From an uncultured Pseudomonadota bacterium (GTDB lineage Bacteria; Pseudomonadota; Gammaproteobacteria; Steroidobacterales; Steroidobacteraceae), in the NCBI GenBank assembly GCA_903832085.1, contig CAIKZZ010000010.1, forward strand, positions 39,989 to 103,988: a stretch of 64,000 nucleotides of DNA. The letters are read 5' to 3'. The notes under the pieces are model-generated. The model had not been told where the DNA came from. It ran no database searches and worked only from the letters and a program-made list of their open reading frames with translations. Both the position numbers and the translations under genes were made by a program. Shown here piece after piece: positions 1-64,000 of this stretch. Position 1 is the first letter of the stretch; every line of letters starts with the position of its first letter.

Positions 1-2
1 CT

Positions 3-401
3 GGAGACGCAATAGTCGGTCAGAGCCATCAGCCAAGCGCTCCTTTCACATTCAGTAGCGGTCTCGAGTACCATTTCGCCATTGGTGAGCACGACACATT
101 TATTCGTGCCGATTATCAATACCAAAGCCGTGCGCGCTGGCCGTCTCCTACACAAGATCCTACGACGCAGCAGTATGACGCTAACAACTACACCCTGTCG
201 TCCACGAGTTTTGCCTCAATGCGTGGTGGCACGTCCTTCGGGAACTTAGCCGTCACCCTGTTTGTTGATAACCTGACCAACACCCGCGTAGTGACCAATT
301 ACGACTTTACAATTGATCCGGGAACAGGAGCCGACCGGCTGCAGCGCGCCTATGGTTTCCGGCCACGTACTGTAGGAATTACGTTTACCTATAAACGCTA
401 A
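3..401 (+). CDS. TonB-dependent receptor, C-terminal part (truncated by window start)
   Basis: The reading frame is open from the first bases and runs to a TAA at 399-401, giving 133 visible residues. They look like the last strands of an outer-membrane beta-barrel: alternating polar and hydrophobic stretches, a VTLFVDNLTNTR segment typical of the penultimate strands of TonB-dependent receptors, and a terminal strand near GITFTYKR. The family imports siderophores, cobalamin, sugars or peptides using TonB energy; the substrate cannot be inferred because plug and TonB box lie outside the window. An ATG at 219 is internal to this frame and not the true start. The downstream genes run on the opposite strand and converge on it. 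Confidence 0.8.
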   Translation, partial: GDAIVGQSHQPSAPFTFSSGLEYHFAIGEHDTFIRADYQYQSRARWPSPTQDPTTQQYDANNYTLSSTSFASMRGGTSFGNLAVTLFVDNLTNTRVVTNYDFTIDPGTGADRLQRAYGFRPRTVGITFTYKR

Positions 402-407
402 CATTTT

Positions 408-429
408 CGCTCAGTAAGAGGATTGAGCG
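408..429. terminator. Short hairpin between convergent genes
   Basis: A 6-bp inverted repeat (CGCTCA / TGAGCG, 10-base loop) lies between the TonB receptor stop and the stop of the convergent small gene. There is no T-tract on either side, so a terminator role is only suggested by position. Confidence 0.25.
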
Positions 430-440
430 CCGCGGACTCT

Positions 441-872
441 CTATAGACTCTTGCGATAAACCGCTGCAAAGCGGGTCTGAGCAACCACGCCATAGTCGCC
501 AGGTGCGTATTGCAGCAACCAGTCGCCAGCGCGTCCGGTTAACACGTCCCCGCCCGCGGATCGTGCAATCGTAAAGTCAGAATTGATTTTCTTTGCCCAC
601 ACAGGGGTCGGCCTGTTGCGGTATCGGCCGGACTCACCCATTTTGGTTGGCACGATTGGAATATACTTATTATCGAAGCGATCGCGCGAAACGCACCACG
701 AGTCGCCGGTTTCTCCCGTAACTAACGCATCAGCAGCATGATAGTGATTGCGACCGACAGCACTCAAAAGCACCCCCGCAGTCGCAGCAAACTCCACTGT
801 GACGACCTCATCTTTAACAAAGGCACCCGCCTCTGAATCGTCAGACAGATCGATGTTTGAAAATTCAAGCAT
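441..872 (-). CDS. PGDYG-domain small protein
   Basis: A 143-residue protein with no signal peptide. Near its C-terminus it carries the motif APGDYGVV (about residues 126-133), the signature of a small family named after PGDYG. A TGDSWCVSRDRFDNKYIP segment precedes it. The biochemical role of the family is not established. The start lies 5 bases downstream of the stop of the M20 peptidase gene, so it is probably translated by coupling as the last gene of a three-gene minus-strand operon (amidohydrolase, M20 peptidase, this gene). The function is unknown and co-transcription is inferred from spacing. Confidence 0.65.
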   Translation of the reverse strand: MLEFSNIDLSDDSEAGAFVKDEVVTVEFAATAGVLLSAVGRNHYHAADALVTGETGDSWCVSRDRFDNKYIPIVPTKMGESGRYRNRPTPVWAKKINSDFTIARSAGGDVLTGRAGDWLLQYAPGDYGVVAQTRFAAVYRKSL

Positions 873-877
873 TGACT

Positions 878-2227
878 TTATCGAGCGGCGTGGATCAAAC
901 GATATATCATCAAAGCTGCCCTTTTTGCCTGCATGGGCAAGCTCTGCAACTCCACGACTTCCGCCGCAGAATGCGAACCGTCACCCATTGCACCTAAGCC
1001 TGACACAGTATCTACATACGGCGCCACGAATGCTGAATCTCCAGCACCACGTAACATTGGATCTAAAGCACGAACGTCTTTAAAGCCCAACGACTGGCTC
1101 ACGGCATCATAGACCCTTAATAGGGACTCGTTGCCAGCGGTCGGTGCCATCGGTGGGTACTCATCAATAAATTCAATTGATGCCTGTGTGCCCTTTAATC
1201 CATCTGCGACGATCAGTCGCATCTTGTCTTTGACGCGACTCAGCTGCTCTGGCGTCAGCGCACGAATATCGCCAATCGCACGAGCTTGTGGCGGAATAAT
1301 GTTGGTCTTGCCTGTAACGCTACCCAACCCAGCAGGATCAAGTTGCAGATCGTCGCCGCCAAGCGCTAACCCGACGCTGTACGTCAACTCAGGTTCATGC
1401 AGCTCGTCATGAAATCGACTTAAGACGCGACTCATCTCATAAATCGCGCCATCACCGAGCGACTCACTGAAAATCGCCCCCGAGTGCCCAGCATGCGCTG
1501 TCACATTTAACGTCCACCCAGTAAAACCACGGCGAGCCGTCGATATGTAATCCTGGCCGTCGATACGCACACCACCCTCAAAGCACAACGTCGCGTCAGC
1601 GTGCTGGCCTGCCTCAATAAACTCACGACGCGCCACTGCAACCGGGCTACCAGGGCTCTCCTCATCTGCGGTCAAAAAAACAGTGATTGTTGCTCGCTCA
1701 AGCGAACCAGTGGCATTTAGAGCTTGCAATGCCGAGAGCATCACGGCCACGCCGCCCTTATCATCTACCACGCCGGGTCCGGTCGCGGTATTACCAGTAC
1801 GTTTAAACTTAGTAAATCCACTACCCGGCTCAAACACTGTGTCCATATGCCCGATCAGCAATAACTTCTTTCCTAAAGGCTTTTTGGAGACACGCTCAGC
1901 AACCACATGTGACGCGCGCCCCAAATTGCTCCTCGGAATCAATTGCACCTGAAATCCAAGCGCTTTTAGCTCGCTCTCGATTACAGAGCCCACCGCTTGC
2001 ACACCATCAGGGTTAAAGGTACCTGAGTTGATATTCACGATCCGCTCTAAAAACCTAGCACTCCGGTCGCCTTGCGAGTCAATCGCTTGGACAATGCGGC
2101 TTTCCGTGTTGCTCAGCGGCGCAGCTGATGGAGGCGTTGCACTAGACACACTCATTGCGCTGAGTGCGCCGAGCGCGACCACGATACGCCGCCAGCCCAC
2201 CAACCACATCCGCGAACAGGTGATCAC
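878..2227 (-). CDS. Exported M20 family metallopeptidase (carboxypeptidase G2-like)
   Basis: A 449-residue zinc hydrolase with an N-terminal hydrophobic segment that looks like a Sec signal. Dinuclear-zinc M20 motifs are in order: GHMDTVF (His/Asp, near residue 128), GPGVVDDKGG (bridging Asp, near 153), TADEESPGSP (catalytic Glu pair, near 186), and a late GDGSHSAAE segment supplying the last His. The family removes C-terminal glutamate or other amino acids from peptides and folate-like compounds. The GTG start overlaps the stop of the upstream amidohydrolase by 4 bases (GTGA), indicating coupled translation; an internal ATG 18 bases later is an alternative start. The cargo is probably a small exported peptide or amide in the periplasm, which is an inference. 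Confidence 0.87.
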   Translation of the reverse strand: MITCSRMWLVGWRRIVVALGALSAMSVSSATPPSAAPLSNTESRIVQAIDSQGDRSARFLERIVNINSGTFNPDGVQAVGSVIESELKALGFQVQLIPRSNLGRASHVVAERVSKKPLGKKLLLIGHMDTVFEPGSGFTKFKRTGNTATGPGVVDDKGGVAVMLSALQALNATGSLERATITVFLTADEESPGSPVAVARREFIEAGQHADATLCFEGGVRIDGQDYISTARRGFTGWTLNVTAHAGHSGAIFSESLGDGAIYEMSRVLSRFHDELHEPELTYSVGLALGGDDLQLDPAGLGSVTGKTNIIPPQARAIGDIRALTPEQLSRVKDKMRLIVADGLKGTQASIEFIDEYPPMAPTAGNESLLRVYDAVSQSLGFKDVRALDPMLRGAGDSAFVAPYVDTVSGLGAMGDGSHSAAEVVELQSLPMQAKRAALMIYRLIHAAR

Positions 2228-3525
2228 TTGCGCTTCGCAACAGGAGTTTTTTCAGAAGCTGCCACATTCTTTTCAACAATCCCGCCTTTCATAACGAACG
2301 CTACGGATTGCAAGCGGCTGACGTCTGCAAGCGGATCACCCTGCACGGCAATTAGGTCACCATAACGACCTTTCTCAATCGCACCGACGTCCGCTGATCG
2401 ACCTAGTGCCTCAGCTGCAGTGACTGTTGCCGCACGGATAGCCTGCAGTGGAAGCATACCCCAAGTAACCATGGTACTGAACTGCTTCGCATTGTCACCA
2501 TTCGGATAAACGCCGCCGTCGGTCCCGAACACCATTTTGACCCCAGCAGCCGTTGCGGCCTTAAAAGTCTCACGCTGCTTACGTCCAATTAAGCGCTCTT
2601 TCTCTAAGGACTCCTTAAACGTCCCATTTTTTTCACCTTCGGCCAAGATGTAATCATCATCGTAAACATCCATCGAAAAATATGTGCCGTGCTTTATAGC
2701 GAGAGCAAAAGACTCGCTATCTGCAAGACTCGCGTGCTCAATCGTATCAACTCCGGCACGAATCGCATCATTAATACCAGCCGCCCCGTGCGCATGCACT
2801 GCGACGCGTAGCCCAAGTTGATGCGCCTCGTCAACGAGCGCCTGCATTTCTACGAGTGAATATTGTTGCCCGCCAACTGAGTCTGTTTTAGAGAATACGC
2901 CACCAGTACCGCAAAACTTAATGACCTCAGCCCCGTACTTACGTAGCTTACGTACAGTCGCTCGAATCTCTTCAGGACCATTGGCTACTGCGGGTGAGGG
3001 AGCAATGATCGATGGCGGAAATGCCGTGGAATCGCAGTGCCCCCCGGTTGCGCCGATAGCATATGTGGCAGGTACGATGCGCGGCCCGGATATAAAACCG
3101 TGCTCTATACCTTGCTTCAGCGCTACGTCGGCATAGTCACGGGAGCCCACGTTACGCACGCTTGTGAAGCCCGCCTCTAAGGTACGCTTGGCGTTGGCAA
3201 CTCCGACAACTGTCCAAAAACTATCAGTAAACTCAAGCCCACGGTAGCCGCCATAGTTTGGATCTGAGGTGAGATGCACGTGCATGTCTATCAGTCCGGG
3301 CAATAAGGTAAAGCCTATCGGCAAATCCACACGGCGTGCACCCGCTGGCGTGGCTGACCCTTGAGTCCCAACAGCTACGATGCGGCCATCGGTGATGGTG
3401 ATTTGTGGATGATCAGTCGTTTTACCTGCAATCACATCTACCATGTGGTCTGCAGTAACCACCACGGTATCTGCATGCGCAGCCGCCAAAAGGCACCAAA
3501 GAAAGATAGCGAGTAATCGATGCAT
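2224..3525 (-). CDS. Exported metal-dependent amidohydrolase (Xaa-Pro dipeptidase / imidazolonepropionase-like)
   Basis: A 433-residue M38-type amidohydrolase with a signal peptide ending near AAAHA. Motifs in order: LPGLIDMHVHL (metal HxH), VIKFCGTGG (position of the bridging Lys), VAVHAHG and IEHASL (metal His residues), FGTDGG (catalytic Asp), and a C-terminal YGDLIAVQGDPL strand returning to the small beta-domain. An AAGGAG ribosome site precedes the ATG. It is the first gene of the operon with the M20 peptidase and the PGDYG gene. Related enzymes act on dipeptides, organophosphates or cyclic amides; the exact substrate is unknown. A close paralogue lies at 50388-51662. Confidence 0.87.
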   Translation of the reverse strand: MHRLLAIFLWCLLAAAHADTVVVTADHMVDVIAGKTTDHPQITITDGRIVAVGTQGSATPAGARRVDLPIGFTLLPGLIDMHVHLTSDPNYGGYRGLEFTDSFWTVVGVANAKRTLEAGFTSVRNVGSRDYADVALKQGIEHGFISGPRIVPATYAIGATGGHCDSTAFPPSIIAPSPAVANGPEEIRATVRKLRKYGAEVIKFCGTGGVFSKTDSVGGQQYSLVEMQALVDEAHQLGLRVAVHAHGAAGINDAIRAGVDTIEHASLADSESFALAIKHGTYFSMDVYDDDYILAEGEKNGTFKESLEKERLIGRKQRETFKAATAAGVKMVFGTDGGVYPNGDNAKQFSTMVTWGMLPLQAIRAATVTAAEALGRSADVGAIEKGRYGDLIAVQGDPLADVSRLQSVAFVMKGGIVEKNVAASEKTPVAKRK

Positions 3526-3689
3526 AGCCGGCGCTCCTTATGAGATTTAACTACTCGCCACAGCGCTCTCTGGCGAGGCCCCTAACTTGATACGAGGACT
3601 TAATGGTCAAAGCCTAACCGACTTTGGGCGGTTTGGGGAATGGGCGTGAAGAACTGAGCCAGCATCCCTAAAATTGGGCAGCAAAAACC

Positions 3690-5273
3690 TTAACGGGTGG
3701 GCTTCAGGTCTACAGCTTGAGGTATCCACCAGTCATAACCACGCGCTGTGGTCGAATACTCAGGCCACCGGTATTCAATCGGTGGCTCAAAATTACTGGG
3801 CAACAAAGGCGCAATAGCGGCCTTGCCAGTCGTACGGGTAGCGAACTCCTCCCGCGCGGCACGGACAAGCTCTGGCTTCGTCAATAAGTCCAACAGCGTA
3901 CCAGCGATTGTTTTAGCAGCCACCATCACGGTGGGGTCAATACACGGGCTCAAGCCCCCAAGCGCATTGGATACCCAGGCGGGGTAACCCGCATACCCGT
4001 CGGGGACCGCTAGCATCGGACGCGCTATATAAAGGCGAACTGTTGGGGCGTACCAACTCATTTCAACATAGTCATCTGAAGTCCAGTGAGTCTGCCAGCC
4101 CGGCATCTGATGCCGGAGTCCCAGCTCAGCCTCACGCGGGTCAATGACTGTCTCGCAAGCAGGCAAAAAGGGCTTATCCATAGGCTTAAGCCCAAGATTT
4201 CGCTGAATTGTTTGCGCGAGCATAATCGCTTCAGGGCCGTAACTCGGCGCACCCACCGACACTAAATTTTGATAGGTCAAATCAGCAAGAGCTTTGTTAG
4301 CTACGCCTGGTCGAGTACGCGACACCCAACGTGAGACCAGACGGCACCCAGCCACTGTTGCGGCGTGCGCCGCATTGCGATCAAGCACCTCTAGCACCGC
4401 ATTTGCCATCTCAACAGTAGGTGTACGCCACGCATAATTAATTTGCGCCAGATGCGCCGGCAGATTGTCCGCCGTAGCCTGGCCGGCTGTGAGGATCGCT
4501 TCATTCAGCGACCAGCCCCCGGTGTGTGCCAGCATTGATTCCATTGTCGCTTTTGTCAGCGAGTACATAGTGAAGAGCGCGACATTTGCACCCGGAGACC
4601 GGGCCGCTGAATGCGCCGCGGCTATTGGGCTATCACTGCTCGCAGCCAGCCACGTCTCAGGCTCATCACAAATAAACGAATAAATACGACTCGAATACGC
4701 TCCGCAATGGGTTTCCCAGCGTACCGTATTACACAACGGCAACATATAAAATGGGTGATAACTCACCATGGCGTCAATGCCGCTGTAATAGCCGCGTAAT
4801 CCATGAATCAGTTTCGATCCCTGCACTTTCTCAGCCGGTTCGCCAAAAAACTTAAGCGTGCCGCCAATATTGGCACTCTGCATCGCGTGCTTGGTGGCAA
4901 GAATTCCCGCGAGAGCTCCGATGCCAAGCGCCGAGTGTGGGTCCGTATGTCCTGGGGCAAATTCGCTAAAGCCTGAGCGCGGCTCACGTTGAGTTGAAGC
5001 CGCCTGACAGTTACCAGGTACGGCATCGTACTCGGCGTAACCTGCGACTGTAGGTCCAGGACCGTTTGACCATTCCGCCGCAAATGCTGTGGGCATCCCG
5101 CCACTGCCAGCTTCAACCTTGAACCCCTCCAGACGCAGGCGCTCAACAAACCAGGCGCTTGATCGATACTCTCGCCATGCTGGCTCAGCAAAATCCCAAA
5201 TAGTGCGATGCCATTCCGATAACTCCTCGCGATGCGAGTCAACCCATTGGGCGGCTGAAGTTTTGATTGTCAT
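3690..5273 (-). CDS. M20 family amidohydrolase (AbgB / aminobenzoyl-glutamate hydrolase-like)
   Basis: A 527-residue protein without an obvious signal peptide, longer than the usual 390-480 residues. The M20D-like features are a GYAEYDAVPG segment, GHTDPHSALGIGALAG (zinc His), FFGEPAEKVQGSK (catalytic Glu) and late MSWYAPTVRLYIARP and GYPAW regions like those of AbgB-type aminoacylases. These hydrolyse N-acyl or p-aminobenzoyl amino acids in the cytoplasm. The gene stands alone: about 160 bases separate it from the amidohydrolase start and 116 from the DUF1295 gene. The start is supported by homology-like N-terminal sequence (HREELSEWHRTIWDFAEP). Substrate not determined. Confidence 0.82.
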   Translation of the reverse strand: MTIKTSAAQWVDSHREELSEWHRTIWDFAEPAWREYRSSAWFVERLRLEGFKVEAGSGGMPTAFAAEWSNGPGPTVAGYAEYDAVPGNCQAASTQREPRSGFSEFAPGHTDPHSALGIGALAGILATKHAMQSANIGGTLKFFGEPAEKVQGSKLIHGLRGYYSGIDAMVSYHPFYMLPLCNTVRWETHCGAYSSRIYSFICDEPETWLAASSDSPIAAAHSAARSPGANVALFTMYSLTKATMESMLAHTGGWSLNEAILTAGQATADNLPAHLAQINYAWRTPTVEMANAVLEVLDRNAAHAATVAGCRLVSRWVSRTRPGVANKALADLTYQNLVSVGAPSYGPEAIMLAQTIQRNLGLKPMDKPFLPACETVIDPREAELGLRHQMPGWQTHWTSDDYVEMSWYAPTVRLYIARPMLAVPDGYAGYPAWVSNALGGLSPCIDPTVMVAAKTIAGTLLDLLTKPELVRAAREEFATRTTGKAAIAPLLPSNFEPPIEYRWPEYSTTARGYDWWIPQAVDLKPTR

Positions 5274-5389
5274 TGCATTACACCCGTTAGCCGCCTATCG
5301 ATCATCAAACCAGACAGATGCTCACAAATAATGCAGATCGAAAACTGAACAGAACACCTCTGTGAACCACCAACCCACTCCTACCCTAG

Positions 5390-6175
5390 CTATTTTGGAC
5401 GCCCGGGAAAAAATGCCGGCGTACGCCGAATGTAGTCCGCATACTGAGGACGACGCTCACCGATGTCTTTCTCCAGTAAGGCAACTCCAGAGACACGCAG
5501 CAGCAACACTGACATCAATATCGGGCCGAGTACGCTCCACCAAGCGCCGGCAGACATTGCAAACGCGAAAAATCCCCACCAAACGCAACAATCACCAAAA
5601 TAATTTGGATGACGCGTGTAACGCCAAAACCCCCGATCCATGACTTTGCCAGCATTTGCAGGATTAGCTTGAAATCGAGCCAACTGCCAATCACCGCCCG
5701 CCTCAAATACGAAGCCGATCAGCCAGAGGAGCGCGGCCAATGCGTCGAGTGGGCCAAGCGGAGCGGCACCCAAAGCCGCACCAAGTAGCGGCAATGAAAT
5801 AATCCACGCGATCACCGCTTGCACCAAGAAAACACGGTACAGACTCTTTAGCGCAAAGTTTGGCTCATTTCGCGCCCGAATAGCCTGGTAGCGTCGATCC
5901 TCTCCATGACCTTTGTTGCGCCACGTAATGTATATCGATAACCGCAGTCCCCAGATGCAAAGCATGGCCAGTAATGCGATCTGCCGATCCGTCAACGATA
6001 ACGCACCATGATCAGTGGCGTCATAAACATAAACGAGCCCCTGCAATATAAAAAGCAGGGACCACAAACTGTCCACAATCGATACATTGCGCAAATACAC
6101 GCTTAATGGCCACACAAGAGCTGCCGCAGCAGCAGCGGCAAGAAGCCCATGAAAATAACTTTCCATCGAAAACAT
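5390..6175 (-). CDS. DUF1295 integral membrane protein (steroid 5-alpha-reductase-like fold)
   Basis: A protein of about 261 residues with several hydrophobic helices. A C-terminal RYTRHPNYFGDCCVWWG motif (near residue 190) is diagnostic of the DUF1295 / isoprenylcysteine-methyltransferase / steroid-reductase superfamily; the Arg-His-Pro-Asn-Tyr block binds the cofactor in characterised relatives. The reaction is unknown. Two ATG codons (6181 and 6175) follow an AGGAG; the second has the better spacing (9 bases) and is used here. Neighbours are the AbgB-like hydrolase downstream and the PQQ dehydrogenases upstream, with no tight coupling. Confidence 0.83.
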   Translation of the reverse strand: MFSMESYFHGLLAAAAAAALVWPLSVYLRNVSIVDSLWSLLFILQGLVYVYDATDHGALSLTDRQIALLAMLCIWGLRLSIYITWRNKGHGEDRRYQAIRARNEPNFALKSLYRVFLVQAVIAWIISLPLLGAALGAAPLGPLDALAALLWLIGFVFEAGGDWQLARFQANPANAGKVMDRGFWRYTRHPNYFGDCCVWWGFFAFAMSAGAWWSVLGPILMSVLLLRVSGVALLEKDIGERRPQYADYIRRTPAFFPGRPK

Positions 6176-6270
6176 GCGCATGCACTCCTGCTATCAGCCG
6201 CCTATGACACTATAAGCTTTACGGTATCTTGTGATTTAAAATTGTTGCCGCAAATCTCAAACTATTCTCT

Positions 6271-8493
6271 TTAGTGAGAAATTCGAATCTGTGCTGCTTT
6301 TTTTGAGCTATTAAATTCGACCCATGCTTCACTCAATATATAGGCATGTATCGCTTTAACGTCTGTTGTGGTGAGCACATCATCCCACCGCGCCATGCCC
6401 TTATTTACATATATACCCTTTAGAACAATATCGTTGAAGACATTATTCGTTTCAGTAGACATGCGCCGCAAATCAGGCAGCAACCCACGCCCAAAGACGT
6501 GACAGCGTGCACAGTAGCGACTGTATAAAATTTCACCGCGACGCACGTCAGCGTTTGCCTGCATTGCAGGAGGTTTTGGAAACGAAGCCTCGACACTTAA
6601 CGCAGGCTTTGGCACCACGGCACCACCCAATTTAAAAACAAGCACGCGACCCATATTGCCATAACGATACGCAGCAGAGTCTGCGGTAAGCGCAGCGCCC
6701 GTATTAGCGCCTCCATACCCTGCGAGCACAGCGACATATTGAGTGCTATCAATTCGATATGTCATCGGCGCTGCCATGATGCCTGTACCGACATCGAGCT
6801 GGAGAAGCCTCCTTCCTGTATCAGCGTCATATACATTCAAGTGACCCTGAACATCACCTTGAAACACGAGACCGCCATCAGTTGACAAAACGCCACCATC
6901 CCAACCCGAGGCCGTGGGTTGCTCCCAAAGCACTTTACCAGACACGACATCTAATGCTCGTAAGTAGCCACGCGTCGTTAAAGGCGCAGACACTCCCTTC
7001 GTCAGATCAGCAAGTGGTGGCACAGAACCAAACAGAGACTTCATCTGCTTAGGATCATAAAATTCTGGCGGAAAGCCAGCCACCGTAAATGTCCCCTCCA
7101 ACAAGCCAACTGGGCGCTTATCGGTCGTGATATACACACCGGGCTGCTCAATCACGGGAATAAACACACGCGCGTGACCTGAATCAAAGGACATAGGCAT
7201 CCAGTTATGAGCGCCACCCATCCCTGGAAAAATCAGTTTCGGGCCGTGACCATAATCTATTGCCGGGTTGGGTATCGGCCGATGTGTCTGTGAATCGATC
7301 CCCTTGGTCCAGTTCACATATGCAAAATTATGCGCTGCAAGAACTTCACCTGTTGCGCGATCAAGCACGTAGAAGAAACCATTTTTTGATGCCTGCATCA
7401 GCACCCGGCGCTCTCCATGACCGAAGTCGACGGTAGCCTGTATTAGTTTCTGAGTACTGTCATAGTCCCAACGATCACCAGGTGTCGTCTGGTAATACCA
7501 GGCTAATTCACCCGTAGCGACATGAATAGCGAGTATTGATGCAGCATACAGATCGTCACCGCCACGACGGCCGTCTGCCGTAATGTCATAGGGTGAACCG
7601 TTACCTGTACCAACGTATAGCAGCCCTAGGTCTGCGTCGTAGCTGATGCCGTCCCACACGGTCGCGCCGCCGCCCGCAGACCATTCGTGATGCGCATCCC
7701 AGGTCGTTAGTGCTTGAGCCAAGTGAGGCTGGTCTTGCGGTCCCTCTGCAGGATTGCGCGGGACGGTATAAAACCGCCATACAAATGCACCACTCATCGC
7801 GTCAAAAGCAGCGACATAGCCACGCACACCGGCAAAATCAGAACCAGCGCTACCAACAATAATACGTCCATCTGCAAATACTGGCGCTGCAGTCAGCGTA
7901 TACGGATGTTTATTGTCGCGCTGAGGTAGCGTATCTACTTTCCAGACGCGCTTGCCCGTAGCCGCATCAATCGAATGCAGATACCCATCCAAGGCACCAA
8001 CGTACACGCGCCCACCCCACACAGTCACGCCACGATTGACGGCATCACAGCACGCATAACGACCCCACTGACCATCAACCTCAGGATCATAGACCCACCG
8101 CTGCTTGCCGGTGGCAGCGTCGAGGGCATAAACACGACCGAAGTTTCCAGAAAAATACATCATGCCATCGATGACGAGTGGTGTGGCCTCAAGTCCACGG
8201 TAAGTTCCTAAATCATATGCCCACGCAAATCCTAGTGATGACACATTGGCGGAATTGATCTGCTGCAACGCTGAGTGGTAGGTACCATCCGGACCACCGC
8301 CCACTGTCAACCACTGATCAGGTTCGGTAGCAGCGCGATGCAATCGGTCTGCAGTTACGTTACCTACTGCGGTTGCAGCAGCTCCACCATCCACAGTCGG
8401 TGGATGGAAGCGGTTACAAGCAGCGAATGCCACCAGGGACACAGCCGTCAGCACGCCCAAGGCTAGACACGACCATTTCGACCATTTACCCAC
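6271..8493 (-). CDS. PQQ-dependent dehydrogenase with C-terminal cytochrome c (lipoprotein)
   Basis: A quinohemoprotein-type dehydrogenase of about 740 residues: an eight-bladed PQQ propeller with repeated LDAATGKxxW blade motifs, then a c-type haem site CARCH near the C-terminus. The vicinal cysteine pair that stacks on PQQ is present (RYACCDAV), as are GNGSP and a WDYD segment near the catalytic Asp. The usual calcium-binding Glu of the GAEYG motif appears as Asp (GSDFAG). The start is set at a GTG with AAGGGG upstream, because this gives a clean lipoprotein signal ending in LVAFAAC; a longer ATG start at 8574 would overlap the preceding gene. It probably oxidises an alcohol in the periplasm and passes electrons to a cytochrome. 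No pqq biosynthesis genes are visible here. Confidence 0.87.
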   Translation of the reverse strand: MGKWSKWSCLALGVLTAVSLVAFAACNRFHPPTVDGGAAATAVGNVTADRLHRAATEPDQWLTVGGGPDGTYHSALQQINSANVSSLGFAWAYDLGTYRGLEATPLVIDGMMYFSGNFGRVYALDAATGKQRWVYDPEVDGQWGRYACCDAVNRGVTVWGGRVYVGALDGYLHSIDAATGKRVWKVDTLPQRDNKHPYTLTAAPVFADGRIIVGSAGSDFAGVRGYVAAFDAMSGAFVWRFYTVPRNPAEGPQDQPHLAQALTTWDAHHEWSAGGGATVWDGISYDADLGLLYVGTGNGSPYDITADGRRGGDDLYAASILAIHVATGELAWYYQTTPGDRWDYDSTQKLIQATVDFGHGERRVLMQASKNGFFYVLDRATGEVLAAHNFAYVNWTKGIDSQTHRPIPNPAIDYGHGPKLIFPGMGGAHNWMPMSFDSGHARVFIPVIEQPGVYITTDKRPVGLLEGTFTVAGFPPEFYDPKQMKSLFGSVPPLADLTKGVSAPLTTRGYLRALDVVSGKVLWEQPTASGWDGGVLSTDGGLVFQGDVQGHLNVYDADTGRRLLQLDVGTGIMAAPMTYRIDSTQYVAVLAGYGGANTGAALTADSAAYRYGNMGRVLVFKLGGAVVPKPALSVEASFPKPPAMQANADVRRGEILYSRYCARCHVFGRGLLPDLRRMSTETNNVFNDIVLKGIYVNKGMARWDDVLTTTDVKAIHAYILSEAWVEFNSSKKAAQIRISH

Positions 8494-8539
8494 CGGCGAC
8501 CCCTTACAAGTCAACGCCTCTTCTGCGTCAAGTGGACTA

Positions 8540-10612
8540 CTAGTGGACTGATAACGTGGCCCGTGCGCGAGCACGTATATAGAGCCTCAAACTCTCGACA
8601 TCCTCTACCGAGAGCTCATCAAACTTAGGCATATTGTTCAATTCGAGCGCTCCACCACGGACCACGCCAGCAAACGATGTCGCACTCATTGCCACCGCAG
8701 ATGCACGTAGATCGGGTGCAAACCCTGCTGCGACAACGCCAAGACCGTGACAGGCAAGGCACCGTGTCGCATAAATCGCTTCGCCCGCCTTTGCTCGCAT
8801 AGGGTCGATTGCAAGGGTTGGCTCATCCAATGGGATGGCTTGCTCGGGCGATGGCTGCTTAGGCATTGGAGCATGGCCATCCAATACAAAGGTCAGTAGC
8901 TGATGCGTTTGGCGGCGCGCAACCCAGCCGTGCTGTGCCGCAAGTGAGCCTAGATAGGCAGGCCCTGCCGCGCCCCAACCCGCCACCACAGTCACATACT
9001 GATGACCCCCAACCGTGTATGTAATCGGCGCACCGCTGATGCCAATGCCAACGTCCTGGGTCCACAGCTGTTTACCCGTGAGCGCGTCGTAGGCATTGAA
9101 GCGTCCATCAGCCTGTCCTTGGAAAACAAGGCCGCCCGCTGTGGTCATCGTGCCTCCATTCCAAACGCCAGGCGTCGGCACGGTCCAGCGTGGTTTTTGC
9201 GTCACCGGATCCCAAGCCACTAATGCACTCGTGCCTGCATCCTTCGGCGCATCACCACTACTTAATACAAGTCCGGTATTCAGCTCGGTCTTTTTGAAGA
9301 CAAAATGTTCCTTATCTATACCGCGATCATCAAAGGTACCGGCCATTTCAATAGTCGGCACATAGACCAAACCTGTCCATTGGTTGAATGACATTGGTTG
9401 CCAGTTATGAACACCGATACTAGAGGGCCACTGGGTAACGACACCGTCTGGGTAGCGCGCATTAGCCGCCTCCACAGGTCGACCCGTGGTCAAATCAACG
9501 CGCTCAGCCCAGGTCACTTTGCCGAGTTTTTCGGCTGACAATACTTTGCCCGTATAGCGATCAAGCACGTAAAAGAATCCATTCTTAGGTGCGTGCAAGA
9601 TGACCTTATGCGGCACCCCATCAACAGGAACCGTTGCGAGCGTGATATCCATCGCTGAGACAAAATCCCAACTCTCGCCGGGGGTCGTCTGGTAGTGCCA
9701 AACATAGCGCCCGGTCGCAGCATCCAGCGCGACAATCGCGCATAAAAACAAGTTATCTCCGCCTAAGGGACTACGGACCTTGCGATTCCAAGGGGCACCG
9801 TTACCGACCCCAATATAGATACGATCCAGCTCAGGATCATAAGTGATGGCGTTCCATACGGTTCCACCACCTCCGATCTTCCACCATTCACCAGTCCATG
9901 TTTTGGCTGCCATGGCCATGGCATCGCTTTCAAAACCATCCGCAGGATTACCAGGCACGGTATAGAAGCGCCACAACTGTCGACCGGTCGCTGTGTCATA
10001 AGCCGTCACATAACCGCGGTTTGGGCCCCACTCGGAGCCTGCATTTCCAATAATTACGCGGCCACCAAAAACGCGCGGCGGCCCAGTAATTGTGAGCTCA
10101 TTGTTCTTGTCGGTCGTTTGCACGCTCCACACTTGGTGCCCCGTCTTCGCGGACAGCGCAATCAAACGACCATCTGTGGTTCCCACAAACACACGTCCCT
10201 GCCAGTATGCAATACCTCGTGGTCCCCAGGTATAACGCAGCTTGCGTCCCGCCACCTTTGCGACTTCTGGATCATGGCGCCAAAGCAACTTCCCAGACCG
10301 CGCATCCACTGCGTGAACCAAGCTTTGTCCCACAGTGAAATATAAAATGCCGTCGACAGCCAAGGGTACGGTGGCGCCGTTTTGAACGTGTCCAAGATCA
10401 AGCGACCATGACAGCCCCAGACGACCCACGTTGTCACGATTCACCATCGCTAGTGGGCTCGAGTGCTGCTCGCTGTAGGTGCGTCCATAACTTGGCCAAT
10501 TGTGCCCATCAGCTTCATTCGCGAGTGCCTTGCCATCGATCTCCGATCGAGCAGAGGCCGCCACTAGAACGAGCGCGCAGATCGCACTCCAGACGATGTG
10601 TCGTGAACTCAT
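8540..10612 (-). CDS. PQQ-dependent dehydrogenase with C-terminal cytochrome c, lacking the vicinal disulfide
   Basis: A 690-residue paralogue of the downstream gene: Sec signal (ALVLVAASARS), PQQ propeller and a C-terminal haem site CLACH. It keeps the calcium Glu (GSEWGPNRG), GNGAPWN and the GESWDF region with the catalytic Asp. Where the neighbour has the CC pair, this protein reads LRYTWGPRG, so the disulfide ring common in methanol and ethanol dehydrogenases is missing. The ATG at 10612 is preferred over 10624 because GGGGG lies 5 bases upstream of it. It is separated from the next dehydrogenase by only about 46 bases, so the two are probably co-transcribed. Substrate unknown. Confidence 0.86.
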   Translation of the reverse strand: MSSRHIVWSAICALVLVAASARSEIDGKALANEADGHNWPSYGRTYSEQHSSPLAMVNRDNVGRLGLSWSLDLGHVQNGATVPLAVDGILYFTVGQSLVHAVDARSGKLLWRHDPEVAKVAGRKLRYTWGPRGIAYWQGRVFVGTTDGRLIALSAKTGHQVWSVQTTDKNNELTITGPPRVFGGRVIIGNAGSEWGPNRGYVTAYDTATGRQLWRFYTVPGNPADGFESDAMAMAAKTWTGEWWKIGGGGTVWNAITYDPELDRIYIGVGNGAPWNRKVRSPLGGDNLFLCAIVALDAATGRYVWHYQTTPGESWDFVSAMDITLATVPVDGVPHKVILHAPKNGFFYVLDRYTGKVLSAEKLGKVTWAERVDLTTGRPVEAANARYPDGVVTQWPSSIGVHNWQPMSFNQWTGLVYVPTIEMAGTFDDRGIDKEHFVFKKTELNTGLVLSSGDAPKDAGTSALVAWDPVTQKPRWTVPTPGVWNGGTMTTAGGLVFQGQADGRFNAYDALTGKQLWTQDVGIGISGAPITYTVGGHQYVTVVAGWGAAGPAYLGSLAAQHGWVARRQTHQLLTFVLDGHAPMPKQPSPEQAIPLDEPTLAIDPMRAKAGEAIYATRCLACHGLGVVAAGFAPDLRASAVAMSATSFAGVVRGGALELNNMPKFDELSVEDVESLRLYIRARARATLSVH

Positions 10613-10850
10613 TGACGCCCCCATATACGATGCCAGACATTATCCGTGCCCGTCCGATTGTAGCCAGAAGCAGAGCAAATAGGCGACGCTATACTGCTTT
10701 TTAGTGTCGAGGGCTCCTAAACAATCAGCCTACACCGCTCTGGCGATGCAGCCCTAGCCAAGAAAAATCAGGCTCATATCGATAAACACAGCGTTATACT
10801 ACTATCCACCAAACCGCCGACGCACCGTTCAGCCAAGAACCCCAGGAATC

Positions 10851-11405
10851 GTGTTGCGCCTTAAAAATCTATGCTGTAGCGCTTCTTGGTTACGCAGGCC
10901 AATACTGCTCACTGGCCTTTTACTGATAACGAGCACTTGGAGTTCTGCCAACGGACTCCAATCCCTGAAGCAAATTCGGGAACGTGGGGTTGTTATGCAA
11001 CACTTTGAGATCAGCTGCGCTGCAGCAACCATAGCAACAGTGCTGACCTATGGCTTTCATGATGCGGTTGCAGAACGGCCTATTGCTGAGGGGATGCTTC
11101 GCTACACATCCGCCGCTAAAGTGAAATCTCAGGGCGGTTTTTCGATGCTCGATATGAAGCACGTGCTTGCAGATCGCGGTTATCATGCTGCCGCATATGG
11201 CAAACTCAGCCTTATCCAGCTCAAACTATTTCACGCGCCGATCGTCCCAATAGACAGTTTCGGAAATCATCACTACGTTGTTTTCAATGGCGTTCATGGT
11301 CAAAACGTACGTCTTGCAGATCCAGCATTTGGAAATCGCGAAATGCCGATAGACACTTTCACAAAACTTTGGATCGACGGACTTGCCTTTGTTGTAAGCA
11401 AATAG
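10851..11405 (+). CDS. Periplasmic C39 family cysteine protease (FapD-like)
   Basis: A 184-residue protein with an N-terminal hydrophobic signal (LLTGLLLITSTWSSANG), then a single papain-like C39 domain. The oxyanion Gln50 and catalytic Cys56 have the canonical spacing (Q-x5-C in MQHFEISCAAA). The His lies in HHYVVFNG (about 138) and the Asp in ADPAFG. C39 enzymes cut double-glycine-type leaders; most are fused to ABC exporters, whereas free exported ones are known from Fap amyloid operons (FapD). The GTG start has AGGA 4 bases before. The next gene starts 4 bases after the stop and encodes a FapF-like barrel. The protease assignment is strong; the FapD comparison is an inference from architecture and pairing. 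Confidence 0.85.
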   Translation: MLRLKNLCCSASWLRRPILLTGLLLITSTWSSANGLQSLKQIRERGVVMQHFEISCAAATIATVLTYGFHDAVAERPIAEGMLRYTSAAKVKSQGGFSMLDMKHVLADRGYHAAAYGKLSLIQLKLFHAPIVPIDSFGNHHYVVFNGVHGQNVRLADPAFGNREMPIDTFTKLWIDGLAFVVSK

Positions 11406-11409
11406 ATCG

Positions 11410-12462
11410 ATGAAAAACACACTCTCTACTGTTTTAATATTAGTTACGTTATTAATGACTGGTACGCTTGCGCATTCAGCAGCACTGGAGCCTGTAAGTC
11501 CACCAGATGAATTAGCGGCCCTACGTTTACAGCTCGCTGCACAACAAGCTATAAACCATGCTCTCCAAGAGCGCATTAACGCGCTTGAAACTGCGCTAGA
11601 AGAGCATGCTAGTGGCGCTTCAGAACAAAAATCTCTAGACGCGACTGCACCAGCACCTACAGACCTCGTGGCAACCGACACCAACACAGCAGTTGCACAA
11701 TCACTGATTACAAAGCAGCTTTTGATACAAGCCCCTGGAACTATCCGCTTGACTCCAACCGCAAACTGGAGCCACTCTGGCGCACAAAGTGAGCACTATA
11801 ATTATTCGCGTTTCGCCGTGGGCGTTGGCCTGGGATTACCTGCTGGACTCACCGCAACCGCTGTCATCCCCTACACCTTGGCCGATACCTACTATGGCTC
11901 GAACAGTGGCTTTGATGACCTTTCGCTTGCTCTGCAAAAGCAGTTTCTTGCTGAAACGACCCGTCTGCCAACGATTGTTGGCAGCTTGAACTTCACCAAC
12001 AATACCAGCAACAAAGCATTTCAGGATCCCTCGATTGGAGGGGCATTCAAATACTACGATCTCACTCTTTCGGCATTTAAGACGCTCAGCCCAGTTGTCA
12101 TTTATGGCAATCTCTTTTATTCGCGCGCTGTAAAGCGGTACTTCGCCTTATATTATGAAAGCCCCTTCAACGGCACGATCCAACCGGGCGATACCAAGGG
12201 CATAAGTCTTGGCGTGTCACTCGCGGCGACACCCGCTATCTCAATTAATACAGGACTTACCTTCGATTTCGGACGCGGTACACGTTACGCGCGCGACGGC
12301 TTACCGGAATATACAGGCGCCGGAGTCACTGACGGCCGCCTGAGCCTAGGCGCTGGCTTTTTATTGACTAAACACTGGTTTCTCGGAATAACAGCCGAAG
12401 CCGGCGTCACCAAAGACGCATCGGACTTTATTTTCTCAATCGCACTACCCTATCGTTTTTAG
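11410..12462 (+). CDS. Outer membrane beta-barrel with N-terminal coiled coil (FapF-like secretion porin)
   Basis: 350 residues: a signal peptide (about 1-24), a heptad-rich stretch from about 30 to 75 (ELAALRLQLAAQQAIN and what follows) predicting a coiled coil, an acidic/Ala-Pro linker, then a long region of alternating strands ending in SIALPYRF, the typical C-terminal barrel signature with terminal Phe. FapF of the functional amyloid system has the same order (coiled-coil plug, linker, 12-strand barrel). The gene follows the C39 protease after 4 bases, so the two form a pair. It ends 11 bases from the convergent GT41 gene. It could also be a generic transporter-type porin; amyloid subunits FapB/C are not seen nearby. 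Confidence 0.72.
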   Translation: MKNTLSTVLILVTLLMTGTLAHSAALEPVSPPDELAALRLQLAAQQAINHALQERINALETALEEHASGASEQKSLDATAPAPTDLVATDTNTAVAQSLITKQLLIQAPGTIRLTPTANWSHSGAQSEHYNYSRFAVGVGLGLPAGLTATAVIPYTLADTYYGSNSGFDDLSLALQKQFLAETTRLPTIVGSLNFTNNTSNKAFQDPSIGGAFKYYDLTLSAFKTLSPVVIYGNLFYSRAVKRYFALYYESPFNGTIQPGDTKGISLGVSLAATPAISINTGLTFDFGRGTRYARDGLPEYTGAGVTDGRLSLGAGFLLTKHWFLGITAEAGVTKDASDFIFSIALPYRF

Positions 12463-12473
12463 GACAGCGCCTT

Positions 12474-14741
12474 TTATTGTGGCGTGTGGTCTATAGATGG
12501 GACATGTACATCAGCCAAATCGCCTGCTTGATAGGCAGCCGCAATCATTTGATATCCACGCTCTAAGTGCTGCGTGTGGCGTTTCACGTTGAACAGCTGA
12601 CTAGTGGCAATATTATCAAGACGTGACTTAAAGCCATTAAGAAGCTTCGGCTCCATAGCGAGCTTCACAGCATAGCTTACATAGGCATCTAGGTCCGTAA
12701 CGATTAAGTCAGCTAGGCCTGCAGCAGTCAGAACGCTCGCACCCATGCGCGCTGCAAGCGTCTGTCCTAAGCAGGTCAGTACCGGCACACCAACCCGTAA
12801 CGCATCGCTCGCCGCCGTCCCAGCACTATAGGGCTGCGTGTCTAGGTACAGATCAATCACTTTCAGTCGCGAAAGATATGCGTCTGGCGCCACTCGCTCA
12901 GCAAATACCAGACGATCCAACGTGATTCCAGAACGCTGCGCTTCACGTCTTAGGTTTTCCACGACCTCATGGCTATCGGCATAGAGAAATAACATGGACC
13001 TTGGAACCCGATCCAAGACGGTCATCCACGATTTAAAGACTTCCGGAGTCATTTTGTAATTGTTATTAAAACAACCATACACAAAAGCATCGTCAGAAAG
13101 GCCCAGTTCCTGCCTCGACGAAACGACCGGGGACACTAGTCTTTTCGAATCATTTGGCTGGTAGGTCGGCAGATAAAGTATGCGCTCCGTGTAGTATTTC
13201 CGCATTTGGGACGGCACAAGTACAGGATCTGCGACCAAATAATCCATGAACGACGCGCCACTCGTGCCAAGGAAACCAAGGTAACTCACCTGCACGGGCG
13301 CGAGTCGCTTACTAAATACTGCCGGGCGCGCACCCGCCGAAAAACCATTGAGGTCGACCGCAATATCGATCTGATGTCCCCGCATTTGTGCGACGACTTC
13401 TGAATCAGATAACATATCAGCATCGATCCAGTGCTCAAAAGCAGTGCGAACACGCGTCTGCAGCGGGTCGTCAGGACTGCTCCGCAGTGACACAGCATAT
13501 AGCTCGATCAATGAGCGGTCATGGGTCTCGAATACCTCGGCCATTAGTAAAGACACAGCATGCGAACGAAAATCGCTAGATACATACGCAACGCGCAAGC
13601 GACGTCCGCTTAATGGTGCGATTACAAGGCGGGTTTCATCACTTTCAAAGCGCTCAGCCCATATAGCAGCCGCTTGGCGCAGAACGTCTGGCTCCTTAAC
13701 TAAGCTCAGTGCGCAGAAGGGAGGACATACTCGTTCTCCGGCCTTTATACCTTCGACAAGACGCTGCAAAGCAGCATCAGCACCGGCCCAATCGCATAAT
13801 TTGAATTGAGAATGCAGCAAAAGCCCAGGAACATCGTGCAGCGCGCTATCGAGCGCTAAGGCACGCCGAAAGCAAGTTATCGCCTTCGCGTGTAACTCGA
13901 GGTCCATCAGTACGCCGCCTTGATTTCGAAGCGGGATGGCATCATTGATATCCATTCGGGCCGCTTGCTCATAGCACCTAAGGGCAGCCAGCCACTCCCC
14001 ACGACACTGCAGGACCACCCCTTGCGCATTCAGCGCGACCGAGTCTTGGGGATTTAGCGTGAAGGCGCGCTCAAAGCTCGCCATCGCTAAAGCGAGATTG
14101 TGTTCTGCAAGGTAAAACGTGCCGAGTGCGCGGTGAATAGTGGCGGACTCCGGATCCAGTTCGACTGCACGCGATAGACTGCGCAAGGCTGCACTGGGAC
14201 GCCCCATTTTCTGGCAGGTCAGAGCGTATCTCCAATGCAATTCAGCACTGGCAGGAGCTATATCGAGCGCCTCCTGAAAACAAAGCGCGGCTTCTGAAAA
14301 CTTCTCTTCGGCATGTAAAGATCGACCCAAGCCAAGCCGAGCTTCGATGTGCGCACGATCAAGTGCGTAAGCTTTTTTATATAGCGCTTTGGCTACTGAC
14401 CAATCGTTTTGGTCAGCATGCAGATCGGCGAGTGCGGTATAGATAATGGCACTTGGTACATGCTTATTGAGAAACGCGGTCAGTAGAGACTTTGCTTTCT
14501 CTGACCCGCCCACGGCGCGCGTCGCGGCGGCATAACCGCATAACGCGAGAGCATCGTGTGGCTCCCGCTCATGTATATATTGATAAGCTTTTAGTGCGAG
14601 CTGATGGTTACCTACACGCTCAGCCTTCTGCGCGGTTGCGTGCAGTGCATTTTGGGACGCTACGTCCCCACGATCAGCAAGCACCTGGCCGATAAAACGC
14701 AACCAGGACAGAGCTCTTCGGGAGAGGCTTAGTTTTAACAT
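12474..14741 (-). CDS. TPR-repeat GT41 (O-GlcNAc transferase / SPINDLY-type) glycosyltransferase
   Basis: A 755-residue protein in two halves. Residues about 30-330 are tandem 34-residue TPR units (patterns such as AELHWRYALTCQKMGRPSAA). Residues about 370-740 are the GT41 catalytic region: AYVSSDFRSHAV (conserved His), IDIAVDLNG, GTSGASFMDYLVAD, CFNNNYKMTPE (nucleotide-sugar-binding Lys region) and YSAGTAASDALRVGVPVLT. The family adds GlcNAc or other sugars to Ser, Thr or Cys of proteins in the cytoplasm. The NxHTT block of eukaryotic OGT reads SAGTA, a variation also tolerated in bacterial members as far as I recall. It lies between the C39/barrel pair and the exported peptide gene, so the peptide is a candidate acceptor, by inference only. 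Confidence 0.85.
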   Translation of the reverse strand: MLKLSLSRRALSWLRFIGQVLADRGDVASQNALHATAQKAERVGNHQLALKAYQYIHEREPHDALALCGYAAATRAVGGSEKAKSLLTAFLNKHVPSAIIYTALADLHADQNDWSVAKALYKKAYALDRAHIEARLGLGRSLHAEEKFSEAALCFQEALDIAPASAELHWRYALTCQKMGRPSAALRSLSRAVELDPESATIHRALGTFYLAEHNLALAMASFERAFTLNPQDSVALNAQGVVLQCRGEWLAALRCYEQAARMDINDAIPLRNQGGVLMDLELHAKAITCFRRALALDSALHDVPGLLLHSQFKLCDWAGADAALQRLVEGIKAGERVCPPFCALSLVKEPDVLRQAAAIWAERFESDETRLVIAPLSGRRLRVAYVSSDFRSHAVSLLMAEVFETHDRSLIELYAVSLRSSPDDPLQTRVRTAFEHWIDADMLSDSEVVAQMRGHQIDIAVDLNGFSAGARPAVFSKRLAPVQVSYLGFLGTSGASFMDYLVADPVLVPSQMRKYYTERILYLPTYQPNDSKRLVSPVVSSRQELGLSDDAFVYGCFNNNYKMTPEVFKSWMTVLDRVPRSMLFLYADSHEVVENLRREAQRSGITLDRLVFAERVAPDAYLSRLKVIDLYLDTQPYSAGTAASDALRVGVPVLTCLGQTLAARMGASVLTAAGLADLIVTDLDAYVSYAVKLAMEPKLLNGFKSRLDNIATSQLFNVKRHTQHLERGYQMIAAAYQAGDLADVHVPSIDHTPQ

Positions 14742-14825
14742 TCGATGATCAGCACTTCAGATAATCTAACGGCTGAGCGCTTGTTCAGGCCATCATGGAC
14801 ATGGCTGCGATTATCCACCAGCCGT

Positions 14826-14852
14826 AAAAAAAAGACCGACTCGCGCCGGCCT
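14826..14852 (-). terminator. Rho-independent terminator of the small peptide gene
   Basis: On the minus strand a GC-rich stem (GGCCG...CGGTC, with one G-U pair) is followed directly by a run of T residues. It lies about 40 bases after the stop of the 73-residue peptide gene and before the GT41 start, so the peptide mRNA probably ends here as a short abundant transcript. Confidence 0.7.
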
Positions 14853-14890
14853 TAATTTCGTAGCAACATTCCCGACCGGGAACATTCTAC

Positions 14891-15112
14891 TTAATGGCGG
14901 TGATGCGAACCACCGTCTGAGCCGCTGCCACCGCAGCTGCCTTTACCGGCGACGAACTTGCTCATTTCTGCATCTGTCAGAGCCGCCGCCTGATCCGACG
15001 AATCTACCGCACGCGCAGTTGCCTGCTTATCAGCCGAATGGGCGAACGCAACGTTCGACACAGCAGCAACAAGCAATCCCGCTACCAAACCAAGTTTACG
15101 AACTAAACGCAT
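14891..15112 (-). CDS. Small exported peptide with double-glycine-like leader motif
   Basis: 73 residues. Residues 1-24 are a textbook Sec signal (MRLVRKLGLVAGLLVAAVS..., cleavage after VAFA). Residues 45-58 read LTDAEMSKFVAGKG, resembling leader ends of bacteriocin precursors (L-[ST]-D-x-E-[LM]...G-[GA]). The tail from Lys57 is only 17 residues, rich in Gly and Ser, with one Cys (60) and a His-rich end (SHHRH). AGGAG lies 9 bases before the ATG, and a terminator follows. A leader-like motif behind a Sec signal implies periplasmic rather than ABC-coupled cleavage, which fits the exported C39 protease 3.5 kb away. No known family is recognised with certainty; the precursor role is inferred. 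Confidence 0.7.
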   Translation of the reverse strand: MRLVRKLGLVAGLLVAAVSNVAFAHSADKQATARAVDSSDQAAALTDAEMSKFVAGKGSCGGSGSDGGSHHRH

Positions 15113-15303
15113 AATTTTATCTCCTGACTACTTACACTCTGGAAAGCCGCCCTCTTGTTAGGCGCCGGACTACCATTCATTTACTGCGACCTGCGTCACA
15201 ATAGCAGGGAAAGTGATGAATTTGGAAATATTGATACTGAGGTCCAAGCCCTTTTGTATGATTTGGTGCGGAATATTTAACATAATCCTGTCACTAACCA
15301 GTT

Positions 15304-16419
15304 TTAACTAGGGATATCCCATACGCACCGGCGTTGCCACTCGGATACCGTAATGATCTCGCGAGCAGCGACATCCCATAAAATGCATTTAAGTGACGCA
15401 AGGACGCGGGAGAGCGGGATACGCACGACTTCTGCAAAGCGCGCTTCGTTTTTCCAGTGAAATGCGGCAAGCCGATAGTTTGGGATCGCTGTCGATAAAT
15501 GGTGCACATGATGAAATGCGATATCAAGCGTGAACCAATTTAACCACCGTGGGAGCAGCAAAAAACTTGTTCCATGAATAGCGCCCTCATCGACGTGCCA
15601 TCCAGTCGTTGTGCTTGCATAGGATTTGTCAAAATTGTGCTGTACGGTAAATAGAACGATGCCAGCAGCGCCTGCTAGGGCAATAGACGCAAGACATATA
15701 CCAACCACAAGCCCAGACCCACAGGCTCTGTAGACACAGACCCACATTCCTATGAAGACTATATTATGCAGCGACATATAGCGGAACTCTGCGGACGTTT
15801 TCCAGTAGCGCGTTTGATAGGTCGCCACGTGCGCTCGTAAAGAGTCGCGAGGACTAGCGATTTTCTGACGCAGCATATGCCAGCACAATCCAATGCTTCC
15901 GCGGAGCCATGTATAGCGTGGATTAAAAACGAGATAGATAAACCCCGCAATCGGTGACGCATAGACGCTGCATTTCCAACGGTAGAATCGCTTGCTACCG
16001 GATGTCATAGCTGCGTACTCCGTTATAGAGCGAGTCGCATATGGCCCACGATATACCTCCCAGTCACCGTTATGCGCGTGATGATAGTCGTGATTCTTTG
16101 CCCAGACATATTGTGGCATTCCCGTCAGCACACCCAAGACAAATCCCATAATACGGTTTGTCGATCGATTCTTGAATAGACTGTAGTGACCACAGTCATG
16201 CATCAAAGTAAAAGCTCGTAAGGTGAATAAAGCGAGCACCGGAATTAAGGCAAGCAAAAGCCACACTGAAAAATTGACCGCTTTCGCGGCTAACCACCAG
16301 AGCATTACGATCGGCACTACAGTTGTCGCGACCTGAATGATCGCAATGTGATCCGCGGCAGCAAAATTCTTATCACGCAGAGCAATGCGCAAATGCCGGA
16401 TGTCCTCGAAGAGTGCCAC
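15304..16419 (-). CDS. Membrane fatty acid desaturase / hydroxylase family protein
   Basis: 371 residues with paired hydrophobic helices and the three histidine boxes of di-iron membrane desaturases: HDCGHYSLF (near 95), HDYHHAH (near 131) and HHVHHLS (near 308). These enzymes introduce double bonds or hydroxyls into acyl chains or carotenoids, using ferredoxin or cytochrome b5-type electrons. The GTG start is backed by AGGAG 8 bases upstream. It is about 190 bases upstream of the peptide gene on the same strand, and the peptide gene has its own ribosome site. The substrate is not predictable; the delta-12/omega-3-like architecture is one option. Confidence 0.87.
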   Translation of the reverse strand: MALFEDIRHLRIALRDKNFAAADHIAIIQVATTVVPIVMLWWLAAKAVNFSVWLLLALIPVLALFTLRAFTLMHDCGHYSLFKNRSTNRIMGFVLGVLTGMPQYVWAKNHDYHHAHNGDWEVYRGPYATRSITEYAAMTSGSKRFYRWKCSVYASPIAGFIYLVFNPRYTWLRGSIGLCWHMLRQKIASPRDSLRAHVATYQTRYWKTSAEFRYMSLHNIVFIGMWVCVYRACGSGLVVGICLASIALAGAAGIVLFTVQHNFDKSYASTTTGWHVDEGAIHGTSFLLLPRWLNWFTLDIAFHHVHHLSTAIPNYRLAAFHWKNEARFAEVVRIPLSRVLASLKCILWDVAAREIITVSEWQRRCVWDIPS

Positions 16420-16749
16420 TTTATGGGCTCCTACTGCGTCCTTGAGAAACCAAGTCTACCGTACACTGAACAAACCACCAGACTTAGCTGTAGGCTCACT
16501 TAACCACGGAACCACGATTGGCGCCACCCTTGTCAGCACATGTGTGGCTGTGACCTCGCCTCCAATGTAGCGTAAGACGATCAATAGCGCCGACTGCTTA
16601 CGAGTATCACATTGATGAGTATGTCCCACCTCGCCACCGCTTGGTTGGGACTCAGTGACAAACGGCATCTTTGCATACTCAGACACACAACCCGATGTAG
16701 TCAGTGTGCGAGAGAGCGTGAATGTTTTATACAGGTAGACGTAGTCTCC
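16420..16749. other. Intergenic stretch of 330 bases without a convincing gene
   Basis: It lies between the desaturase start and the permease stop, both on the minus strand. A 76-codon minus ORF here has no recognisable motif, no good ribosome site and atypical composition. The stretch probably holds the desaturase promoter; I see no clear -35/-10 pair. Confidence 0.5.
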
Positions 16750-18276
16750 TTAAAAGCCCAATTTAGTCATGGCATGAGACGCCAAAGTACCGATGTGATG
16801 GCGTCCTTTAACGACGTACCATACGAGCCCCACTCCCAGAATGACTGCGATATACACAAATGCACCCCAGGTGTTGAACCAAGGCGTGCCATACACCGAC
16901 TCACGAGGCCATGCCAAGTTAAGCGCCATGCCTGCGCCCCAAAGCACCGCGGTGACATTGACGACTAGCCCCCACCGACCCATTGTGAAAAAACGACCGG
17001 CGGTCACATCCGACGGAGGCCACTGCCCTTGAATACGTTTTTTTAACATCGGTGCCGTCACCATTAAATACGCCATGTAGATCATGATGACTGCGATTGA
17101 TGTCAGCACCGTAAAGATTTTTGGCTGCCCGATATTGATGACAAGAATGAGTACGGCGATCAGACCGACCAAGATCGCAGGTCCAATAGGCGCCTGCGTC
17201 CTCGGGTTTACCCGCGCAAGCTGCTCGGAAAACGGCAATGCATTATCACGCGCCATAGCAAACGTGAGTCGAATAGCAGCGGTGTGCACAGCCAGCGCAC
17301 AGACGCTCACCGCCACCACGATACAACCTAGAAAGATTTTCGCCAGCGGACCCCACATCACTTGCTCGACAATGTACTGTAGGCCACCATCACTACTGCC
17401 AATCTGAGGGTCATCTAAATGTGGTGCCGACAAGATAGCAAACACCAAAATGGCGCCACCAATCACGAATGAAGCCAACACGGCTCGCAAAATGGCGCGA
17501 GGCGCCGTACGGCGCGGCTCCATAGTCTCTTCGCCCAAGGAACTTGCGGTGTCAAAACCGTACATCACATAACCCGACGCAAGCGATGCCACCAGGAACG
17601 CGCTGAGAAAACCGCCACTCCTGTCAGCTCCATAGCCGTGAGTGGTAAAAAAGACAGCGGGGCCGCGGATCGAGTGCAAAGCGAGGATAATTGCAATGAA
17701 ACACGCAGCGATGAGCTCAATAAATACCCCCGCGCTATTGATCATCGCCATCAAACGCACACCCATTGCGTTAATCACTGTCGTCAAGACAATCAATGCT
17801 GCCCCTAAGATCACAGCATTGCTCGCGAAATCGTGCGGACCCGTCCCATCACCAATGATCTGAAACCCGCTCCATAGACGTGGCAGGTTTAGCTGCAGCG
17901 CAAGCACTGTCGCTGACAAACTGACGATGGATGCCGTGAGCATCAGCCAGCCCGAGGACCACCCGACGCCACGACTGCTAAGTAATTTTGACCAGTTGTA
18001 CACCGAACCTGCTATTGGGTACTGGGCCGCCAGCTCCATGAAACACAGCGCGACAGCGAGCTGCCCGACAAGCACCATGGGCCAGGACCACAGATAGGCC
18101 GGTCCCGCCGTCCCAAATCCAAAATAGAACAGCTGAAAAGTTCCTGTGAGTATTGAAATGTAGCTGACGCCAGCAGCAAAGCTACCAAACGCACCAATGC
18201 TACGATCCAATGATTGCCTATAACCAAAGCGCTCCATCCCATTATCAGCGCTTGCAGCAGACTGTTGCCTAGTCAT
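16750..18276 (-). CDS. APC-superfamily amino acid / polyamine permease
   Basis: 508 residues with about 12 to 14 predicted membrane helices. The N-terminal FGSFAAGVSYISILTGTF segment is the unwound TM1 substrate site of APC transporters, and a central GFDTASSLGEETMEPRR motif (near 225-240) is the usual GxDxxxxxxEEtxxPrr signature of the amino acid-choline transporter branch. It imports amino acids, choline-like compounds or GABA with a cation. GAGGA lies 4 bases before the ATG. The gene appears monocistronic. The substrate could be an amine, which would suit the demethylation genes further on, but nothing fixes it. Confidence 0.85.
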   Translation of the reverse strand: MTRQQSAASADNGMERFGYRQSLDRSIGAFGSFAAGVSYISILTGTFQLFYFGFGTAGPAYLWSWPMVLVGQLAVALCFMELAAQYPIAGSVYNWSKLLSSRGVGWSSGWLMLTASIVSLSATVLALQLNLPRLWSGFQIIGDGTGPHDFASNAVILGAALIVLTTVINAMGVRLMAMINSAGVFIELIAACFIAIILALHSIRGPAVFFTTHGYGADRSGGFLSAFLVASLASGYVMYGFDTASSLGEETMEPRRTAPRAILRAVLASFVIGGAILVFAILSAPHLDDPQIGSSDGGLQYIVEQVMWGPLAKIFLGCIVVAVSVCALAVHTAAIRLTFAMARDNALPFSEQLARVNPRTQAPIGPAILVGLIAVLILVINIGQPKIFTVLTSIAVIMIYMAYLMVTAPMLKKRIQGQWPPSDVTAGRFFTMGRWGLVVNVTAVLWGAGMALNLAWPRESVYGTPWFNTWGAFVYIAVILGVGLVWYVVKGRHHIGTLASHAMTKLGF

Positions 18277-18367
18277 TTATTCCTCTATCCTCCAGCAAAC
18301 AGGCACCGATCAGTCAATAACAATCAATAGCTTCTAGCTCGGGATGCATCGACGAGTGAGTTCGGCG

Positions 18368-19600
18368 CTAACCCTTAGATGCTTGAGCATTAGAGGCTGG
18401 CACCAGCCTCATTGCTAATCTGTGACCGAGATTGATTCCGGGGCGCTCTACCAGCACGTGCGCCGCAAGAGCTACAACAGTGACAAGTCCTACAGAAACC
18501 ATCGTCATTATCCAAAAGCACAGCGGTGAAGTTGCTGCAAACGCTCGCACCGGCGCAATCGAGTAAATGATTGTATAAATAATGCCATGCAGCAGGTAGA
18601 CCCCATAGCTGATATTGCCGAGACGACGCGCATAGCGGCTTGTAAGCACTCCCCAGACCGTACATCCAACAGACACGAGATAAAATGCGAGACCGATCAG
18701 GAGAATCGCACCTGCACTATAAACGTCATCAAAGCACGTCATGGCAAGTGCCACACACAACACCGCGATCGCAGAGCCAATTGAGCCTCGAAGATACGGT
18801 GGTAATTGCGTGCGCTGCACAGAGGCGCACACCATGCCACTGAAAAAAAGTGCCGCAATTATCGAATAACTGGCACCGTGATTTAAGCCAGCCGAGACTG
18901 CGTACAGCAACGACAAAGTTAGCCCAGCCACACTAAAGGCAAGGTGCAGGTGAGTGACGCGCACCAACCAGGCAAGCACTGGTAGCAACAGATAAAATTT
19001 CCACTCGTAAGCAAGTGTCCATGTCACTCCACGCATGATATCGGTAGGATTCTCATACCCGTTGATCGGCCCCAGCCCTCGGATACCCAGCGCAAGCCAG
19101 CGACCCGCTTCGCGCAGTAGTTGTGTGGCGGGTTCATTTAGTTGCAAGCCGGTCCGCGCAAGCACAATAACCAGCACCGCTGTGACAGCCAGTAGGTAAA
19201 CAGGGCCAATGCGACACACACGCCCAATGTACAACTTCAGCCAACTCAGATCACCTTGGTTGCGTATGACCTGCGACCAAAACAAGTAACCCGTGATCAT
19301 GAAGAACATCTCTACGGACAAATTCCCAAGATATTCGTAGAAGCTGCCACTGGAGCTCGGATTTGTGGCGAGATTTAGATAGGTACCACGAAAGCGGACC
19401 GCGTGAGAGAGGGCGACTCCAAACGCCAATACTGCGCGCAAGCCGTCAAGCGTATAGACCCGAGTGGAGTCCGACAGAGTCTGACCATCTGCAAGCTGAA
19501 ACAGGCGCGTTCCGGCGAGCGCAAACAGCGCGGCTAGAATCACGAAGAACGGCCAGACCGACAGGACGTTCAGCGACATATAAAGTGCCTGCTCATGCAC
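18368..19600 (-). CDS. Acyltransferase family 3 membrane protein (OafA/NodX-like)
   Basis: 410 residues with roughly ten hydrophobic helices. Family features include RAVLAFGVALSHAVRF (the conserved His of the acyl-transfer motif near residue 65), VEMFFMITGYLFW, and SYGVYLLHG near the C-terminus. Such proteins O-acylate polysaccharides, lipid A sugars or antibiotics at the inner membrane. The start is ambiguous: GTG at 19600 has AGGA upstream, and an ATG at 19579 gives a shorter protein starting at MSLNV. It stands alone, about 90 bases from the permease gene. Confidence 0.85.
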   Translation of the reverse strand: MHEQALYMSLNVLSVWPFFVILAALFALAGTRLFQLADGQTLSDSTRVYTLDGLRAVLAFGVALSHAVRFRGTYLNLATNPSSSGSFYEYLGNLSVEMFFMITGYLFWSQVIRNQGDLSWLKLYIGRVCRIGPVYLLAVTAVLVIVLARTGLQLNEPATQLLREAGRWLALGIRGLGPINGYENPTDIMRGVTWTLAYEWKFYLLLPVLAWLVRVTHLHLAFSVAGLTLSLLYAVSAGLNHGASYSIIAALFFSGMVCASVQRTQLPPYLRGSIGSAIAVLCVALAMTCFDDVYSAGAILLIGLAFYLVSVGCTVWGVLTSRYARRLGNISYGVYLLHGIIYTIIYSIAPVRAFAATSPLCFWIMTMVSVGLVTVVALAAHVLVERPGINLGHRLAMRLVPASNAQASKG

Positions 19601-19851
19601 TCATCTTATCCTATGAACCGCAAACCACAACACGCCAGCCACCGCGGATCTCGCTCTACAAAGGGGTACTCGTTCGTACCGAAACCGGATAGTCGGGCGC
19701 ACGCATAAACTGCTGGCGCTTTCGACTAAAAGCAATACTTATATAATTGATTTTAATCATCTTTTTACTCGGCCGGGTCTTTAACTGAAATGCCGCTAAT
19801 GGCGCGTCCGAAAAGACTCGACCGACGATCGTCTAGTTCGCAGCCAGTTGG

Positions 19852-20209
19852 TCATGACAGCAATCTCGCGGCTTGTCCCTTGTCAGCAATCAAACTCGCT
19901 GCCTGCTTATCAAAAGACACGCATGTCTCGCCACCGAACCGCCGACCTTGGAAGGCAATCAAACCATCAGCGAAGTCCCCACACGCACGAAGCAATTTAA
20001 GGCCCGCTTCCACTGCGACGCGGTTAACCGTCACGTTAGCTGCCCGAACCAAAGCCTCAACTGTTGTCGCGATGTCGGGTGAAGCTAAGCCATACATGCG
20101 CCGCAAAAGCCAGACAAGTTCACACAAGACCGGCAGCGGCACGGCTCTGCTTTTCAGGATCACGAACAACCGCGCGAACGAGTACGTTGGTGTCGACCGT
20201 AACCTTCAC
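19852..20209 (-). pseudogene. VapC-type PIN-domain toxin, frameshifted
   Basis: The GTG at 20209 opens a PIN start (VKVTVDTNVLVRAVVRD, first catalytic Asp) but stops after about 29 codons. The rest continues in another frame: AVPLPVLCELVWLLRR, then ACGDFADGLIAFQG and SFDKQAASL, with the later acidic residues, to a stop at 19852. Comparison with intact relatives suggests that some ten codons plus a non-multiple of three were lost between DPEK and AVPLPV. RNase activity is therefore probably abolished while the antitoxin survives. The homology is clear; the inactivation is inferred from the frame break. Confidence 0.75.
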
Positions 20210-20250
20210 AAACGTCCCGATCAGCCAGCCGACGCCGCGTCGCTGATCTC

Positions 20251-20457
20251 CTAAAGCGTGGCTGTCTTTTTAGTTTTATCTGCCAAACAATCGATAAAGT
20301 CTTCGATTGTTCCCTTGGGAGCAGCAGCCTGGAACGTGACCCGTCCGTCAGGCGATTTGAAAACATCAACCTGCTGTCCTGACTCAATACCCAGATGCCA
20401 CAGCAAAGCCTTTTTGAAGGTCACTGGCCCTCGGGCGGTCACCGTCAGGTTGGTCAT
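20251..20457 (-). CDS. AbrB/SpoVT-type antitoxin (VapB-like)
   Basis: 68 residues. The N-terminal LTVTARGPVTFKKALLWHLGIESGQQVDVF segment is a swapped-hairpin AbrB DNA-binding domain, and the C-terminal TIEDFIDCLADKTKK helix is the usual toxin-binding tail. It lies just upstream of the broken PIN toxin on the same strand, in the order antitoxin-toxin. An inverted repeat 28 bases before the start is a likely self-regulatory operator. Confidence 0.82.
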   Translation of the reverse strand: MTNLTVTARGPVTFKKALLWHLGIESGQQVDVFKSPDGRVTFQAAAPKGTIEDFIDCLADKTKKTATL

Positions 20458-20484
20458 GCTCGATTTCTTAACTTAAACCACGTA

Positions 20485-20504
20485 GTAATGTAAACGTACA
20501 TTAC
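20485..20504. promoter_or_regulatory. Operator-like palindrome upstream of the antitoxin
   Basis: GTAATGT-AAACGT-ACATTAC: a perfect 7-bp inverted repeat with a 6-base centre, 28 bases before the antitoxin start. AbrB-type antitoxins bind such sites to repress their own operon. Confidence 0.6.
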
Positions 20505-20608
20505 GACGGCACTTAGGCAAGTAGCGCTTGGGAGCCACGTGCAACCGGTGCGCAAGCACTTCCCGTGGCGGATCTGGGCCGGCAAACCACTGAAGATGCT
20601 TTGGGAAA

Positions 20609-20685
20609 TGGTGCGCCCGGAAGGATTCGAACCTCCGACCCCCTGGTTCGTAGCCAGGTACTCTATCCAGCTGAGCTACGGGCGC
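20609..20685 (-). tRNA. tRNA-Arg (anticodon ACG)
   Basis: A 77-base cloverleaf: acceptor GCGCCCG pairing with CGGGCGC, D-arm GCTC...GAGT, anticodon stem CCTGG/CCAGG around loop CTACGAA (anticodon ACG), T-arm with GGTTCGAATCC, and an encoded CCA end. It reads CGN arginine codons after A34 deamination to inosine. It lies about 100 bases from the vapBC remnant. Confidence 0.95.
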
Positions 20686-20900
20686 GCAATTAACTGATAT
20701 CTCATGCTTTATTCAAAATCGACGGTTGCTCGTCCGTCAAGCGTGAGGCCGCGCATTGTACACGTCTCAGGCCGTGCGTGGGCAAAAATGCGACTGAGAG
20801 CCCCACCGCCTGGGTAAGCCCTCCAGAAACAGCAGCACCGCGCACACAACCCTCCCGAGAAGCACTAAGCTCACCCACTCGAAACAGGCTAAGAAGACGT

Positions 20901-21599
20901 ATGCCAGCCCACCAACACATCGACCTCCCTGATGGGATCTGCCTAGACCACCCCGACGCCACCGCCAGCGTCATCTGGCTCCATGGCCTCGGTGCTGACG
21001 GTAGCGACTTTGTGCCAATCGTCCCGGAATTGCATCTGTCCCCCACGCTCGCAGTCCGCTTCTGGTTCCCAAATGCGAACGTCATGCCAGTCACTATCAA
21101 TAATGGTTACCGCATGCGGGCCTGGTACGACATCAAAAGCCTATCTTTGGACGATCGTGCCGACGCGCAAGGACTGCACGCATCTGTTCACCGCATTAGC
21201 GGAATGATCGATGATGAAATCCGCTCTGGTATAGCGCCTGAACGCATTATCCTGGTGGGCTTCTCACAAGGCGGCGTGGTCGCACTGCATACAGCCCTTA
21301 CAGTCCCACACCGCATCGGTGGCGCGATCGCATTGTCAACTTACCTGCCACACACCACTACACTGGACTCAGCACGCGTAACCACACATACCGACCTACC
21401 GATTCTGCAGTGCCATGGCAAGCATGATGATGTGGTCAGCTTTGCCATGGGTCGTGCAGCATATGCTTGGCTGTGCAGCCACGGCTATCAGCCCGAATGG
21501 CATGAGTACCCAATGGAGCATTCGGTCTGCGCAGCTGAAATGACTGACATTGGTAGTTGGCTGACAAACCATCTTGCAACGCCTGCCCTCCAATATTAA
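20901..21599 (+). CDS. Alpha/beta-hydrolase, phospholipase/carboxylesterase family
   Basis: 232 residues matching the small carboxylesterase II group: the VIWLHGLGADGSDFVP oxyanion segment near residue 25, nucleophile elbow GFSQGGVV near 117, LPILQCHGKHDDVV with the catalytic Asp near 173, and a late EHSVCAAE His. Members hydrolyse short acyl esters or thioesters in the cytoplasm. The frame is open for another 41 codons upstream, but the extension lacks family sequence and a ribosome site, whereas ATG 20901 begins exactly at the conserved N-terminus with AAGAAG upstream. The M20D gene follows 61 bases later on the same strand. Confidence 0.87.
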   Translation: MPAHQHIDLPDGICLDHPDATASVIWLHGLGADGSDFVPIVPELHLSPTLAVRFWFPNANVMPVTINNGYRMRAWYDIKSLSLDDRADAQGLHASVHRISGMIDDEIRSGIAPERIILVGFSQGGVVALHTALTVPHRIGGAIALSTYLPHTTTLDSARVTTHTDLPILQCHGKHDDVVSFAMGRAAYAWLCSHGYQPEWHEYPMEHSVCAAEMTDIGSWLTNHLATPALQY

Positions 21600-21660
21600 T
21601 AAAAACTACCTAAACTCATCGCTCAGAAGAACTAGCCTAACCGCTTACTTAGGATTCACC

Positions 21661-23037
21661 ATGTCAATCGCTCCTCGCCAGCTGATTTTCTACATCACAC
21701 TGCTTCTTGGTGCGTTCTTAGCTCAGACCTCATTAGCTAGCGCCTCCAGCAGTACCAATGACATCGCTGTGCGTCAGCTGGTTGAGAAAAACCTCCCTAG
21801 TCTTATCACCTACTACACGACGCTACACGCAGCACCAGAACTCTCTCACCAAGAAGCGCATACAGCCGAGGGGATCGCACAAGAACTGCGCTTTGCAGGT
21901 TTTGAGGTCATCGAGCATATCGGCAAATATGAATCTTCAAAGCTAAAACCAAGTGGGGTCGCAGGTGTGCTAAAAAATGGCCCTGGCCCCACAGTACTGA
22001 TTCGCGCTGACATGGATGCACTACCAATCGAAGAAAAAACGGGACTGCCCTATGCCAGCACCCGTCGTATGACCGCAGATAGCGGAGTTGAAGTGCCCGT
22101 CATGCATGCATGCGGTCACGACATACACGTAACGTCACTTGTAGGCGTCGCGCGCGTCATGTCTAAACTAAAAAATAACTGGCACGGAACACTTGTTCTG
22201 ATTGGCCAGCCCGCCGAAGAAACAATGGATGGGGCGCTATCCTTACTGCACGATAATTTATATGGCCGCATCCCGAAGCCGGACTTTGCTCTTGCGCTGC
22301 ATGACAGCGCAGACGTCCCTGCGGGGTCGATCTCGCTCACGCCTGGCTATACCCTCGCGATGTCGACGCAAATGGATGTCACGGTCCGTGGCGTGAGTGG
22401 TCACAGTTCGCGCCCAGAAGCGGCGAAAGACCCCATTGTGCTCGCTGCAAATATCATCATGCAATTACAGACGATTGTTTCTCGTGAAATTTCCCCGTTT
22501 GATCAAGCCGTACTTACGGTCGGCACTATCCATGGGGGCATCAAACGCAACATCATCCCAGACGAAGTGAAGCTGGAGATTAACTTACGCGCCTACAAAG
22601 AAGACGTCCGGCAACATCTGATTGAAGCGGTGGTCCGCATTAGTCGTGCAGCTGCACTCGGCGCTGGAATGCCAGAGGATCGGTTACCGGTCGTTCGCGT
22701 CATTGAAAACGAGTTTGCGCCTGCATTATTTAATGATGAGGCACTGTACATACGACTAAAGCCGGCATTTGAACGTGCCCTGGGGAAGGCTCACGTCGCA
22801 AAGCAGGACCCCGCAATGGCTGGCGAGGACTTTGGGCACTTAGGGCTAGAGCGCAGCATTCCGGTCTTTATGTTTTGGCTGGGCGCAGCGACACCAGAGG
22901 CGCTAGGCAAAGCCAAAGCCAGCGGTATAGCGAACCCAGGATTGCACAGCTCTGGATTTGCCCCAGATCCCGAGCCCACATTACGTACTGGAGTCATTGC
23001 GATGAGCACGGCAGCACTCGAATTACTTGCCCACTGA
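21661..23037 (+). CDS. Exported M20D amidohydrolase (N-acyl amino acid / aminoacylase-like)
   Basis: 458 residues with a signal peptide (LLLGAFLAQTSLASA). Motifs include LIRADMDALPIEE (zinc Asp region), VMHACGHDIHVTSLVG (Cys and His ligands), LIGQPAEETMDGA (catalytic Glu), HSSRPEAAKDPI (dimer-domain His) and MAGEDFGHLG (last ligand). The enzyme probably hydrolyses N-acyl or hippurate-type amides in the periplasm. ATG 21661 is preferred to earlier in-frame codons that overlap the esterase, because AGGA precedes it and the signal sequence follows. It is one of several exported metallohydrolases in this window. Confidence 0.88.
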   Translation: MSIAPRQLIFYITLLLGAFLAQTSLASASSSTNDIAVRQLVEKNLPSLITYYTTLHAAPELSHQEAHTAEGIAQELRFAGFEVIEHIGKYESSKLKPSGVAGVLKNGPGPTVLIRADMDALPIEEKTGLPYASTRRMTADSGVEVPVMHACGHDIHVTSLVGVARVMSKLKNNWHGTLVLIGQPAEETMDGALSLLHDNLYGRIPKPDFALALHDSADVPAGSISLTPGYTLAMSTQMDVTVRGVSGHSSRPEAAKDPIVLAANIIMQLQTIVSREISPFDQAVLTVGTIHGGIKRNIIPDEVKLEINLRAYKEDVRQHLIEAVVRISRAAALGAGMPEDRLPVVRVIENEFAPALFNDEALYIRLKPAFERALGKAHVAKQDPAMAGEDFGHLGLERSIPVFMFWLGAATPEALGKAKASGIANPGLHSSGFAPDPEPTLRTGVIAMSTAALELLAH

Positions 23038-23069
23038 CCGCGCCTACATCCTTTAGGAGCACGATTGAG

Positions 23070-23342
23070 TTAGATATCGAGCTCAACCGACTGCAAAGGC
23101 TTAGAACAGCACAGCAGGACCTCACCTACACCCGGCTCCATGAGCGGTGGCTCAGCGTATGTAACCGCACCGCTTTTCATGATGCTCAGACAGGTATTAC
23201 AAACACCGGCTCGGCACGAAAATGCGGGCGCCAAACCATGGCTTTCAGCAAAGTCGAGCAAGGACTCAGCAGCCGGATCCCACGCGACGGTCTTACCCGA
23301 CTTTAAAAAAGTCACGTAGATGGGCACATCCGTCTCGCTCAC
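23070..23342 (-). CDS. 2Fe-2S ferredoxin-type electron transfer protein
   Basis: 90 residues of plant-type ferredoxin fold, with cluster ligands in SCRAGVCNTC and a distal LLCCSKP. It resembles the C-terminal ferredoxin domain of class IA/IB oxygenase reductases, but the FMN/FAD and NADH domains are absent, so it must be reduced by an unlinked partner. The GTG start overlaps the stop of the Rieske oxygenase upstream by 4 bases (GTGA), indicating an obligate partnership. It likely delivers electrons to that oxygenase. Confidence 0.83.
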   Translation of the reverse strand: MSETDVPIYVTFLKSGKTVAWDPAAESLLDFAESHGLAPAFSCRAGVCNTCLSIMKSGAVTYAEPPLMEPGVGEVLLCCSKPLQSVELDI

Positions 23343-24493
23343 TTTAGCGCAGCTGTATTGGAGCTTAAGCCTAAGTGACGCGCCATATAGTCAATGATGT
23401 CGTGCACTGTGCCCTCAAAATTATCGGGCGCTAGTGGGCCAGGCTGGTAGTAACGACTCTTAAGGCCTTTTTGCAACTGCTCAAGCTCGCGCCGATCTTC
23501 GGCACAAAAATCTTTGCACAGCTGCACATAGTCAGTCACTACCTTGGATGTGGGGTCACTGGCATTACCAGTAACGCCCCAGCGGATTGCGACCGTGTCA
23601 GGCGTCAATGGGCGCGTGCACATATATAACGTGAAGTGCGGACAAAAGCCCACTACAAAGCTTGGAAAAACACTGTAAAAAACGTCTGATCGACGTTCCT
23701 TCTCACTTAGGTCAGGATGATATGGCCCACGCTCAGGGCAGGTAGGATTAAAGTTGGATCGGTAACCGGTAAAGGCTGCTCCGTTAGGCAGCTTTTCACA
23801 AAGCGCCGTTGGCGTAATCGGGTGCAAGGTAGTCGGATGCAGCGGACTGAGGTGGTAACCTTCCATGAAATTCTCGACCACACACTTCCAATTCGTATTC
23901 CACACTTCTTCTGCGCCAAATAGAAAGTTCTGTTCAGCCGGATGATAGTTTTTGATTACAGGAGCAATAGGTTCAAGTGCCTCACGTAATGACGAAGCCG
24001 CTCCATCCAAATTGACAAAGATGTATTCCTGCCATAGCTCGCAACGAAACTCATGCAAATGGCATTGGGATTTCTGAAAGCCAGCGCTTTCTTGCATGAG
24101 AGGTGCCGCCAACAAATGCCCATCTATCCCATAAGTCCAGCCATGGTATCCGCACGTAAAGCGTGCGGCGTGACCGGCCCCGCGCGCGACGACATTGCCA
24201 CGGTGGCGACAAACGTTTGAAAGCACCTTAACCTGACCAGCCTTGTCTCGTACAACCACCAACTGCTCATCAACTAACTCAGTTGTGTAGTAATCGCCAG
24301 GCTTAGCGATTTCTCCTGCATGACCGATACAGATCCATTGGGTGCGGAATAATTGGTCTCGCTCCAGTGCTAGATAATCGCTCGAGGTATAGCACTCCGC
24401 CGGCATCGCGCGCGGCGTCTGTCGCGCAGCCTGTAAGCGTTGTCCGAGCTCCTCGCGGAGCGCCTGCACGGTATTTGCGGGTTGAGCAGCCAT
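23339..24493 (-). CDS. Rieske aromatic-ring-hydroxylating-type oxygenase alpha subunit (betaine demethylase-like)
   Basis: 384 residues. Rieske domain: NVCRHRGN and CGYHGWTYG (Cys-His pairs, about 92-115). The catalytic domain has the mononuclear iron facial triad, starting in ENFMEGYHLSPLH. The length and the short ECYTSSDYLALERDQLF N-terminus resemble GbcA/CntA-type N-demethylases more than biphenyl dioxygenases. Such enzymes demethylate quaternary amines, releasing formaldehyde. It is translationally coupled to the ferredoxin gene and lies 7 bases from a second Rieske oxygenase. The context (formaldehyde dehydrogenase opposite, a dimethylglycine dehydrogenase-like gene downstream) supports demethylation, but the substrate is inferred. 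Confidence 0.83.
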   Translation of the reverse strand: MAAQPANTVQALREELGQRLQAARQTPRAMPAECYTSSDYLALERDQLFRTQWICIGHAGEIAKPGDYYTTELVDEQLVVVRDKAGQVKVLSNVCRHRGNVVARGAGHAARFTCGYHGWTYGIDGHLLAAPLMQESAGFQKSQCHLHEFRCELWQEYIFVNLDGAASSLREALEPIAPVIKNYHPAEQNFLFGAEEVWNTNWKCVVENFMEGYHLSPLHPTTLHPITPTALCEKLPNGAAFTGYRSNFNPTCPERGPYHPDLSEKERRSDVFYSVFPSFVVGFCPHFTLYMCTRPLTPDTVAIRWGVTGNASDPTSKVVTDYVQLCKDFCAEDRRELEQLQKGLKSRYYQPGPLAPDNFEGTVHDIIDYMARHLGLSSNTAALK

Positions 24494-24500
24494 ATCTGTC

Positions 24501-25559
24501 CTAGCGAATGCTTTTTTGAGCTACAGCATTGCTAGCAACAGCTGGATCTTCAGCTGCTATCAATTGCTGTAGCTTTTGGCGGAAACTTAACGGCGCACGA
24601 TCAATGGCAAGATCAATATTAGCAGATGTTTTATGCTTAAAGCCCTGCTGAACCGCTTCTAAAATTACTTTGTCCTCTGAAAATGCCCCGCGTACGCTTT
24701 GATCCATCAAGGCAGAAGCCTTGTCATTGTTAAGTGCAAAATTACGCATTTGGAACCAATAGTAGCGCGTGCGCTCATCATCTAACGGCGTCATAAAATT
24801 ATATGAGTCCATGACGGCCGCATCGGGACGCAACTCAGCGCCATCGCCACCGTGGCCGGCGGGTACGAAGACCGCTTTAATAAGAGCATGACTCGGAAAA
24901 CGTACCTCATAATGCTGCAGGCGATCACAGCGCCCCTTGAGTGGAATAAGCGGCGCATAGAACGGCGCGATGTCAGCGTCACGCATCCACCGAGACGCCG
25001 TAACGCCATCGGCAGCAACTGTCGTCTTAACGGGCTCTCCCTCACACGACGCGTCTCCAAACGAGGATGGGTGGACCCACGCGACATGCGACGGATCTAG
25101 CAAGTTGTCGGTGATGTAAAGATAATTGCAGGTCACCGTCATGTCACCGCCCTGATTGCGGTCCCAGCCCGGCTCGCCGTAATGCTCGACTTTGAAGATG
25201 GTGGCGGGATCTGCACGCTGCGCGTCGCCCATCCAGACCCACACCAGCCCATAGCGCGATACGGCAGGATAGCTGCGGACTTGAGCGCCAGTTGGTATTT
25301 TGGCAGACCCCGGGACATGCACGCACTTGCCCGCACAGTCAAATACAAGGCCGTGGTAGCCACACTCGATGTCATCGCCTTTGAGGCGGCCCATTGATAA
25401 TGGCAGTTTACGGTGGGGGCACGCATCTTCCAGAACGACTGGATCACCTTTGTCCGTCCGGTACAGCACCACACGCTCACCCAATACGGTGGTCGGATAT
25501 AAAGCGCGAGTGACTTCCTCATCATGCGCCGCAACATACCAAGCGTTCTTTACAAACAC
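24501..25559 (-). CDS. Rieske oxygenase, vanillate demethylase (VanA)-like
   Basis: 352 residues. It starts with [16 protein letters not shown], a hallmark of the VanA/dicamba-type O-demethylases. Rieske ligands are in [13 protein letters not shown] and CGYHGLVFD, and iron ligands in [20 protein letters not shown]. It uses O2 and external electrons to demethylate aryl ethers or related substrates. The GTG start carries GGGGCAGG just upstream. It is first in a three-gene minus operon and faces frmA. Two different oxygenases sharing a single ferredoxin is notable. Confidence 0.83.
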
Positions 25560-25616
25560 GGCCTGCCCCCTTCAATACACCAAGCCGGTCAGTGTCCCGG
25601 TTGGCTGCGATCGCTT

Positions 25617-25645
25617 ATCATACGATACTTGGCACAGACTCTCAT
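25617..25645 (-). promoter_or_regulatory. Candidate sigma-70 promoter for the Rieske operon
   Basis: On the minus strand ATGAGA (-35), a 17-base spacer and TATGAT (-10) lie about 60 bases before the VanA-like start, in the divergent region shared with frmA. The -10 match is good and the -35 moderate. Confidence 0.35.
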
Positions 25646-25701
25646 CCCTGTCACCCTTCAGGTCTAGTGTATTTTTACTTACCCCACACAGGAATATACC
25701 G

Positions 25702-26811
25702 GTGAAAACTCGCGCTGCAATTGCGTACGCTGCTGGCAAACCATTAGAAGTCGTCACCTTAGACCTTGATGGGCCAAAGGCCGGCGAGGTGCTCATTGAG
25801 CTCAAAGCCACAGGCGTCTGCCACACGGATGAATTTACGCGCTCAGGCGCGGACCCAGAAGGCCTGTTCCCCGTCATCTTCGGCCACGAAGGCGCTGGTA
25901 TTGTTGTGGATGTGGGACCCGGTGTACGGTCAGTCAAAAAGGGCGACCACGTCATTCCTCTCTACACACCCGAGTGCCGTGAATGCAAAAGTTGCACGTC
26001 GCACAAAACCAACCTATGCACAGCAATCCGCGCCACTCAAGGCAAGGGCGTCATGCCAGATGGCACCTCCCGCTTTTCAATTGGCGGTGAAAAAGTCCAC
26101 CACTATATGGGTTGCTCAACGTTTTCGAATTACACAGTCATGCCAGAAATTGCGGTTGCTAAAATCCGTGAAGACGCTCCTTTCGATAAGGTGTGCTATA
26201 TCGGCTGTGGCGTCACCACCGGTATAGGCGCAGTGATTAACACTGCAAAAGTGGAACCCGGTGCCAATGTTGTTGTATTTGGTCTTGGCGGCATCGGGCT
26301 CAATGTCATACAGGGCGCCCGCCTTGCAGGAGCCAACAAAATCATCGGCGTCGATGTCAATCCGAAGCGTAAGGCGCTCGCTGAAACTTTTGGGATGACC
26401 CATTTTGTGAATCCCAAGGAGGTTGAGGGCGATTTAGTCGCCTATATCGTTTCCTTAACTGATGGCGGCGCTGACTATAGTTTCGAATGCGTAGGCAATG
26501 TGGACTTGATGCGGCAAGCTCTTGAGTGCTGCCACCGTGGCTGGGGTGAATCAATCATCATCGGGGTTGCAGGCGCGGGCCAAGAAATCAAAACTCGCCC
26601 CTTTCAGCTGGTGACCGGTCGGGTTTGGAAAGGTACTGCGTTTGGTGGCGCCCGCGGCCGTACCGATGTACCGAAAATCGTCGACTGGTACATGGATGGC
26701 AAAATCTCCATCGATCCTTTAATCACACACGTGATGCCGCTAGAGCAGATCAACACGGCATTTGATCTCATGCACTCAGGCGATTCGATCCGCAGCGTTG
26801 TGACGTACTAA
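25702..26811 (+). CDS. frmA: S-(hydroxymethyl)glutathione dehydrogenase / class III alcohol dehydrogenase
   Basis: 369 residues, the normal length for class III ADH. It oxidises S-hydroxymethylglutathione (formaldehyde plus glutathione) with NAD+. Visible features: catalytic zinc CHTDEF and GHEGAG; structural zinc cysteines in CRECKSC...[14 protein letters not shown] (NAD Rossmann) and [17 protein letters not shown] near the end. The GTG at 25702 has AGGA upstream and starts at the conserved [16 protein letters not shown]; the frame is open upstream only because it overlaps the Rieske gene antisense. The divergent position to two Rieske oxygenases fits formaldehyde removal during demethylation. 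Confidence 0.92.
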
Positions 26812-26817
26812 ATCGAG

Positions 26818-26854
26818 CGCTACCCACATCACATAGTCTGTGATGTTGGTAGCG
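26818..26854. terminator. Bidirectional hairpin between convergent frmA and TonB receptor
   Basis: Two 16-base arms (CGCTACCCACATCACA and its complement with one mismatch) around a 5-base loop, placed between the two convergent stops. There is no T-tract, but the stem is unusually long and well placed for termination in both directions. Confidence 0.6.
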
Positions 26855-26868
26855 AGCGGCACAGACGC

Positions 26869-29439
26869 TTAATGCCCGCTACCACCAAACCGGTAACTGA
26901 TCTGTAGACCCAGCGTCCGCGGCCGATTCACAGTGTTGGCCTTCACGAACTGACCATAGTTCGACGATAAAATTGCCCGCGTATCACTTAGGTTCTGTCC
27001 ATAAATCTGCATCGACCAATCATCTTTGGATACGCCAAGCGACGCGTCGTACGTTGTCCACGGTAAATTGTCGAACACAATCGAATTTCCCTGCAACGTA
27101 GTCGATAAATGATCCGTCGTTGAGAATGAGTGCGCCTGATGCACGGCTGCGACCTGCCAAAACGCCTGATAATCACCAAACGCAAATTCGTAGCGCACGC
27201 GAATATTGCCCTGAAAGGGCGGCGAGTTTGCTAGCGGCGAGCCTAAGGTGCCGAATGGATTCACAATGTTAATCGGCTGACCAGTCTGTGGGTCCACCAA
27301 CGCGAGAGTCTTCACAACTGCGCTCGTGTTCCAGGCAGCTGAAGCGTTTAAGGTTAAACCATGCGTCACGCGCGCGACCACAGACGATTCAAAGCCACGC
27401 ACACGATAGCTCGGTCCGTTCGTGGTAAAGATCAAATTACCCGTGACGCCTGGATCGAAAATGGAAATCTGCGTGTCTTTCCAATCTTCCTGATAAATCG
27501 CACCATTGACCTGCAAGCGATGGTTAAGCCACTCGGTTTTCCAACCAAGCTCGTTGTTCAACAGCACGTCAGGGGCATACGCGAGCGGTGGCGTAAATAG
27601 CCCGTAGATCGGTGAGCCGGGCTGAATCACTGACTGAGCACGATTAAAGCCGCCCGGGCGAAAGCCTTGGCTCCACGTGTAGTAGGCCAAAATATCGGGC
27701 GTTACATGCCATGACAAGTTCGCGCGACTACGAAAGCCGCTGTAGGTCGTGTGCAGGTTCTTCGCATCGAGATTGTTGCCATTCGACTGTGGCGGACCAC
27801 AGGGCGACGTTGGTATGCCGCCGTTGTACGGCCCGTAAATTTCACAGCCAAAGCTACCTGCGTTTGACCCCACTTCGAAGTTCTCAGTACGGTAATAGCG
27901 CGTACCTAAGGTCAGCGTGAGTGTTTTGGGTATGACATCAATATCCACCGAGCCAAAGGCTGCGGATTGCTTGTAGCCACGCGTGATGTCATCAAAAAAC
28001 ATGTCTCCCGCTTGACGCGTGTTTGGGTTCGACGAAGTCGTCCCAGCAGGTGGCGCAATCGGCACAAAATGAGGGCTACTGCCGTAGTGCCAGTCAGCCA
28101 GCTCACTAATTTTATAGTTTTCCCAGAACACACCACCCACTGCGCGCACCCGCCAGTCATCCGGCGTACTTAAACGCATTTCGTGGCTCTGATGGGTCGC
28201 ATGCTCTGTGTCCGTCCAAAATGCACTTGGCGAATAGCATTGACCTGCTGAACCTGCGGTTGGAACACCACCGACAAAAGGATATCCCGGATAATCGCAC
28301 TGGTAATACCCGTCATACACCGCACGCGCATAGTTGGTGTAATCCTGCTGCTGCGACACATTGCGGGTCAGGTAGCCACCCGTGTACACGAATTTCAATT
28401 GATCAATGCGACCATTGATCGTCAGCGCCGTGCTTTCAAACCTGTCTTTATTGAAAGACGGGTTGTATAACTGTACCGACAGGTCCGGTAGCGCAGTGCC
28501 AAGCCCATCATAGGCCTCAGACCAGAACACACCTTGTGAATTCAGGTCTTGATATGACTGGGCCAGCAACACATTCCAATCATCATTAATCTTGTATAGA
28601 CCCGAAACCCGCAACCCCTGGTACGTCACGGGATTGATGGCATCTGCCGCAATGGCGTAATTATTAATCGTCGGGCTCGCTGGTACCACGCCGCCGAAGT
28701 AATTAACGACGACCTTGTCGGTCGGGGCACGGGCAAATGTGCCTGGAATATTATTGATGTAACCGCCGCGCTGATCGTTGTAAACCACCGCACGTACCGC
28801 AAACTTGTCGGCAATCAATGGCAGGTTGAGCATGACATCAACGTTGGCGCTGGCGTTACCATGCGCGGTCACCGCATAGCCTGCATTCACAGCACCTTCG
28901 GTCACGTTAATTTTTGGTTTATTGGTAATGTAGCGCACGACACCCGCTTCGGCGCCGGCACCAAATAATGTTCCCTGCGGACCTTCGAGCACTTCGACGC
29001 GCTCAAGATCAGCGGCATAAATATCCAGATTGCGTCCAGGCAACTGACCCGACTGGTCATCGATATACACGGCGACTGTTGGAAAGCTGCCGACCGCACC
29101 AACGCCCTGCTCGCCCTGATTGCCGGTGGACAATCCACGCATATAGACTTCGCTCCGACCAGGACCTGCGCCTGCTGAAGTCACGTTCGGCAGGTATTTC
29201 ACGTAATCATCAAACGTTGTGACATTTAACTGCATCAGCGTTTCGGCGGTCAGCGCCTGAACGGTAATAGGCACGTCCTGAATATTTTCTGAACGACGCT
29301 GGGCCGTAACCACGATATCTGCGATCTGGTCGGAGTCAGCGACTCCAGCCGCAGTTGCGGCAGAGGCAACCGATGCAGAAACCGCATGTACAGCTAAAAT
29401 AGTTACTACAGCGACGGACAACTGACGATTCGTTTTCAT
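26869..29439 (-). CDS. TonB-dependent receptor (FecA/IroN-like barrel)
   Basis: 856 residues. Signal sequence, then a short IADIVVTAQRRSENIQDVPITVQALTAE stretch (TonB box and start of plug), the plug motifs RGLSTG and VEVLEGPQGTLFGAGAEAGV, and a long barrel ending in LGLQISYRFGGSGH. The subtype resembles receptors for plant or steroid-like small molecules in Sphingomonas-type genomes. ATG 29439 with AAGG 5 bases upstream is chosen; the 74-codon extension is unlike a signal peptide. It precedes the demethylation genes and presumably imports their substrate across the outer membrane. Confidence 0.9.
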   Translation of the reverse strand: MKTNRQLSVAVVTILAVHAVSASVASAATAAGVADSDQIADIVVTAQRRSENIQDVPITVQALTAETLMQLNVTTFDDYVKYLPNVTSAGAGPGRSEVYMRGLSTGNQGEQGVGAVGSFPTVAVYIDDQSGQLPGRNLDIYAADLERVEVLEGPQGTLFGAGAEAGVVRYITNKPKINVTEGAVNAGYAVTAHGNASANVDVMLNLPLIADKFAVRAVVYNDQRGGYINNIPGTFARAPTDKVVVNYFGGVVPASPTINNYAIAADAINPVTYQGLRVSGLYKINDDWNVLLAQSYQDLNSQGVFWSEAYDGLGTALPDLSVQLYNPSFNKDRFESTALTINGRIDQLKFVYTGGYLTRNVSQQQDYTNYARAVYDGYYQCDYPGYPFVGGVPTAGSAGQCYSPSAFWTDTEHATHQSHEMRLSTPDDWRVRAVGGVFWENYKISELADWHYGSSPHFVPIAPPAGTTSSNPNTRQAGDMFFDDITRGYKQSAAFGSVDIDVIPKTLTLTLGTRYYRTENFEVGSNAGSFGCEIYGPYNGGIPTSPCGPPQSNGNNLDAKNLHTTYSGFRSRANLSWHVTPDILAYYTWSQGFRPGGFNRAQSVIQPGSPIYGLFTPPLAYAPDVLLNNELGWKTEWLNHRLQVNGAIYQEDWKDTQISIFDPGVTGNLIFTTNGPSYRVRGFESSVVARVTHGLTLNASAAWNTSAVVKTLALVDPQTGQPINIVNPFGTLGSPLANSPPFQGNIRVRYEFAFGDYQAFWQVAAVHQAHSFSTTDHLSTTLQGNSIVFDNLPWTTYDASLGVSKDDWSMQIYGQNLSDTRAILSSNYGQFVKANTVNRPRTLGLQISYRFGGSGH

Positions 29440-29536
29440 GTGCCTTATCCCCTCGCGCGGGCTTAAACCTGCGTCATTGTTAGATGCTTCAACCACCTGC
29501 ATTGTCCACTTTTTTAAGACTTCGTAAACCCCTCGT

Positions 29537-30811
29537 TTATGCGAGAGTCTTTTGTCGATCGGCATCGATCCAAAGCCACGCGACTCCTGCAAGAATGGCA
29601 AAGACGGCGCCCGAGAAAAAAGCGCCACTCCAAAGGCCAGCACCCGACAACAAGCCCACAATCGGCTGGCTAACTAGCCCCCCTAAGTTTGCTCCAGTAT
29701 TCAGAACTCCGGTCGCCGCTCCGGTATCGACCCGCGCCACCCGCATCGCAGCAGCCCAGTAGGGACCTTCATTCAGTTCCACCGCCAAAAACGCGAGCGA
29801 TAAGGCGGCCACTGCAGCATAGGGAGTCGCGACATGCGTCGTGAGTAGCAGTAAAAGTCCCGCTGTAGGCAACGAGAGCATCGGCACCAACCGATAGCCC
29901 CAACGCGCACCAAAGCGTTCAGCCAGCCAATCCGCCAACCCGCCACCGATACCCGCACCAATACCGGCACCGACCCACGGCAGCGCGCCGACCAAGCCGC
30001 TCTCCAGGCCACTGAAATGCCTAACCTGCACCAAATACAAAAACGACCAAAAACTAATGAGATAAAACGCGTAGTTCATCGCACAGTACGATGCCGTTAA
30101 TAAGGCAATGTCGCGGTTACCTATGATTCCAGCCAGACGGCGTAGGGTCATAGGCGGTGGTTGACCACCGTCCTCAATTACCTCAGCGCGTTCGTCTGCC
30201 GTGACGCTCGGATGCTCGCGTGGCGTATCACGCCCATACCAAGCCCAAAACACCGTCAGCAAGAAAACCGGCACACCCACCCACAACAAAGCGCCTTGCC
30301 AGCCAAAGTGTTCCGTCAACACCACGATAAACACTGGGGTTATTGCGCCCCCTAAGTTCATAAAGGAGGACACCGCACCATTCACCAAGGCCCAGCGCCG
30401 TGGTGGAAACCATTTCTCGGCCACAACCGCAAACACTGGAAACACCGGACCTTGAGAGAGCCCCAAAGTCGCCTGACTCACGAGCAATCCGATAAAAAGC
30501 GTCCCACCCGCCAGCAACATGGGCAGCACAGGTGTTGCAAGCGTTGCAAGCAATCCGACCACACCCACGAGCACGTACGTCCATCGTCCACCAAGGCGCT
30601 GGCCCAACAAACCACCTGGTAGCTGAGCAATGGCATAAGCAGCAGTGAAGGATGCATTCAACCATGCGATCTGCATCTGCGTCAGATGTAAGGCAGGCAT
30701 GATGTGATCTGCCGCTACGGCCACGCTTTGCCGCTGGATGTAAGACATCATCGCAAAAGAGGACATCAATACAAAAATCCACCAACGAACGCGGATTTTC
30801 TTATGTGCCAT
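29537..30811 (-). CDS. MFS transporter (ACS / hexuronate-like family)
   Basis: 424 residues with twelve predicted helices. The MSYIQRQSVAVAADHIMPALHLTQMQIAWL start and GGLLGQRLGGRW, the MFS A-motif after TM2, place it in the anion:cation symporter branch. GGAGG 6 bases upstream fixes the ATG at 30811; the 20 extra codons upstream are not conserved-looking. It lies 74 bases from the DMGDH-like gene on the same strand and about 100 bases upstream of the TonB receptor, so the three probably form one transport-and-catabolism operon. Substrate unknown; a carboxylate such as a betaine is plausible. Confidence 0.86.
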   Translation of the reverse strand: MAHKKIRVRWWIFVLMSSFAMMSYIQRQSVAVAADHIMPALHLTQMQIAWLNASFTAAYAIAQLPGGLLGQRLGGRWTYVLVGVVGLLATLATPVLPMLLAGGTLFIGLLVSQATLGLSQGPVFPVFAVVAEKWFPPRRWALVNGAVSSFMNLGGAITPVFIVVLTEHFGWQGALLWVGVPVFLLTVFWAWYGRDTPREHPSVTADERAEVIEDGGQPPPMTLRRLAGIIGNRDIALLTASYCAMNYAFYLISFWSFLYLVQVRHFSGLESGLVGALPWVGAGIGAGIGGGLADWLAERFGARWGYRLVPMLSLPTAGLLLLLTTHVATPYAAVAALSLAFLAVELNEGPYWAAAMRVARVDTGAATGVLNTGANLGGLVSQPIVGLLSGAGLWSGAFFSGAVFAILAGVAWLWIDADRQKTLA

Positions 30812-30885
30812 TGATGCCTCCAGAAAAGCAAACCTGCAGCCGCAGCAACCCAATCGATGCAGGCTGCACAAAGGACACGGGCGCG

Positions 30886-33303
30886 CTAGCTACGCAACTT
30901 CATACCACGCGGATCATATGGTGGCTCTAACAGTAGCCGCGCGGGACGCCGCACACCGACCACGTGAACTTCCAATGAGTGTGGCGCGTGCACCAAATGC
31001 GTATCGACAAAACCAAGCGCGAGACTCTGTTGCACATGATGCCCATAGGCGCCTGAGGTCACAAAGCCGACTTTCTTTGCGCCCAACCAAATGGGCTCAA
31101 ATCCCGTCACATCAGCATCGAGCGCCTCAATCGCAAGCAAGCATAACGTTTGCTCAGGGAGAGTCTCGCGCGCGGCCAGCGCCGCCGCACGACCAATGAA
31201 ATCACCCTTATTCCAATCGATAAACCGATCAAGCCCCGTCATGGCTGGCGTATAGGCTTGCGAAAATTCCAGCGACCACACGCCGTAACCTTTCTCAAGT
31301 CGCAAGCTATCCTGAGCAGACGTCCCTATAGGCGCCAATCCCAATGGCCCACCCATCTCCATGAGTGCAGCCCACAGCGCCCGTTGCTGTATAGCCGGTA
31401 CAGTAATTTCGTAACCAAGTTCACCTGTTAACGATAAGCGCGCGACAATGGCCTGCGTGGGCCCAACGTCAAGTGCACGGCAACCCATAAAAGGCAGCGC
31501 CGCGTGACTGACATCGGCAGGTGTCAAGCGGGCAAGAATGTCGCGCGATCGAGGCCCGGATAGCGAAAAGCCCAACCAGCTCTCTGACAAATTCTCGATG
31601 TGTACACCCGCGGCGGGTAGATGCTCACGAAACCACCGCAGATGCCACTCCTGCAAATAGTACGAGCCCACCAACCAATATCGGTTTGGTGCGAGGCAGG
31701 TCACCGAAAGATCCCCCATTAATTTGCCGCTCGGCGCCAACATCGGCGCGAGCTTCAGTCGCCCCACATCAGGCAGCCGATTCGCAAGCATTCGATCAAG
31801 CCACGCTGCGGCGCCTGATCCACTAACCTCATAGCGGGCATAGACGGCTGTATCGAGCAAGCCCGCCGCATGACGGGTCGCCTTCACCTCAGCCGCAATA
31901 ATCGCGTGCGCGTTTGAGCGCTTCAAGGCAGGCTCTTCCACAAAGGCGGTGTCGCCACCTGCAAAGTGCTTAGGCGTCTCCATACCAAAAACGACTGTAA
32001 ATTGAGCACCTAGTGCTTTTTGCGCATCATAACTAGGCGTCATCTTCAGTGGGCGACCTGCCGGCAGCTCTTCATTTGGATATGCCATAACAAAGCGCCG
32101 CGCGTAAAACTGTGCGGTCGTATCGCGTAAATACCTGTCATTGCTGGCATAAGAACCGTAGCGCGCCACATCCATGCCAAAAATGTCATGCCCAGGATCG
32201 CCGTCCACCATCCAATTGGATAGCACCAATCCAATAGCACCACCTTGGGAAAAACCAGACATGCAACCGCAGGCAGTCCAAAAATTACGCAAGCCAGGCA
32301 CAGGCCCCACCAACGGATTGCCATCTGGCGTAAAGGTGAATGCACCATTAACCCATTTACGGATGCCAGCTTCCTGCAAACTCGGGAAGCGCGCAAAACC
32401 AATGGACAGCTCGTCGCTAATCCGATCGATCTCTTCAGGAATTAACTCCATTCCGTAATCCCACTCAGCGCCTTCAGTCTTCCAGTGCCGTGGATTACGT
32501 TCATAAACGCCTAACAAAATCCCCTTGCGCTCTTGCTGCAGGTAGGTGAAACCCTCTAAATCAGTCACGCATGGCATGTCGTCCTTGCGCGCAACGAGAT
32601 AAGGCAAATCACCGGTAATCAGATAATGGTGCTGCATTGGAGTGAGCGGCAAATCCACACCCACCATACGCCCCACGCGACGCGCCCAGAGGCCAGCCGC
32701 ATTCACCACATGCTCAGCGGTTACTCGTCCATGCTCTGTCTCTAACTGCCAATGACCATTGGGCAACTGTTGAATCGCAACCACACGATTACGCAAAATT
32801 ACCTCAGCACCACGCTTGCGCGCGGCCCCCGCAAAAGCATGCGTAGCTCCGTGTGGATCCATCCAACCCTCGTGCGGATCGAATAACCCACCGAGCACCC
32901 CCTCTGGTTCAACGATTGGACAGTCCGCGACTATTTCATCGCGAGTTGCAAGGCGCGCGCCGATCCCCAGCGTCTCATAAATAGCCGCCTCGGCCTGCAA
33001 CCACTCCCAACGCTCAGGCGTCGTCGCTAGACTGTAGCCACCAGGCATGTGCATACCAACATGCTGTCCGCTCTCAGCTTCTACCTGCGCATACAGTTTG
33101 ATGGTGTAGGACTGTAATGCTGCGATGTTGGGGTCATCATTCAACACATGGAAACCAGCCGCGGCATGCCAAGTAGAGCCAGCAGTCAACTCCGCACGCT
33201 CGATCAATGCGACATCGGTCCAACCACGCAGGGTGAGGTGATACAAAACGCTCGCGCCGACAATGCCGCCGCCAATCACCACGACTCGATAATGACTATT
33301 CAC
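30886..33303 (-). CDS. FAD-dependent dimethylglycine/sarcosine dehydrogenase-like protein with GcvT domains
   Basis: 805 residues. N-terminal FAD Rossmann VVVIGGGIVGASVLYHL and a GSTWHAAAG segment carrying the His that binds FAD covalently in DMGDH; a middle FAO_M linker (about 370-430); then GcvT folate-binding and barrel domains (about 440-800). Relatives oxidatively demethylate dimethylglycine or sarcosine, passing the one-carbon unit to tetrahydrofolate or releasing formaldehyde. It is the first gene of the minus run that continues with the MFS and TonB genes. Assignment to a specific amine is not possible by eye. Confidence 0.88.
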   Translation of the reverse strand: MNSHYRVVVIGGGIVGASVLYHLTLRGWTDVALIERAELTAGSTWHAAAGFHVLNDDPNIAALQSYTIKLYAQVEAESGQHVGMHMPGGYSLATTPERWEWLQAEAAIYETLGIGARLATRDEIVADCPIVEPEGVLGGLFDPHEGWMDPHGATHAFAGAARKRGAEVILRNRVVAIQQLPNGHWQLETEHGRVTAEHVVNAAGLWARRVGRMVGVDLPLTPMQHHYLITGDLPYLVARKDDMPCVTDLEGFTYLQQERKGILLGVYERNPRHWKTEGAEWDYGMELIPEEIDRISDELSIGFARFPSLQEAGIRKWVNGAFTFTPDGNPLVGPVPGLRNFWTACGCMSGFSQGGAIGLVLSNWMVDGDPGHDIFGMDVARYGSYASNDRYLRDTTAQFYARRFVMAYPNEELPAGRPLKMTPSYDAQKALGAQFTVVFGMETPKHFAGGDTAFVEEPALKRSNAHAIIAAEVKATRHAAGLLDTAVYARYEVSGSGAAAWLDRMLANRLPDVGRLKLAPMLAPSGKLMGDLSVTCLAPNRYWLVGSYYLQEWHLRWFREHLPAAGVHIENLSESWLGFSLSGPRSRDILARLTPADVSHAALPFMGCRALDVGPTQAIVARLSLTGELGYEITVPAIQQRALWAALMEMGGPLGLAPIGTSAQDSLRLEKGYGVWSLEFSQAYTPAMTGLDRFIDWNKGDFIGRAAALAARETLPEQTLCLLAIEALDADVTGFEPIWLGAKKVGFVTSGAYGHHVQQSLALGFVDTHLVHAPHSLEVHVVGVRRPARLLLEPPYDPRGMKLRS

Positions 33304-33681
33304 GCCCCACCCCTAAGTCCTTCACTTGTTGCCAATTATGCGCGTCAGCCCGCACTGCTGCGAGCCAAGCATGCGTAAAAAAACGCGCCCACTTGGTTCG
33401 CCTCATCGGCCCAAATTGGCAGCGTAAGGAACTGCGCCTCCTTCCAAGCACTAGCGCGCGCAATGCGAAGCTGACAATTTTTGAAAAACGAGCCCTAAAG
33501 GCCTGCCGCAATCCATACTATTTTACTCGCCAATGCAGACATAAGCACCTGTAATACCTTACAATCTATGGCTTGAGTCGCCGATTCACTGGCGCCCGTT
33601 GGGGGCGTGCGCAATGCAAATTTAGTGCTACGCAAAACCGATCGTCCTGACTCACTGTCGCCATGAGAGATTAAGACCGCC
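33304..33681. other. Divergent intergenic region, no gene seen
   Basis: 378 bases between the DMGDH-like gene (minus) and the RND operon (plus). ORFs here are short and unsupported. It contains one weak sigma-70-like pair for the RND operon, CAGACA at 33536 and TACAAT at 33560 with an 18-base spacer. Nothing else is recognised. Confidence 0.4.
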
Positions 33682-36600
33682 ATGTGGATCGTTCGAATAG
33701 CACTGCTGCGCCCGTACACGTTTATCGTGCTGGCAATCTTGATCCTCCTATCTGGGATCCTGTCGATCGTCAGGATGCCAGCTGACATCTTTCCGAACAT
33801 AAACATTCCAGTCGTTGCCGCGGTATGGAGCTATGTAGGTCTACCCCCTGAGGACATGGCCAACCGTATCGTTCTGATTTCGGAACGCAATGCACAGACC
33901 ACTGTTAATGATGTCGAGCACACCGAATCAAATTCGCTGACTGATCGCGGCATCATTAAATACTTTTTCCAGCCGAACGCCAGCGAGGAAATGTCCTACG
34001 CACAGATTACGGGCGTATCCCAAAGCCTCCTGCGTGCCGCGCCACCCGGGACTACCCCGCCATTTATTTTGGCGTACAACGCTTCTACAGTTCCAATTCT
34101 GCAGCTATCACTGTCCAGTGACTCTCTGTCGGAGTCGGAACTATTCGATATCGGCAATAACATCGTACGGCCCACACTCGGCGTCATTCCTGGCGCCTCA
34201 ATGCCATTCCCTTATGGTGGAAAGCAACGGCAAGTTCAGGTTGATCTAAACCCTACCGCACTGCAGGCACTGGGACTCACGGGTCAAGATGTCATCAATG
34301 CGATCGCCGCACAAAATCTGATACTACCGAGCGGAACCCAAAAAGTTGGCGATCTGGAATATTTCGTTGGCGTGAATGCAAGCCCAAAAAATATGCTTGA
34401 GCTCAACGACGTTCCTGTCCGCATGATCAAAGGCGCGATGATTTATGTCCGGGATGTCGCGAACGTACATGACGGCGCGCCCCCGCAAACCAATATTGTG
34501 CGTACCCAAGGCCGCCACGCCACGCTACTAACAGTTCTTAAAAGCGGCAACTTATCAACTCTGGATGTCATCACCAGCATCAAAGCGCAGCTTCCCCATC
34601 TACAATCAATGGCGCCTCCAGAGCTCAAAATAACTCCCATTGGCGATCAGTCAATATTTGTGCGCGCCGCGATTTCAAGTGTTGCGCGCGAGGCCGTCAT
34701 CGCCGCCGTGCTGACGGGTTTGATGATTTTTCTGTTCTTAGGTAGCTGGCGCAGCACCCTTATTATCTCAGTATCAATCCCTTTATCAATTCTCGCCTCT
34801 ATAGCGTGCCTCGCGGCGCTTGGTCAGACGCTTAACATCATGACACTTGGAGGTTTAGCGCTTGCGGTCGGTATTTTAGTAGACGATGCGACCGTGACGA
34901 TCGAAAGCATTAACTGGCACCTTGAGCACTTCCAGCCAGTCGAAGAAGCCATTCTGAACGGCGCTCAACAGATCGCACTGCCGGCGCTCGTTTCCACGCT
35001 CGCTATTTGCATTGTTTTTATTCCGATGTTCATGCTAGTCGGCATTGCCAAGTTTCTATTCGTGCCACTCGCTGAAGCAGTAGTTTTTGCGATGCTTGCT
35101 TCCTACCTGCTGTCGCGCACGCTCGTACCCACTTTGGCTAAATACTTGCTGCAACCACATGGCATTGACAGACCATCAAATCTCTTAATGAATCTACAGG
35201 GTAAATTTGAGGGTGCGTTTGATGCCTTAAGGGAGCGCTATCACACGCTTCTAGCGCTTGCGCTACAAAATTCGGTGAGGATCGTCTATGGCTTCATCGC
35301 ATTTGCAATATTTTCGGCACTGCTTGCTTTTCCCATCGGCAAATACCTTCCCGGCCTAGGCCAAGACTTTTTCCCGAACGTTGACTCGGGCCAAATCAAG
35401 CTACACCTGCGCGCACGTAGTGGCCTGCGCATCGAGGAGACGGCAGCCCTCTGCGATGAGGTAGAAAAGGCAATACACCAATACATTCCAGCGAGTGAGA
35501 TTGACACGATCGTAGACAACATTGGGCTGCCTTATAGCGGCATCAACAATGCCTACAGTACGTCAGCCCCTGTGGGCCCAGGCGATGCGGACATCTACAT
35601 CACACTGAAGGAAGGCCACCATTCTACGACTGACTACATTCGCACCATGCGTCAGGCGTTATCGAATGAATTTCCATCAACGACTTTTTCTTTCCTACCC
35701 GCAGACATCGTCAGCCAGACCCTAAACTTTGGCTTACCAAGCCCGGTGGATGTGCAAATCCTTGGCTTTAACGTGACCGCTAACCGTGAATTAGCCAACC
35801 AGTTGCTGCATAAATTGCACGCAGTCCCCGGACTTGTGGACCTGCGCATTCAACAGACGTACGACCATCCGCAACTCGATGTCACGGTGAATCGCAGCAA
35901 AGCACAGCTGTTTGGTTTAACAGAATTTAATGTGGCGTCAAACGTTCTTTTATCGCTTGCCGGCAGCGTTCAAACCCAACCCTCTTTCTGGGTTGATCAG
36001 AAAAGCGGGACCCAATACGGCGTTGTCGCGCAAACGCCTCAATATCGTCTTGAGACACCAAACGCTCTTGCGATGATACCGATCAGCAATGCCACTGGTG
36101 GCTCAGGCCGGGTACTCGCGGATGTCGCCAGCGTCAGCCATAGCACGAGCCCCGCGGTGGTCAGTCATTATGACTCTCTACCAGTCATCGATATTTTCGG
36201 GACGGTCCAAGATACAGATCTTGGCTATATTTCCGATCAAGTAAATCGCATAGTGAACGAAACAAAAAGCTCGCTACCCCGCGGTACACGCATCGCAGTC
36301 CGCGGCCAAGTGCAGACGATGAAAGCGTCCTTCAACGGGCTCTTGCTAGGTCTCGTTGGCGCTATCATTCTTGTGTACCTGTTGATCGTCATTAACTTCC
36401 AGTCTTGGACCGACCCTTTCATTATTATCACGGCTCTACCTGCGGCACTTGCGGGTATCGTCTGGATGCTTTTCCTGACACACACAACGGTTAGCGTACC
36501 TGCGCTCACTGGTGCCATTATGTGCATGGGTGTCTCGACGGCCAATAGCGTGCTGGTTGTCAGTTTTGCACGGCGCCTGCTCGACGCAGGCAGTACGCCA

Positions 36601-36840
36601 CTCAGCGCGGCGCTTGAGGCCGGATTCAGTCGCTTCCGCCCAGTACTCATGACGGCGCTTGCTATGGTGATCGGCATGATTCCAATGGCGCTTGGCGTTG
36701 GTGACGGTGGCGAACAAAACGCCCCTCTTGGTCGGGCGGTGATTGGCGGCCTTATCCTTGCCACGGTGGCGACACTATTTTTAGTGCCTGCGCTGTTTAA
36801 GATCATTCATACCCGCTACCAACAGGAAGCGGCCGTTTAA
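33682..36840 (+). CDS. RND efflux permease (HAE1/AcrB-like)
   Basis: 1052 residues, the normal RND length, with the N-terminal helix MWIVRIALLRPYTFIVLAIL, two periplasmic loops and helix clusters around 330-480 and 870-1030. TM4 carries GILVDDATVTIES with the proton-relay Asp pair. The protein uses the proton gradient to extrude hydrophobic compounds together with its adaptor and outer membrane channel, both downstream. Operon order is permease, adaptor, channel; the first two are usually reversed. The closest feel is to MexB/MdtBC-like multidrug pumps of the MMPL/HAE1 type rather than metal pumps (no CzcA-type DFG motif seen). Export substrates unknown. Confidence 0.9.
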   Translation: MWIVRIALLRPYTFIVLAILILLSGILSIVRMPADIFPNINIPVVAAVWSYVGLPPEDMANRIVLISERNAQTTVNDVEHTESNSLTDRGIIKYFFQPNASEEMSYAQITGVSQSLLRAAPPGTTPPFILAYNASTVPILQLSLSSDSLSESELFDIGNNIVRPTLGVIPGASMPFPYGGKQRQVQVDLNPTALQALGLTGQDVINAIAAQNLILPSGTQKVGDLEYFVGVNASPKNMLELNDVPVRMIKGAMIYVRDVANVHDGAPPQTNIVRTQGRHATLLTVLKSGNLSTLDVITSIKAQLPHLQSMAPPELKITPIGDQSIFVRAAISSVAREAVIAAVLTGLMIFLFLGSWRSTLIISVSIPLSILASIACLAALGQTLNIMTLGGLALAVGILVDDATVTIESINWHLEHFQPVEEAILNGAQQIALPALVSTLAICIVFIPMFMLVGIAKFLFVPLAEAVVFAMLASYLLSRTLVPTLAKYLLQPHGIDRPSNLLMNLQGKFEGAFDALRERYHTLLALALQNSVRIVYGFIAFAIFSALLAFPIGKYLPGLGQDFFPNVDSGQIKLHLRARSGLRIEETAALCDEVEKAIHQYIPASEIDTIVDNIGLPYSGINNAYSTSAPVGPGDADIYITLKEGHHSTTDYIRTMRQALSNEFPSTTFSFLPADIVSQTLNFGLPSPVDVQILGFNVTANRELANQLLHKLHAVPGLVDLRIQQTYDHPQLDVTVNRSKAQLFGLTEFNVASNVLLSLAGSVQTQPSFWVDQKSGTQYGVVAQTPQYRLETPNALAMIPISNATGGSGRVLADVASVSHSTSPAVVSHYDSLPVIDIFGTVQDTDLGYISDQVNRIVNETKSSLPRGTRIAVRGQVQTMKASFNGLLLGLVGAIILVYLLIVINFQSWTDPFIIITALPAALAGIVWMLFLTHTTVSVPALTGAIMCMGVSTANSVLVVSFARRLLDAGSTPLSAALEAGFSRFRPVLMTALAMVIGMIPMALGVGDGGEQNAPLGRAVIGGLILATVATLFLVPALFKIIHTRYQQEAAV

Positions 36841-36854
36841 TTCTGGAGAAATTG

Positions 36855-38054
36855 ATGTCGGAGTCCTCGCCGAGTTCCGCTAAACCAGCTAGCAGTGCCG
36901 CTACTCAGCGTGCCTTACTGTACTTGGTGGTCGTCATTTTTGTGCTCGCGATTTGGGGGGTTACCACGCGAGTCCTTAGTCGTACTGCACTAGCCGAGCA
37001 GGCGGCGAAAGATAGTGTGCCTGTTGTTAAGACCTTGCGACCGAGTCCAAATCCGAGCTCCGAACTCCTCCTACTACCGGCTACAGTTCAAGCCTACTCA
37101 GATGCGCTTATTTACGCGCGCACCAGTGGCTATTTAAAAGCATGGCATAGCGATATCGGCAGCCATGTTAAGAAGGGGGCGCTATTAGCGGAAATCGATA
37201 CGCCCGAGATTGATCAAGAACTAAAACAGGCACAAGCAGCACTCGAGTCTGCCAAAGCGAATGCGGAGCTAGCCGATAGCACCACTACGCGTTGGCAAGC
37301 ACTACTCGCGACGCAGTCCGTGTCCCCCCAAGATGCTGATAACAAAAGTGCGGACGCATCGGCCAAACGTGGCGCGTACGCTGCCGCAAAAGCAAACGTT
37401 GCGCGGTTACGGGATCTAGAATCATTTAAACGTGTCACCGCGCCATTTGATGGGATCGTCACCCAACGCAACACAGATGTCGGAGCGCTGATCACAGCAG
37501 GTCAGAATCCTAGCGCACCGCTTTTCCAGGTATCGGACATTCACAAGTTACGCATTTATGTCACGGCTTCTGAAGCCTATGCCCGCGCGATGCTCGTTGG
37601 CACTAAGGCAGAGGTCCACTTCAACACCTTACCCGGGCGATCGTTTCCAACTCAAATCGTGCGCACGGCGGAAGCACTTGACTCTGCTACTCGCACCCTG
37701 CAGGTGGAATTAGAACTCGATAACCACGCGGGCAACTTTCTTCGGGGAGCCTATGCCGAGGTGGCGTTTCATATCCCGGTCGATCCACACGCTTTACAAA
37801 TTCCCGCCACGGCCCTCATGTTCCGATCGGCTGGTCTGCAAGTCGCCACAGTAGACTCAAATAGCACGGTACGGTTTCATAAAATCACCGTCGCTCGAGA
37901 CTTTGGAAAAATGTTGGAGGTCGTTGCGGGACTAACTGCCGGAGACGTGCTGATTACGGATCCGCCAGACTCACTCATGGAAGGCAGTCTTGTGCGCATT
38001 GCTCCAAGCCGCGCAGCTGACGTCACAGCAAGCAAGAACGGCAGCAAGCAGTGA
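36855..38054 (+). CDS. RND periplasmic adaptor (membrane fusion protein)
   Basis: 399 residues: an N-terminal membrane anchor (LLYLVVVIFVLAIWGVTT), a lipoyl half-motif (ARTSGYLKAWHSDIGSHVKKGALLAEIDTPEID), an alpha-helical hairpin (about 110-190), the second lipoyl half (APFDGIVTQRNTDVGALI), then beta-barrel domains. It bridges the RND permease and the OprM-like channel. ATG 36855 follows GGAG by 6 bases; a TTG one codon upstream is also in frame. It starts 14 bases after the permease stop and overlaps the channel gene. Confidence 0.9.
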   Translation: MSESSPSSAKPASSAATQRALLYLVVVIFVLAIWGVTTRVLSRTALAEQAAKDSVPVVKTLRPSPNPSSELLLLPATVQAYSDALIYARTSGYLKAWHSDIGSHVKKGALLAEIDTPEIDQELKQAQAALESAKANAELADSTTTRWQALLATQSVSPQDADNKSADASAKRGAYAAAKANVARLRDLESFKRVTAPFDGIVTQRNTDVGALITAGQNPSAPLFQVSDIHKLRIYVTASEAYARAMLVGTKAEVHFNTLPGRSFPTQIVRTAEALDSATRTLQVELELDNHAGNFLRGAYAEVAFHIPVDPHALQIPATALMFRSAGLQVATVDSNSTVRFHKITVARDFGKMLEVVAGLTAGDVLITDPPDSLMEGSLVRIAPSRAADVTASKNGSKQ

Positions 38055-39493
38055 AGCGAGTTCTCGGCAGCATCTGTTTGGGGACTCTTGTCGGGGCCTG
38101 CACATTGGCGCCGACATACCATGTGCCAACGCCCCCCGAAGTACCTGCACAGTTCCGAGCAGTTGGTGAGTGGAAAACAGCAGAGCCCATGGTGATGCTC
38201 GAGCAACACGCGTGGTGGCATTATTTTAATGACGCGAGACTGAACCAACTGGAAGAACGTCTTGGCAACTCTAACCAAGATCTTAAGGCCGGAGTTGCTC
38301 GCTTAAATGCGGCACAGGCTGGCGCACGTGTTGCGCGATCTGCGCTTTTTCCTACGGTGAGTGCGACGCCAGCTGTCACACGGTATGGAATTTCTGATAA
38401 CTCCCCGAACTATGCCCCTACACGAGCGCGAATCAATAACGACTTGCTGCTAACAGGCAACGCCGCGTATGAAATCGATTTCTTCGGCAGATTACAAAGC
38501 GGTGCTACCGTCGCAAAGCGACAAGCCCAAGGGTCAGCAGCTGACCTGGCAACCTTGGAATTGAGCTTGCATGCGGAGCTCGCTACAGACTATTTCTTGT
38601 TACGGAGCCTCGATTCTATTCAAGAGGTACTTGATCACACAGTTGGAGAGCTGGAAATTGCACTGAGGCTCACCCACAATCTTGTTGAGGGGGGCGCAGT
38701 TGCCATTACGGATCAACAGCGCATTGAAGGCGAACTCAATGTAATCAAAGCACAGGCAACTGAGAACAAAGCGGTTCGTATCCAGACAGAGCATGCGATT
38801 GCTGTCCTCGTAGGGGCGATACCCGCGACATTTTCTCTGCCAGCAGCTACTGAAACGGTCAGTATTGAGATCCCAGTTATTGATGCCGGATTACCGTCCG
38901 ATCTACTCGAGCGACGGCCCGACGTGGCGGCGGCCGAGCGACGTGTGGCAGCTGCCAATGCAGCCATTGGCGTGGCGCGCGCCGCTTATTTTCCTATATT
39001 TAATTTGAATGCCTTGGCCGGCTACGAGAGCACGCAGCGAGGCAACTGGACAACCGCACCGAGTCAATTATGGGCTATCGGACCGACCGCAGCGCTCACA
39101 CTGTTTCAGGGCGGTCGGCACCGCGCACAGTCACAGCAGGCGCATGCGGCATACGATGAGCAAGTTGCCACCTATCGCAGCACCGTGCTGCATGCCTTCC
39201 AAGAGACTGAGGATCATCTCTCAGCGCTTGAACTACTAGGCGAAGAGCATCAGTCGCAGACACTTGCGCTACGAGCTGCCGAGGGAGGGCTTGATCAAGC
39301 ACTCCGTCGTTACCATGGTGGAATTGCAACCTATCTTGAGGTGGTCAGCTCGGAGGCAGCCGTACTAAGCGCACGCCTTGCTGCCACGCAGCTTGAGGCA
39401 CGCAGACTGATCGTTACGGTCGGGCTGATCAAGGCGCTTGGTGGGGGTTGGAAAGTGCCTAAACAGAGCTCTACGGATCAAGTACACCGCTAA
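38051..39493 (+). CDS. RND outer membrane lipoprotein channel (NodT/OprM family)
   Basis: 480 residues with the lipobox LVGAC near residue 17 and PTYHVPTPPEVP after it, typical of the NodT family. Two duplicated OEP domains form the trimeric TolC-like tunnel; LLERRPDVAAAERRVAAANAAIGVARAAYFP is the classic second-repeat segment. The GTG start overlaps the adaptor stop by 4 bases (GTGA). It completes the tripartite pump. Confidence 0.9.
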   Translation: MKRVLGSICLGTLVGACTLAPTYHVPTPPEVPAQFRAVGEWKTAEPMVMLEQHAWWHYFNDARLNQLEERLGNSNQDLKAGVARLNAAQAGARVARSALFPTVSATPAVTRYGISDNSPNYAPTRARINNDLLLTGNAAYEIDFFGRLQSGATVAKRQAQGSAADLATLELSLHAELATDYFLLRSLDSIQEVLDHTVGELEIALRLTHNLVEGGAVAITDQQRIEGELNVIKAQATENKAVRIQTEHAIAVLVGAIPATFSLPAATETVSIEIPVIDAGLPSDLLERRPDVAAAERRVAAANAAIGVARAAYFPIFNLNALAGYESTQRGNWTTAPSQLWAIGPTAALTLFQGGRHRAQSQQAHAAYDEQVATYRSTVLHAFQETEDHLSALELLGEEHQSQTLALRAAEGGLDQALRRYHGGIATYLEVVSSEAAVLSARLAATQLEARRLIVTVGLIKALGGGWKVPKQSSTDQVHR

Positions 39494-39507
39494 CTGTAGG
39501 CTGTGAG

Positions 39508-40326
39508 CTACGGGGTATAGGGCGACCAGAGGCCATGCACATCGCGTAATAGCATCCCCCTAGGAGCCGTCACCGTTGCCAACAAAGCTGCTGTCTCAGC
39601 ATCGGGGCTGCCATCAAAGCGCGCCTGGCGGTACTTCATTTGAAAGGCGGCGATGACACGGCGCGTTGGTTCGTCTAGCAGGCCATTTTGTGGCGCCTCA
39701 AAACCATGCGCTGCGAGTCGCTCCTGAAACCAACTCACTGGAGGCAGCGATGCCGTATACACCACGGTTTTTTCAGCGACGAGCACGGGATCCGGCCATG
39801 GAATCAGCCCCTCCTCTGCCAGTCGATGCCATGGAAATAGAGGACCTGGGTCCTGTTTCGTTTGCGGCTGTATGTCACCATGCCCCACGATTCGGTGGGG
39901 TCTAACCGCGTGTCGCTGCTGAATATCACGCACTAAACGCACGACCTGATCGATCTGCGCGGGGGGATAGGGCGCATAGACGTCTTCAGGCTGCCCGCTA
40001 TTACCAAGATTAACAATCTCAATACCAATAGAACTGGCATTCAACGCGGTGTGCCCCTGCCAGTAGCTAGGGCCCGCATGCCAAGCCCGACGCGCCTCAT
40101 CCACTAGTCGGTACACCGTAGGTGGCTCACTGTCGATCAAGTAATGGCTGCTCACATCGCCGTGGGTCAGGGTCTTTAGCGACTGTGAAAAATTCTCGGC
40201 GGTGAAATGGAGCACAATGAACTGCACACGGCTGTTCTCATTGGGCGAGTGATACCGAGTGCTAATCGATGGCCCAGCTGTACAGCCCACCAACAGGCAC
40301 ACCATGACATACATAACCTGTCGCAT
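39508..40326 (-). CDS. amiD: N-acetylmuramoyl-L-alanine amidase lipoprotein (AmiD-like)
   Basis: 272 residues. The lipobox LLVGC lies near residue 15. The amidase_2 domain has zinc ligands in FIVLHFTAE and GHGDIQPQTKQDPGP, and SIGIEIVN is the conserved core. A C-terminal peptidoglycan-binding_1 domain is seen in VSWFQERLAAHGF...IAAFQMKYRQ. AmiD cleaves the amide between MurNAc and L-Ala, including anhydro-muropeptides, during cell wall recycling at the outer membrane. Convergent with the RND channel gene. Confidence 0.88.
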   Translation of the reverse strand: MRQVMYVMVCLLVGCTAGPSISTRYHSPNENSRVQFIVLHFTAENFSQSLKTLTHGDVSSHYLIDSEPPTVYRLVDEARRAWHAGPSYWQGHTALNASSIGIEIVNLGNSGQPEDVYAPYPPAQIDQVVRLVRDIQQRHAVRPHRIVGHGDIQPQTKQDPGPLFPWHRLAEEGLIPWPDPVLVAEKTVVYTASLPPVSWFQERLAAHGFEAPQNGLLDEPTRRVIAAFQMKYRQARFDGSPDAETAALLATVTAPRGMLLRDVHGLWSPYTP

Positions 40327-40429
40327 AAGTATCTGATCTACCTATAAACTGACTAAAGGACCATTCTACGACTCAACCACCCACCACACCAACGCGTTAT
40401 ACGGCGCGTTACTGTCCCATCGTTACGCC

Positions 40430-40457
40430 ATGACAAAGGTATTGTGGATACTATAAA
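40430..40457 (+). promoter_or_regulatory. Candidate sigma-70 promoter for the amidohydrolase gene
   Basis: ATGACA (-35, 5/6), 16-base spacer, TATAAA (-10, 5/6), ending about 46 bases before the ATG at 40504. A good consensus match. Confidence 0.5.
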
Positions 40458-40503
40458 GTCTGATAGTCCAGCAAATAACTCAGATACTAATTAAGGCTTT
40501 CCA

Positions 40504-42219
40504 ATGCGCTCATCCGCTACCGAAATCGTCCTGACCGCTGTGTTACTGACATGTTGCTGGTCATGCCCCGCGCTAGCATTTGATGAAACGCTACTGCTGC
40601 GAGGTCATATCTATACTGCGGACAATGCAAATCCATGGGCAGAAGCGGTCTTAGTGCACGGCACACGCATCAAGGCCGTTGGCAGCACCCGCGAGCTGTT
40701 AAAGCAACGTAAAACCCATACTAAAATCATTGATCTGCGCGGCAGGACGGTGATACCCGGCATCATTGATGCCCACATGCACCTCTTATTTGGCTCAATG
40801 GAGATTCATGGGTTTACCCTCTCAACACCAGAGCAGAGCATCACGCCCGACTCACCTGAGGCGTTGGTTGCGGCGATTCGCGCTTATGCAGCCGCGCATG
40901 GCAATGACAAGTTATTAATCGGACGCGGTGACTTTAGCTCGGCACCACCAGCCGCACCAACCGCGGCCTTACTAGACCAGGCCGTAAGTGACCGGCCACT
41001 GATCGTTCACAACTCCACAGAGCACTCCCTATGGGTGAACTCAAAGGCGCTTGAACTCGCTGGCATCACGGACGACCCAGTGGCCGATCCTGAGGAGGAA
41101 CGCAACATCATCCGCAATGCCAGCGGACAACCAACCGGCGTACTACTCGAAGCCGCTCAAGAACTAATCGAACGCGCGGTCATGCGCACACTGACACTGG
41201 AAGAGAAGCTCGCACTGATCAAAGACGGTGCGCACTATCTAAACCAGTTTGGTATCACGAGTATTGTCAATGCGACAGGTGATTTGCAGGAGATTGAACT
41301 CTACGGAGCACTCAGGGATCGAGGTGAACTCACGGTACGTACCAAAACCGCGTTCGGAGCGGTGGCCGTACCGCACAAGCTCACCCCGCGGTTCCTCGCC
41401 GATCTGGACGCCGCGCGCACGCGTTTCCACGATGAGTGGGTCTCGGCAAATATCGTAAAATTCTTCGCCGACGGCAGCACCGGCCTTGCGCCACCGATTG
41501 TCTATCGGGCCAAGGAGTACAAAGCCCTCGTCCAGGAACTCGATCGACGCGGCTACCAGATTATGACGCACGCGCAGCGTGGTGATTCGGTGCACATGAT
41601 CCTCGATGCCTATGCGGCAGCGATTAAAGAAAATGGCCCCCGCGACCGTCGTCTACGCATCGAGCACGACTTCGTCGTGACCGACGAAGATGCTGCCAAG
41701 TACACCGCCTTATCTGTCGTTGCCGGCGTACAACCCGCCTTTTGCTGTAGCGAACTAGGCACCAACTACGATCCAAAGGACCCCACGCCGTCTGACCGCT
41801 GGCGGACACTACTGTCCGGTGGCGTGGTCCTTGCCTTCTCAACGGACTGGCCCTGCATGTGGCCACCAGATCCTTTCTTAAATATGCAACAAGCCGTGAC
41901 TCGTCAGATTTGGCGCTCGAAAGACACGGCGAGCATAGAGACCGCGCCTTTTGATGGCGCCCATCAAGCAGGCGCTATATGGACGGGCAATACCTATGTG
42001 CCGACGGAACGTATCAGCATTCGCGAGGCAGTAGATGCCTACACTCGAGATGCGGCTTTTTCAGAATTCGCTGAAAAAACCACCGGTTCCATTGAGATCG
42101 GCAAGTACGCTGATCTCGCGGTACTGTCACAGGATATTTTCTCGGCCCCGCCGACCGATATTGCCAACACTCATGTAGAACTAACCATGGTTGGAGGCAA
42201 GGTGGTTTACCAAAGATAG
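40504..42219 (+). CDS. Exported amidohydrolase family protein (YtcJ-like)
   Basis: 571 residues with a signal peptide (LTCCWSCPALA). Amidohydrolase_3 pattern: IIDLRGRTVIPGIIDAHMHL with the metal HxH, TSIVNATG, KFFADGSTG (bridging residue region), MTHAQRGDSV and RIEHDFVV (metal His), LAFSTDWPCMW with the catalytic Asp, and DLAVLSQDIFS near the end. Related enzymes hydrolyse N-substituted formamides or other exocyclic amides. It is monocistronic with its own promoter. Substrate unknown. Confidence 0.87.
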   Translation: MRSSATEIVLTAVLLTCCWSCPALAFDETLLLRGHIYTADNANPWAEAVLVHGTRIKAVGSTRELLKQRKTHTKIIDLRGRTVIPGIIDAHMHLLFGSMEIHGFTLSTPEQSITPDSPEALVAAIRAYAAAHGNDKLLIGRGDFSSAPPAAPTAALLDQAVSDRPLIVHNSTEHSLWVNSKALELAGITDDPVADPEEERNIIRNASGQPTGVLLEAAQELIERAVMRTLTLEEKLALIKDGAHYLNQFGITSIVNATGDLQEIELYGALRDRGELTVRTKTAFGAVAVPHKLTPRFLADLDAARTRFHDEWVSANIVKFFADGSTGLAPPIVYRAKEYKALVQELDRRGYQIMTHAQRGDSVHMILDAYAAAIKENGPRDRRLRIEHDFVVTDEDAAKYTALSVVAGVQPAFCCSELGTNYDPKDPTPSDRWRTLLSGGVVLAFSTDWPCMWPPDPFLNMQQAVTRQIWRSKDTASIETAPFDGAHQAGAIWTGNTYVPTERISIREAVDAYTRDAAFSEFAEKTTGSIEIGKYADLAVLSQDIFSAPPTDIANTHVELTMVGGKVVYQR

Positions 42220-42280
42220 CTGTAGATAGGTCTTGAACGCACGCCGCCGGGCACTACCAAAGTGCGACTCGCGAGCAACG

Positions 42281-43045
42281 CTAATCTGTAAGCGTATTTT
42301 GAATCGTCGCGTGCAAGATGGCATTGGTTGCTAGGACACTGGTACTAGTGAGATCAATTGGTGCACCAGTCAAGCTGGTGAACTGCCCCCCCGCCTCTTC
42401 AACAATCGTTACAAGCGCGGCAATATCAAGAATGTTCACATCAGACTCAATCACTGCATCAATTTTACCGGCAGCAAGCAGATGATAGTGAAGAAAATCT
42501 CCATAACCCCTGATCCGATTGACTCGCGCAACGAGGCTCCCGTAATTTAACCATCCCGCACCGCTAGCAAGAGACTTTAGATTTCCAGCTGATAAAGCGG
42601 CCGACTCGATCTCGGCAACAGCACTGACTGTGACGCGCTGCCCATTCAGCCAAGCGCCCTGCCCGCGCTCAGCGAAGGCCAGATCGCCGTACAATGGGGC
42701 CGACGAAACTCCTAACTGCAGGCGCCCGTCCCGCCACAATGCGATCTGTGTGGAAAAAAATGGATAGCCACGCACAAACGCTTTAGTTCCATCGATCGGA
42801 TCTACCAACCACAGGCAATCTTTAGAGCCGTACTGACCCGTTTCCTCACCATAAAAACCATACTGTGGAAAGTGTTCTGCCAACACCGCACGGATGGCCT
42901 TCTCGGCAGCCACATCAGCCTCTGTAACGGGAGATTGATCGGCTTTACGCTGCACTGATAGTGCGCGTCCGTAAAATGCTCTGATGACAGCAGCCGCCGC
43001 GTCTGCCGCAGCCAACGCCGCTTGTAGTTCTTTACTGTGACCCAT
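42281..43045 (-). CDS. Inositol-monophosphatase family protein (histidinol-phosphatase / HisN-like)
   Basis: About 255 residues. Metal motifs of the IMPase family: EEHF-equivalent GFYGEETG near residue 72, VDPIDGTKAFVRGYPFF near 88-104, and a late ESDVNILDIAALVTIVEEAGGQF. The TKAF element favours HisN-type or CysQ-like phosphatases. The start at 43045 is supported by a promoter whose -10 ends 7 bases upstream, implying a leaderless mRNA; an in-frame GTG at 43129 would add 28 residues lacking family similarity. It is divergent from serC, so a role in serine or histidine phosphate metabolism is possible but not shown. Confidence 0.82.
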   Translation of the reverse strand: MGHSKELQAALAAADAAAAVIRAFYGRALSVQRKADQSPVTEADVAAEKAIRAVLAEHFPQYGFYGEETGQYGSKDCLWLVDPIDGTKAFVRGYPFFSTQIALWRDGRLQLGVSSAPLYGDLAFAERGQGAWLNGQRVTVSAVAEIESAALSAGNLKSLASGAGWLNYGSLVARVNRIRGYGDFLHYHLLAAGKIDAVIESDVNILDIAALVTIVEEAGGQFTSLTGAPIDLTSTSVLATNAILHATIQNTLTD

Positions 43046-43051
43046 CGTGTA

Positions 43052-43080
43052 TTTATCCGTGACCAACGCACTTCTGTCAA
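43052..43080 (-). promoter_or_regulatory. Sigma-70 promoter giving a probably leaderless HisN-like mRNA
   Basis: Minus strand TTGACA (perfect -35), 17-base spacer, GATAAA (4/6 -10). The ATG at 43045 lies about where transcription would begin, so the messenger may lack a leader. Confidence 0.5.
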
Positions 43081-43093
43081 AGACCGCGTATTT

Positions 43094-43111
43094 GGTTATG
43101 ACATCATAACC
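43094..43111. promoter_or_regulatory. 18-bp palindrome between hisN-like gene and serC
   Basis: GGTTATGA-CA-TCATAACC, perfect 8-bp arms, in the divergent promoter region about 80 bases before the serC start. Likely a binding site for an unknown dimeric regulator of serC-serA, the phosphatase, or both. Confidence 0.5.
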
Positions 43112-43188
43112 GTTGGCAACCTCGGTCACCGAACAGCACCGGTACCATTACCGCCCTCAATCCATCCACCTCAACTTAGGAGCACGCA

Positions 43189-44268
43189 ATGCGGGTATTT
43201 AACTTTGCTGCGGGTCCGGCCATGCTGCCGAGCCCAGTGCTCGATCAGGCTAAGCGGGAGCTCGAAGACTGGCAGCACCTCGGGATGTCTGTCATGGAAC
43301 TCAGCCACCGCAGCAAGGCATTCATGGCAGTGGCCAAAGCCGCCGAAACGGACCTACGCGACCTATTAAAAATCCCCATCAACTATAAGGTCTTGTTTTT
43401 ACAGGGAGGCGCGTCGTTACAGTTTTCCGCAATTCCACTCAATCTTGCACGCGCTGGCGCGCCACTGGCGTATGTCAACACGGGCGCTTGGTCGCAAAAA
43501 GCCATCAAAGAGGCTAATCGCTACAATCCGGTCACAGTGGTCGCCGACAGCGCCAGCACAAATTTTCTAGACGTACCCCCAGAAGCTCCTTGGCCGCTAC
43601 CGCTCGATACGTCATACGTCCACTACACTCCCAACGAAACGATTGGTGGACTTGAATTCCCCTATGTACCACTGACGGGCGATGTCCCGTTGGTAGCAGA
43701 CATGTCCTCGACGCTACTTTCCCGGCCGATCGACGTAAACCGCTTTGGACTGATTTACGCCGGAGCGCAGAAAAACATTGGCCCCGCAGGACTGACACTC
43801 GTCATTGTGCGAGAGGATTTGCTCGCCGCGACACGTCCAGAACTGCCCGCCACAATGAGTTACGCGGCACAATCAGCAGAAGGCTCTATGCTCAATACAC
43901 CACCAACCTTTGGGTGGTATCTGGCCGGACTGGTATTCCAGTGGCTCAAATCAGAGGGTGGACTCGAGGTAATCGGCAAGCGCAACAACGCCAAGGCGCA
44001 GCGACTCTATGAGTACATAGATGGTTCGGGATACTACACAGCCCCTGTAGCAAAGCGCGGTCGCTCGTGGATGAATGTTCCGTTTCGGTTAGCGGATCCT
44101 TCGCTTGAAGCCACTTTCGCGAGCGAAGCGGCCGCGGCTGGTCTCGCTAACTTGGAAGGACATCGCTCTGTGGGCGGCATGCGGGCGAGCATTTATAACG
44201 CCATGCCAATTGCCGGCGTTGACGCCCTCATAGAATTCATGCGCGACTTCGCTGCACGTTATGGATAA
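43189..44268 (+). CDS. serC: Phosphoserine aminotransferase
   Basis: 359 residues, normal length. It converts 3-phosphohydroxypyruvate and glutamate to phosphoserine and 2-oxoglutarate with PLP. Visible: the FNFAAGPAMLPSPVLDQA start, MELSHRSKAF, GGASLQFSAIP, YVNTGAWS, and the PLP lysine in YAGAQKNIGPAG (near 197). AGGAG lies 7 bases upstream. serA starts 5 bases after the stop, so the two form a serine-synthesis operon. In some bacteria SerC also serves pyridoxine synthesis. Confidence 0.95.
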   Translation: MRVFNFAAGPAMLPSPVLDQAKRELEDWQHLGMSVMELSHRSKAFMAVAKAAETDLRDLLKIPINYKVLFLQGGASLQFSAIPLNLARAGAPLAYVNTGAWSQKAIKEANRYNPVTVVADSASTNFLDVPPEAPWPLPLDTSYVHYTPNETIGGLEFPYVPLTGDVPLVADMSSTLLSRPIDVNRFGLIYAGAQKNIGPAGLTLVIVREDLLAATRPELPATMSYAAQSAEGSMLNTPPTFGWYLAGLVFQWLKSEGGLEVIGKRNNAKAQRLYEYIDGSGYYTAPVAKRGRSWMNVPFRLADPSLEATFASEAAAAGLANLEGHRSVGGMRASIYNAMPIAGVDALIEFMRDFAARYG

Positions 44269-44273
44269 CTAAC

Positions 44274-45440
44274 ATGTTCACGATTCAGACTCTTAATACG
44301 ATCGCAGAGTGCGGACTCACCCGATTTCCGCAAGCGACTTACAGCGTTGGTCCCGATGTACAAAACCCAGCTGCGCTATTAGTGCGCTCAGCGGACTTGC
44401 ACAAGCGCACTTTTGATGACTCTCTAATTGCGGTAGCCCGCGCAGGTGCTGGCACTAATAATATCCCCGTTGATCAACTGAGTAAGCGCGGTATTCCCGT
44501 ATTTAACGCTCCAGGCGCCAACGCGAATGCTGTGAAAGAACTTGTGATTGCGAGCCTTTTTTTGGCTGCACGAAATATTTGCCAAGCAGCTAACTTCGTA
44601 AGGGCCCTTGATCTTGAGGGCGCGGACCTTGATCGCGCAGTCGAGTCTGGAAAAAAGCGCTTCGTCGGCTACGAACTCCCAGGAAAAACGCTCGGAGTGA
44701 TCGGTCTCGGCGCTATTGGAGTCCTCGTTGCCAATACTGCGCATGCGCTTGGTTTGAAGGTTTTGGGGTTTGATCCACAAATCACTGTGCAGCGCGCGTG
44801 GCAACTAACCTCAGGTGTCGAGCAAGCGCTCTCAGTCGAGGATTTGTGTGCACGAGCAGATTTTGTGACAGTCCACGTGCCGCTCGTATCTGGCACGACC
44901 GGACTGATACACGCATCACGACTACAGCTAATGAAAAAAAACGCTGCGCTTCTTAACTTCGCGCGAGGCGAAATTGTTGTTGAAGATGATGTGATATCTG
45001 CCCTCGACAGCGGCCGATTGTCAGCTTACATCTGCGATTTTCCATCCAAACGCATCAAAGATCATCCGCACGTAGTAGCACTCCCTCACCTAGGCGCGTC
45101 TACTGGAGAAGCGGAGGAAAACTGCGCCGTTTTTGCTGTAGATACGCTGCGCGACTTTCTTGAGAACGGCAATATACGCAACAGCGTGAACTTTCCAGAA
45201 GCTGTGTCGCCGCGCATCCCAGGGACTTACCGACTTGTGATTGCCAATGCGAACGTGCCTAACATGGTTGGTCAAATTTCAACGGCACTGGCAAATGCGA
45301 GCCTTAATATCGCTGACTTACTGAATAAGTCACGCGGAGATATCGCTTACACAATCATCGACATGGATGCGCCTATTCCAGACTCAATAATTCCGCAGCT
45401 CCGCGCAATTAAGGGCGTCTTGAGCGCTAGATTATTGTGA
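44274..45440 (+). CDS. serA: D-3-phosphoglycerate dehydrogenase
   Basis: 388 residues. It oxidises 3-phosphoglycerate to phosphohydroxypyruvate with NAD+. Visible: VARAGAGTNNIP substrate loop, Rossmann VIGLGAIGVLVAN near 145, NFARGEIV with the catalytic Arg, and ALPHLGASTGEAEEN with the catalytic His. The C-terminal ACT-like region (YRLVIANANVPNMVGQ onward) is the usual serine-feedback regulatory domain. It is the short SerA form without an intervening ASB domain. Operon with serC. Confidence 0.92.
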   Translation: MFTIQTLNTIAECGLTRFPQATYSVGPDVQNPAALLVRSADLHKRTFDDSLIAVARAGAGTNNIPVDQLSKRGIPVFNAPGANANAVKELVIASLFLAARNICQAANFVRALDLEGADLDRAVESGKKRFVGYELPGKTLGVIGLGAIGVLVANTAHALGLKVLGFDPQITVQRAWQLTSGVEQALSVEDLCARADFVTVHVPLVSGTTGLIHASRLQLMKKNAALLNFARGEIVVEDDVISALDSGRLSAYICDFPSKRIKDHPHVVALPHLGASTGEAEENCAVFAVDTLRDFLENGNIRNSVNFPEAVSPRIPGTYRLVIANANVPNMVGQISTALANASLNIADLLNKSRGDIAYTIIDMDAPIPDSIIPQLRAIKGVLSARLL

Positions 45441-45505
45441 ACATTGGGCTTAACTTATAGTCGCTTTTTTTCACGTCCGCTACGTGACTGGCTGACCAAG
45501 GCGAG

Positions 45506-45525
45506 AGTCTCTGTCGCGAGAGACT
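45506..45525. terminator. Hairpin between convergent serA and AMP-ligase genes
   Basis: 7-bp perfect stem AGTCTCT/AGAGACT with a 6-base loop just before the ligase stop. It lacks a clear T-tract; its role as a shared terminator is suggested by position. Confidence 0.35.
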
Positions 45526-45528
45526 TGC

Positions 45529-47019
45529 CTACTTAGAGTTATTTTTAAGTAATGCCAGAATCTCTTCTTGCAGGGCATCACGGCGTATTTTACCGCCAGC
45601 ATTTTTTGGAAGCTGCGATCGCAAGATTATCTCTTGAGGAATGCAGGTAGCATCGAGGCGCGCGCGGCAATGCTCCTGCACCAAAGGCCAGTCAATATTG
45701 CCTGTGGCAACTACAACAGCACAGAGTCGCATCGTGTGACTGCCGCTCTTTTTTAACACAATCGCAGCAGACTCAATGATTCCGGGATATGCATTGAGAA
45801 CATCCTCAATGACGCCAGGATCAATCTTTTCCCCGTCAATATTCAAAACGTGATCCGCACGACCCGTCAGTCGTAGATAGCCACTGCTATCGACCGAGCC
45901 TCGATCTCCAGGATAAAACCATCCGCCACGAAAAAAATGCGCCGTGGTTACAGGATCACTGGCATAACCACTAACGGTCAGTGGACTGTAAAAGCGGAGT
46001 AACCCGACTTGACCCGCTGGTAGGGCCGCATCATGTTCATCCACCGCTTCTGCCAGGACCCACGGCCGGATACGGCCATGGCACTCTGGATTGGACTGAT
46101 ATACATCTCGGTCGATAGTCGCTAAGAGACCCGCCTCTGTGGAGCCATAGGACACTTCCACGGTTGGACAGATACGCTCCTCTATGAACTGCCGTAGGCC
46201 CGGCGACACAGCGCTACCAGACAGCTTGACGCTCTCGATATGCTCGCAGTGAACCAACCGCCCCGGCGCATGTTGCGCCGCGGCCGCCATGAACCCCGTC
46301 ATAACTGCAGGAGTTGCGATAACCGTCGTCGCGCGAGTCCGCTCAAGGATCGCTAATACCAACGGCAGGTTTGCATAGAGCGTCACTATCGCCGTATAGC
46401 CCGCCCGTAGAGCTCGAATGACCGTATTGATACCGTAGTAGACCGCCAGATCATTGAGCACCAACACCCGCTCACCATCGCCGCGAGCGCTAAACCCCAG
46501 TGAATCACGCAGCAATCGCATACGGTGCGTTTCAGGAATAATCTTCGGTGTCCCGGTTGTACCAGATGATGCAAACAACATCCATTGCAGGTCAGCCGCT
46601 TCGATTGAGTCAGTCGGTTCTGCTGAAGCAGAGGAACTAAACAAAGCGGTACCCAACAGATAGCTTACTGATAAATCGCGGCTTGATCGCCAGGTATCCC
46701 CGGCATGCTGAATGAGTAGCTTAATATTGTGATCCGCTAGGAACTGCTCTTTCCGCTCAGCTGGCCACGTGTCTTTAATCACTGCACCGCAAGCGCCTAG
46801 CCGAGCGAGCGCAAGCAATGTGAGCACATAGGCCATGGCATGCCTCATTGACAACGCCACGACGTCCCCTCGCCGTACACCGCGAGCGCGCAAATTCACC
46901 ATGGCGGACTCAACCCGAACGACGAGCTGTTGATAGCTCAGGTCTTCATTTTGATAGTGCAGCGCAATGCGCTGTGGAAACGCTTTTGCATTACGCCAAA
47001 TTGCATCTGTAAGGTTCAC
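45529..47019 (-). CDS. AMP-binding acyl-CoA ligase / acyl-adenylating enzyme
   Basis: 496 residues of the ANL superfamily. It has the P-loop LFASSGTTGTPKIIPE (near 152), SYGSTEAG, the GDRGSVDSSGYLRLTGRADHVLNIDGEKI hinge with the Asp, and the C-terminal lysine motif LPKNAGGKIRRDAL. It adenylates a carboxylate for CoA or carrier transfer. The GTG start has GGAG 6 bases upstream. No carrier protein or thioesterase is adjacent. The next gene on the strand is a sulfotransferase, about 100 bases upstream, suggesting a small tailoring pair for a natural product or lipid, by inference. Confidence 0.86.
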   Translation of the reverse strand: MNLTDAIWRNAKAFPQRIALHYQNEDLSYQQLVVRVESAMVNLRARGVRRGDVVALSMRHAMAYVLTLLALARLGACGAVIKDTWPAERKEQFLADHNIKLLIQHAGDTWRSSRDLSVSYLLGTALFSSSASAEPTDSIEAADLQWMLFASSGTTGTPKIIPETHRMRLLRDSLGFSARGDGERVLVLNDLAVYYGINTVIRALRAGYTAIVTLYANLPLVLAILERTRATTVIATPAVMTGFMAAAAQHAPGRLVHCEHIESVKLSGSAVSPGLRQFIEERICPTVEVSYGSTEAGLLATIDRDVYQSNPECHGRIRPWVLAEAVDEHDAALPAGQVGLLRFYSPLTVSGYASDPVTTAHFFRGGWFYPGDRGSVDSSGYLRLTGRADHVLNIDGEKIDPGVIEDVLNAYPGIIESAAIVLKKSGSHTMRLCAVVVATGNIDWPLVQEHCRARLDATCIPQEIILRSQLPKNAGGKIRRDALQEEILALLKNNSK

Positions 47020-47122
47020 GATCAGCTCCGCTCGCGGCCATTAAGCCGCATCACGCACAGCGCTCTACAGCCCACCTCAACATTTTTTGTTCTTTAAACC
47101 AGCAGCGCTCTGTGTTTAATTC

Positions 47123-47959
47123 TCAGCGATATACCTTCCAAAATTCAGCAGCCGCCTCGATATTTTTCCAGATTTGTGTCCGAAATACAGCGTCATCAAA
47201 CACGGTTGGCCACTGCGGGCCCTGTGGTCGCACCTGACTACGGATCAGATGAAGGTTTTTAAACCCATAGATAAAATCGTCTTCGATGGTCGCCTGCTCC
47301 ACATGCTCAAAGTTATGCGTGTGACTCGGCGTTCCAAGAAATTCATAAATTTTTCCAAGAGTCTCAGCGGGACGGTGCGTGAGATCCACGTAGTCAACGA
47401 AGTGCATGCGATCTCTCCAACCTCGAGTCACTGCATCACGTATTGCGTTAAAAGCCCTGCCCACCGGCTGACCGTCGTCGATAAACGTCTCTACGCGACC
47501 GAGTGCCGTCTTAAACTTAAGAGCAAGATTTGCTTCTTGGTGAATTTGACCTAACTCTGAGGTCTTCCTGTACAGCCGCTCAAACGAAGCAACCGTATCG
47601 CGCAGATCGCGCACCGTCACAATAATCTTGATTTTGTCCCGTCCCCCTAGCAAAGCGGACGCCATTTCTAAAAACTCCATCCAGTAGCGATTCTTGTCTA
47701 TGCAGATAGGTTTATCGGTATGTGAAAAATACGCATCGAGCATGGCCCTTAGGACTCGTTCCTTGATCTTCTCGTTGAGCTTGCGATCAGCTGCTTGAAA
47801 AGCATCATTTTTGTCCCAGTGATTTCTCACCTGCACCAGCATGTCAACGATGCCAGATGTCGGCGTCACGTACACGGATGGATTCTGCGCCAAGATGTTA
47901 GCTAGCAGGGTCGATCCACTACGCGGCAAGCCTGCTAAGAAATAGATGCTTTTACTCAT
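47123..47959 (-). CDS. PAPS-dependent sulfotransferase family protein
   Basis: 278 residues. The N-terminal FLAGLPRSGSTLLANILAQ is the PAPS 5'-phosphosulfate loop, and KIIVTVRDLRDTVASFERLYR is the 3'-phosphate binding segment. It transfers sulfate from PAPS to a hydroxyl or amine of a small molecule or polysaccharide in the cytoplasm. GAGG precedes the ATG. It lies upstream of the AMP-ligase on the same strand. Acceptor unknown. Confidence 0.86.
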   Translation of the reverse strand: MSKSIYFLAGLPRSGSTLLANILAQNPSVYVTPTSGIVDMLVQVRNHWDKNDAFQAADRKLNEKIKERVLRAMLDAYFSHTDKPICIDKNRYWMEFLEMASALLGGRDKIKIIVTVRDLRDTVASFERLYRKTSELGQIHQEANLALKFKTALGRVETFIDDGQPVGRAFNAIRDAVTRGWRDRMHFVDYVDLTHRPAETLGKIYEFLGTPSHTHNFEHVEQATIEDDFIYGFKNLHLIRSQVRPQGPQWPTVFDDAVFRTQIWKNIEAAAEFWKVYR

Positions 47960-48228
47960 AACACCAACCTCGTGATACCCACTGCTTATGGTGGCGCATA
48001 ATGGAACGTTTTTTTACTACTGAGCCACCTGAGCGCCCTATTCTGAGGGCCGTACGCGCATTGGTCTAGCTTTAAACGGTCACAAATAGCACTGGTCCTA
48101 TAAAATTACAGATCGATGATGGTTCGCGGGTCTATATGACCGCATTCGTGATGAGGGTCACAACCAACTAGGTCATTTCGCTGTAGTGCCGCCACATGGC
48201 GCCCTAGAGCCGAGGCGAGCGCGCATCG

Positions 48229-48768
48229 CTAGGGTGGCGTGCTTACAGGGGGCCCGGCGAGCAGCGGCAAGACGATTAATGCCAGCGCTTGCTCAGTGAA
48301 TCCTGCGCGAGTTGGAAGTAGTCGCGCACGAATGACCCCATTTTTATCGATCACATAAGTTAACGGTAGTATTTTAGGGCTACCAAAGCCATTGGCATCG
48401 GCACTTTCCAGTAAAGCGACCGGATAGGTAACACTTTTCGCTGCTTTTTCCATCTCACGCCGATCACCGCGATCATCTGCACTCAGGCCTACCACAAGCA
48501 GTCCGTCGGCTTGGTGCTTTTGGTAAAACCCTTCCAGCAGCGGCATTTCAGCGCGACATGGCACACACCAACTCGCCCAAAAATTTAGGACCACCACATG
48601 ACCATGCAAAGTCGCAAGGTTAAGCGCTGTTCCATCAAGCTTTTGAGCAATTACGTTAGGAGCCATTTGGCCAACATCAGGAGATGCACTCACGACACAG
48701 GGGCCCAGCATCGAGATAGCAGAACCTATGATCCAGATAGCAATTAAGCGCTTATGACGAGACAACAC
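48229..48768 (-). CDS. TlpA/ResA-family periplasmic thioredoxin-like protein
   Basis: 179 residues: a signal anchor, then a thioredoxin fold with the redox motif WASWCVPCRAEM (CVPC). Such proteins reduce disulfides on apocytochromes or metallochaperones in the periplasm. The GTG start and a 12-base gap to the outer membrane gene upstream suggest co-transcription with the copper-type DUF2946/transporter genes, so it probably keeps the cysteines of that outer membrane protein or a copper site reduced, by inference. Confidence 0.87.
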   Translation of the reverse strand: MLSRHKRLIAIWIIGSAISMLGPCVVSASPDVGQMAPNVIAQKLDGTALNLATLHGHVVVLNFWASWCVPCRAEMPLLEGFYQKHQADGLLVVGLSADDRGDRREMEKAAKSVTYPVALLESADANGFGSPKILPLTYVIDKNGVIRARLLPTRAGFTEQALALIVLPLLAGPPVSTPP

Positions 48769-48780
48769 CTAAAATCATCC

Positions 48781-49767
48781 CTAAAAATGGTAACTCAGAT
48801 TACCTCGCCAGAAGCGCGAGCTCACCAGTTGATTGCCACTGACATTGGTGTGCATGGGCAATCCCACATCGATAAACACTGAGACATGACCCACATCCAT
48901 TTGCATTCCAGGTGCCACCATCAGTCGCGTATAGCCACTATCCTCGGGATGTCCTTCAGAGCCTCCATCATGACTACGGTAGGTGGCGTTAAGTTGCAGC
49001 ACAGGTGCGATCTTAATGTTGGGGCTCAGCTGCCATCCCTCGTAGTAAATACCTGTAGTCGCGACAATTTCACTACCTGGCCGATAGATGGCGCGATGGG
49101 CGACGACCTCCTGCACCTGGGCCTGCGCAAAGTACCGCCACTCGTGGTCAGCGGTGAGGTTACCTTGATGGTAAGCACCCAACAGCAAATCAGTACTCCC
49201 AGACCCAATAGAGGTGTCTGGGTCAAATCCTGAATAATGCGTATCGCCCGTTGGTAACTTAAGACCAAAGGTCAGCCCTGTCGACATATCAGGCGAGAAA
49301 CCCGTAAAGCGTCCTTTGATCCGAATATCGCCGACAGCGCCATGATTCACGCTCACAATGTCGCCCGTAACACTATCGACACTTTTAAAATTACGCTGCC
49401 AGTACGGCACTTCAACGGTCATCCCCCAACGTCGATTGAACTGGTATTGTAATCCGGCGTTCAGAAAACTGGTGCCGATACGTCTGTCGTCATTGTCCTG
49501 CGTTGGCGCGCGTGAGGTGCCGCTCCAGTTTTTATTCTGATCCATGTAGTCATACTCAACATAGGCCATCGCCCCAGAATGCTGAGGGAACATGGCAGCT
49601 GTTCCAACATCAAAGACGCCACAGCCACAGGCACAGGCAAAACTTTCCATAGGCAGCAGCACAAGCGAGAACGCAATAAAAAAGGTCACAATGGCAATCA
49701 GTGCGCGGGGCATTGACCAAGAACAAGCGTGCAGCCCACGCCGCTGCGCCACAAATACACTCATCAT
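48781..49767 (-). CDS. Cys-rich-start outer membrane protein of a copper-type locus
   Basis: 329 residues. A signal sequence ends in FACACGCGVFDVGT, giving a cysteine cluster right at the mature N-terminus; then a barrel-like region of alternating strands ends in FWRGNLSYHF (terminal Phe). ATG 49767 has GGAG 9 bases upstream; an earlier in-frame ATG at 49836 would add 23 unlikely residues. The family accompanies DUF2946 and TlpA genes in copper-related loci. The N-terminal cysteines suggest metal binding, not shown directly. Confidence 0.72.
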   Translation of the reverse strand: MMSVFVAQRRGLHACSWSMPRALIAIVTFFIAFSLVLLPMESFACACGCGVFDVGTAAMFPQHSGAMAYVEYDYMDQNKNWSGTSRAPTQDNDDRRIGTSFLNAGLQYQFNRRWGMTVEVPYWQRNFKSVDSVTGDIVSVNHGAVGDIRIKGRFTGFSPDMSTGLTFGLKLPTGDTHYSGFDPDTSIGSGSTDLLLGAYHQGNLTADHEWRYFAQAQVQEVVAHRAIYRPGSEIVATTGIYYEGWQLSPNIKIAPVLQLNATYRSHDGGSEGHPEDSGYTRLMVAPGMQMDVGHVSVFIDVGLPMHTNVSGNQLVSSRFWRGNLSYHF

Positions 49768-49854
49768 TTTGTCGTCTCCAAGAGCAATCCAAAGACAGCC
49801 TGCACGCCCCCTTTGACTAGCGCCAAAGGGTGCCACGCGCAGCCTCGCCGATCC

Positions 49855-50235
49855 TTAAATCAGAGTCGGAGGACCGCGAGCGGCGGTGTGTCTAAGAGGA
49901 GGCCCGGAGACAATGGGCGATTCGACAACCTGCGCAAATTGCGCAGGTACAGCATGCATTAAAGACCCGTCCACCAATGACGCGGGGGGCGCAGAACCAC
50001 CACACAGGGCAAAGGGACATAAGGGGCGAGCTTGTGAGTCTGGGCTACCTAGATGCTCTGCAGTTGTCGCGTGTGCCACGTGCCCTGAGCACATAACGAC
50101 CTCAGCATGACCATGCACCGTGCCAGGCATAAAGCCTATAGGCATGAGTGCGTGGACACAGAAAGCGCAGAAGGCAAGCGCACCCACGCGCCTAGCAATT
50201 ATCGCGTGAAGCCACTTATGCGCTATTGGAAACAT
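49855..50235 (-). CDS. DUF2946-type small secreted protein
   Basis: 126 residues: a hydrophobic N-terminus (ALAFCAFCVHALMPIGFMPG), a central VVMCSGH and CPFALCGG, and a RGPPTLI C-terminus, typical of DUF2946 proteins next to copper-responsive TonB receptors and TlpA genes. Likely a periplasmic metal-related accessory protein; the mechanism is not known. It is the first gene of the three-gene minus-strand group. Confidence 0.7.
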   Translation of the reverse strand: MFPIAHKWLHAIIARRVGALAFCAFCVHALMPIGFMPGTVHGHAEVVMCSGHVAHATTAEHLGSPDSQARPLCPFALCGGSAPPASLVDGSLMHAVPAQFAQVVESPIVSGPPLRHTAARGPPTLI

Positions 50236-50387
50236 ACGCTGTACTGTGCACTAAGGACCGTTAAATTAGCAAGAATAGCGCCGCAGCACCCTCTACTTCT
50301 GCGCAGTGCAACCGCGAACACCATAGTCCATGCAAGTCGGCCGCGTGTCAGCTAAAATGCTGTCTCCGACCCTCGATTGAGAACGTT

Positions 50388-51662
50388 ATGACACGTATAA
50401 CCTATTGGCTCCTTCTCCTGACGATGGCCTGTACCGCAAGCAGCAGGGCCGATACGATCGTCCTGAAGGCCGCTCATTATCTTGACGTGGACGTAGGCAA
50501 ACTGGTTTCACCTGCTGAAATCCTCATCGATGGTGAACGCATCGTGGACATCGGTATAGCCGTCTCCCATCCCGCAGGAGCACGGCTCATTAACCTCGGT
50601 AGTCGAACTTTACTACCCGGCTTAATCGATGCACACGTGCATTTATTCTTACACCCTGGAGCGCAAGACCTGCAGACTCTGCAAGAACCTGTCCCAGCGC
50701 GCACGATCAGTGCGCTTGCAGCAGCACGTGACGACGTCATGGCGGGATTCACGGCTGAACGTGACATGGGAAGCGAAGGCGCTACCTCAGCTGATAGTGC
50801 TGTCCGAAATGCAATCAATGCGGGGCTATACCCAGGTCCGCGCTTACGTGTTTCAGGAAATGCCATCGATATACTTGGTGGCCATGAAGATGCGATCGCC
50901 TTTAACCCAGCCGCGCACGTGCCATCGAATGCGGATTACGCAAACACAGCCGACGAGCTTTTGCGTGTGATGCGTCAGCAACATAAAGATGGATCTGACT
51001 TTGCAAAAATCTACCAGACAGGACCAGACGAAATCCGTGATGGAACACTGCATACACCGTACCAGTACTCAATCGCACAGTTGAAAGCGGCAGTTGAGGA
51101 AGCCACTCGGATAGGTACAAATGTGGCAGTACACGCGACCGGTGAACCCGGAACAGGCTATGCCGCACAAGCGGGCGTTGCTTCAATCGATCACGCGATC
51201 CAACTAAGTGACGCAACTATGGAGCTGATGAAGAAAAAACGCATTTTTGCGGTACCAACCTTGCAGTGGTACGAGTATTACGGCAACCACTCAGCGACTG
51301 CAGCGGCCAATGCAGCAGCAACGCAAGTTTATGAATACAAGCTCCGAGAATTTGCCAAACAAATCAAAGCCGGTGTCCCATTTGCAGTTGGCTCGGATGT
51401 CGGTCCCTTCGCACACGGGACTCAAGCGCGCGAGTTCGAAATCATGGTAGCAAATGGGATGACGCCAATCGCGGTGCTGCAGGCAGATTTACTCAACGGA
51501 GCTCAGTTGCTTGGGTGGCAGGGCGAGATCGGGCAACTCAAGAAAGGCTATTATGCAGATATCATCGCCGTGGATGAAAATCCGCTGGTTGATATAGCCA
51601 CCCTCAAGAAAGTCTCCTTTGTAATGAAGGGCGGAGCCGTCCTTCGCGAGGCTGTTCAGTAA
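50388..51662 (+). CDS. Exported metal-dependent amidohydrolase (Xaa-Pro dipeptidase-like)
   Basis: 424 residues, signal peptide (LLLTMACTASSRA). M38 motifs: LLPGLIDAHVHLFL, FAKIYQTGP (Lys position occupied by K in the AKIY block), NVAVHATGE, IDHAIQ, VGSDVGPF (catalytic Asp), DIIAVDENPL. Clearly the same family as the gene at 2224-3525, with closely similar organisation, so they are paralogues with perhaps different substrates. Monocistronic. Substrate unknown. Confidence 0.86.
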   Translation: MTRITYWLLLLTMACTASSRADTIVLKAAHYLDVDVGKLVSPAEILIDGERIVDIGIAVSHPAGARLINLGSRTLLPGLIDAHVHLFLHPGAQDLQTLQEPVPARTISALAAARDDVMAGFTAERDMGSEGATSADSAVRNAINAGLYPGPRLRVSGNAIDILGGHEDAIAFNPAAHVPSNADYANTADELLRVMRQQHKDGSDFAKIYQTGPDEIRDGTLHTPYQYSIAQLKAAVEEATRIGTNVAVHATGEPGTGYAAQAGVASIDHAIQLSDATMELMKKKRIFAVPTLQWYEYYGNHSATAAANAAATQVYEYKLREFAKQIKAGVPFAVGSDVGPFAHGTQAREFEIMVANGMTPIAVLQADLLNGAQLLGWQGEIGQLKKGYYADIIAVDENPLVDIATLKKVSFVMKGGAVLREAVQ

Positions 51663-51701
51663 GCGATTTGCAATCTCGATGCCTGTAACAGCTGACACTA
51701 A

Positions 51702-52678
51702 ATGAAGCCACGATACGACGAAGTGGTGGTATTCAGTCCCTCCGCAGTGACTGGAGGACCTGAAGCATTACATCAGCTTTCGCACGCAATAAACGAACTA
51801 GGAGGTAGCTCGCGTATTGCCTATTACGCGGGTGATGACTGTCGGTGCACGGCCTCTATTGACAGCATAACGTGCACGAAAGCGTCAACACGTTGTTTAG
51901 AGAGTTACGCCATATATGACCCGAAACCTCTAACAACACACAGAATCACTAATTCGACTTTCTTAGTGATGCCAGAGATTTTGACTCTCTTTGTCGAACG
52001 CCGGTCAAAACGCAATAGCGCACTCTGGTGGTTGTCGGTCGATCATGCGAAGAAAAATAACGAGCACTTGCGATATGCGAACTATCGCCATGAGTTTTTT
52101 AGTAAAAATGAACTGAATCATTTTTATCAATCCGACTATGCAAGGTCATATATCGTTGAAAATGGCGCAACGACCATCGCTCCACTATATGACTACGTTG
52201 ATCGCTCTTTTTTTACCCCACATGCAATAGAGAAACATCATATTGCACTCTTTCCTGCAAAGGGAGAGGCGCTGGCGTCATTGTTTTGCAGCCAGCAAAA
52301 AGGACTCTCATTTCTTCAGATTAAAGATATGGATCGCGAACAGGTAGCACATGCCCTTAACGTGTCACTCATATATATATTGACTTCGGACACCACCCTG
52401 GCAAGGATCGCGTGCCCATAGAAGCATCCGCTGCCGGTGCTGTGATATTCGTGCATTGCGACGGTGCTGCCAATAATTATTCAGACTATCCCCTCGAGGA
52501 CTTTTACAAGTTCACGCTTAAAGACATTCAGTCTGGCGCTCTGCGGCAGCGTATTGACCTCGTAATAGCCGACCCGGTCGCGCATCGCGCTAAGCAAAAG
52601 CACTTTCGCCAGAGAGTGTATTTAGAAAAGGAGGAGTTCTATCTGCAAGTTAGAGCCCTTTTTTTTGATGTCGATTAA
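51702..52678 (+). pseudogene. GT4-like glycosyltransferase interrupted at an (AT)5 tract (possibly phase-variable)
   Basis: Two ORFs in different frames (51702-52421 and 52412-52678) make one protein if 2 bases are removed from the (AT)5 run at 52371-52380. Then LIYIDFGHHPGKDRVPIEA is restored, the donor-site motif of a glycosyltransferase family; with 4 AT units the gene is 324 codons and ends at 52678. The start FSPSAVTGGPEALHQLSHAI is typical of these enzymes. The sequenced state is OFF. It could be reversible slipping, a fixed mutation or a sequencing error. It precedes glf by 60 bases, suggesting use of UDP-galactofuranose. Confidence 0.75.
52371..52380 (+). repeat. (AT)5 dinucleotide tract inside the glycosyltransferase
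   Basis: Five AT units after CACTC and before TGAC. Four units restore the frame exactly, so a two-base slip toggles the gene. Confidence 0.85.
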
Positions 52679-52737
52679 TTTCCGTATTTAGGCTTTAACG
52701 GGTCGAATTTCATTCGCCGATCAACAATAGGCTCTAG

Positions 52738-53925
52738 ATGACTCAGTTTGGTGACTTTGATCTTATTGTTGTTGGCAGTGGGCTATTTGGTATCACTGTT
52801 GCGGAGCGCTGCGCTCATGAACTTGGCTTGCGCGTGCTAGTGGTTGAACGACGCAACCATGTTGGCGGCAACGCATGGAGCTCTGTCGACGAACAGACCG
52901 GCATAGAGGTGCACGACTACGGCTCCCACATCTTTCATTGCACCAGTCAGGATGTGTGGACCTATGTGAATCGGTTTACTGCTTTTTCAAACTATCGTCA
53001 TCGGGTCGTAACCCGACACCAAAACCGTTTTTACACGATGCCCATGAATCTAGGTACCCTTTCGTCGCTATATGGACGTTTTTTATCTCCAGACGATGCC
53101 AGAGCGCTTGTGTCTGAAGAGGTGCGAGCATCCGGCATATCGGATCCTAAAAATCTAGAGGAGAAGGCGATCTCGCTCGTGGGTCGACGTATGTATGACG
53201 CGTTTATTCGTGGTTACACTGCGAAACAATGGCAGACTGATCCGAAAGACCTACCAGCAGATATTATTACGAGACTACCGGTCCGTTACACGTTTGATGA
53301 CGCTTACTTTTCTGATCCCTATCAAGGAATTCCGCTGGTTGGCTACGGAGCGCTGATACGGCGCATGCTGGACGCTCCCGGTATTGAGGCTGTTACAAGC
53401 GTCGATTATTTCGATATCAGGTCACGCATACCGGCCGAAACACCAGTCGTTTATACAGGCCCTATCGATCGCTACTTTCATAATTGCGCTGGCGAGCTTG
53501 GCTGGCGAACACTCGACTTTGAGCGGGAAGTTCTTGCAACTGCTGATTATCAAGGGACGAGTGTGGTCAACTACCCTGACTCCGATGTACAGTTCACACG
53601 CATACATGAGTTTCGTCACTTACATCCAGAACGAAAGTACGGGACCGATCAAACTGTGATTTTTAAGGAGTACTCGCGGTTCTCACAGCGAACTGATGAG
53701 CCTTACTACCCAATTGATACGCGTAATGATAAGAGCGCGTATCAGGCATATCGAGATTTGGCGGACAAAGAGCCAAATGTGATTTTCGGCGGACGTCTAG
53801 GTACCTATCGCTACTTGGATATGCATCAAGCGATAGGGGCGGCGCTAAAGGTATTCGATAACATTCTTCAGCCCCACTTCGTCGACGGACGTCCGCTTAA
53901 GCACGGTAGACATGCGCATACATAA
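52738..53925 (+). CDS. glf: UDP-galactopyranose mutase
   Basis: 395 residues, normal length. It interconverts UDP-galactopyranose and UDP-galactofuranose with reduced FAD. Visible: the FAD Rossmann DLIVVGSGLFGITVAERCA, VERRNHVGGNAW, HDYGSHIFH, the FIRGYTAKQWQTDP substrate loop, YFDIRSRIPAETPVVYTGPIDRYF, and GGRLGTYRYLDMHQAIGAAL near the end with conserved arginines. It supplies Galf for surface polysaccharide. The upstream glycosyltransferase is the likely user. Confidence 0.93.
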   Translation: MTQFGDFDLIVVGSGLFGITVAERCAHELGLRVLVVERRNHVGGNAWSSVDEQTGIEVHDYGSHIFHCTSQDVWTYVNRFTAFSNYRHRVVTRHQNRFYTMPMNLGTLSSLYGRFLSPDDARALVSEEVRASGISDPKNLEEKAISLVGRRMYDAFIRGYTAKQWQTDPKDLPADIITRLPVRYTFDDAYFSDPYQGIPLVGYGALIRRMLDAPGIEAVTSVDYFDIRSRIPAETPVVYTGPIDRYFHNCAGELGWRTLDFEREVLATADYQGTSVVNYPDSDVQFTRIHEFRHLHPERKYGTDQTVIFKEYSRFSQRTDEPYYPIDTRNDKSAYQAYRDLADKEPNVIFGGRLGTYRYLDMHQAIGAALKVFDNILQPHFVDGRPLKHGRHAHT

Positions 53926-54022
53926 AACGCGTTCAGGCGGTCTGTGGCACTGATTCATACGCTATCTTTAAACCAGCTTTTTGAGTTTTCAGAAATAACA
54001 ATGACCTTACACGTAGATAGAC

Positions 54023-54217
54023 TTAAAACGTCGCCGTCACACTCTGTGCCTGCGACATCGTGACCACACAGGTGGTCGCTGTCCCCGCGCACGCACCAGA
54101 CCACCCCGTAAAGTTGGAACCCGTGGCTTTTGTCGCCGTCAGCGTCACCGCAGTCCCACTGGTGTAGCTCTTGCTACACGTCGCACCGCAGCTAATCCCT
54201 GTCAAGGTCGTGCCTGT
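54023..54217 (-). pseudogene. C-terminal remnant of a secreted repeat protein
   Basis: About 65 codons ending at 54023, reading GTTLTGISCGATCSKSYTS and then VTLTATKATGSNFTGWSG, with the periodic GxxVTLTATxxxGSxFxGWSGAC signature of bacterial surface/InlB-type repeats with paired cysteines. No start or signal peptide: the reading frame continues into a palindrome and island sequence. It is the end of a larger gene lost at the island junction. Confidence 0.6.
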
Positions 54218-54247
54218 CGGTCCATCCCCGCTTGCGCGGGGATAACG
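54218..54247. repeat. Solitary type I-E CRISPR-repeat-like palindrome
   Basis: A 30-base unit with perfect 8-bp arms ATCCCCGC/GCGGGGAT. The minus strand reads close to the I-E consensus core (CCCCGCGCAAGCGGGG and an ATGGACCG handle). There is one copy only, with no spacers or cas genes; it lies exactly between the two truncated chromosomal genes. Confidence 0.5.
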
Positions 54248-54272
54248 TCGATAGACCGAAAGGATTCGCTGT

Positions 54273-54420
54273 ATGTCACGCCGCTTGAACCCCAAGACCG
54301 CCCTCATTGTCGCTGCCATCTTGCGTGGCGCCGTCTCAGTAGCCGATGCAGCCCCTGCGATCACGTCCGTCACCACGGATTACACCGACGGTGGTGGGCC
54401 ACTCGATATCAACATTGTGG
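54273..54420 (+). pseudogene. N-terminal fragment of an exported IPT/TIG-type protein
   Basis: Starts ATG at 54273 with AAAGGA 9 bases upstream: MSRRLNPKTALIVAAILRG, a signal peptide, then APAITSVTTDYTDGGGPLDI, the beginning of an IPT/TIG immunoglobulin-like domain. The reading continues after about residue 50 into sequence shared with the island repeat. The rest of the gene is missing, so it was cut by the insertion or by recombination. Confidence 0.6.
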
Positions 54421-54849
54421 GTCCGGGCTTCGTGCGCGATCATGCGCAACGCCAGGTTATAGCGTTGGAGATCGCGGTTATAGCGTTCCCCCCATACACG
54501 CATAGCAACATGCTGCGCCGGACACAACCGCTTCGCAGCAAATGTATGACATAACCTGCCCCGAGTAATTGAGCAATATGGCCAAAAACTCACGTGTACG
54601 ATCAATTGGGTCGGCGCGCACAATGCTGCAAAAGTATGAGAACGATCAGGGGCTTCCACGGAGGGTATGAATACATCGCCCGAAACTCTCGGGCAGATGA
54701 GAACGCCGACCCGGCAACACAACAGCACCGATGCGCTGGCGCCTATCTGCGACATCAACGAGCAGTGTCTGCAAATGCTCGTCGAGGCTGCGCGCACGTC
54801 TCAGTCAGCTGATGAGCCGTTCGTTCATCAGCTTCTCTCCTTCATCAAA
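54418..54849. repeat. Left copy of a ~430-bp diverged direct repeat flanking the island cargo
   Basis: Aligns base by base with 62055-62485 in the same orientation, roughly nine bases in ten identical by eye. It contains the divergent start regions of the flhC-like (minus) and flhD-like (plus) genes and their intergenic control region, but neither gene's body. Confidence 0.85.
54421..54503 (-). pseudogene. flhC-like 5' fragment in the left repeat
   Basis: ATG at 54503 gives MRVWGERYNRDLQRYNLALR, identical in start to the intact FlhC-like protein at 61571-62140, and after about 28 codons it runs into the truncated IPT gene. Confidence 0.7.
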
Positions 54850-54891
54850 TCGTTTTGCACGATAACCCTTGTAGTGTTACCACCGGCTTAA
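54667..54891 (+). pseudogene. flhD-like 5' fragment in the left repeat
   Basis: MNTSPETLGQMRTPTRQ onward matches the start of the gene at 62305 for about 60 codons; after SFIK it diverges into unrelated sequence and stops at 54891. Truncated copy. Confidence 0.72.
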
Positions 54892-54900
54892 CCGGGCCGA

Positions 54901-55812
54901 TCAGCGCCAGGGCCCACCGGGAGGCCAAGTCCCCGAGTCACCGGATCCCTTGCGAAGATCCTCCAGTAGCGGCAACAAAAACGCGGCGAGCAACCGCGCA
55001 CAGTCATCGGCGAAGTCGTCGCCAATGGCCACACCCGTTCGTCTGGAGAATGCTCCCATCTGGGCAGGACGGGTCACGTTCTTCCAGTAGTCAGGAGTCA
55101 AGGCAACGGGAACATCTCTCGGCACGGGCGTCTTCCGGCAGGCAAACGTCTGTCTCAGTGCATCGCCCAGAGTCCGTCGATCGAACTCGAAGTGACCGGC
55201 AAGGTAGTAGATGTCGAAGAAGTCCTTGATTCGGCTGTTGCGCTCGCCGAGCACGACCATGGCCTCGAACTTTTCGGCGATTACCGCCTCTCTCGGATAG
55301 GCCAGCACTCTTGGTGCCGGGAAGTCGAGCAGCGTCGGGTAGGCGCACAACGCGGGCGCCGGCGATACCGCATCGCCGACACCCATGTCGATCTGGAGGA
55401 CGAGACGTGCGGTTCCGAGTTGCGCAGGCAGCGTGGCGCGAACTCCTGCGTACTCGTCCTCTGCCCGGATGGCCTCAATCTTGATGTCGTCCCCATCGAA
55501 GCTCACGGCATCGGGCGGAACCGGCGTGCCGATGATCGCCCTCAGGTCTTTGCGGATGGCATCGAAGTCGCTGTCACCCCGGAGAAGCAGATCGAGGTCT
55601 CGTGTTGCGCGATACGGCTGATCTGCCCACAGGCGCAGTAGCATCGCACCCTTGAGCACGAAACGGTCACTCAGGTTTGAAGCGCCAAGGCGGTAGAGGA
55701 AGCGCTCCAGACAATAGGTGGTCAGGAGCGTCTGATAGTCGGCACCTGACTGCTTGGCCTGATTGAGCAGGCGGGCCGAAACCGATGCACCGACGTTGGA
55801 CTTTCCGTTCAC
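54901..55812 (-). CDS. abiEii: AbiEii-type nucleotidyltransferase toxin
   Basis: 303 residues of the AbiEii/AbiGii family. Nucleotidyltransferase signature: FVLKGAMLLRLWADQPYRATRDLDLLLRG (G-x-L and DLDL, near residues 45-75), and KFEAMVVLGERNSRIKDFFDIYYLA with the conserved Lys and Asp. The toxin is part of a type IV toxin-antitoxin/abortive infection system, proposed to act on tRNA or nucleotides. Its start overlaps the antitoxin gene by 4 bases (ATGA). Island cargo. No sign of inactivation seen. Confidence 0.87.
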   Translation of the reverse strand: MNGKSNVGASVSARLLNQAKQSGADYQTLLTTYCLERFLYRLGASNLSDRFVLKGAMLLRLWADQPYRATRDLDLLLRGDSDFDAIRKDLRAIIGTPVPPDAVSFDGDDIKIEAIRAEDEYAGVRATLPAQLGTARLVLQIDMGVGDAVSPAPALCAYPTLLDFPAPRVLAYPREAVIAEKFEAMVVLGERNSRIKDFFDIYYLAGHFEFDRRTLGDALRQTFACRKTPVPRDVPVALTPDYWKNVTRPAQMGAFSRRTGVAIGDDFADDCARLLAAFLLPLLEDLRKGSGDSGTWPPGGPWR

Positions 55813-56411
55813 GCGATCGCGTCCAGGTAAGGCTGCATGACCCGAGTCACCCGACAGACCCGAGCATGACGTGCGAGTTCGTTGGCGCCGCCGCGATGCT
55901 TGCGCGTGAAATCGCGAAGCGCTTCGACCACCACGTCGATACCGACCTTGTTCCGGTACTTGAAGCAGTCGGCGACCGTCTTGGCGGCCGAGTAGACTCG
56001 GATCGTCACACCCTCCACCCGGTGTTGTTCGACCCCAGCGGCCAGCGCCGCTCGGGAGAACCGCGCCACGCGCAGCTTCGGGTAGTCCAGGTGCGGCTTG
56101 CGCGCACTCTCCGCAAGCGCAATCCAGACCTCGTGCGGCGACTGCGTCGTCAGATCGTGGAACCTAAGTGCCGTGAGCAGGCAGAAGACCGCATCCGGGA
56201 CGCGCTTGGCCACCTGCACGAGTACATGATTCTCTGAGGGCGTGTGATCAGCTCTGGCATAGAGCCCCCTCGCCACGCGGACGAGCACGCCATCCTCGAC
56301 ACAGCGCGCCAGGACGGCTCGGGTAATGCCTTGTGCCTCCAGTTCACGGGAGCGCAGCACGCCCTGCTTCGCGAACAGACGCCGCACCTGTTGCTTGCCT
56401 GTGGGTTCCAT
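55809..56411 (-). CDS. abiEi: AbiEi-type antitoxin / transcriptional regulator
   Basis: 200 residues. An N-terminal winged-helix region (FAKQGVLRSRELEAQGITRAVLARCVEDGVLVRVARGLYA) as in AbiEi, and a C-terminal domain with TIRVYSAAKTVADCFKYRNKVG. The protein neutralises AbiEii and represses the operon by binding inverted repeats upstream; two such repeats lie at 56419-56470. Coupled to the toxin gene. Confidence 0.87.
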   Translation of the reverse strand: MEPTGKQQVRRLFAKQGVLRSRELEAQGITRAVLARCVEDGVLVRVARGLYARADHTPSENHVLVQVAKRVPDAVFCLLTALRFHDLTTQSPHEVWIALAESARKPHLDYPKLRVARFSRAALAAGVEQHRVEGVTIRVYSAAKTVADCFKYRNKVGIDVVVEALRDFTRKHRGGANELARHARVCRVTRVMQPYLDAIA

Positions 56412-56418
56412 GGAGCCG

Positions 56419-56470
56419 GATGATACATCATGTATGGGGTTATCTCCAACTAACGACGTTCTGTATCATC
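56419..56470. promoter_or_regulatory. Inverted-repeat operator of the abiE operon
   Basis: Arms GATGATACA (56419-56427) and TGTATCATC (56462-56470), perfect 9-bp complement, separated by 34 bases; the left arm also starts ATACAT-C-ATGTAT (56423-56435). AbiEi relatives bind such paired sites to autorepress. Confidence 0.6.
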
Positions 56471-56739
56471 GGAGAGGCACCCAAACCTTCAGATTCGGCG
56501 CCATTGTCGGGCAGCCACGCCGTCCAGACCACCTAGGTTATTGCCAGTTTTGTCCCCAAACCCCAGCTGGCTTTCTTGCAGTCTTCGTAGATCATTCTCA
56601 GCGTCTTGTGCTGTTGTTGCTGCGCTGGAATTCGTTCGCGGTGGGGCGGATTCGTGCCCTGCACACGACGGCACGGTGGTTCGACAACCGCTCCCGATAC
56701 TAGCGCTACTCGCAGTGGCAAGTCGCGATGGGCGCCGTG

Positions 56740-57717
56740 TCAAACGACGTGGTCGGGCTCCAGCGCACAGGCCACATGTTCGTCCACCTCGACCTGAATG
56801 GTCGCGTGTTCGATCCGAAACCGCTCGTGCAGATCGTGGGCCAGCTGAGCCAGGGCGGCGTCGCCCGGGTGACCTGCTGGCATCACGCAATGACAGGTCA
56901 GGGCGGTCTCGGTCGTGCTCATGGGCCAGATGTGCAGATCGTGAATCGCGGCAACGCCCGGCCAGGCCTCCAGGTATGCGCTGACCTCCTCCACCTTCAG
57001 GCCACGCGGCACCGCGTCGAGTGACATGCCGAGGGAATCGCGCAGCAGGCTCCACGTGCCCACCAGAATGACACCCGCGATGGCGAGGCTCACGAGCGCA
57101 TCCAACCGCGTCCAGCCGGTCAGTACGATCACGCCCGCCGCAGCGACCACACCGGCGGAGATCAGTGCGTCGTAGAACATGTGCAGGAATGCTGCGCGAA
57201 GATTAACGTCCTGCCCGCGGCCGGAGAAGAACAACCAAGCCGTGACGCCATTCAGGACAATGCCGATGCCAGCAACCACCATGACCGTTGTTCCGGCTAC
57301 CGGAGCGGGATCGAGTAGGCGACGCACGCCCTCGACCGCAATGGCGCCGACCGACACCAGCAGTAGGACGGCATTGCCGAGGGCGGCCACGATCGTGCCG
57401 CGCCGCAGTCCATAGGTATAGGTCCTGCTGGGCGGCCGCAGCGCCAGGGTCGCGGCCACCCAGGCCATCGCCAGCCCGAAAACGTCGCCCAGGTTGTGGC
57501 CCGCGTCGGCCAGCAGCGCCATCGAGTGCGCCAGCAGGCCATAGATGACCTCGACCACAACGAACGCGAGGTTGAGAGAAACGCCAATCGCGAAGGCCGG
57601 ACCGAAGTTCTTTGGGGCATGCACATGGGCGCCACCCACCCCTGCACCGGAATGCCCGTGGCCGTGGTGGTGCTCATGGTCATGGTCATGGTCATGGTCA
57701 TGCGTGTGATCGGTCAT
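56740..57717 (-). CDS. dmeF: DmeF-type cation diffusion facilitator (Ni/Co/Zn efflux)
   Basis: 325 residues. The His/Asp-rich start (HDHDHDHDHEHHHGHGH) binds metal. CDF helices include LLADAGHNLGDVFGLAMAW (HxxxD site, near residue 75) and HMFYDALISAGVV (second HxxxD), and the C-terminal domain has DLHIWPMSTTETALTCH. It exports cobalt/nickel/zinc from the cytoplasm by proton antiport. It follows the RcnR-like gene by 25 bases, giving the dmeRF order. A CTD and a His-rich N-terminus are typical of DmeF. Confidence 0.87.
   Translation of the reverse strand: MTDHTHDHDHDHDHEHHHGHGHSGAGVGGAHVHAPKNFGPAFAIGVSLNLAFVVVEVIYGLLAHSMALLADAGHNLGDVFGLAMAWVAATLALRPPSRTYTYGLRRGTIVAALGNAVLLLVSVGAIAVEGVRRLLDPAPVAGTTVMVVAGIGIVLNGVTAWLFFSGRGQDVNLRAAFLHMFYDALISAGVVAAAGVIVLTGWTRLDALVSLAIAGVILVGTWSLLRDSLGMSLDAVPRGLKVEEVSAYLEAWPGVAAIHDLHIWPMSTTETALTCHCVMPAGHPGDAALAQLAHDLHERFRIEHATIQVEVDEHVACALEPDHVV
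57674..57702 (+). repeat. Tandem TCATGG hexamers encoding the His-Asp run
   Basis: Four perfect TCATGG units plus TCATG. On the minus strand they give alternating His-Asp codons of the DmeF N-terminus. Slippage would change the number of metal-binding pairs without a frameshift. Confidence 0.8.
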
Positions 57718-57742
57718 TTTGCTGCTCGTTGAGTTCAGGCTT

Positions 57743-58015
57743 TCACTTGAAGTAGGCGTGCACCAGATCGATCAACTCATCGGCCGCCTGTTCACCCGCA
57801 CGATTTCGTGTGCCGCCCGTGAAGTGCTCGCGCACATGATCCTCCACCACTTCCGCCAGCAGGCCATTGATGGCGCCGCGGCATGCCGCGAGCCGGTGCA
57901 TCACGGCGGCGCACCCCTCCTCCGCCTCGATGGCCCGCTCGGCCGCGTCCACCTGCCCGCGGATCCGGCGGATCCTGTTCAGCAGTTTCTGCTTCTCGTG
58001 AACGGCATCAGCCAT
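57743..58015 (-). CDS. dmeR: RcnR/CsoR-family metal-sensing repressor (DmeR-like)
   Basis: 90 residues of the RcnR/FrmR fold. Cys35, His60 and His64 sit at the exact positions of the RcnR nickel/cobalt ligands (GCAAVMHRL, and EDHVREHF), which argues against a formaldehyde (FrmR) role because FrmR has Glu at 64; the usual His3 is Asp here. It controls the downstream CDF gene and itself through the palindrome at 58033-58049. Derepression by Ni or Co is expected. Confidence 0.86.
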   Translation of the reverse strand: MADAVHEKQKLLNRIRRIRGQVDAAERAIEAEEGCAAVMHRLAACRGAINGLLAEVVEDHVREHFTGGTRNRAGEQAADELIDLVHAYFK

Positions 58016-58032
58016 TTTTCGGTCCTCCTTGG

Positions 58033-58049
58033 ATACCCTAGGGGGGTAT
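58033..58049. promoter_or_regulatory. RcnR/DmeR-type operator
   Basis: ATACCC-TAGGG-GGGTAT: a perfect 6-bp inverted repeat with a G/C-rich centre, 18 bases before the repressor start, matching the G-tract operators of RcnR/CsoR repressors. Confidence 0.75.
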
Positions 58050-58221
58050 GGTACTTTATTTTCCGGAAAGTATTTACAGGCGCTATTTCAAGGCATACAG
58101 TGCGCGCCGTCGTTAGACGCATGAGGTCGCCGTGGGCAGTAGTCAATCGGGTTGTGAACAGCGTCGCGCACTGCGCGGCCTGGTGCATAGCGCGGACTAG
58201 CCTCGGCTCCCACCGCGGCCT

Positions 58222-58330
58222 CCTGCGCTGTGCAGGACGCCGTACGCTGGGTTTCCCCAGCGTTGACGCCCTCCTCTCCCTCGATCCTGCGGCCCGTGCG
58301 CATCGGGAATACGTGACGCCATGAGGCGTC
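58222..58330 (+). promoter_or_regulatory. Structured 5' leader before the NRAMP leader ORF
   Basis: Three consecutive perfect hairpins: CCTGC/GCAGG (58222-58236), ACGCTGGG/CCCAGCGT with TTTC loop (58244-58263) and GACGCC/GGCGTC with ATGA loop (58315-58330), the last ending at the ribosome site of the leader ORF. It could be a metal-responsive RNA element; no known riboswitch is recognised. Confidence 0.4.
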
Positions 58331-58343
58331 TGGGAGACAGGCC

Positions 58344-58550
58344 ATGATCCAAGTGAACCGCAACATCCGGCTGGTGCCCCGCCTGCAGCCGACCATCGTC
58401 GCCGTTCGGCATTCCTCCGACGCAGCGGCTCGCTCGTCCGCTCGCCCGCTGGCGTTCCATTGGCACCTTGACCCACTGAGCCATCGCCCGGTCATGCATT
58501 GGGTGTTGGGTGGCTCACAGCCTGTCCGTTGCATCGGGGAAGAGCGATGA
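58344..58550 (+). CDS. His/Arg-rich leader ORF overlapping the NRAMP start
   Basis: 68 residues beginning MIQVNRNIRLVPRLQPTI, with a GGAG 9 bases upstream and a stop that overlaps the NRAMP ATG by 4 bases (ATGA). The second half contains a HWHLDPLSHRPVMHW stretch rich in His plus Met. It has no homology I recognise. Position and overlap suggest a cis-acting leader peptide controlling NRAMP translation, possibly metal-dependent; the coding status is inferred. Confidence 0.5.
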   Translation: MIQVNRNIRLVPRLQPTIVAVRHSSDAAARSSARPLAFHWHLDPLSHRPVMHWVLGGSQPVRCIGEER

Positions 58551-60160
58551 GCGCGCTTGATACCGAGCGCTCCGCTGCGCTGGATTCGGCGCACGTGGGC
58601 GATGTTCGCGGCGCCCTGGGTACGTGGAAGGCCGATCAGGTCCGGGCCCCCGGCTGGCGCGGTCACTGGCGCCTGTTCCTCGCGGTTCTGGGCCCGGGCC
58701 TGATCGTCATGGTCGGCGATAACGACGCCGGCGCCTTCGGTACCTATACGCAGGCGGGCCAGAACTACGGCACGTCGCTGCTGTGGACCCTGCTGCTGCT
58801 GGTCCCGGTCCTGTACGTGAACCAGGAGATGGTCCTGCGCCTCGGTTCGGTGACCCGGGTCGGCCACGCGCGGCTGATCCTGGAGCGCTTTGGCCGGTTC
58901 TGGGGCGCCTTCAGCGTCATCGACCTGTTCCTGCTCAACGGCCTCACCATCGTCACCGAATTCGTCGGCGTCAGCCTTGGCCTCGACTATCTGGGGCTGC
59001 CGAAGACCTGGGGGGTGGCCGTTTCGGCCGTGCTGGTCATGGCGGCTGGGGCGACGGGCGACTTCCGGCGCTTCGAGAGGTTTGCACTCGCCCTGGTGGC
59101 CGGGAGCCTCATCCTGATCCCGGTCGTGTTCATGGCCCACCCGCCCTGGGGCGACCTGGCGCACGATTTCGTCGTACCGCAGTTGCCGGCCCATGCCCCG
59201 CTGGCGGACGTGATGCTGCTGATCATCGCGATCGTCGGGACGACCGTGGCTCCGTGGCAGCTGTTCTTCCAGCAGAGCTACGTGATCGACAAGCGGATCA
59301 CGACCCGGATGATTGGCTATGAGCGCGTGGACCTCTGCCTGGGCATCGTTCTCGTAGTCGCGGGCGCCGCGGCGATGATGGCGTTTTGCGCGGCGGCATT
59401 CACGGGCACTCCGGAGTTCGGCCAGTTCCAGGACGCCGGCGCCGTGGCCGCGGGCCTCGGGCACCACATCCGTCCAGTGGCCGGCGTGTGCTTCGCGATC
59501 GCACTGATCGACGCGAGCCTGATCGGCGCGGCGGCCGTGTCGCTCTCCACCGCCTACGCCATTGGCGACGTGCTTTCGGTGCGCCACTCCCTGCACCGCA
59601 AGCCCGGCACCGCCAAGGCCTTCTATGGCGTCTATTTCGCCCTGATCGCCGTGGCTGCAACGCTGGTACTGATCCCGGGAACACCCCTCGGCCTGCTGAC
59701 CAATGCCGTCCAAACCCTGGCCGGCGTGCTGCTGCCCAGTGCCACCGTCTTCCTGTTCCTGCTGTGCAATGACTCGGCCGTCCTCGGGCCGTGGGTGAAT
59801 TCGCGCGGCCTCAATGTCTTCACCGGCGTCGTGATTGGCCTGCTGGTCACGCTCTCCGTGATTCTGACGGCGGCCGTGCTGTTTCCCGACCTCACGGGCA
59901 CCCGCATCACGGAGATTCTGGTGGCCGGCGTCGCGGTGTCGGTGCTGGCGGCGCTGGCCTCGGCCGCCGGCCGCCGCGCCGTGACCGCATCGCCTGATGC
60001 TGGCGGAAAGGCGCAATGGCAGATGCCGCCACTGGGCCAGCTGCCTCCGCTGAAGCTCACCGCGCTTGATCGGGGGTGGCTGCTGGTGCTGCGCGCCTAC
60101 CTGCTGGTCGCCGTCCTGATGGTCGTCGTGCGGGTCATCCAGCTGGCAAAGCCTCTGTAA
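58547..60160 (+). CDS. NRAMP-related divalent metal transporter
   Basis: 537 residues with the NRAMP fold of 11 or more helices. The TM1 metal motif DPGN reads DAGA (in GDNDAGAFGTYTQAG), and the TM6 motif with Met and His (MPH in classical NRAMP) reads VAPWQLFF, replacing Met by Ala. Such substitutions occur in NRAMP-related magnesium/manganese transporters and argue against normal iron/manganese NRAMP selectivity. ATG 58547 has GGGGAAGAG before it. A porin gene follows 23 bases later. Confidence 0.83.
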   Translation: MSALDTERSAALDSAHVGDVRGALGTWKADQVRAPGWRGHWRLFLAVLGPGLIVMVGDNDAGAFGTYTQAGQNYGTSLLWTLLLLVPVLYVNQEMVLRLGSVTRVGHARLILERFGRFWGAFSVIDLFLLNGLTIVTEFVGVSLGLDYLGLPKTWGVAVSAVLVMAAGATGDFRRFERFALALVAGSLILIPVVFMAHPPWGDLAHDFVVPQLPAHAPLADVMLLIIAIVGTTVAPWQLFFQQSYVIDKRITTRMIGYERVDLCLGIVLVVAGAAAMMAFCAAAFTGTPEFGQFQDAGAVAAGLGHHIRPVAGVCFAIALIDASLIGAAAVSLSTAYAIGDVLSVRHSLHRKPGTAKAFYGVYFALIAVAATLVLIPGTPLGLLTNAVQTLAGVLLPSATVFLFLLCNDSAVLGPWVNSRGLNVFTGVVIGLLVTLSVILTAAVLFPDLTGTRITEILVAGVAVSVLAALASAAGRRAVTASPDAGGKAQWQMPPLGQLPPLKLTALDRGWLLVLRAYLLVAVLMVVVRVIQLAKPL

Positions 60161-60183
60161 CAACGATCGAAGAGAATTTCGCG

Positions 60184-61494
60184 ATGTCTTACATCACCCG
60201 ACTAGTGGTATCGAGCACCCTTCTGGCCCTTGCTTGCCCGGTGTATGCGGCAGAGGACGCAGATCGGTTCGCGTGGCACGTCCAGGCCACCTACGTCGAG
60301 CAGCATGTGGATCATTTCCAGTCGCCGTACTCGGGTGCCAACAGCCTGACGCCGAACCAGTCCCGGCAGACCGCCGATGTCACGCTGTATGCGGGTGCGC
60401 GGCTGTGGCGCGGCGCGGAACTGTGGATCAACCCGGAGCTGGACCAGGGTTTCGGGCTCAATGACACGACAGGGCTCGCCGGCTTCTCCAGTGGCGAAGC
60501 GTACAAAGTCGGGCGTTCGACACCGTACCTTCGGTGGCAGCGGGCCTTCGTGCGCCAGACCTGGAATCTCGGGGGCGAGCACGCGGCAACTGAGGCCGGG
60601 CCCAACCAATTCGCAGGAGAGATTTCCACGGATCGTGTGGTCTTGACCGTCGGCAAGTTCGGCGTGGGCGATGTCTTCGACACCAATCGTTACGCTCATG
60701 ATCCGCGCGGCGACTTCCTCAACTGGTCGGTCGTTGATACCGGGAGCTTCGACTACGCGGCTGACGCCTGGGGGTACACGGCCGGTGTGGCCGTGGAGTG
60801 GTATCGCGGCCCCTGGACGCTGAGGGGCGGGTTCTTCGATGTGTCCGATGTGCCCAACAGCCCGGATCTGGAACCCGGCTTCGACGAATACCAGTGGATT
60901 GCCGAACTCGAGCGCCGATTCTCTCTCGGAGGCCACCCGGGCAAGGTCGCCGTATCTGCGTTCTCGACCCATGCACGCATGGCACTGCTCGCCGATGCCA
61001 TCGCCTGGGGCACTTCCCACAGCACGGCACCGGATCCCGCGCCCGTTCGGCAGGCTCGCGAGCGCCAAGGCCTGGCGATCAATCTGGAGCAGGAAGTTCG
61101 CGAGGGCGTGGGCCTCTTCCTACGGGCAGGAACCTCTGGCGGCAACGTGGAAACCTACGACTTCACCGACATCGATCGCACGCTCGCCGCCGGCTTGAAC
61201 ATCGGCGCCACGCGCTGGAAGGGTGCGCAAGACACGGTGGGGCTGGCGTTGGTGGTCAACGGGATCTCGCCTGAGCGCCGCCGATTCCTGGCTGCAGGGG
61301 GTCTGGGCGTGCTCGTGGGCGATGGTCAATTGGTCCACCCGGGCAACGAGCAGATCGCCGAGGCCTACTACGACCTTCGTGTATTCGATCCCGTACATCT
61401 CACGCTGGATTTCCAGCGAGTACAGAACCCCGCTTACAACCGCGACCGGGGGCCGGCTTCGATCATAGCCCTGCGCTTTCACGTACAGATGTAG
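60184..61494 (+). CDS. Carbohydrate-selective porin-like outer membrane protein (OprB family)
   Basis: 436 residues: signal peptide (STLLALACPVYA), then a long beta-barrel with WHVQATYVEQHVDHFQSPYSGANSL, GLNDTTGLAGFSSGEAYKVG and FRPYL-like strand patterns of the OprB family, finishing in SIIALRFHVQM. It probably provides outer membrane passage for the metal or ligand handled by the NRAMP-related transporter, with which it forms a gene pair. ATG 60184 follows AAGAGAA. Confidence 0.83.
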   Translation: MSYITRLVVSSTLLALACPVYAAEDADRFAWHVQATYVEQHVDHFQSPYSGANSLTPNQSRQTADVTLYAGARLWRGAELWINPELDQGFGLNDTTGLAGFSSGEAYKVGRSTPYLRWQRAFVRQTWNLGGEHAATEAGPNQFAGEISTDRVVLTVGKFGVGDVFDTNRYAHDPRGDFLNWSVVDTGSFDYAADAWGYTAGVAVEWYRGPWTLRGGFFDVSDVPNSPDLEPGFDEYQWIAELERRFSLGGHPGKVAVSAFSTHARMALLADAIAWGTSHSTAPDPAPVRQARERQGLAINLEQEVREGVGLFLRAGTSGGNVETYDFTDIDRTLAAGLNIGATRWKGAQDTVGLALVVNGISPERRRFLAAGGLGVLVGDGQLVHPGNEQIAEAYYDLRVFDPVHLTLDFQRVQNPAYNRDRGPASIIALRFHVQM

Positions 61495-61570
61495 ACGGAG
61501 ATACGCGCAACCGCCCTGTCTTTTTTGGTCCGCTCTGAGTGCACCTCAGCCCTGCGCCCACTTCACTTGG

Positions 61571-62140
61571 CTACCGCTCGGCATCAGCCTCGATATGCCG
61601 ATGCTCGTTACAATGTGTACAGTTTCCGCGCCGCAAACCACTGCGGTCCAGGACAACCACCCCTCCACAGCCTGCGCACTGTGTTACCTCGAACTCCTGC
61701 CCCTGTGAGACCGTCATGACGAGCAGGACCAAGTGCTCCAGGGTCATTGGCGTCTCCGGCACGAGCTGCTGGTACATTTCAAAGGCATCGCAGAGCCGCT
61801 CACCCCGCGCAACGCTCGGCAGTTCGCGACGCGGGTTGTCGAGCGCACTGGTGGGCAAAACTTCAAGTAGATAGCAGAGCCCGACGAGTGCCGCCGCCTC
61901 GCTTCGGCTCCGAGCAGTGCCGAAAAAGAACGCGAGGCTTTGAGGGGACGGGCCGCGCCGCCGGAGGACGTGTCGCTTGCCGTGCTCGTCGACGTAAGAC
62001 TGGTACAGGTGCCGGATCTTGTCGTCAGGCAGCCCCGTCCAGTCGCAGATCGTATGGGTCCGGGCTTCGTGCGCGATCATGCGCAACGCCAGGTTGTAGC
62101 GTTGGAGATCGCGGTTGTAGCGTTCCCCCCATACGCGCAT
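61571..62140 (-). CDS. FlhC-like transcriptional regulator
   Basis: 189 residues matching the flagellar master activator subunit FlhC: LALRMIAHEARTHTICDWTGLPDDKIRHLYQSYVDE (DNA-binding region), and C-terminal zinc cysteines CAGCGG and CTHC. In mobile elements FlhDC homologues (SetDC-type) activate transfer genes rather than flagella; no flagellar gene is near. It is divergent from an FlhD-like gene. Its 5' end is duplicated at 54421-54503. Confidence 0.8.
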   Translation of the reverse strand: MRVWGERYNRDLQRYNLALRMIAHEARTHTICDWTGLPDDKIRHLYQSYVDEHGKRHVLRRRGPSPQSLAFFFGTARSRSEAAALVGLCYLLEVLPTSALDNPRRELPSVARGERLCDAFEMYQQLVPETPMTLEHLVLLVMTVSQGQEFEVTQCAGCGGVVVLDRSGLRRGNCTHCNEHRHIEADAER

Positions 62141-62485
62141 AGCAACATGCTGCGCCGGAGGCGACTGCTTCGCAGCAAAGTTATTACATAACCTACCCCC
62201 AAGTATTTGAGCAATATGGGTAAAAACCCACGTGTACGACGAATTGGGTCAAAGCGCACAATGCTGCAAAAGCATAAGAACGATCAGGGGCATCCACGGA
62301 GGGTATGAATACATCGCCCGAAACTCTCGGGCAGATGAGAGCGCCGACCCGGCAACACAATAGAACCGATGCGCTGGCGCCTATCTGCGACATCAACGAG
62401 CAGTGTCTGCAAATGCTCGTCGAGGCTGCGCGCACGTCCCAGTCGCCTGATGAGCCGTTCGTTCATCAGCTTCTTTCCTTCATCA
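62055..62485. repeat. Right copy of the ~430-bp direct repeat
   Basis: Partner of 54418-54849; here it is the natural divergent promoter region and 5' parts of the intact flhC-like and flhD-like genes, so this copy is the donor and the left copy the derivative. Confidence 0.85.
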
Positions 62486-62949
62486 AGACGCTCGACGCGG
62501 CAACACTGGCTACCGCCTCGCGATTCCCTTTCCTGCTCGTGGATTTCGGGTTCCGCGATCCAGAGTGGTGGAACAAGGTTGCTGGCAGCAACGACAACGC
62601 CGCCAACGAGGTGGCGTGGCTCTCGCCGTTTCCGCGCGCGGCGGCAACAACGTTGTCGCGTGCGACTCTCATGCTCGCGTGGCACACGGTGCGCACGGAT
62701 ACAGAGGCCTCCGTAGTTCTCCTCGGCATCACGCCCGCCGTTGCTCGGCAGCTGCGATCACTGCGGCTGCAGGACATCGATCGAATAGCAGAACAACACT
62801 GCCGAAAGATTCGTCCGCGCTGGGAAGATCGTCCCAGCGTGTGGCGACAGCTGCTTATGTGCGCGAAGAGCACGGAAGTCGAGACCGCACACGACTTTGT
62901 CCTGCATGCACTTCAGTTGACGGCGAGCACCGCGCTTCCGAAAGCATAA
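62305..62949 (+). CDS. FlhD-like regulator with N-terminal extension
   Basis: 214 residues. The C-terminal half (LMLAWHTVRTDTEASVVLLG and following, then LRLQDIDRIAEQHC) aligns by eye with FlhD ([20 protein letters not shown]...), while an N-terminal domain (YDINEQCLQML-type start, LLVDFGFRDPEWW) is extra. It forms an FlhDC-like pair with the divergent FlhC-like gene, an arrangement unlike the enterobacterial flhDC operon. It likely controls island functions. Confidence 0.7.
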   Translation: MNTSPETLGQMRAPTRQHNRTDALAPICDINEQCLQMLVEAARTSQSPDEPFVHQLLSFIKTLDAATLATASRFPFLLVDFGFRDPEWWNKVAGSNDNAANEVAWLSPFPRAAATTLSRATLMLAWHTVRTDTEASVVLLGITPAVARQLRSLRLQDIDRIAEQHCRKIRPRWEDRPSVWRQLLMCAKSTEVETAHDFVLHALQLTASTALPKA

Positions 62950-62981
62950 GATGTCGAACCTCGCAATTGGAGGTGCAAGTT

Positions 62982-63359
62982 ATGAGCAAGGCACAACACT
63001 TGAGTCGCGTCATTGACCGGCACGCTCCCACGGAAGCGATGCAATCGCCCGCGCAATTGATGGATTTCCGCGGACGCGCAATCACCCAGGCTGCACTGCA
63101 GTTCGCACCGGCTTTCCTCCGGACGCGGGACGTGCTGCGAATCACCTCGCTCAGTCGTGCGACGATCTATCGCCGGATCGCCGCGCGGCGCTTTCCAGCC
63201 CCAGTGCATCTCGGCGGTCGGGCGTGCGGGTGGTCTACATCCGCGCTCCAGGACTGGATCAGCGACCCAGAGGGCTATCGCGCACCGGCGACGGAGGATT
63301 CCCGTGGGACTCGCGCGCGCGGTCGCCCACCGAAGTATTCGGGGCAGAAGGCGCGGTGA
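62982..63359 (+). CDS. AlpA-family regulator (MerR-like HTH)
   Basis: 125 residues. A helix-turn-helix in FLRTRDVLRITSLSRATIYRRIAARRFPAPVHLG and GWSTSALQDWISDPEGY, the AlpA signature of island and phage regulators (prophage excision/conjugative element control). GGAGG 8 bases before the ATG. Follows the FlhD-like gene by 32 bases, so they are probably co-transcribed. Confidence 0.85.
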   Translation: MSKAQHLSRVIDRHAPTEAMQSPAQLMDFRGRAITQAALQFAPAFLRTRDVLRITSLSRATIYRRIAARRFPAPVHLGGRACGWSTSALQDWISDPEGYRAPATEDSRGTRARGRPPKYSGQKAR

Positions 63360-63483
63360 CCTTGGCCGCGAGCCGCGGGTATCCGCGAGCGATCCTTCCG
63401 GGGCAGGACCAGGCTTGCGAATTGCTTCTCAATAGTTAACGTTACTTTGCACGCTAACATTGACTGTGTTATCGTGTAAATCT

Positions 63484-64000
63484 ATGTTAGAAACAGCGAC
63501 CCGCAGCCCTGTTACGGATGCGGCTATCCAGCGCTATCTGCACGACACCCTCGGGCTTCGTGCCACCCTGGGTCCGTGGACGGCTGCCGGGAAGCTCCCC
63601 TATTTCCTTCAGGAAGCCTTTGCTGTCCGCCGGCTGACCCTCCACGGACACGACGTCCTGCTCGCCCTGGATCAGCTCCCGCACCCGCCGAAACTCTCGG
63701 AGCTGCGCGCACAGATGGAGCGACTTCAGGCCACGGCCGAGATGCCGGTTGTCTACGTCACCGACGCCATCGCCTCCTACGAGCGCAAGCGCCTCGTCGA
63801 ACAGCGCGTGCCCTTCCTCGTGCCCGGCAACCAGCTATACCTGCCCGACCTTGGAATCGACTTGCGCGAGTATTTCCGAACCGCCAAGGCAGAGGCCGGC
63901 GCCACACTCAGCCCCGCAACGCAGGCCGTTCTGATCACGCAGTTGCTGGACAAACCCTGGCGAGCCGACTGGGTCCTGGCGGAGATCGTCACCCGCCTGG
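63484..64000 (+). CDS. Partial protein, island-type regulator (winged-helix/MarR-like?)
   Basis: ATG at 63484, open to the window end, at least 172 residues. It contains VVYVTDAIASYERKRLVEQR and VPFLVPGNQLYLPDLGIDLR, followed by LSPATQAVLITQLL, resembling the N-terminal part of a family often labelled MarR-like HTH. The C-terminus is outside the window. An 8-bp palindrome TAACGTTA lies about 43 bases upstream. Function not assignable. Confidence 0.55.
   Translation, partial: MLETATRSPVTDAAIQRYLHDTLGLRATLGPWTAAGKLPYFLQEAFAVRRLTLHGHDVLLALDQLPHPPKLSELRAQMERLQATAEMPVVYVTDAIASYERKRLVEQRVPFLVPGNQLYLPDLGIDLREYFRTAKAEAGATLSPATQAVLITQLLDKPWRADWVLAEIVTRL

Follow-up and report, generated by a model that had tools for sequence, protein, structure and literature searches.

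The nearest named families to the gene pair described here belong to the Fap system of Pseudomonas (FapABCDEF), in which the C39 protease FapD acts from the periplasm and its active-site cysteine is required for secretion of FapC (PMC5557850). The substrate of FapD was stated to be yet to be determined in a 2018 review, which also noted that homologues of fapD and fapF co-localise in a further five phyla; its available portions name no cargo for them (PMC6173800). For the outer-membrane partner FapF, a salt bridge between E98 and K401 that pins the plug is required for FapC secretion (PMC5557850), and a trimerisation motif, R-h-x-x-h-E, has been described (PMC6173795). In Neisseria gonorrhoeae, the nap island encodes a C39 protease (NapP), a FapF homologue (NapF) and short Nap peptides with a GG motif that promote autolysis (PMC11798529); both the co-localisation of such homologues and the make-up of this island are already known. 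Classical double-glycine leaders dock in a groove of the C39 domain and follow the consensus L(-12)xxxE(-8)L(-7)xxxxG(-2)G(-1), with a hydrophobic residue at -4 (PMC6363468, PMC6959990).

We analysed a 64,000-nucleotide stretch of DNA from an uncultured member of the Steroidobacteraceae (hereafter the window), in which a GTG-initiated gene at 10851..11405 (+) encodes a C39 peptidase of 184 residues with a Sec-like N-terminus, as indicated by family models, alignment and an AF2 model. The protein scored 45.6 bits against PF03412 (Peptidase C39; cut-off 22), and its predicted structure shows a C39 fold, fitting the peptidase domains of PCAT1 and ComA with a best E of 6.0e-7. The presumed catalytic residues Q50, C56, H141 and D157 are invariant across all 23 aligned C39 sequences, and a strict catalytic pattern was present in 104 of 120 homologues among the matches listed. 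The fold is shared with the peptidase-containing ABC transporters PCAT1, ComA and LahT; in contrast to these, the pair here has no ABC transporter, and its protease is free and predicted to be periplasmic.

Directly downstream lies a gene for a FapF-like outer-membrane barrel of 350 residues (11410..12462, +), recognised by family models and predicted structure. Residues 90–350 of the barrel model align to FapF 88–406, a range that contains the FapF plug, and the model shows the FapF fold of barrel, N-terminal plug and coiled coil, with a predicted periplasmic coiled-coil helix at residues 32–66 (11503..11607, +) and a predicted plug helix at residues 94–101 (11689..11712, +). The coiled coil holds the trimerisation motif as R55-I-N-A-L-E60; the same motif is shared by 19 of 21 aligned barrels, and of 50 homologues (own included) 43 carry it, compared with a mean of 4.1 in shuffles. 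The initial annotation had read these genes as a free C39 protease followed by a barrel of FapD/FapF-like architecture, an observation that these results confirm, and had held that a fit to an unrelated porin without a plug would refute its reading; FapF, plug region included, was the best fit among the solved structures compared.

The resemblance to Fap thus extends over the combination of a periplasmic C39 protease with a coiled-coil, plugged barrel, the barrel fold and the R-h-x-x-h-E motif. However, both proteins score below the curated cut-offs, the protease reaching 84.4 bits (E 6.9e-24) against the FapD model NF058616 (cut-off 330) and the barrel 33.3 bits against the FapF model NF058560 (cut-off 700); these cut-offs are to be read against an Aeromonas locus (L035), whose C39 protein adjoins a FapE match and reaches just 248.9 bits, showing the FapD cut-off to be strict, and whose barrel reaches 371.3 bits. 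With neither protein over its cut-off, the window pair would function in the manner of Fap without being classed among its members. It further differs in having no FapE between the pair genes, a candidate cargo of 73 residues, and no plug-pinning salt bridge, with alanine at both positions in the window and, in the sequence alignment of 21 barrels, lysine in none and glutamate in 17. A search for FapE in the window's own genome gave no match, as was also the case in the control genomes, and inspection by eye of the translated ORFs around the pair revealed no amyloid-like FapB or FapC subunits.

To place the pair among its relatives, named genomes were scanned once, yielding 23 loci with a C39 match (L numbers below denote these and further loci), of which 21 also contained the barrel at E <= 1e-3; the second refuting case of the initial annotation, a pair that never co-occurs in other genomes, is thus not borne out. 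Throughout L007 to L019 (thirteen loci) the genes are at most 11 bases apart or overlap; as the barrel frame was taken to start at its first Met, some of these overlaps come out too large. In L020 and L024 the pair is separated by leader genes (see below). Within the window's own order, a C39 match at E <= 1e-10 was found in 19 of 346 sampled genomes (own included). Same-order C39 proteins other than the genome's own are 33–39% identical to that of the window, a short fragment in the same-genus genome G013 is 43% identical, and proteins from distant taxa reach 60%. Two metagenome proteins (P0002 and P0122), probably one pair, reach 82–83% identity. A gonococcal C39 match, presumed to be NapP, is 34.5% identical (tblastn). 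Phage matches comprised two records, both named Acinetobacter phage, and none of the 28 matching plasmid records was at >=60% identity.

A C39 tree of 45 rows grouped the window protein with Chromatiaceae, Betaproteobacteria, Limnohabitans and others in a 12-member set (support 100/97), beside Limnohabitans and with the C39 of L017 as its nearest neighbour (99/84). The pair genes are adjacent, with no gene between, at all 12 loci of this set. On the window's side of the tree there are also L052 and L054 (C39 39% identical), which likewise carry leader genes. The other half of the tree includes 15 same-order proteins (L055–L069), 33–36% identical to the window C39, from loci with a Fap-like layout in which the C39 and barrel genes are set apart or lie on opposite strands; the large Ser/Asn-rich proteins of these loci have no NCBIfam name, so that the term Fap-like rests here on layout and tree. 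Transfer between lineages would be the simple reading of this distribution. A DNA-level search of 14 other same-genus genomes with window 10625–15321 recovered only one 80-base piece, from the glycosyltransferase gene discussed below; this was a blunt search, scoring at most 20 candidates per genome, and it missed the C39 fragment of G013 that a protein search found. That short fragment (L053:9759-10365, +) shares part of its length with a short barrel-like stretch read in a different frame; the two are a decayed version of the pair, and the 20 kb read at this locus contained no leader gene. We also observed that in L011 and L012 a MAG labelled 'Thermoleophilia' shares its C39 protein and peptide gene with a Stutzerimonas stutzeri genome, and the label is probably wrong.

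These comparisons bear on the possibility that the window holds the remnant of a Fap amyloid operon stripped of fapA, fapB, fapC and fapE, its pair being either cargo-less or in service of amyloids encoded elsewhere in the genome. Such decay would agree with FapD and FapF being the nearest named families, with the 15 Fap-like loci in the same order and with the mere fragment retained by G013. It is nevertheless very unlikely in our estimation: the window C39 groups with the set of 12, apart from the L055–L069 proteins, the pair has stayed adjacent throughout that set, and the presumed catalytic residues of the protease are intact. We favour instead a minimal peptide export system, in which the C39 protease and the FapF-like barrel would trim and release a small peptide whose precursor appears to carry two successive leaders, and we assign this reading a probability of roughly three in four.

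The candidate substrates emerged from the ORFs around the pairs, which include small proteins with a Sec-like signal (signal peptides were judged by eye) followed by one recurring motif, for example LSAAQMDQVVAG or LTEAQMEKIVAG. Searching the ORFs of the 23 named loci with a fixed pattern and a preceding hydrophobic stretch gave 25 positives out of 4,425, compared with none in reversed ORFs and a mean of 1.35 (maximum 4) in 60 shuffles. Same-genus control DNA (118 kb, 1,653 ORFs) gave no match to the pattern, nor did the 827 ORFs of the window, where the pattern missed the peptide described below because of a phenylalanine at -4. A leader gene was present in 18 of the 23 loci by pattern and in 19 by a profile built from the pattern positives, a count in which L011 and L012 are near-duplicates. 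Leaders outside the profile-building set were yet found near the pair, two in L018, one in L054 and two more in L052. Four loci (L010, L026, L027 and L028) showed no leader near the pair; the contig of L028 begins beside the C39 gene, and the L010 genome has two leaders elsewhere.

Genome-wide searches with a profile of 21 leaders (A3; model length 41 positions) showed the same co-localisation. Over 19 pair-bearing whole genomes the limit of E <= 0.02 let through 42 matches; 32 extended to the leader end, whereas 10 ended at model position 30 or before. All but two of the leader-spanning matches (30/32) lay within the pair's locus, the two being on separate contigs of the fragmented L010 genome; 20 of the 32 were themselves profile rows, and of the 12 non-rows, 10 lay at the locus of the pair, a number that includes two near-copies of rows. 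Across 60 kin genomes (own included), 40 matches were listed, and only three spanned signal and leader, all beside the pair of G036 and one of them a profile row; the remaining matches were partial, and at the limit of 0.02 none came from the window's own genome.

The motif has the register of classical double-glycine leaders, as in the substrates of PCAT1, ComA and LahT, but it is located after a Sec-like signal, an arrangement in keeping with the export of the protease itself. Its concentration near the pairs argues against the barrel being the main actor, as an uptake or efflux channel like those of COG4313, with a C39 protease that trims only the barrel's own linker and with a leader gene that is a separate matter. 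That account leaves unexplained why double-glycine-type leaders preceded by Sec-like signals accompany the pair at 19 of 23 loci and are almost confined to such positions in the genomes searched. According to the 2018 review, moreover, operons with COG4313 channels had not been reported to contain a C39 peptidase (PMC6173800); we regard this account as improbable.

Mature peptides were predicted for 15 tabulated leader proteins, among which L007, L008 and L014 are near-copies, and range from 17 to 106 residues. Six contain two cysteines spaced four to six residues apart, six contain one and three contain none; the two-cysteine peptides (L009, L012, L016, two genes in L018, and L019) are arranged as for a small disulfide loop. 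Pfam and NCBIfam searches with ten leader proteins other than the window's gave none above a cut-off. The presumed cargo is not always small, as L023 encodes proteins of 291 and 915 residues. The larger (L023:6147-8891, +), upstream of the pair in an Omnitrophota MAG, is a repetitive protein rich in Ser, Ala and Asn with a Sec-like signal and the leader LSDGQMDQIAAG, and, if the MAG label is right, it would be a very large presumed cargo outside Pseudomonadota.

In the window, profile search and homology point to a candidate cargo gene at 14891..15112 (-), whose 73-residue product combines a Sec-like signal, a linker, a double-glycine-type leader and a 17-residue tail, reading MRLVRKLGLVAGLLVAAVSNVAFA, then HSADKQATARAVDSSDQAAA, then LTDAEMSKFVAG, then KGSCGGSGSDGGSHHRH. 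The Sec signal is predicted by eye at residues 1–24 (15041..15112, -). The second leader, LTDAEMSKFVAG (14945..14980, -), has L at -12, E at -8, M at -7, F at -4, A at -2 and G at -1, and so conforms to the published C39 leader register with Met at -7 and an Ala-Gly end; cleavage is predicted after G56 and would leave the mature peptide KGSCGGSGSDGGSHHRH (14894..14944, -). A ribosome-binding-like AGGAG (15121..15125, -) lies 8 bases before the ATG, and an intrinsic-terminator-like stem of 9 pairs with a T run (14832..14853, -) follows the gene, the latter being weak evidence because such sites barely exceed shuffles as a class (9 found, mean 6.5 in shuffles). The gene is 2.4 kb from the pair on the opposite strand, outside the pair's operon. 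The initial annotation had noted the absence of FapB, FapC and FapE nearby and had overlooked this gene; that the cargo is missing is not supported, but its proposal of a reduced outer-membrane secretion system with another cargo is, this ORF being the likely cargo gene.

Could this ORF be a chance match, with the true cargo of the pair encoded elsewhere? A search of the own genome with A3 at a relaxed limit ranked window 14942–15088 (-) first, at a weak E of 0.10 and level with two partial matches; a protein database search with the peptide, which needs shared 5-residue words, found only the peptide itself and thus no diverged homologue. Pfam and NCBIfam likewise gave no family match, and a back-translated DNA leader pattern found nothing in the own genome, as Ser at -6 and Phe at -4 set the window leader apart from that pattern. 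On the other hand, a second profile (A4) of 13 leaders from closer loci, a set picked by us after the tree, gave the ORF an E of 2.4e-4 as the sole match in the own genome spanning the leader, the next being at 0.09 and covering positions 1–21 only; both profiles were built without the window peptide. Furthermore, the ORF is homologous over nearly its whole length to a leader protein (L120) of the pair-bearing L010 genome, with 36% identity over 75 residues (E 8e-12, single comparison), and a second leader protein of that genome, L129, which is cut by the contig end, is 30% identical over 70 residues. Together with the AGGAG site, the terminator-like stem and the location 2.4 kb from the pair, this homology makes a chance match unlikely, and we retain the ORF as the candidate cargo gene.

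The tails of L120 and L129 are rich in Gly, His and Ser, similar to that of the window peptide. Fap amyloids carry Asn/Gln-rich repeats, and none are present in the predicted mature peptide of the window. Its content of Gly, Ser, His and Cys suggests a metal-binding or microcin-like role for the released peptide rather than an amyloid one.

Between the barrel and the candidate cargo gene, family models identify a TPR-containing GT41 (OGT-like) glycosyltransferase (12474..14741, -). This gene raises the prospect of a glycopeptide system, in which the enzyme would act on the peptide before it is exported, modifying a Ser or Cys as glycocin systems do: the predicted mature peptide has several serines and one cysteine, and in L017, the nearest C39 neighbour in the tree, a GT41/GT61 protein lies directly downstream of the barrel. 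Yet GT41 was found at only two pairs among the loci then compared (the window and L017), L017 has a further glycosyltransferase upstream, and GT41 genes are present in 10 of 15 genomes of the genus, including another copy in the own genome. The window enzyme is 35–37% identical to these copies and 39% identical to that of L017. Being common in the genus, and in the window about as close to such copies as to that of L017, GT41 was set aside as a part of the system, and a glycopeptide variant of the export reading is in our view a distinctly unlikely alternative. Upstream of the pair, on the other strand, two adjacent large genes (6271–10624, -) encode PQQ-dependent-dehydrogenase-like proteins with a C-terminal cytochrome c part, as judged by eye. 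An island of odd base composition was also considered and rejected, as a GC content of 49–51% around the pair is not distinctive within the 48–57% of the stretch profiled.

In the export system that we propose, the 73-residue precursor would cross the inner membrane via Sec and lose its first signal. The hydrophobic groove of the periplasmic C39 enzyme would then accommodate the helix LTDAEMSKFV, and cleavage behind Ala-Gly would free KGSCGGSGSDGGSHHRH, a step for which FapD, acting in the periplasm with a required cysteine, offers a parallel. The peptide would exit through the barrel, predicted to be trimeric, once the plug helix has been moved by the periplasmic coiled coil.

Other systems share parts of this arrangement. 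In Acinetobacter Fil, the C39 protease is FilB, and the FapF model picks up FilC at E 1e-15; FilA (DUF6160; L033:6652-7515, +) shows, after a Sec-like start, MDDAALSAATGQ in the C39-leader register, as seen by eye, and FilB might cut FilA at this site. Fil differs in that the FilA of L033 has 288 residues and is followed by more genes, and the window C39 scores only 78.4 bits against the FilB model NF050078 (cut-off 475); we found no paper joining FilB with FilF. The window and the nap island both combine a C39 protease, a FapF homologue and a short peptide, with an AG motif in the window. In the available portions of its description, however, napP and napF occupy opposite ends of the island, with gene order and partners unlike those of the window, and a holin-like protein, NapH, is suggested for the inner membrane, whereas the window peptide has its own Sec-like signal (PMC11798529).

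Among seven Fap- or Fil-like loci viewed by eye, four lie next to a protein in which a GG leader comes after a Sec-like start: ITDYELATMRGG in L036:8543-9220 (+), LSSSTLESLRGG in L061:9298-9660 (+), VPDAELARLHGG in L065:8570-9583 (-) and VASSKLDDVRGG in L034:7399-7872 (+), each next to a Fap-like pair. Two more leaders end in GR (the FapE match of L035) or GQ (L033), and L055 showed no such neighbour. The double signal may thus hold for the whole group. We tentatively propose, at somewhat less than even odds, a general route in which proteins with a Sec signal and a double-glycine-type leader would be trimmed by a periplasmic FapD-type protease and leave through a FapF-type plugged barrel, with Fap amyloid, Acinetobacter Fil and gonococcal Nap as special cases and with a stripped-down form that would secrete Gly-, His- or Cys-rich peptides of a few dozen residues, a hidden Gram-negative class.

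We found no description of this cargo class in the literature searched on periplasmic C39 peptidases, FapD/FapF-like pairs and double-glycine leaders combined with Sec, a scope outside which subscription papers and preprints fall; relative to that literature, it appears to be a new explanation for the substrate of the free protease. The substrate signature pairs a Sec signal with a subsequent double-glycine-type leader in the C39 register, and through it the question of the FapD substrate and that of the cargo of the pairs become testable together. If true, it would also provide a handle on secreted peptides that standard searches overlook, as no ABC exporter marks them.
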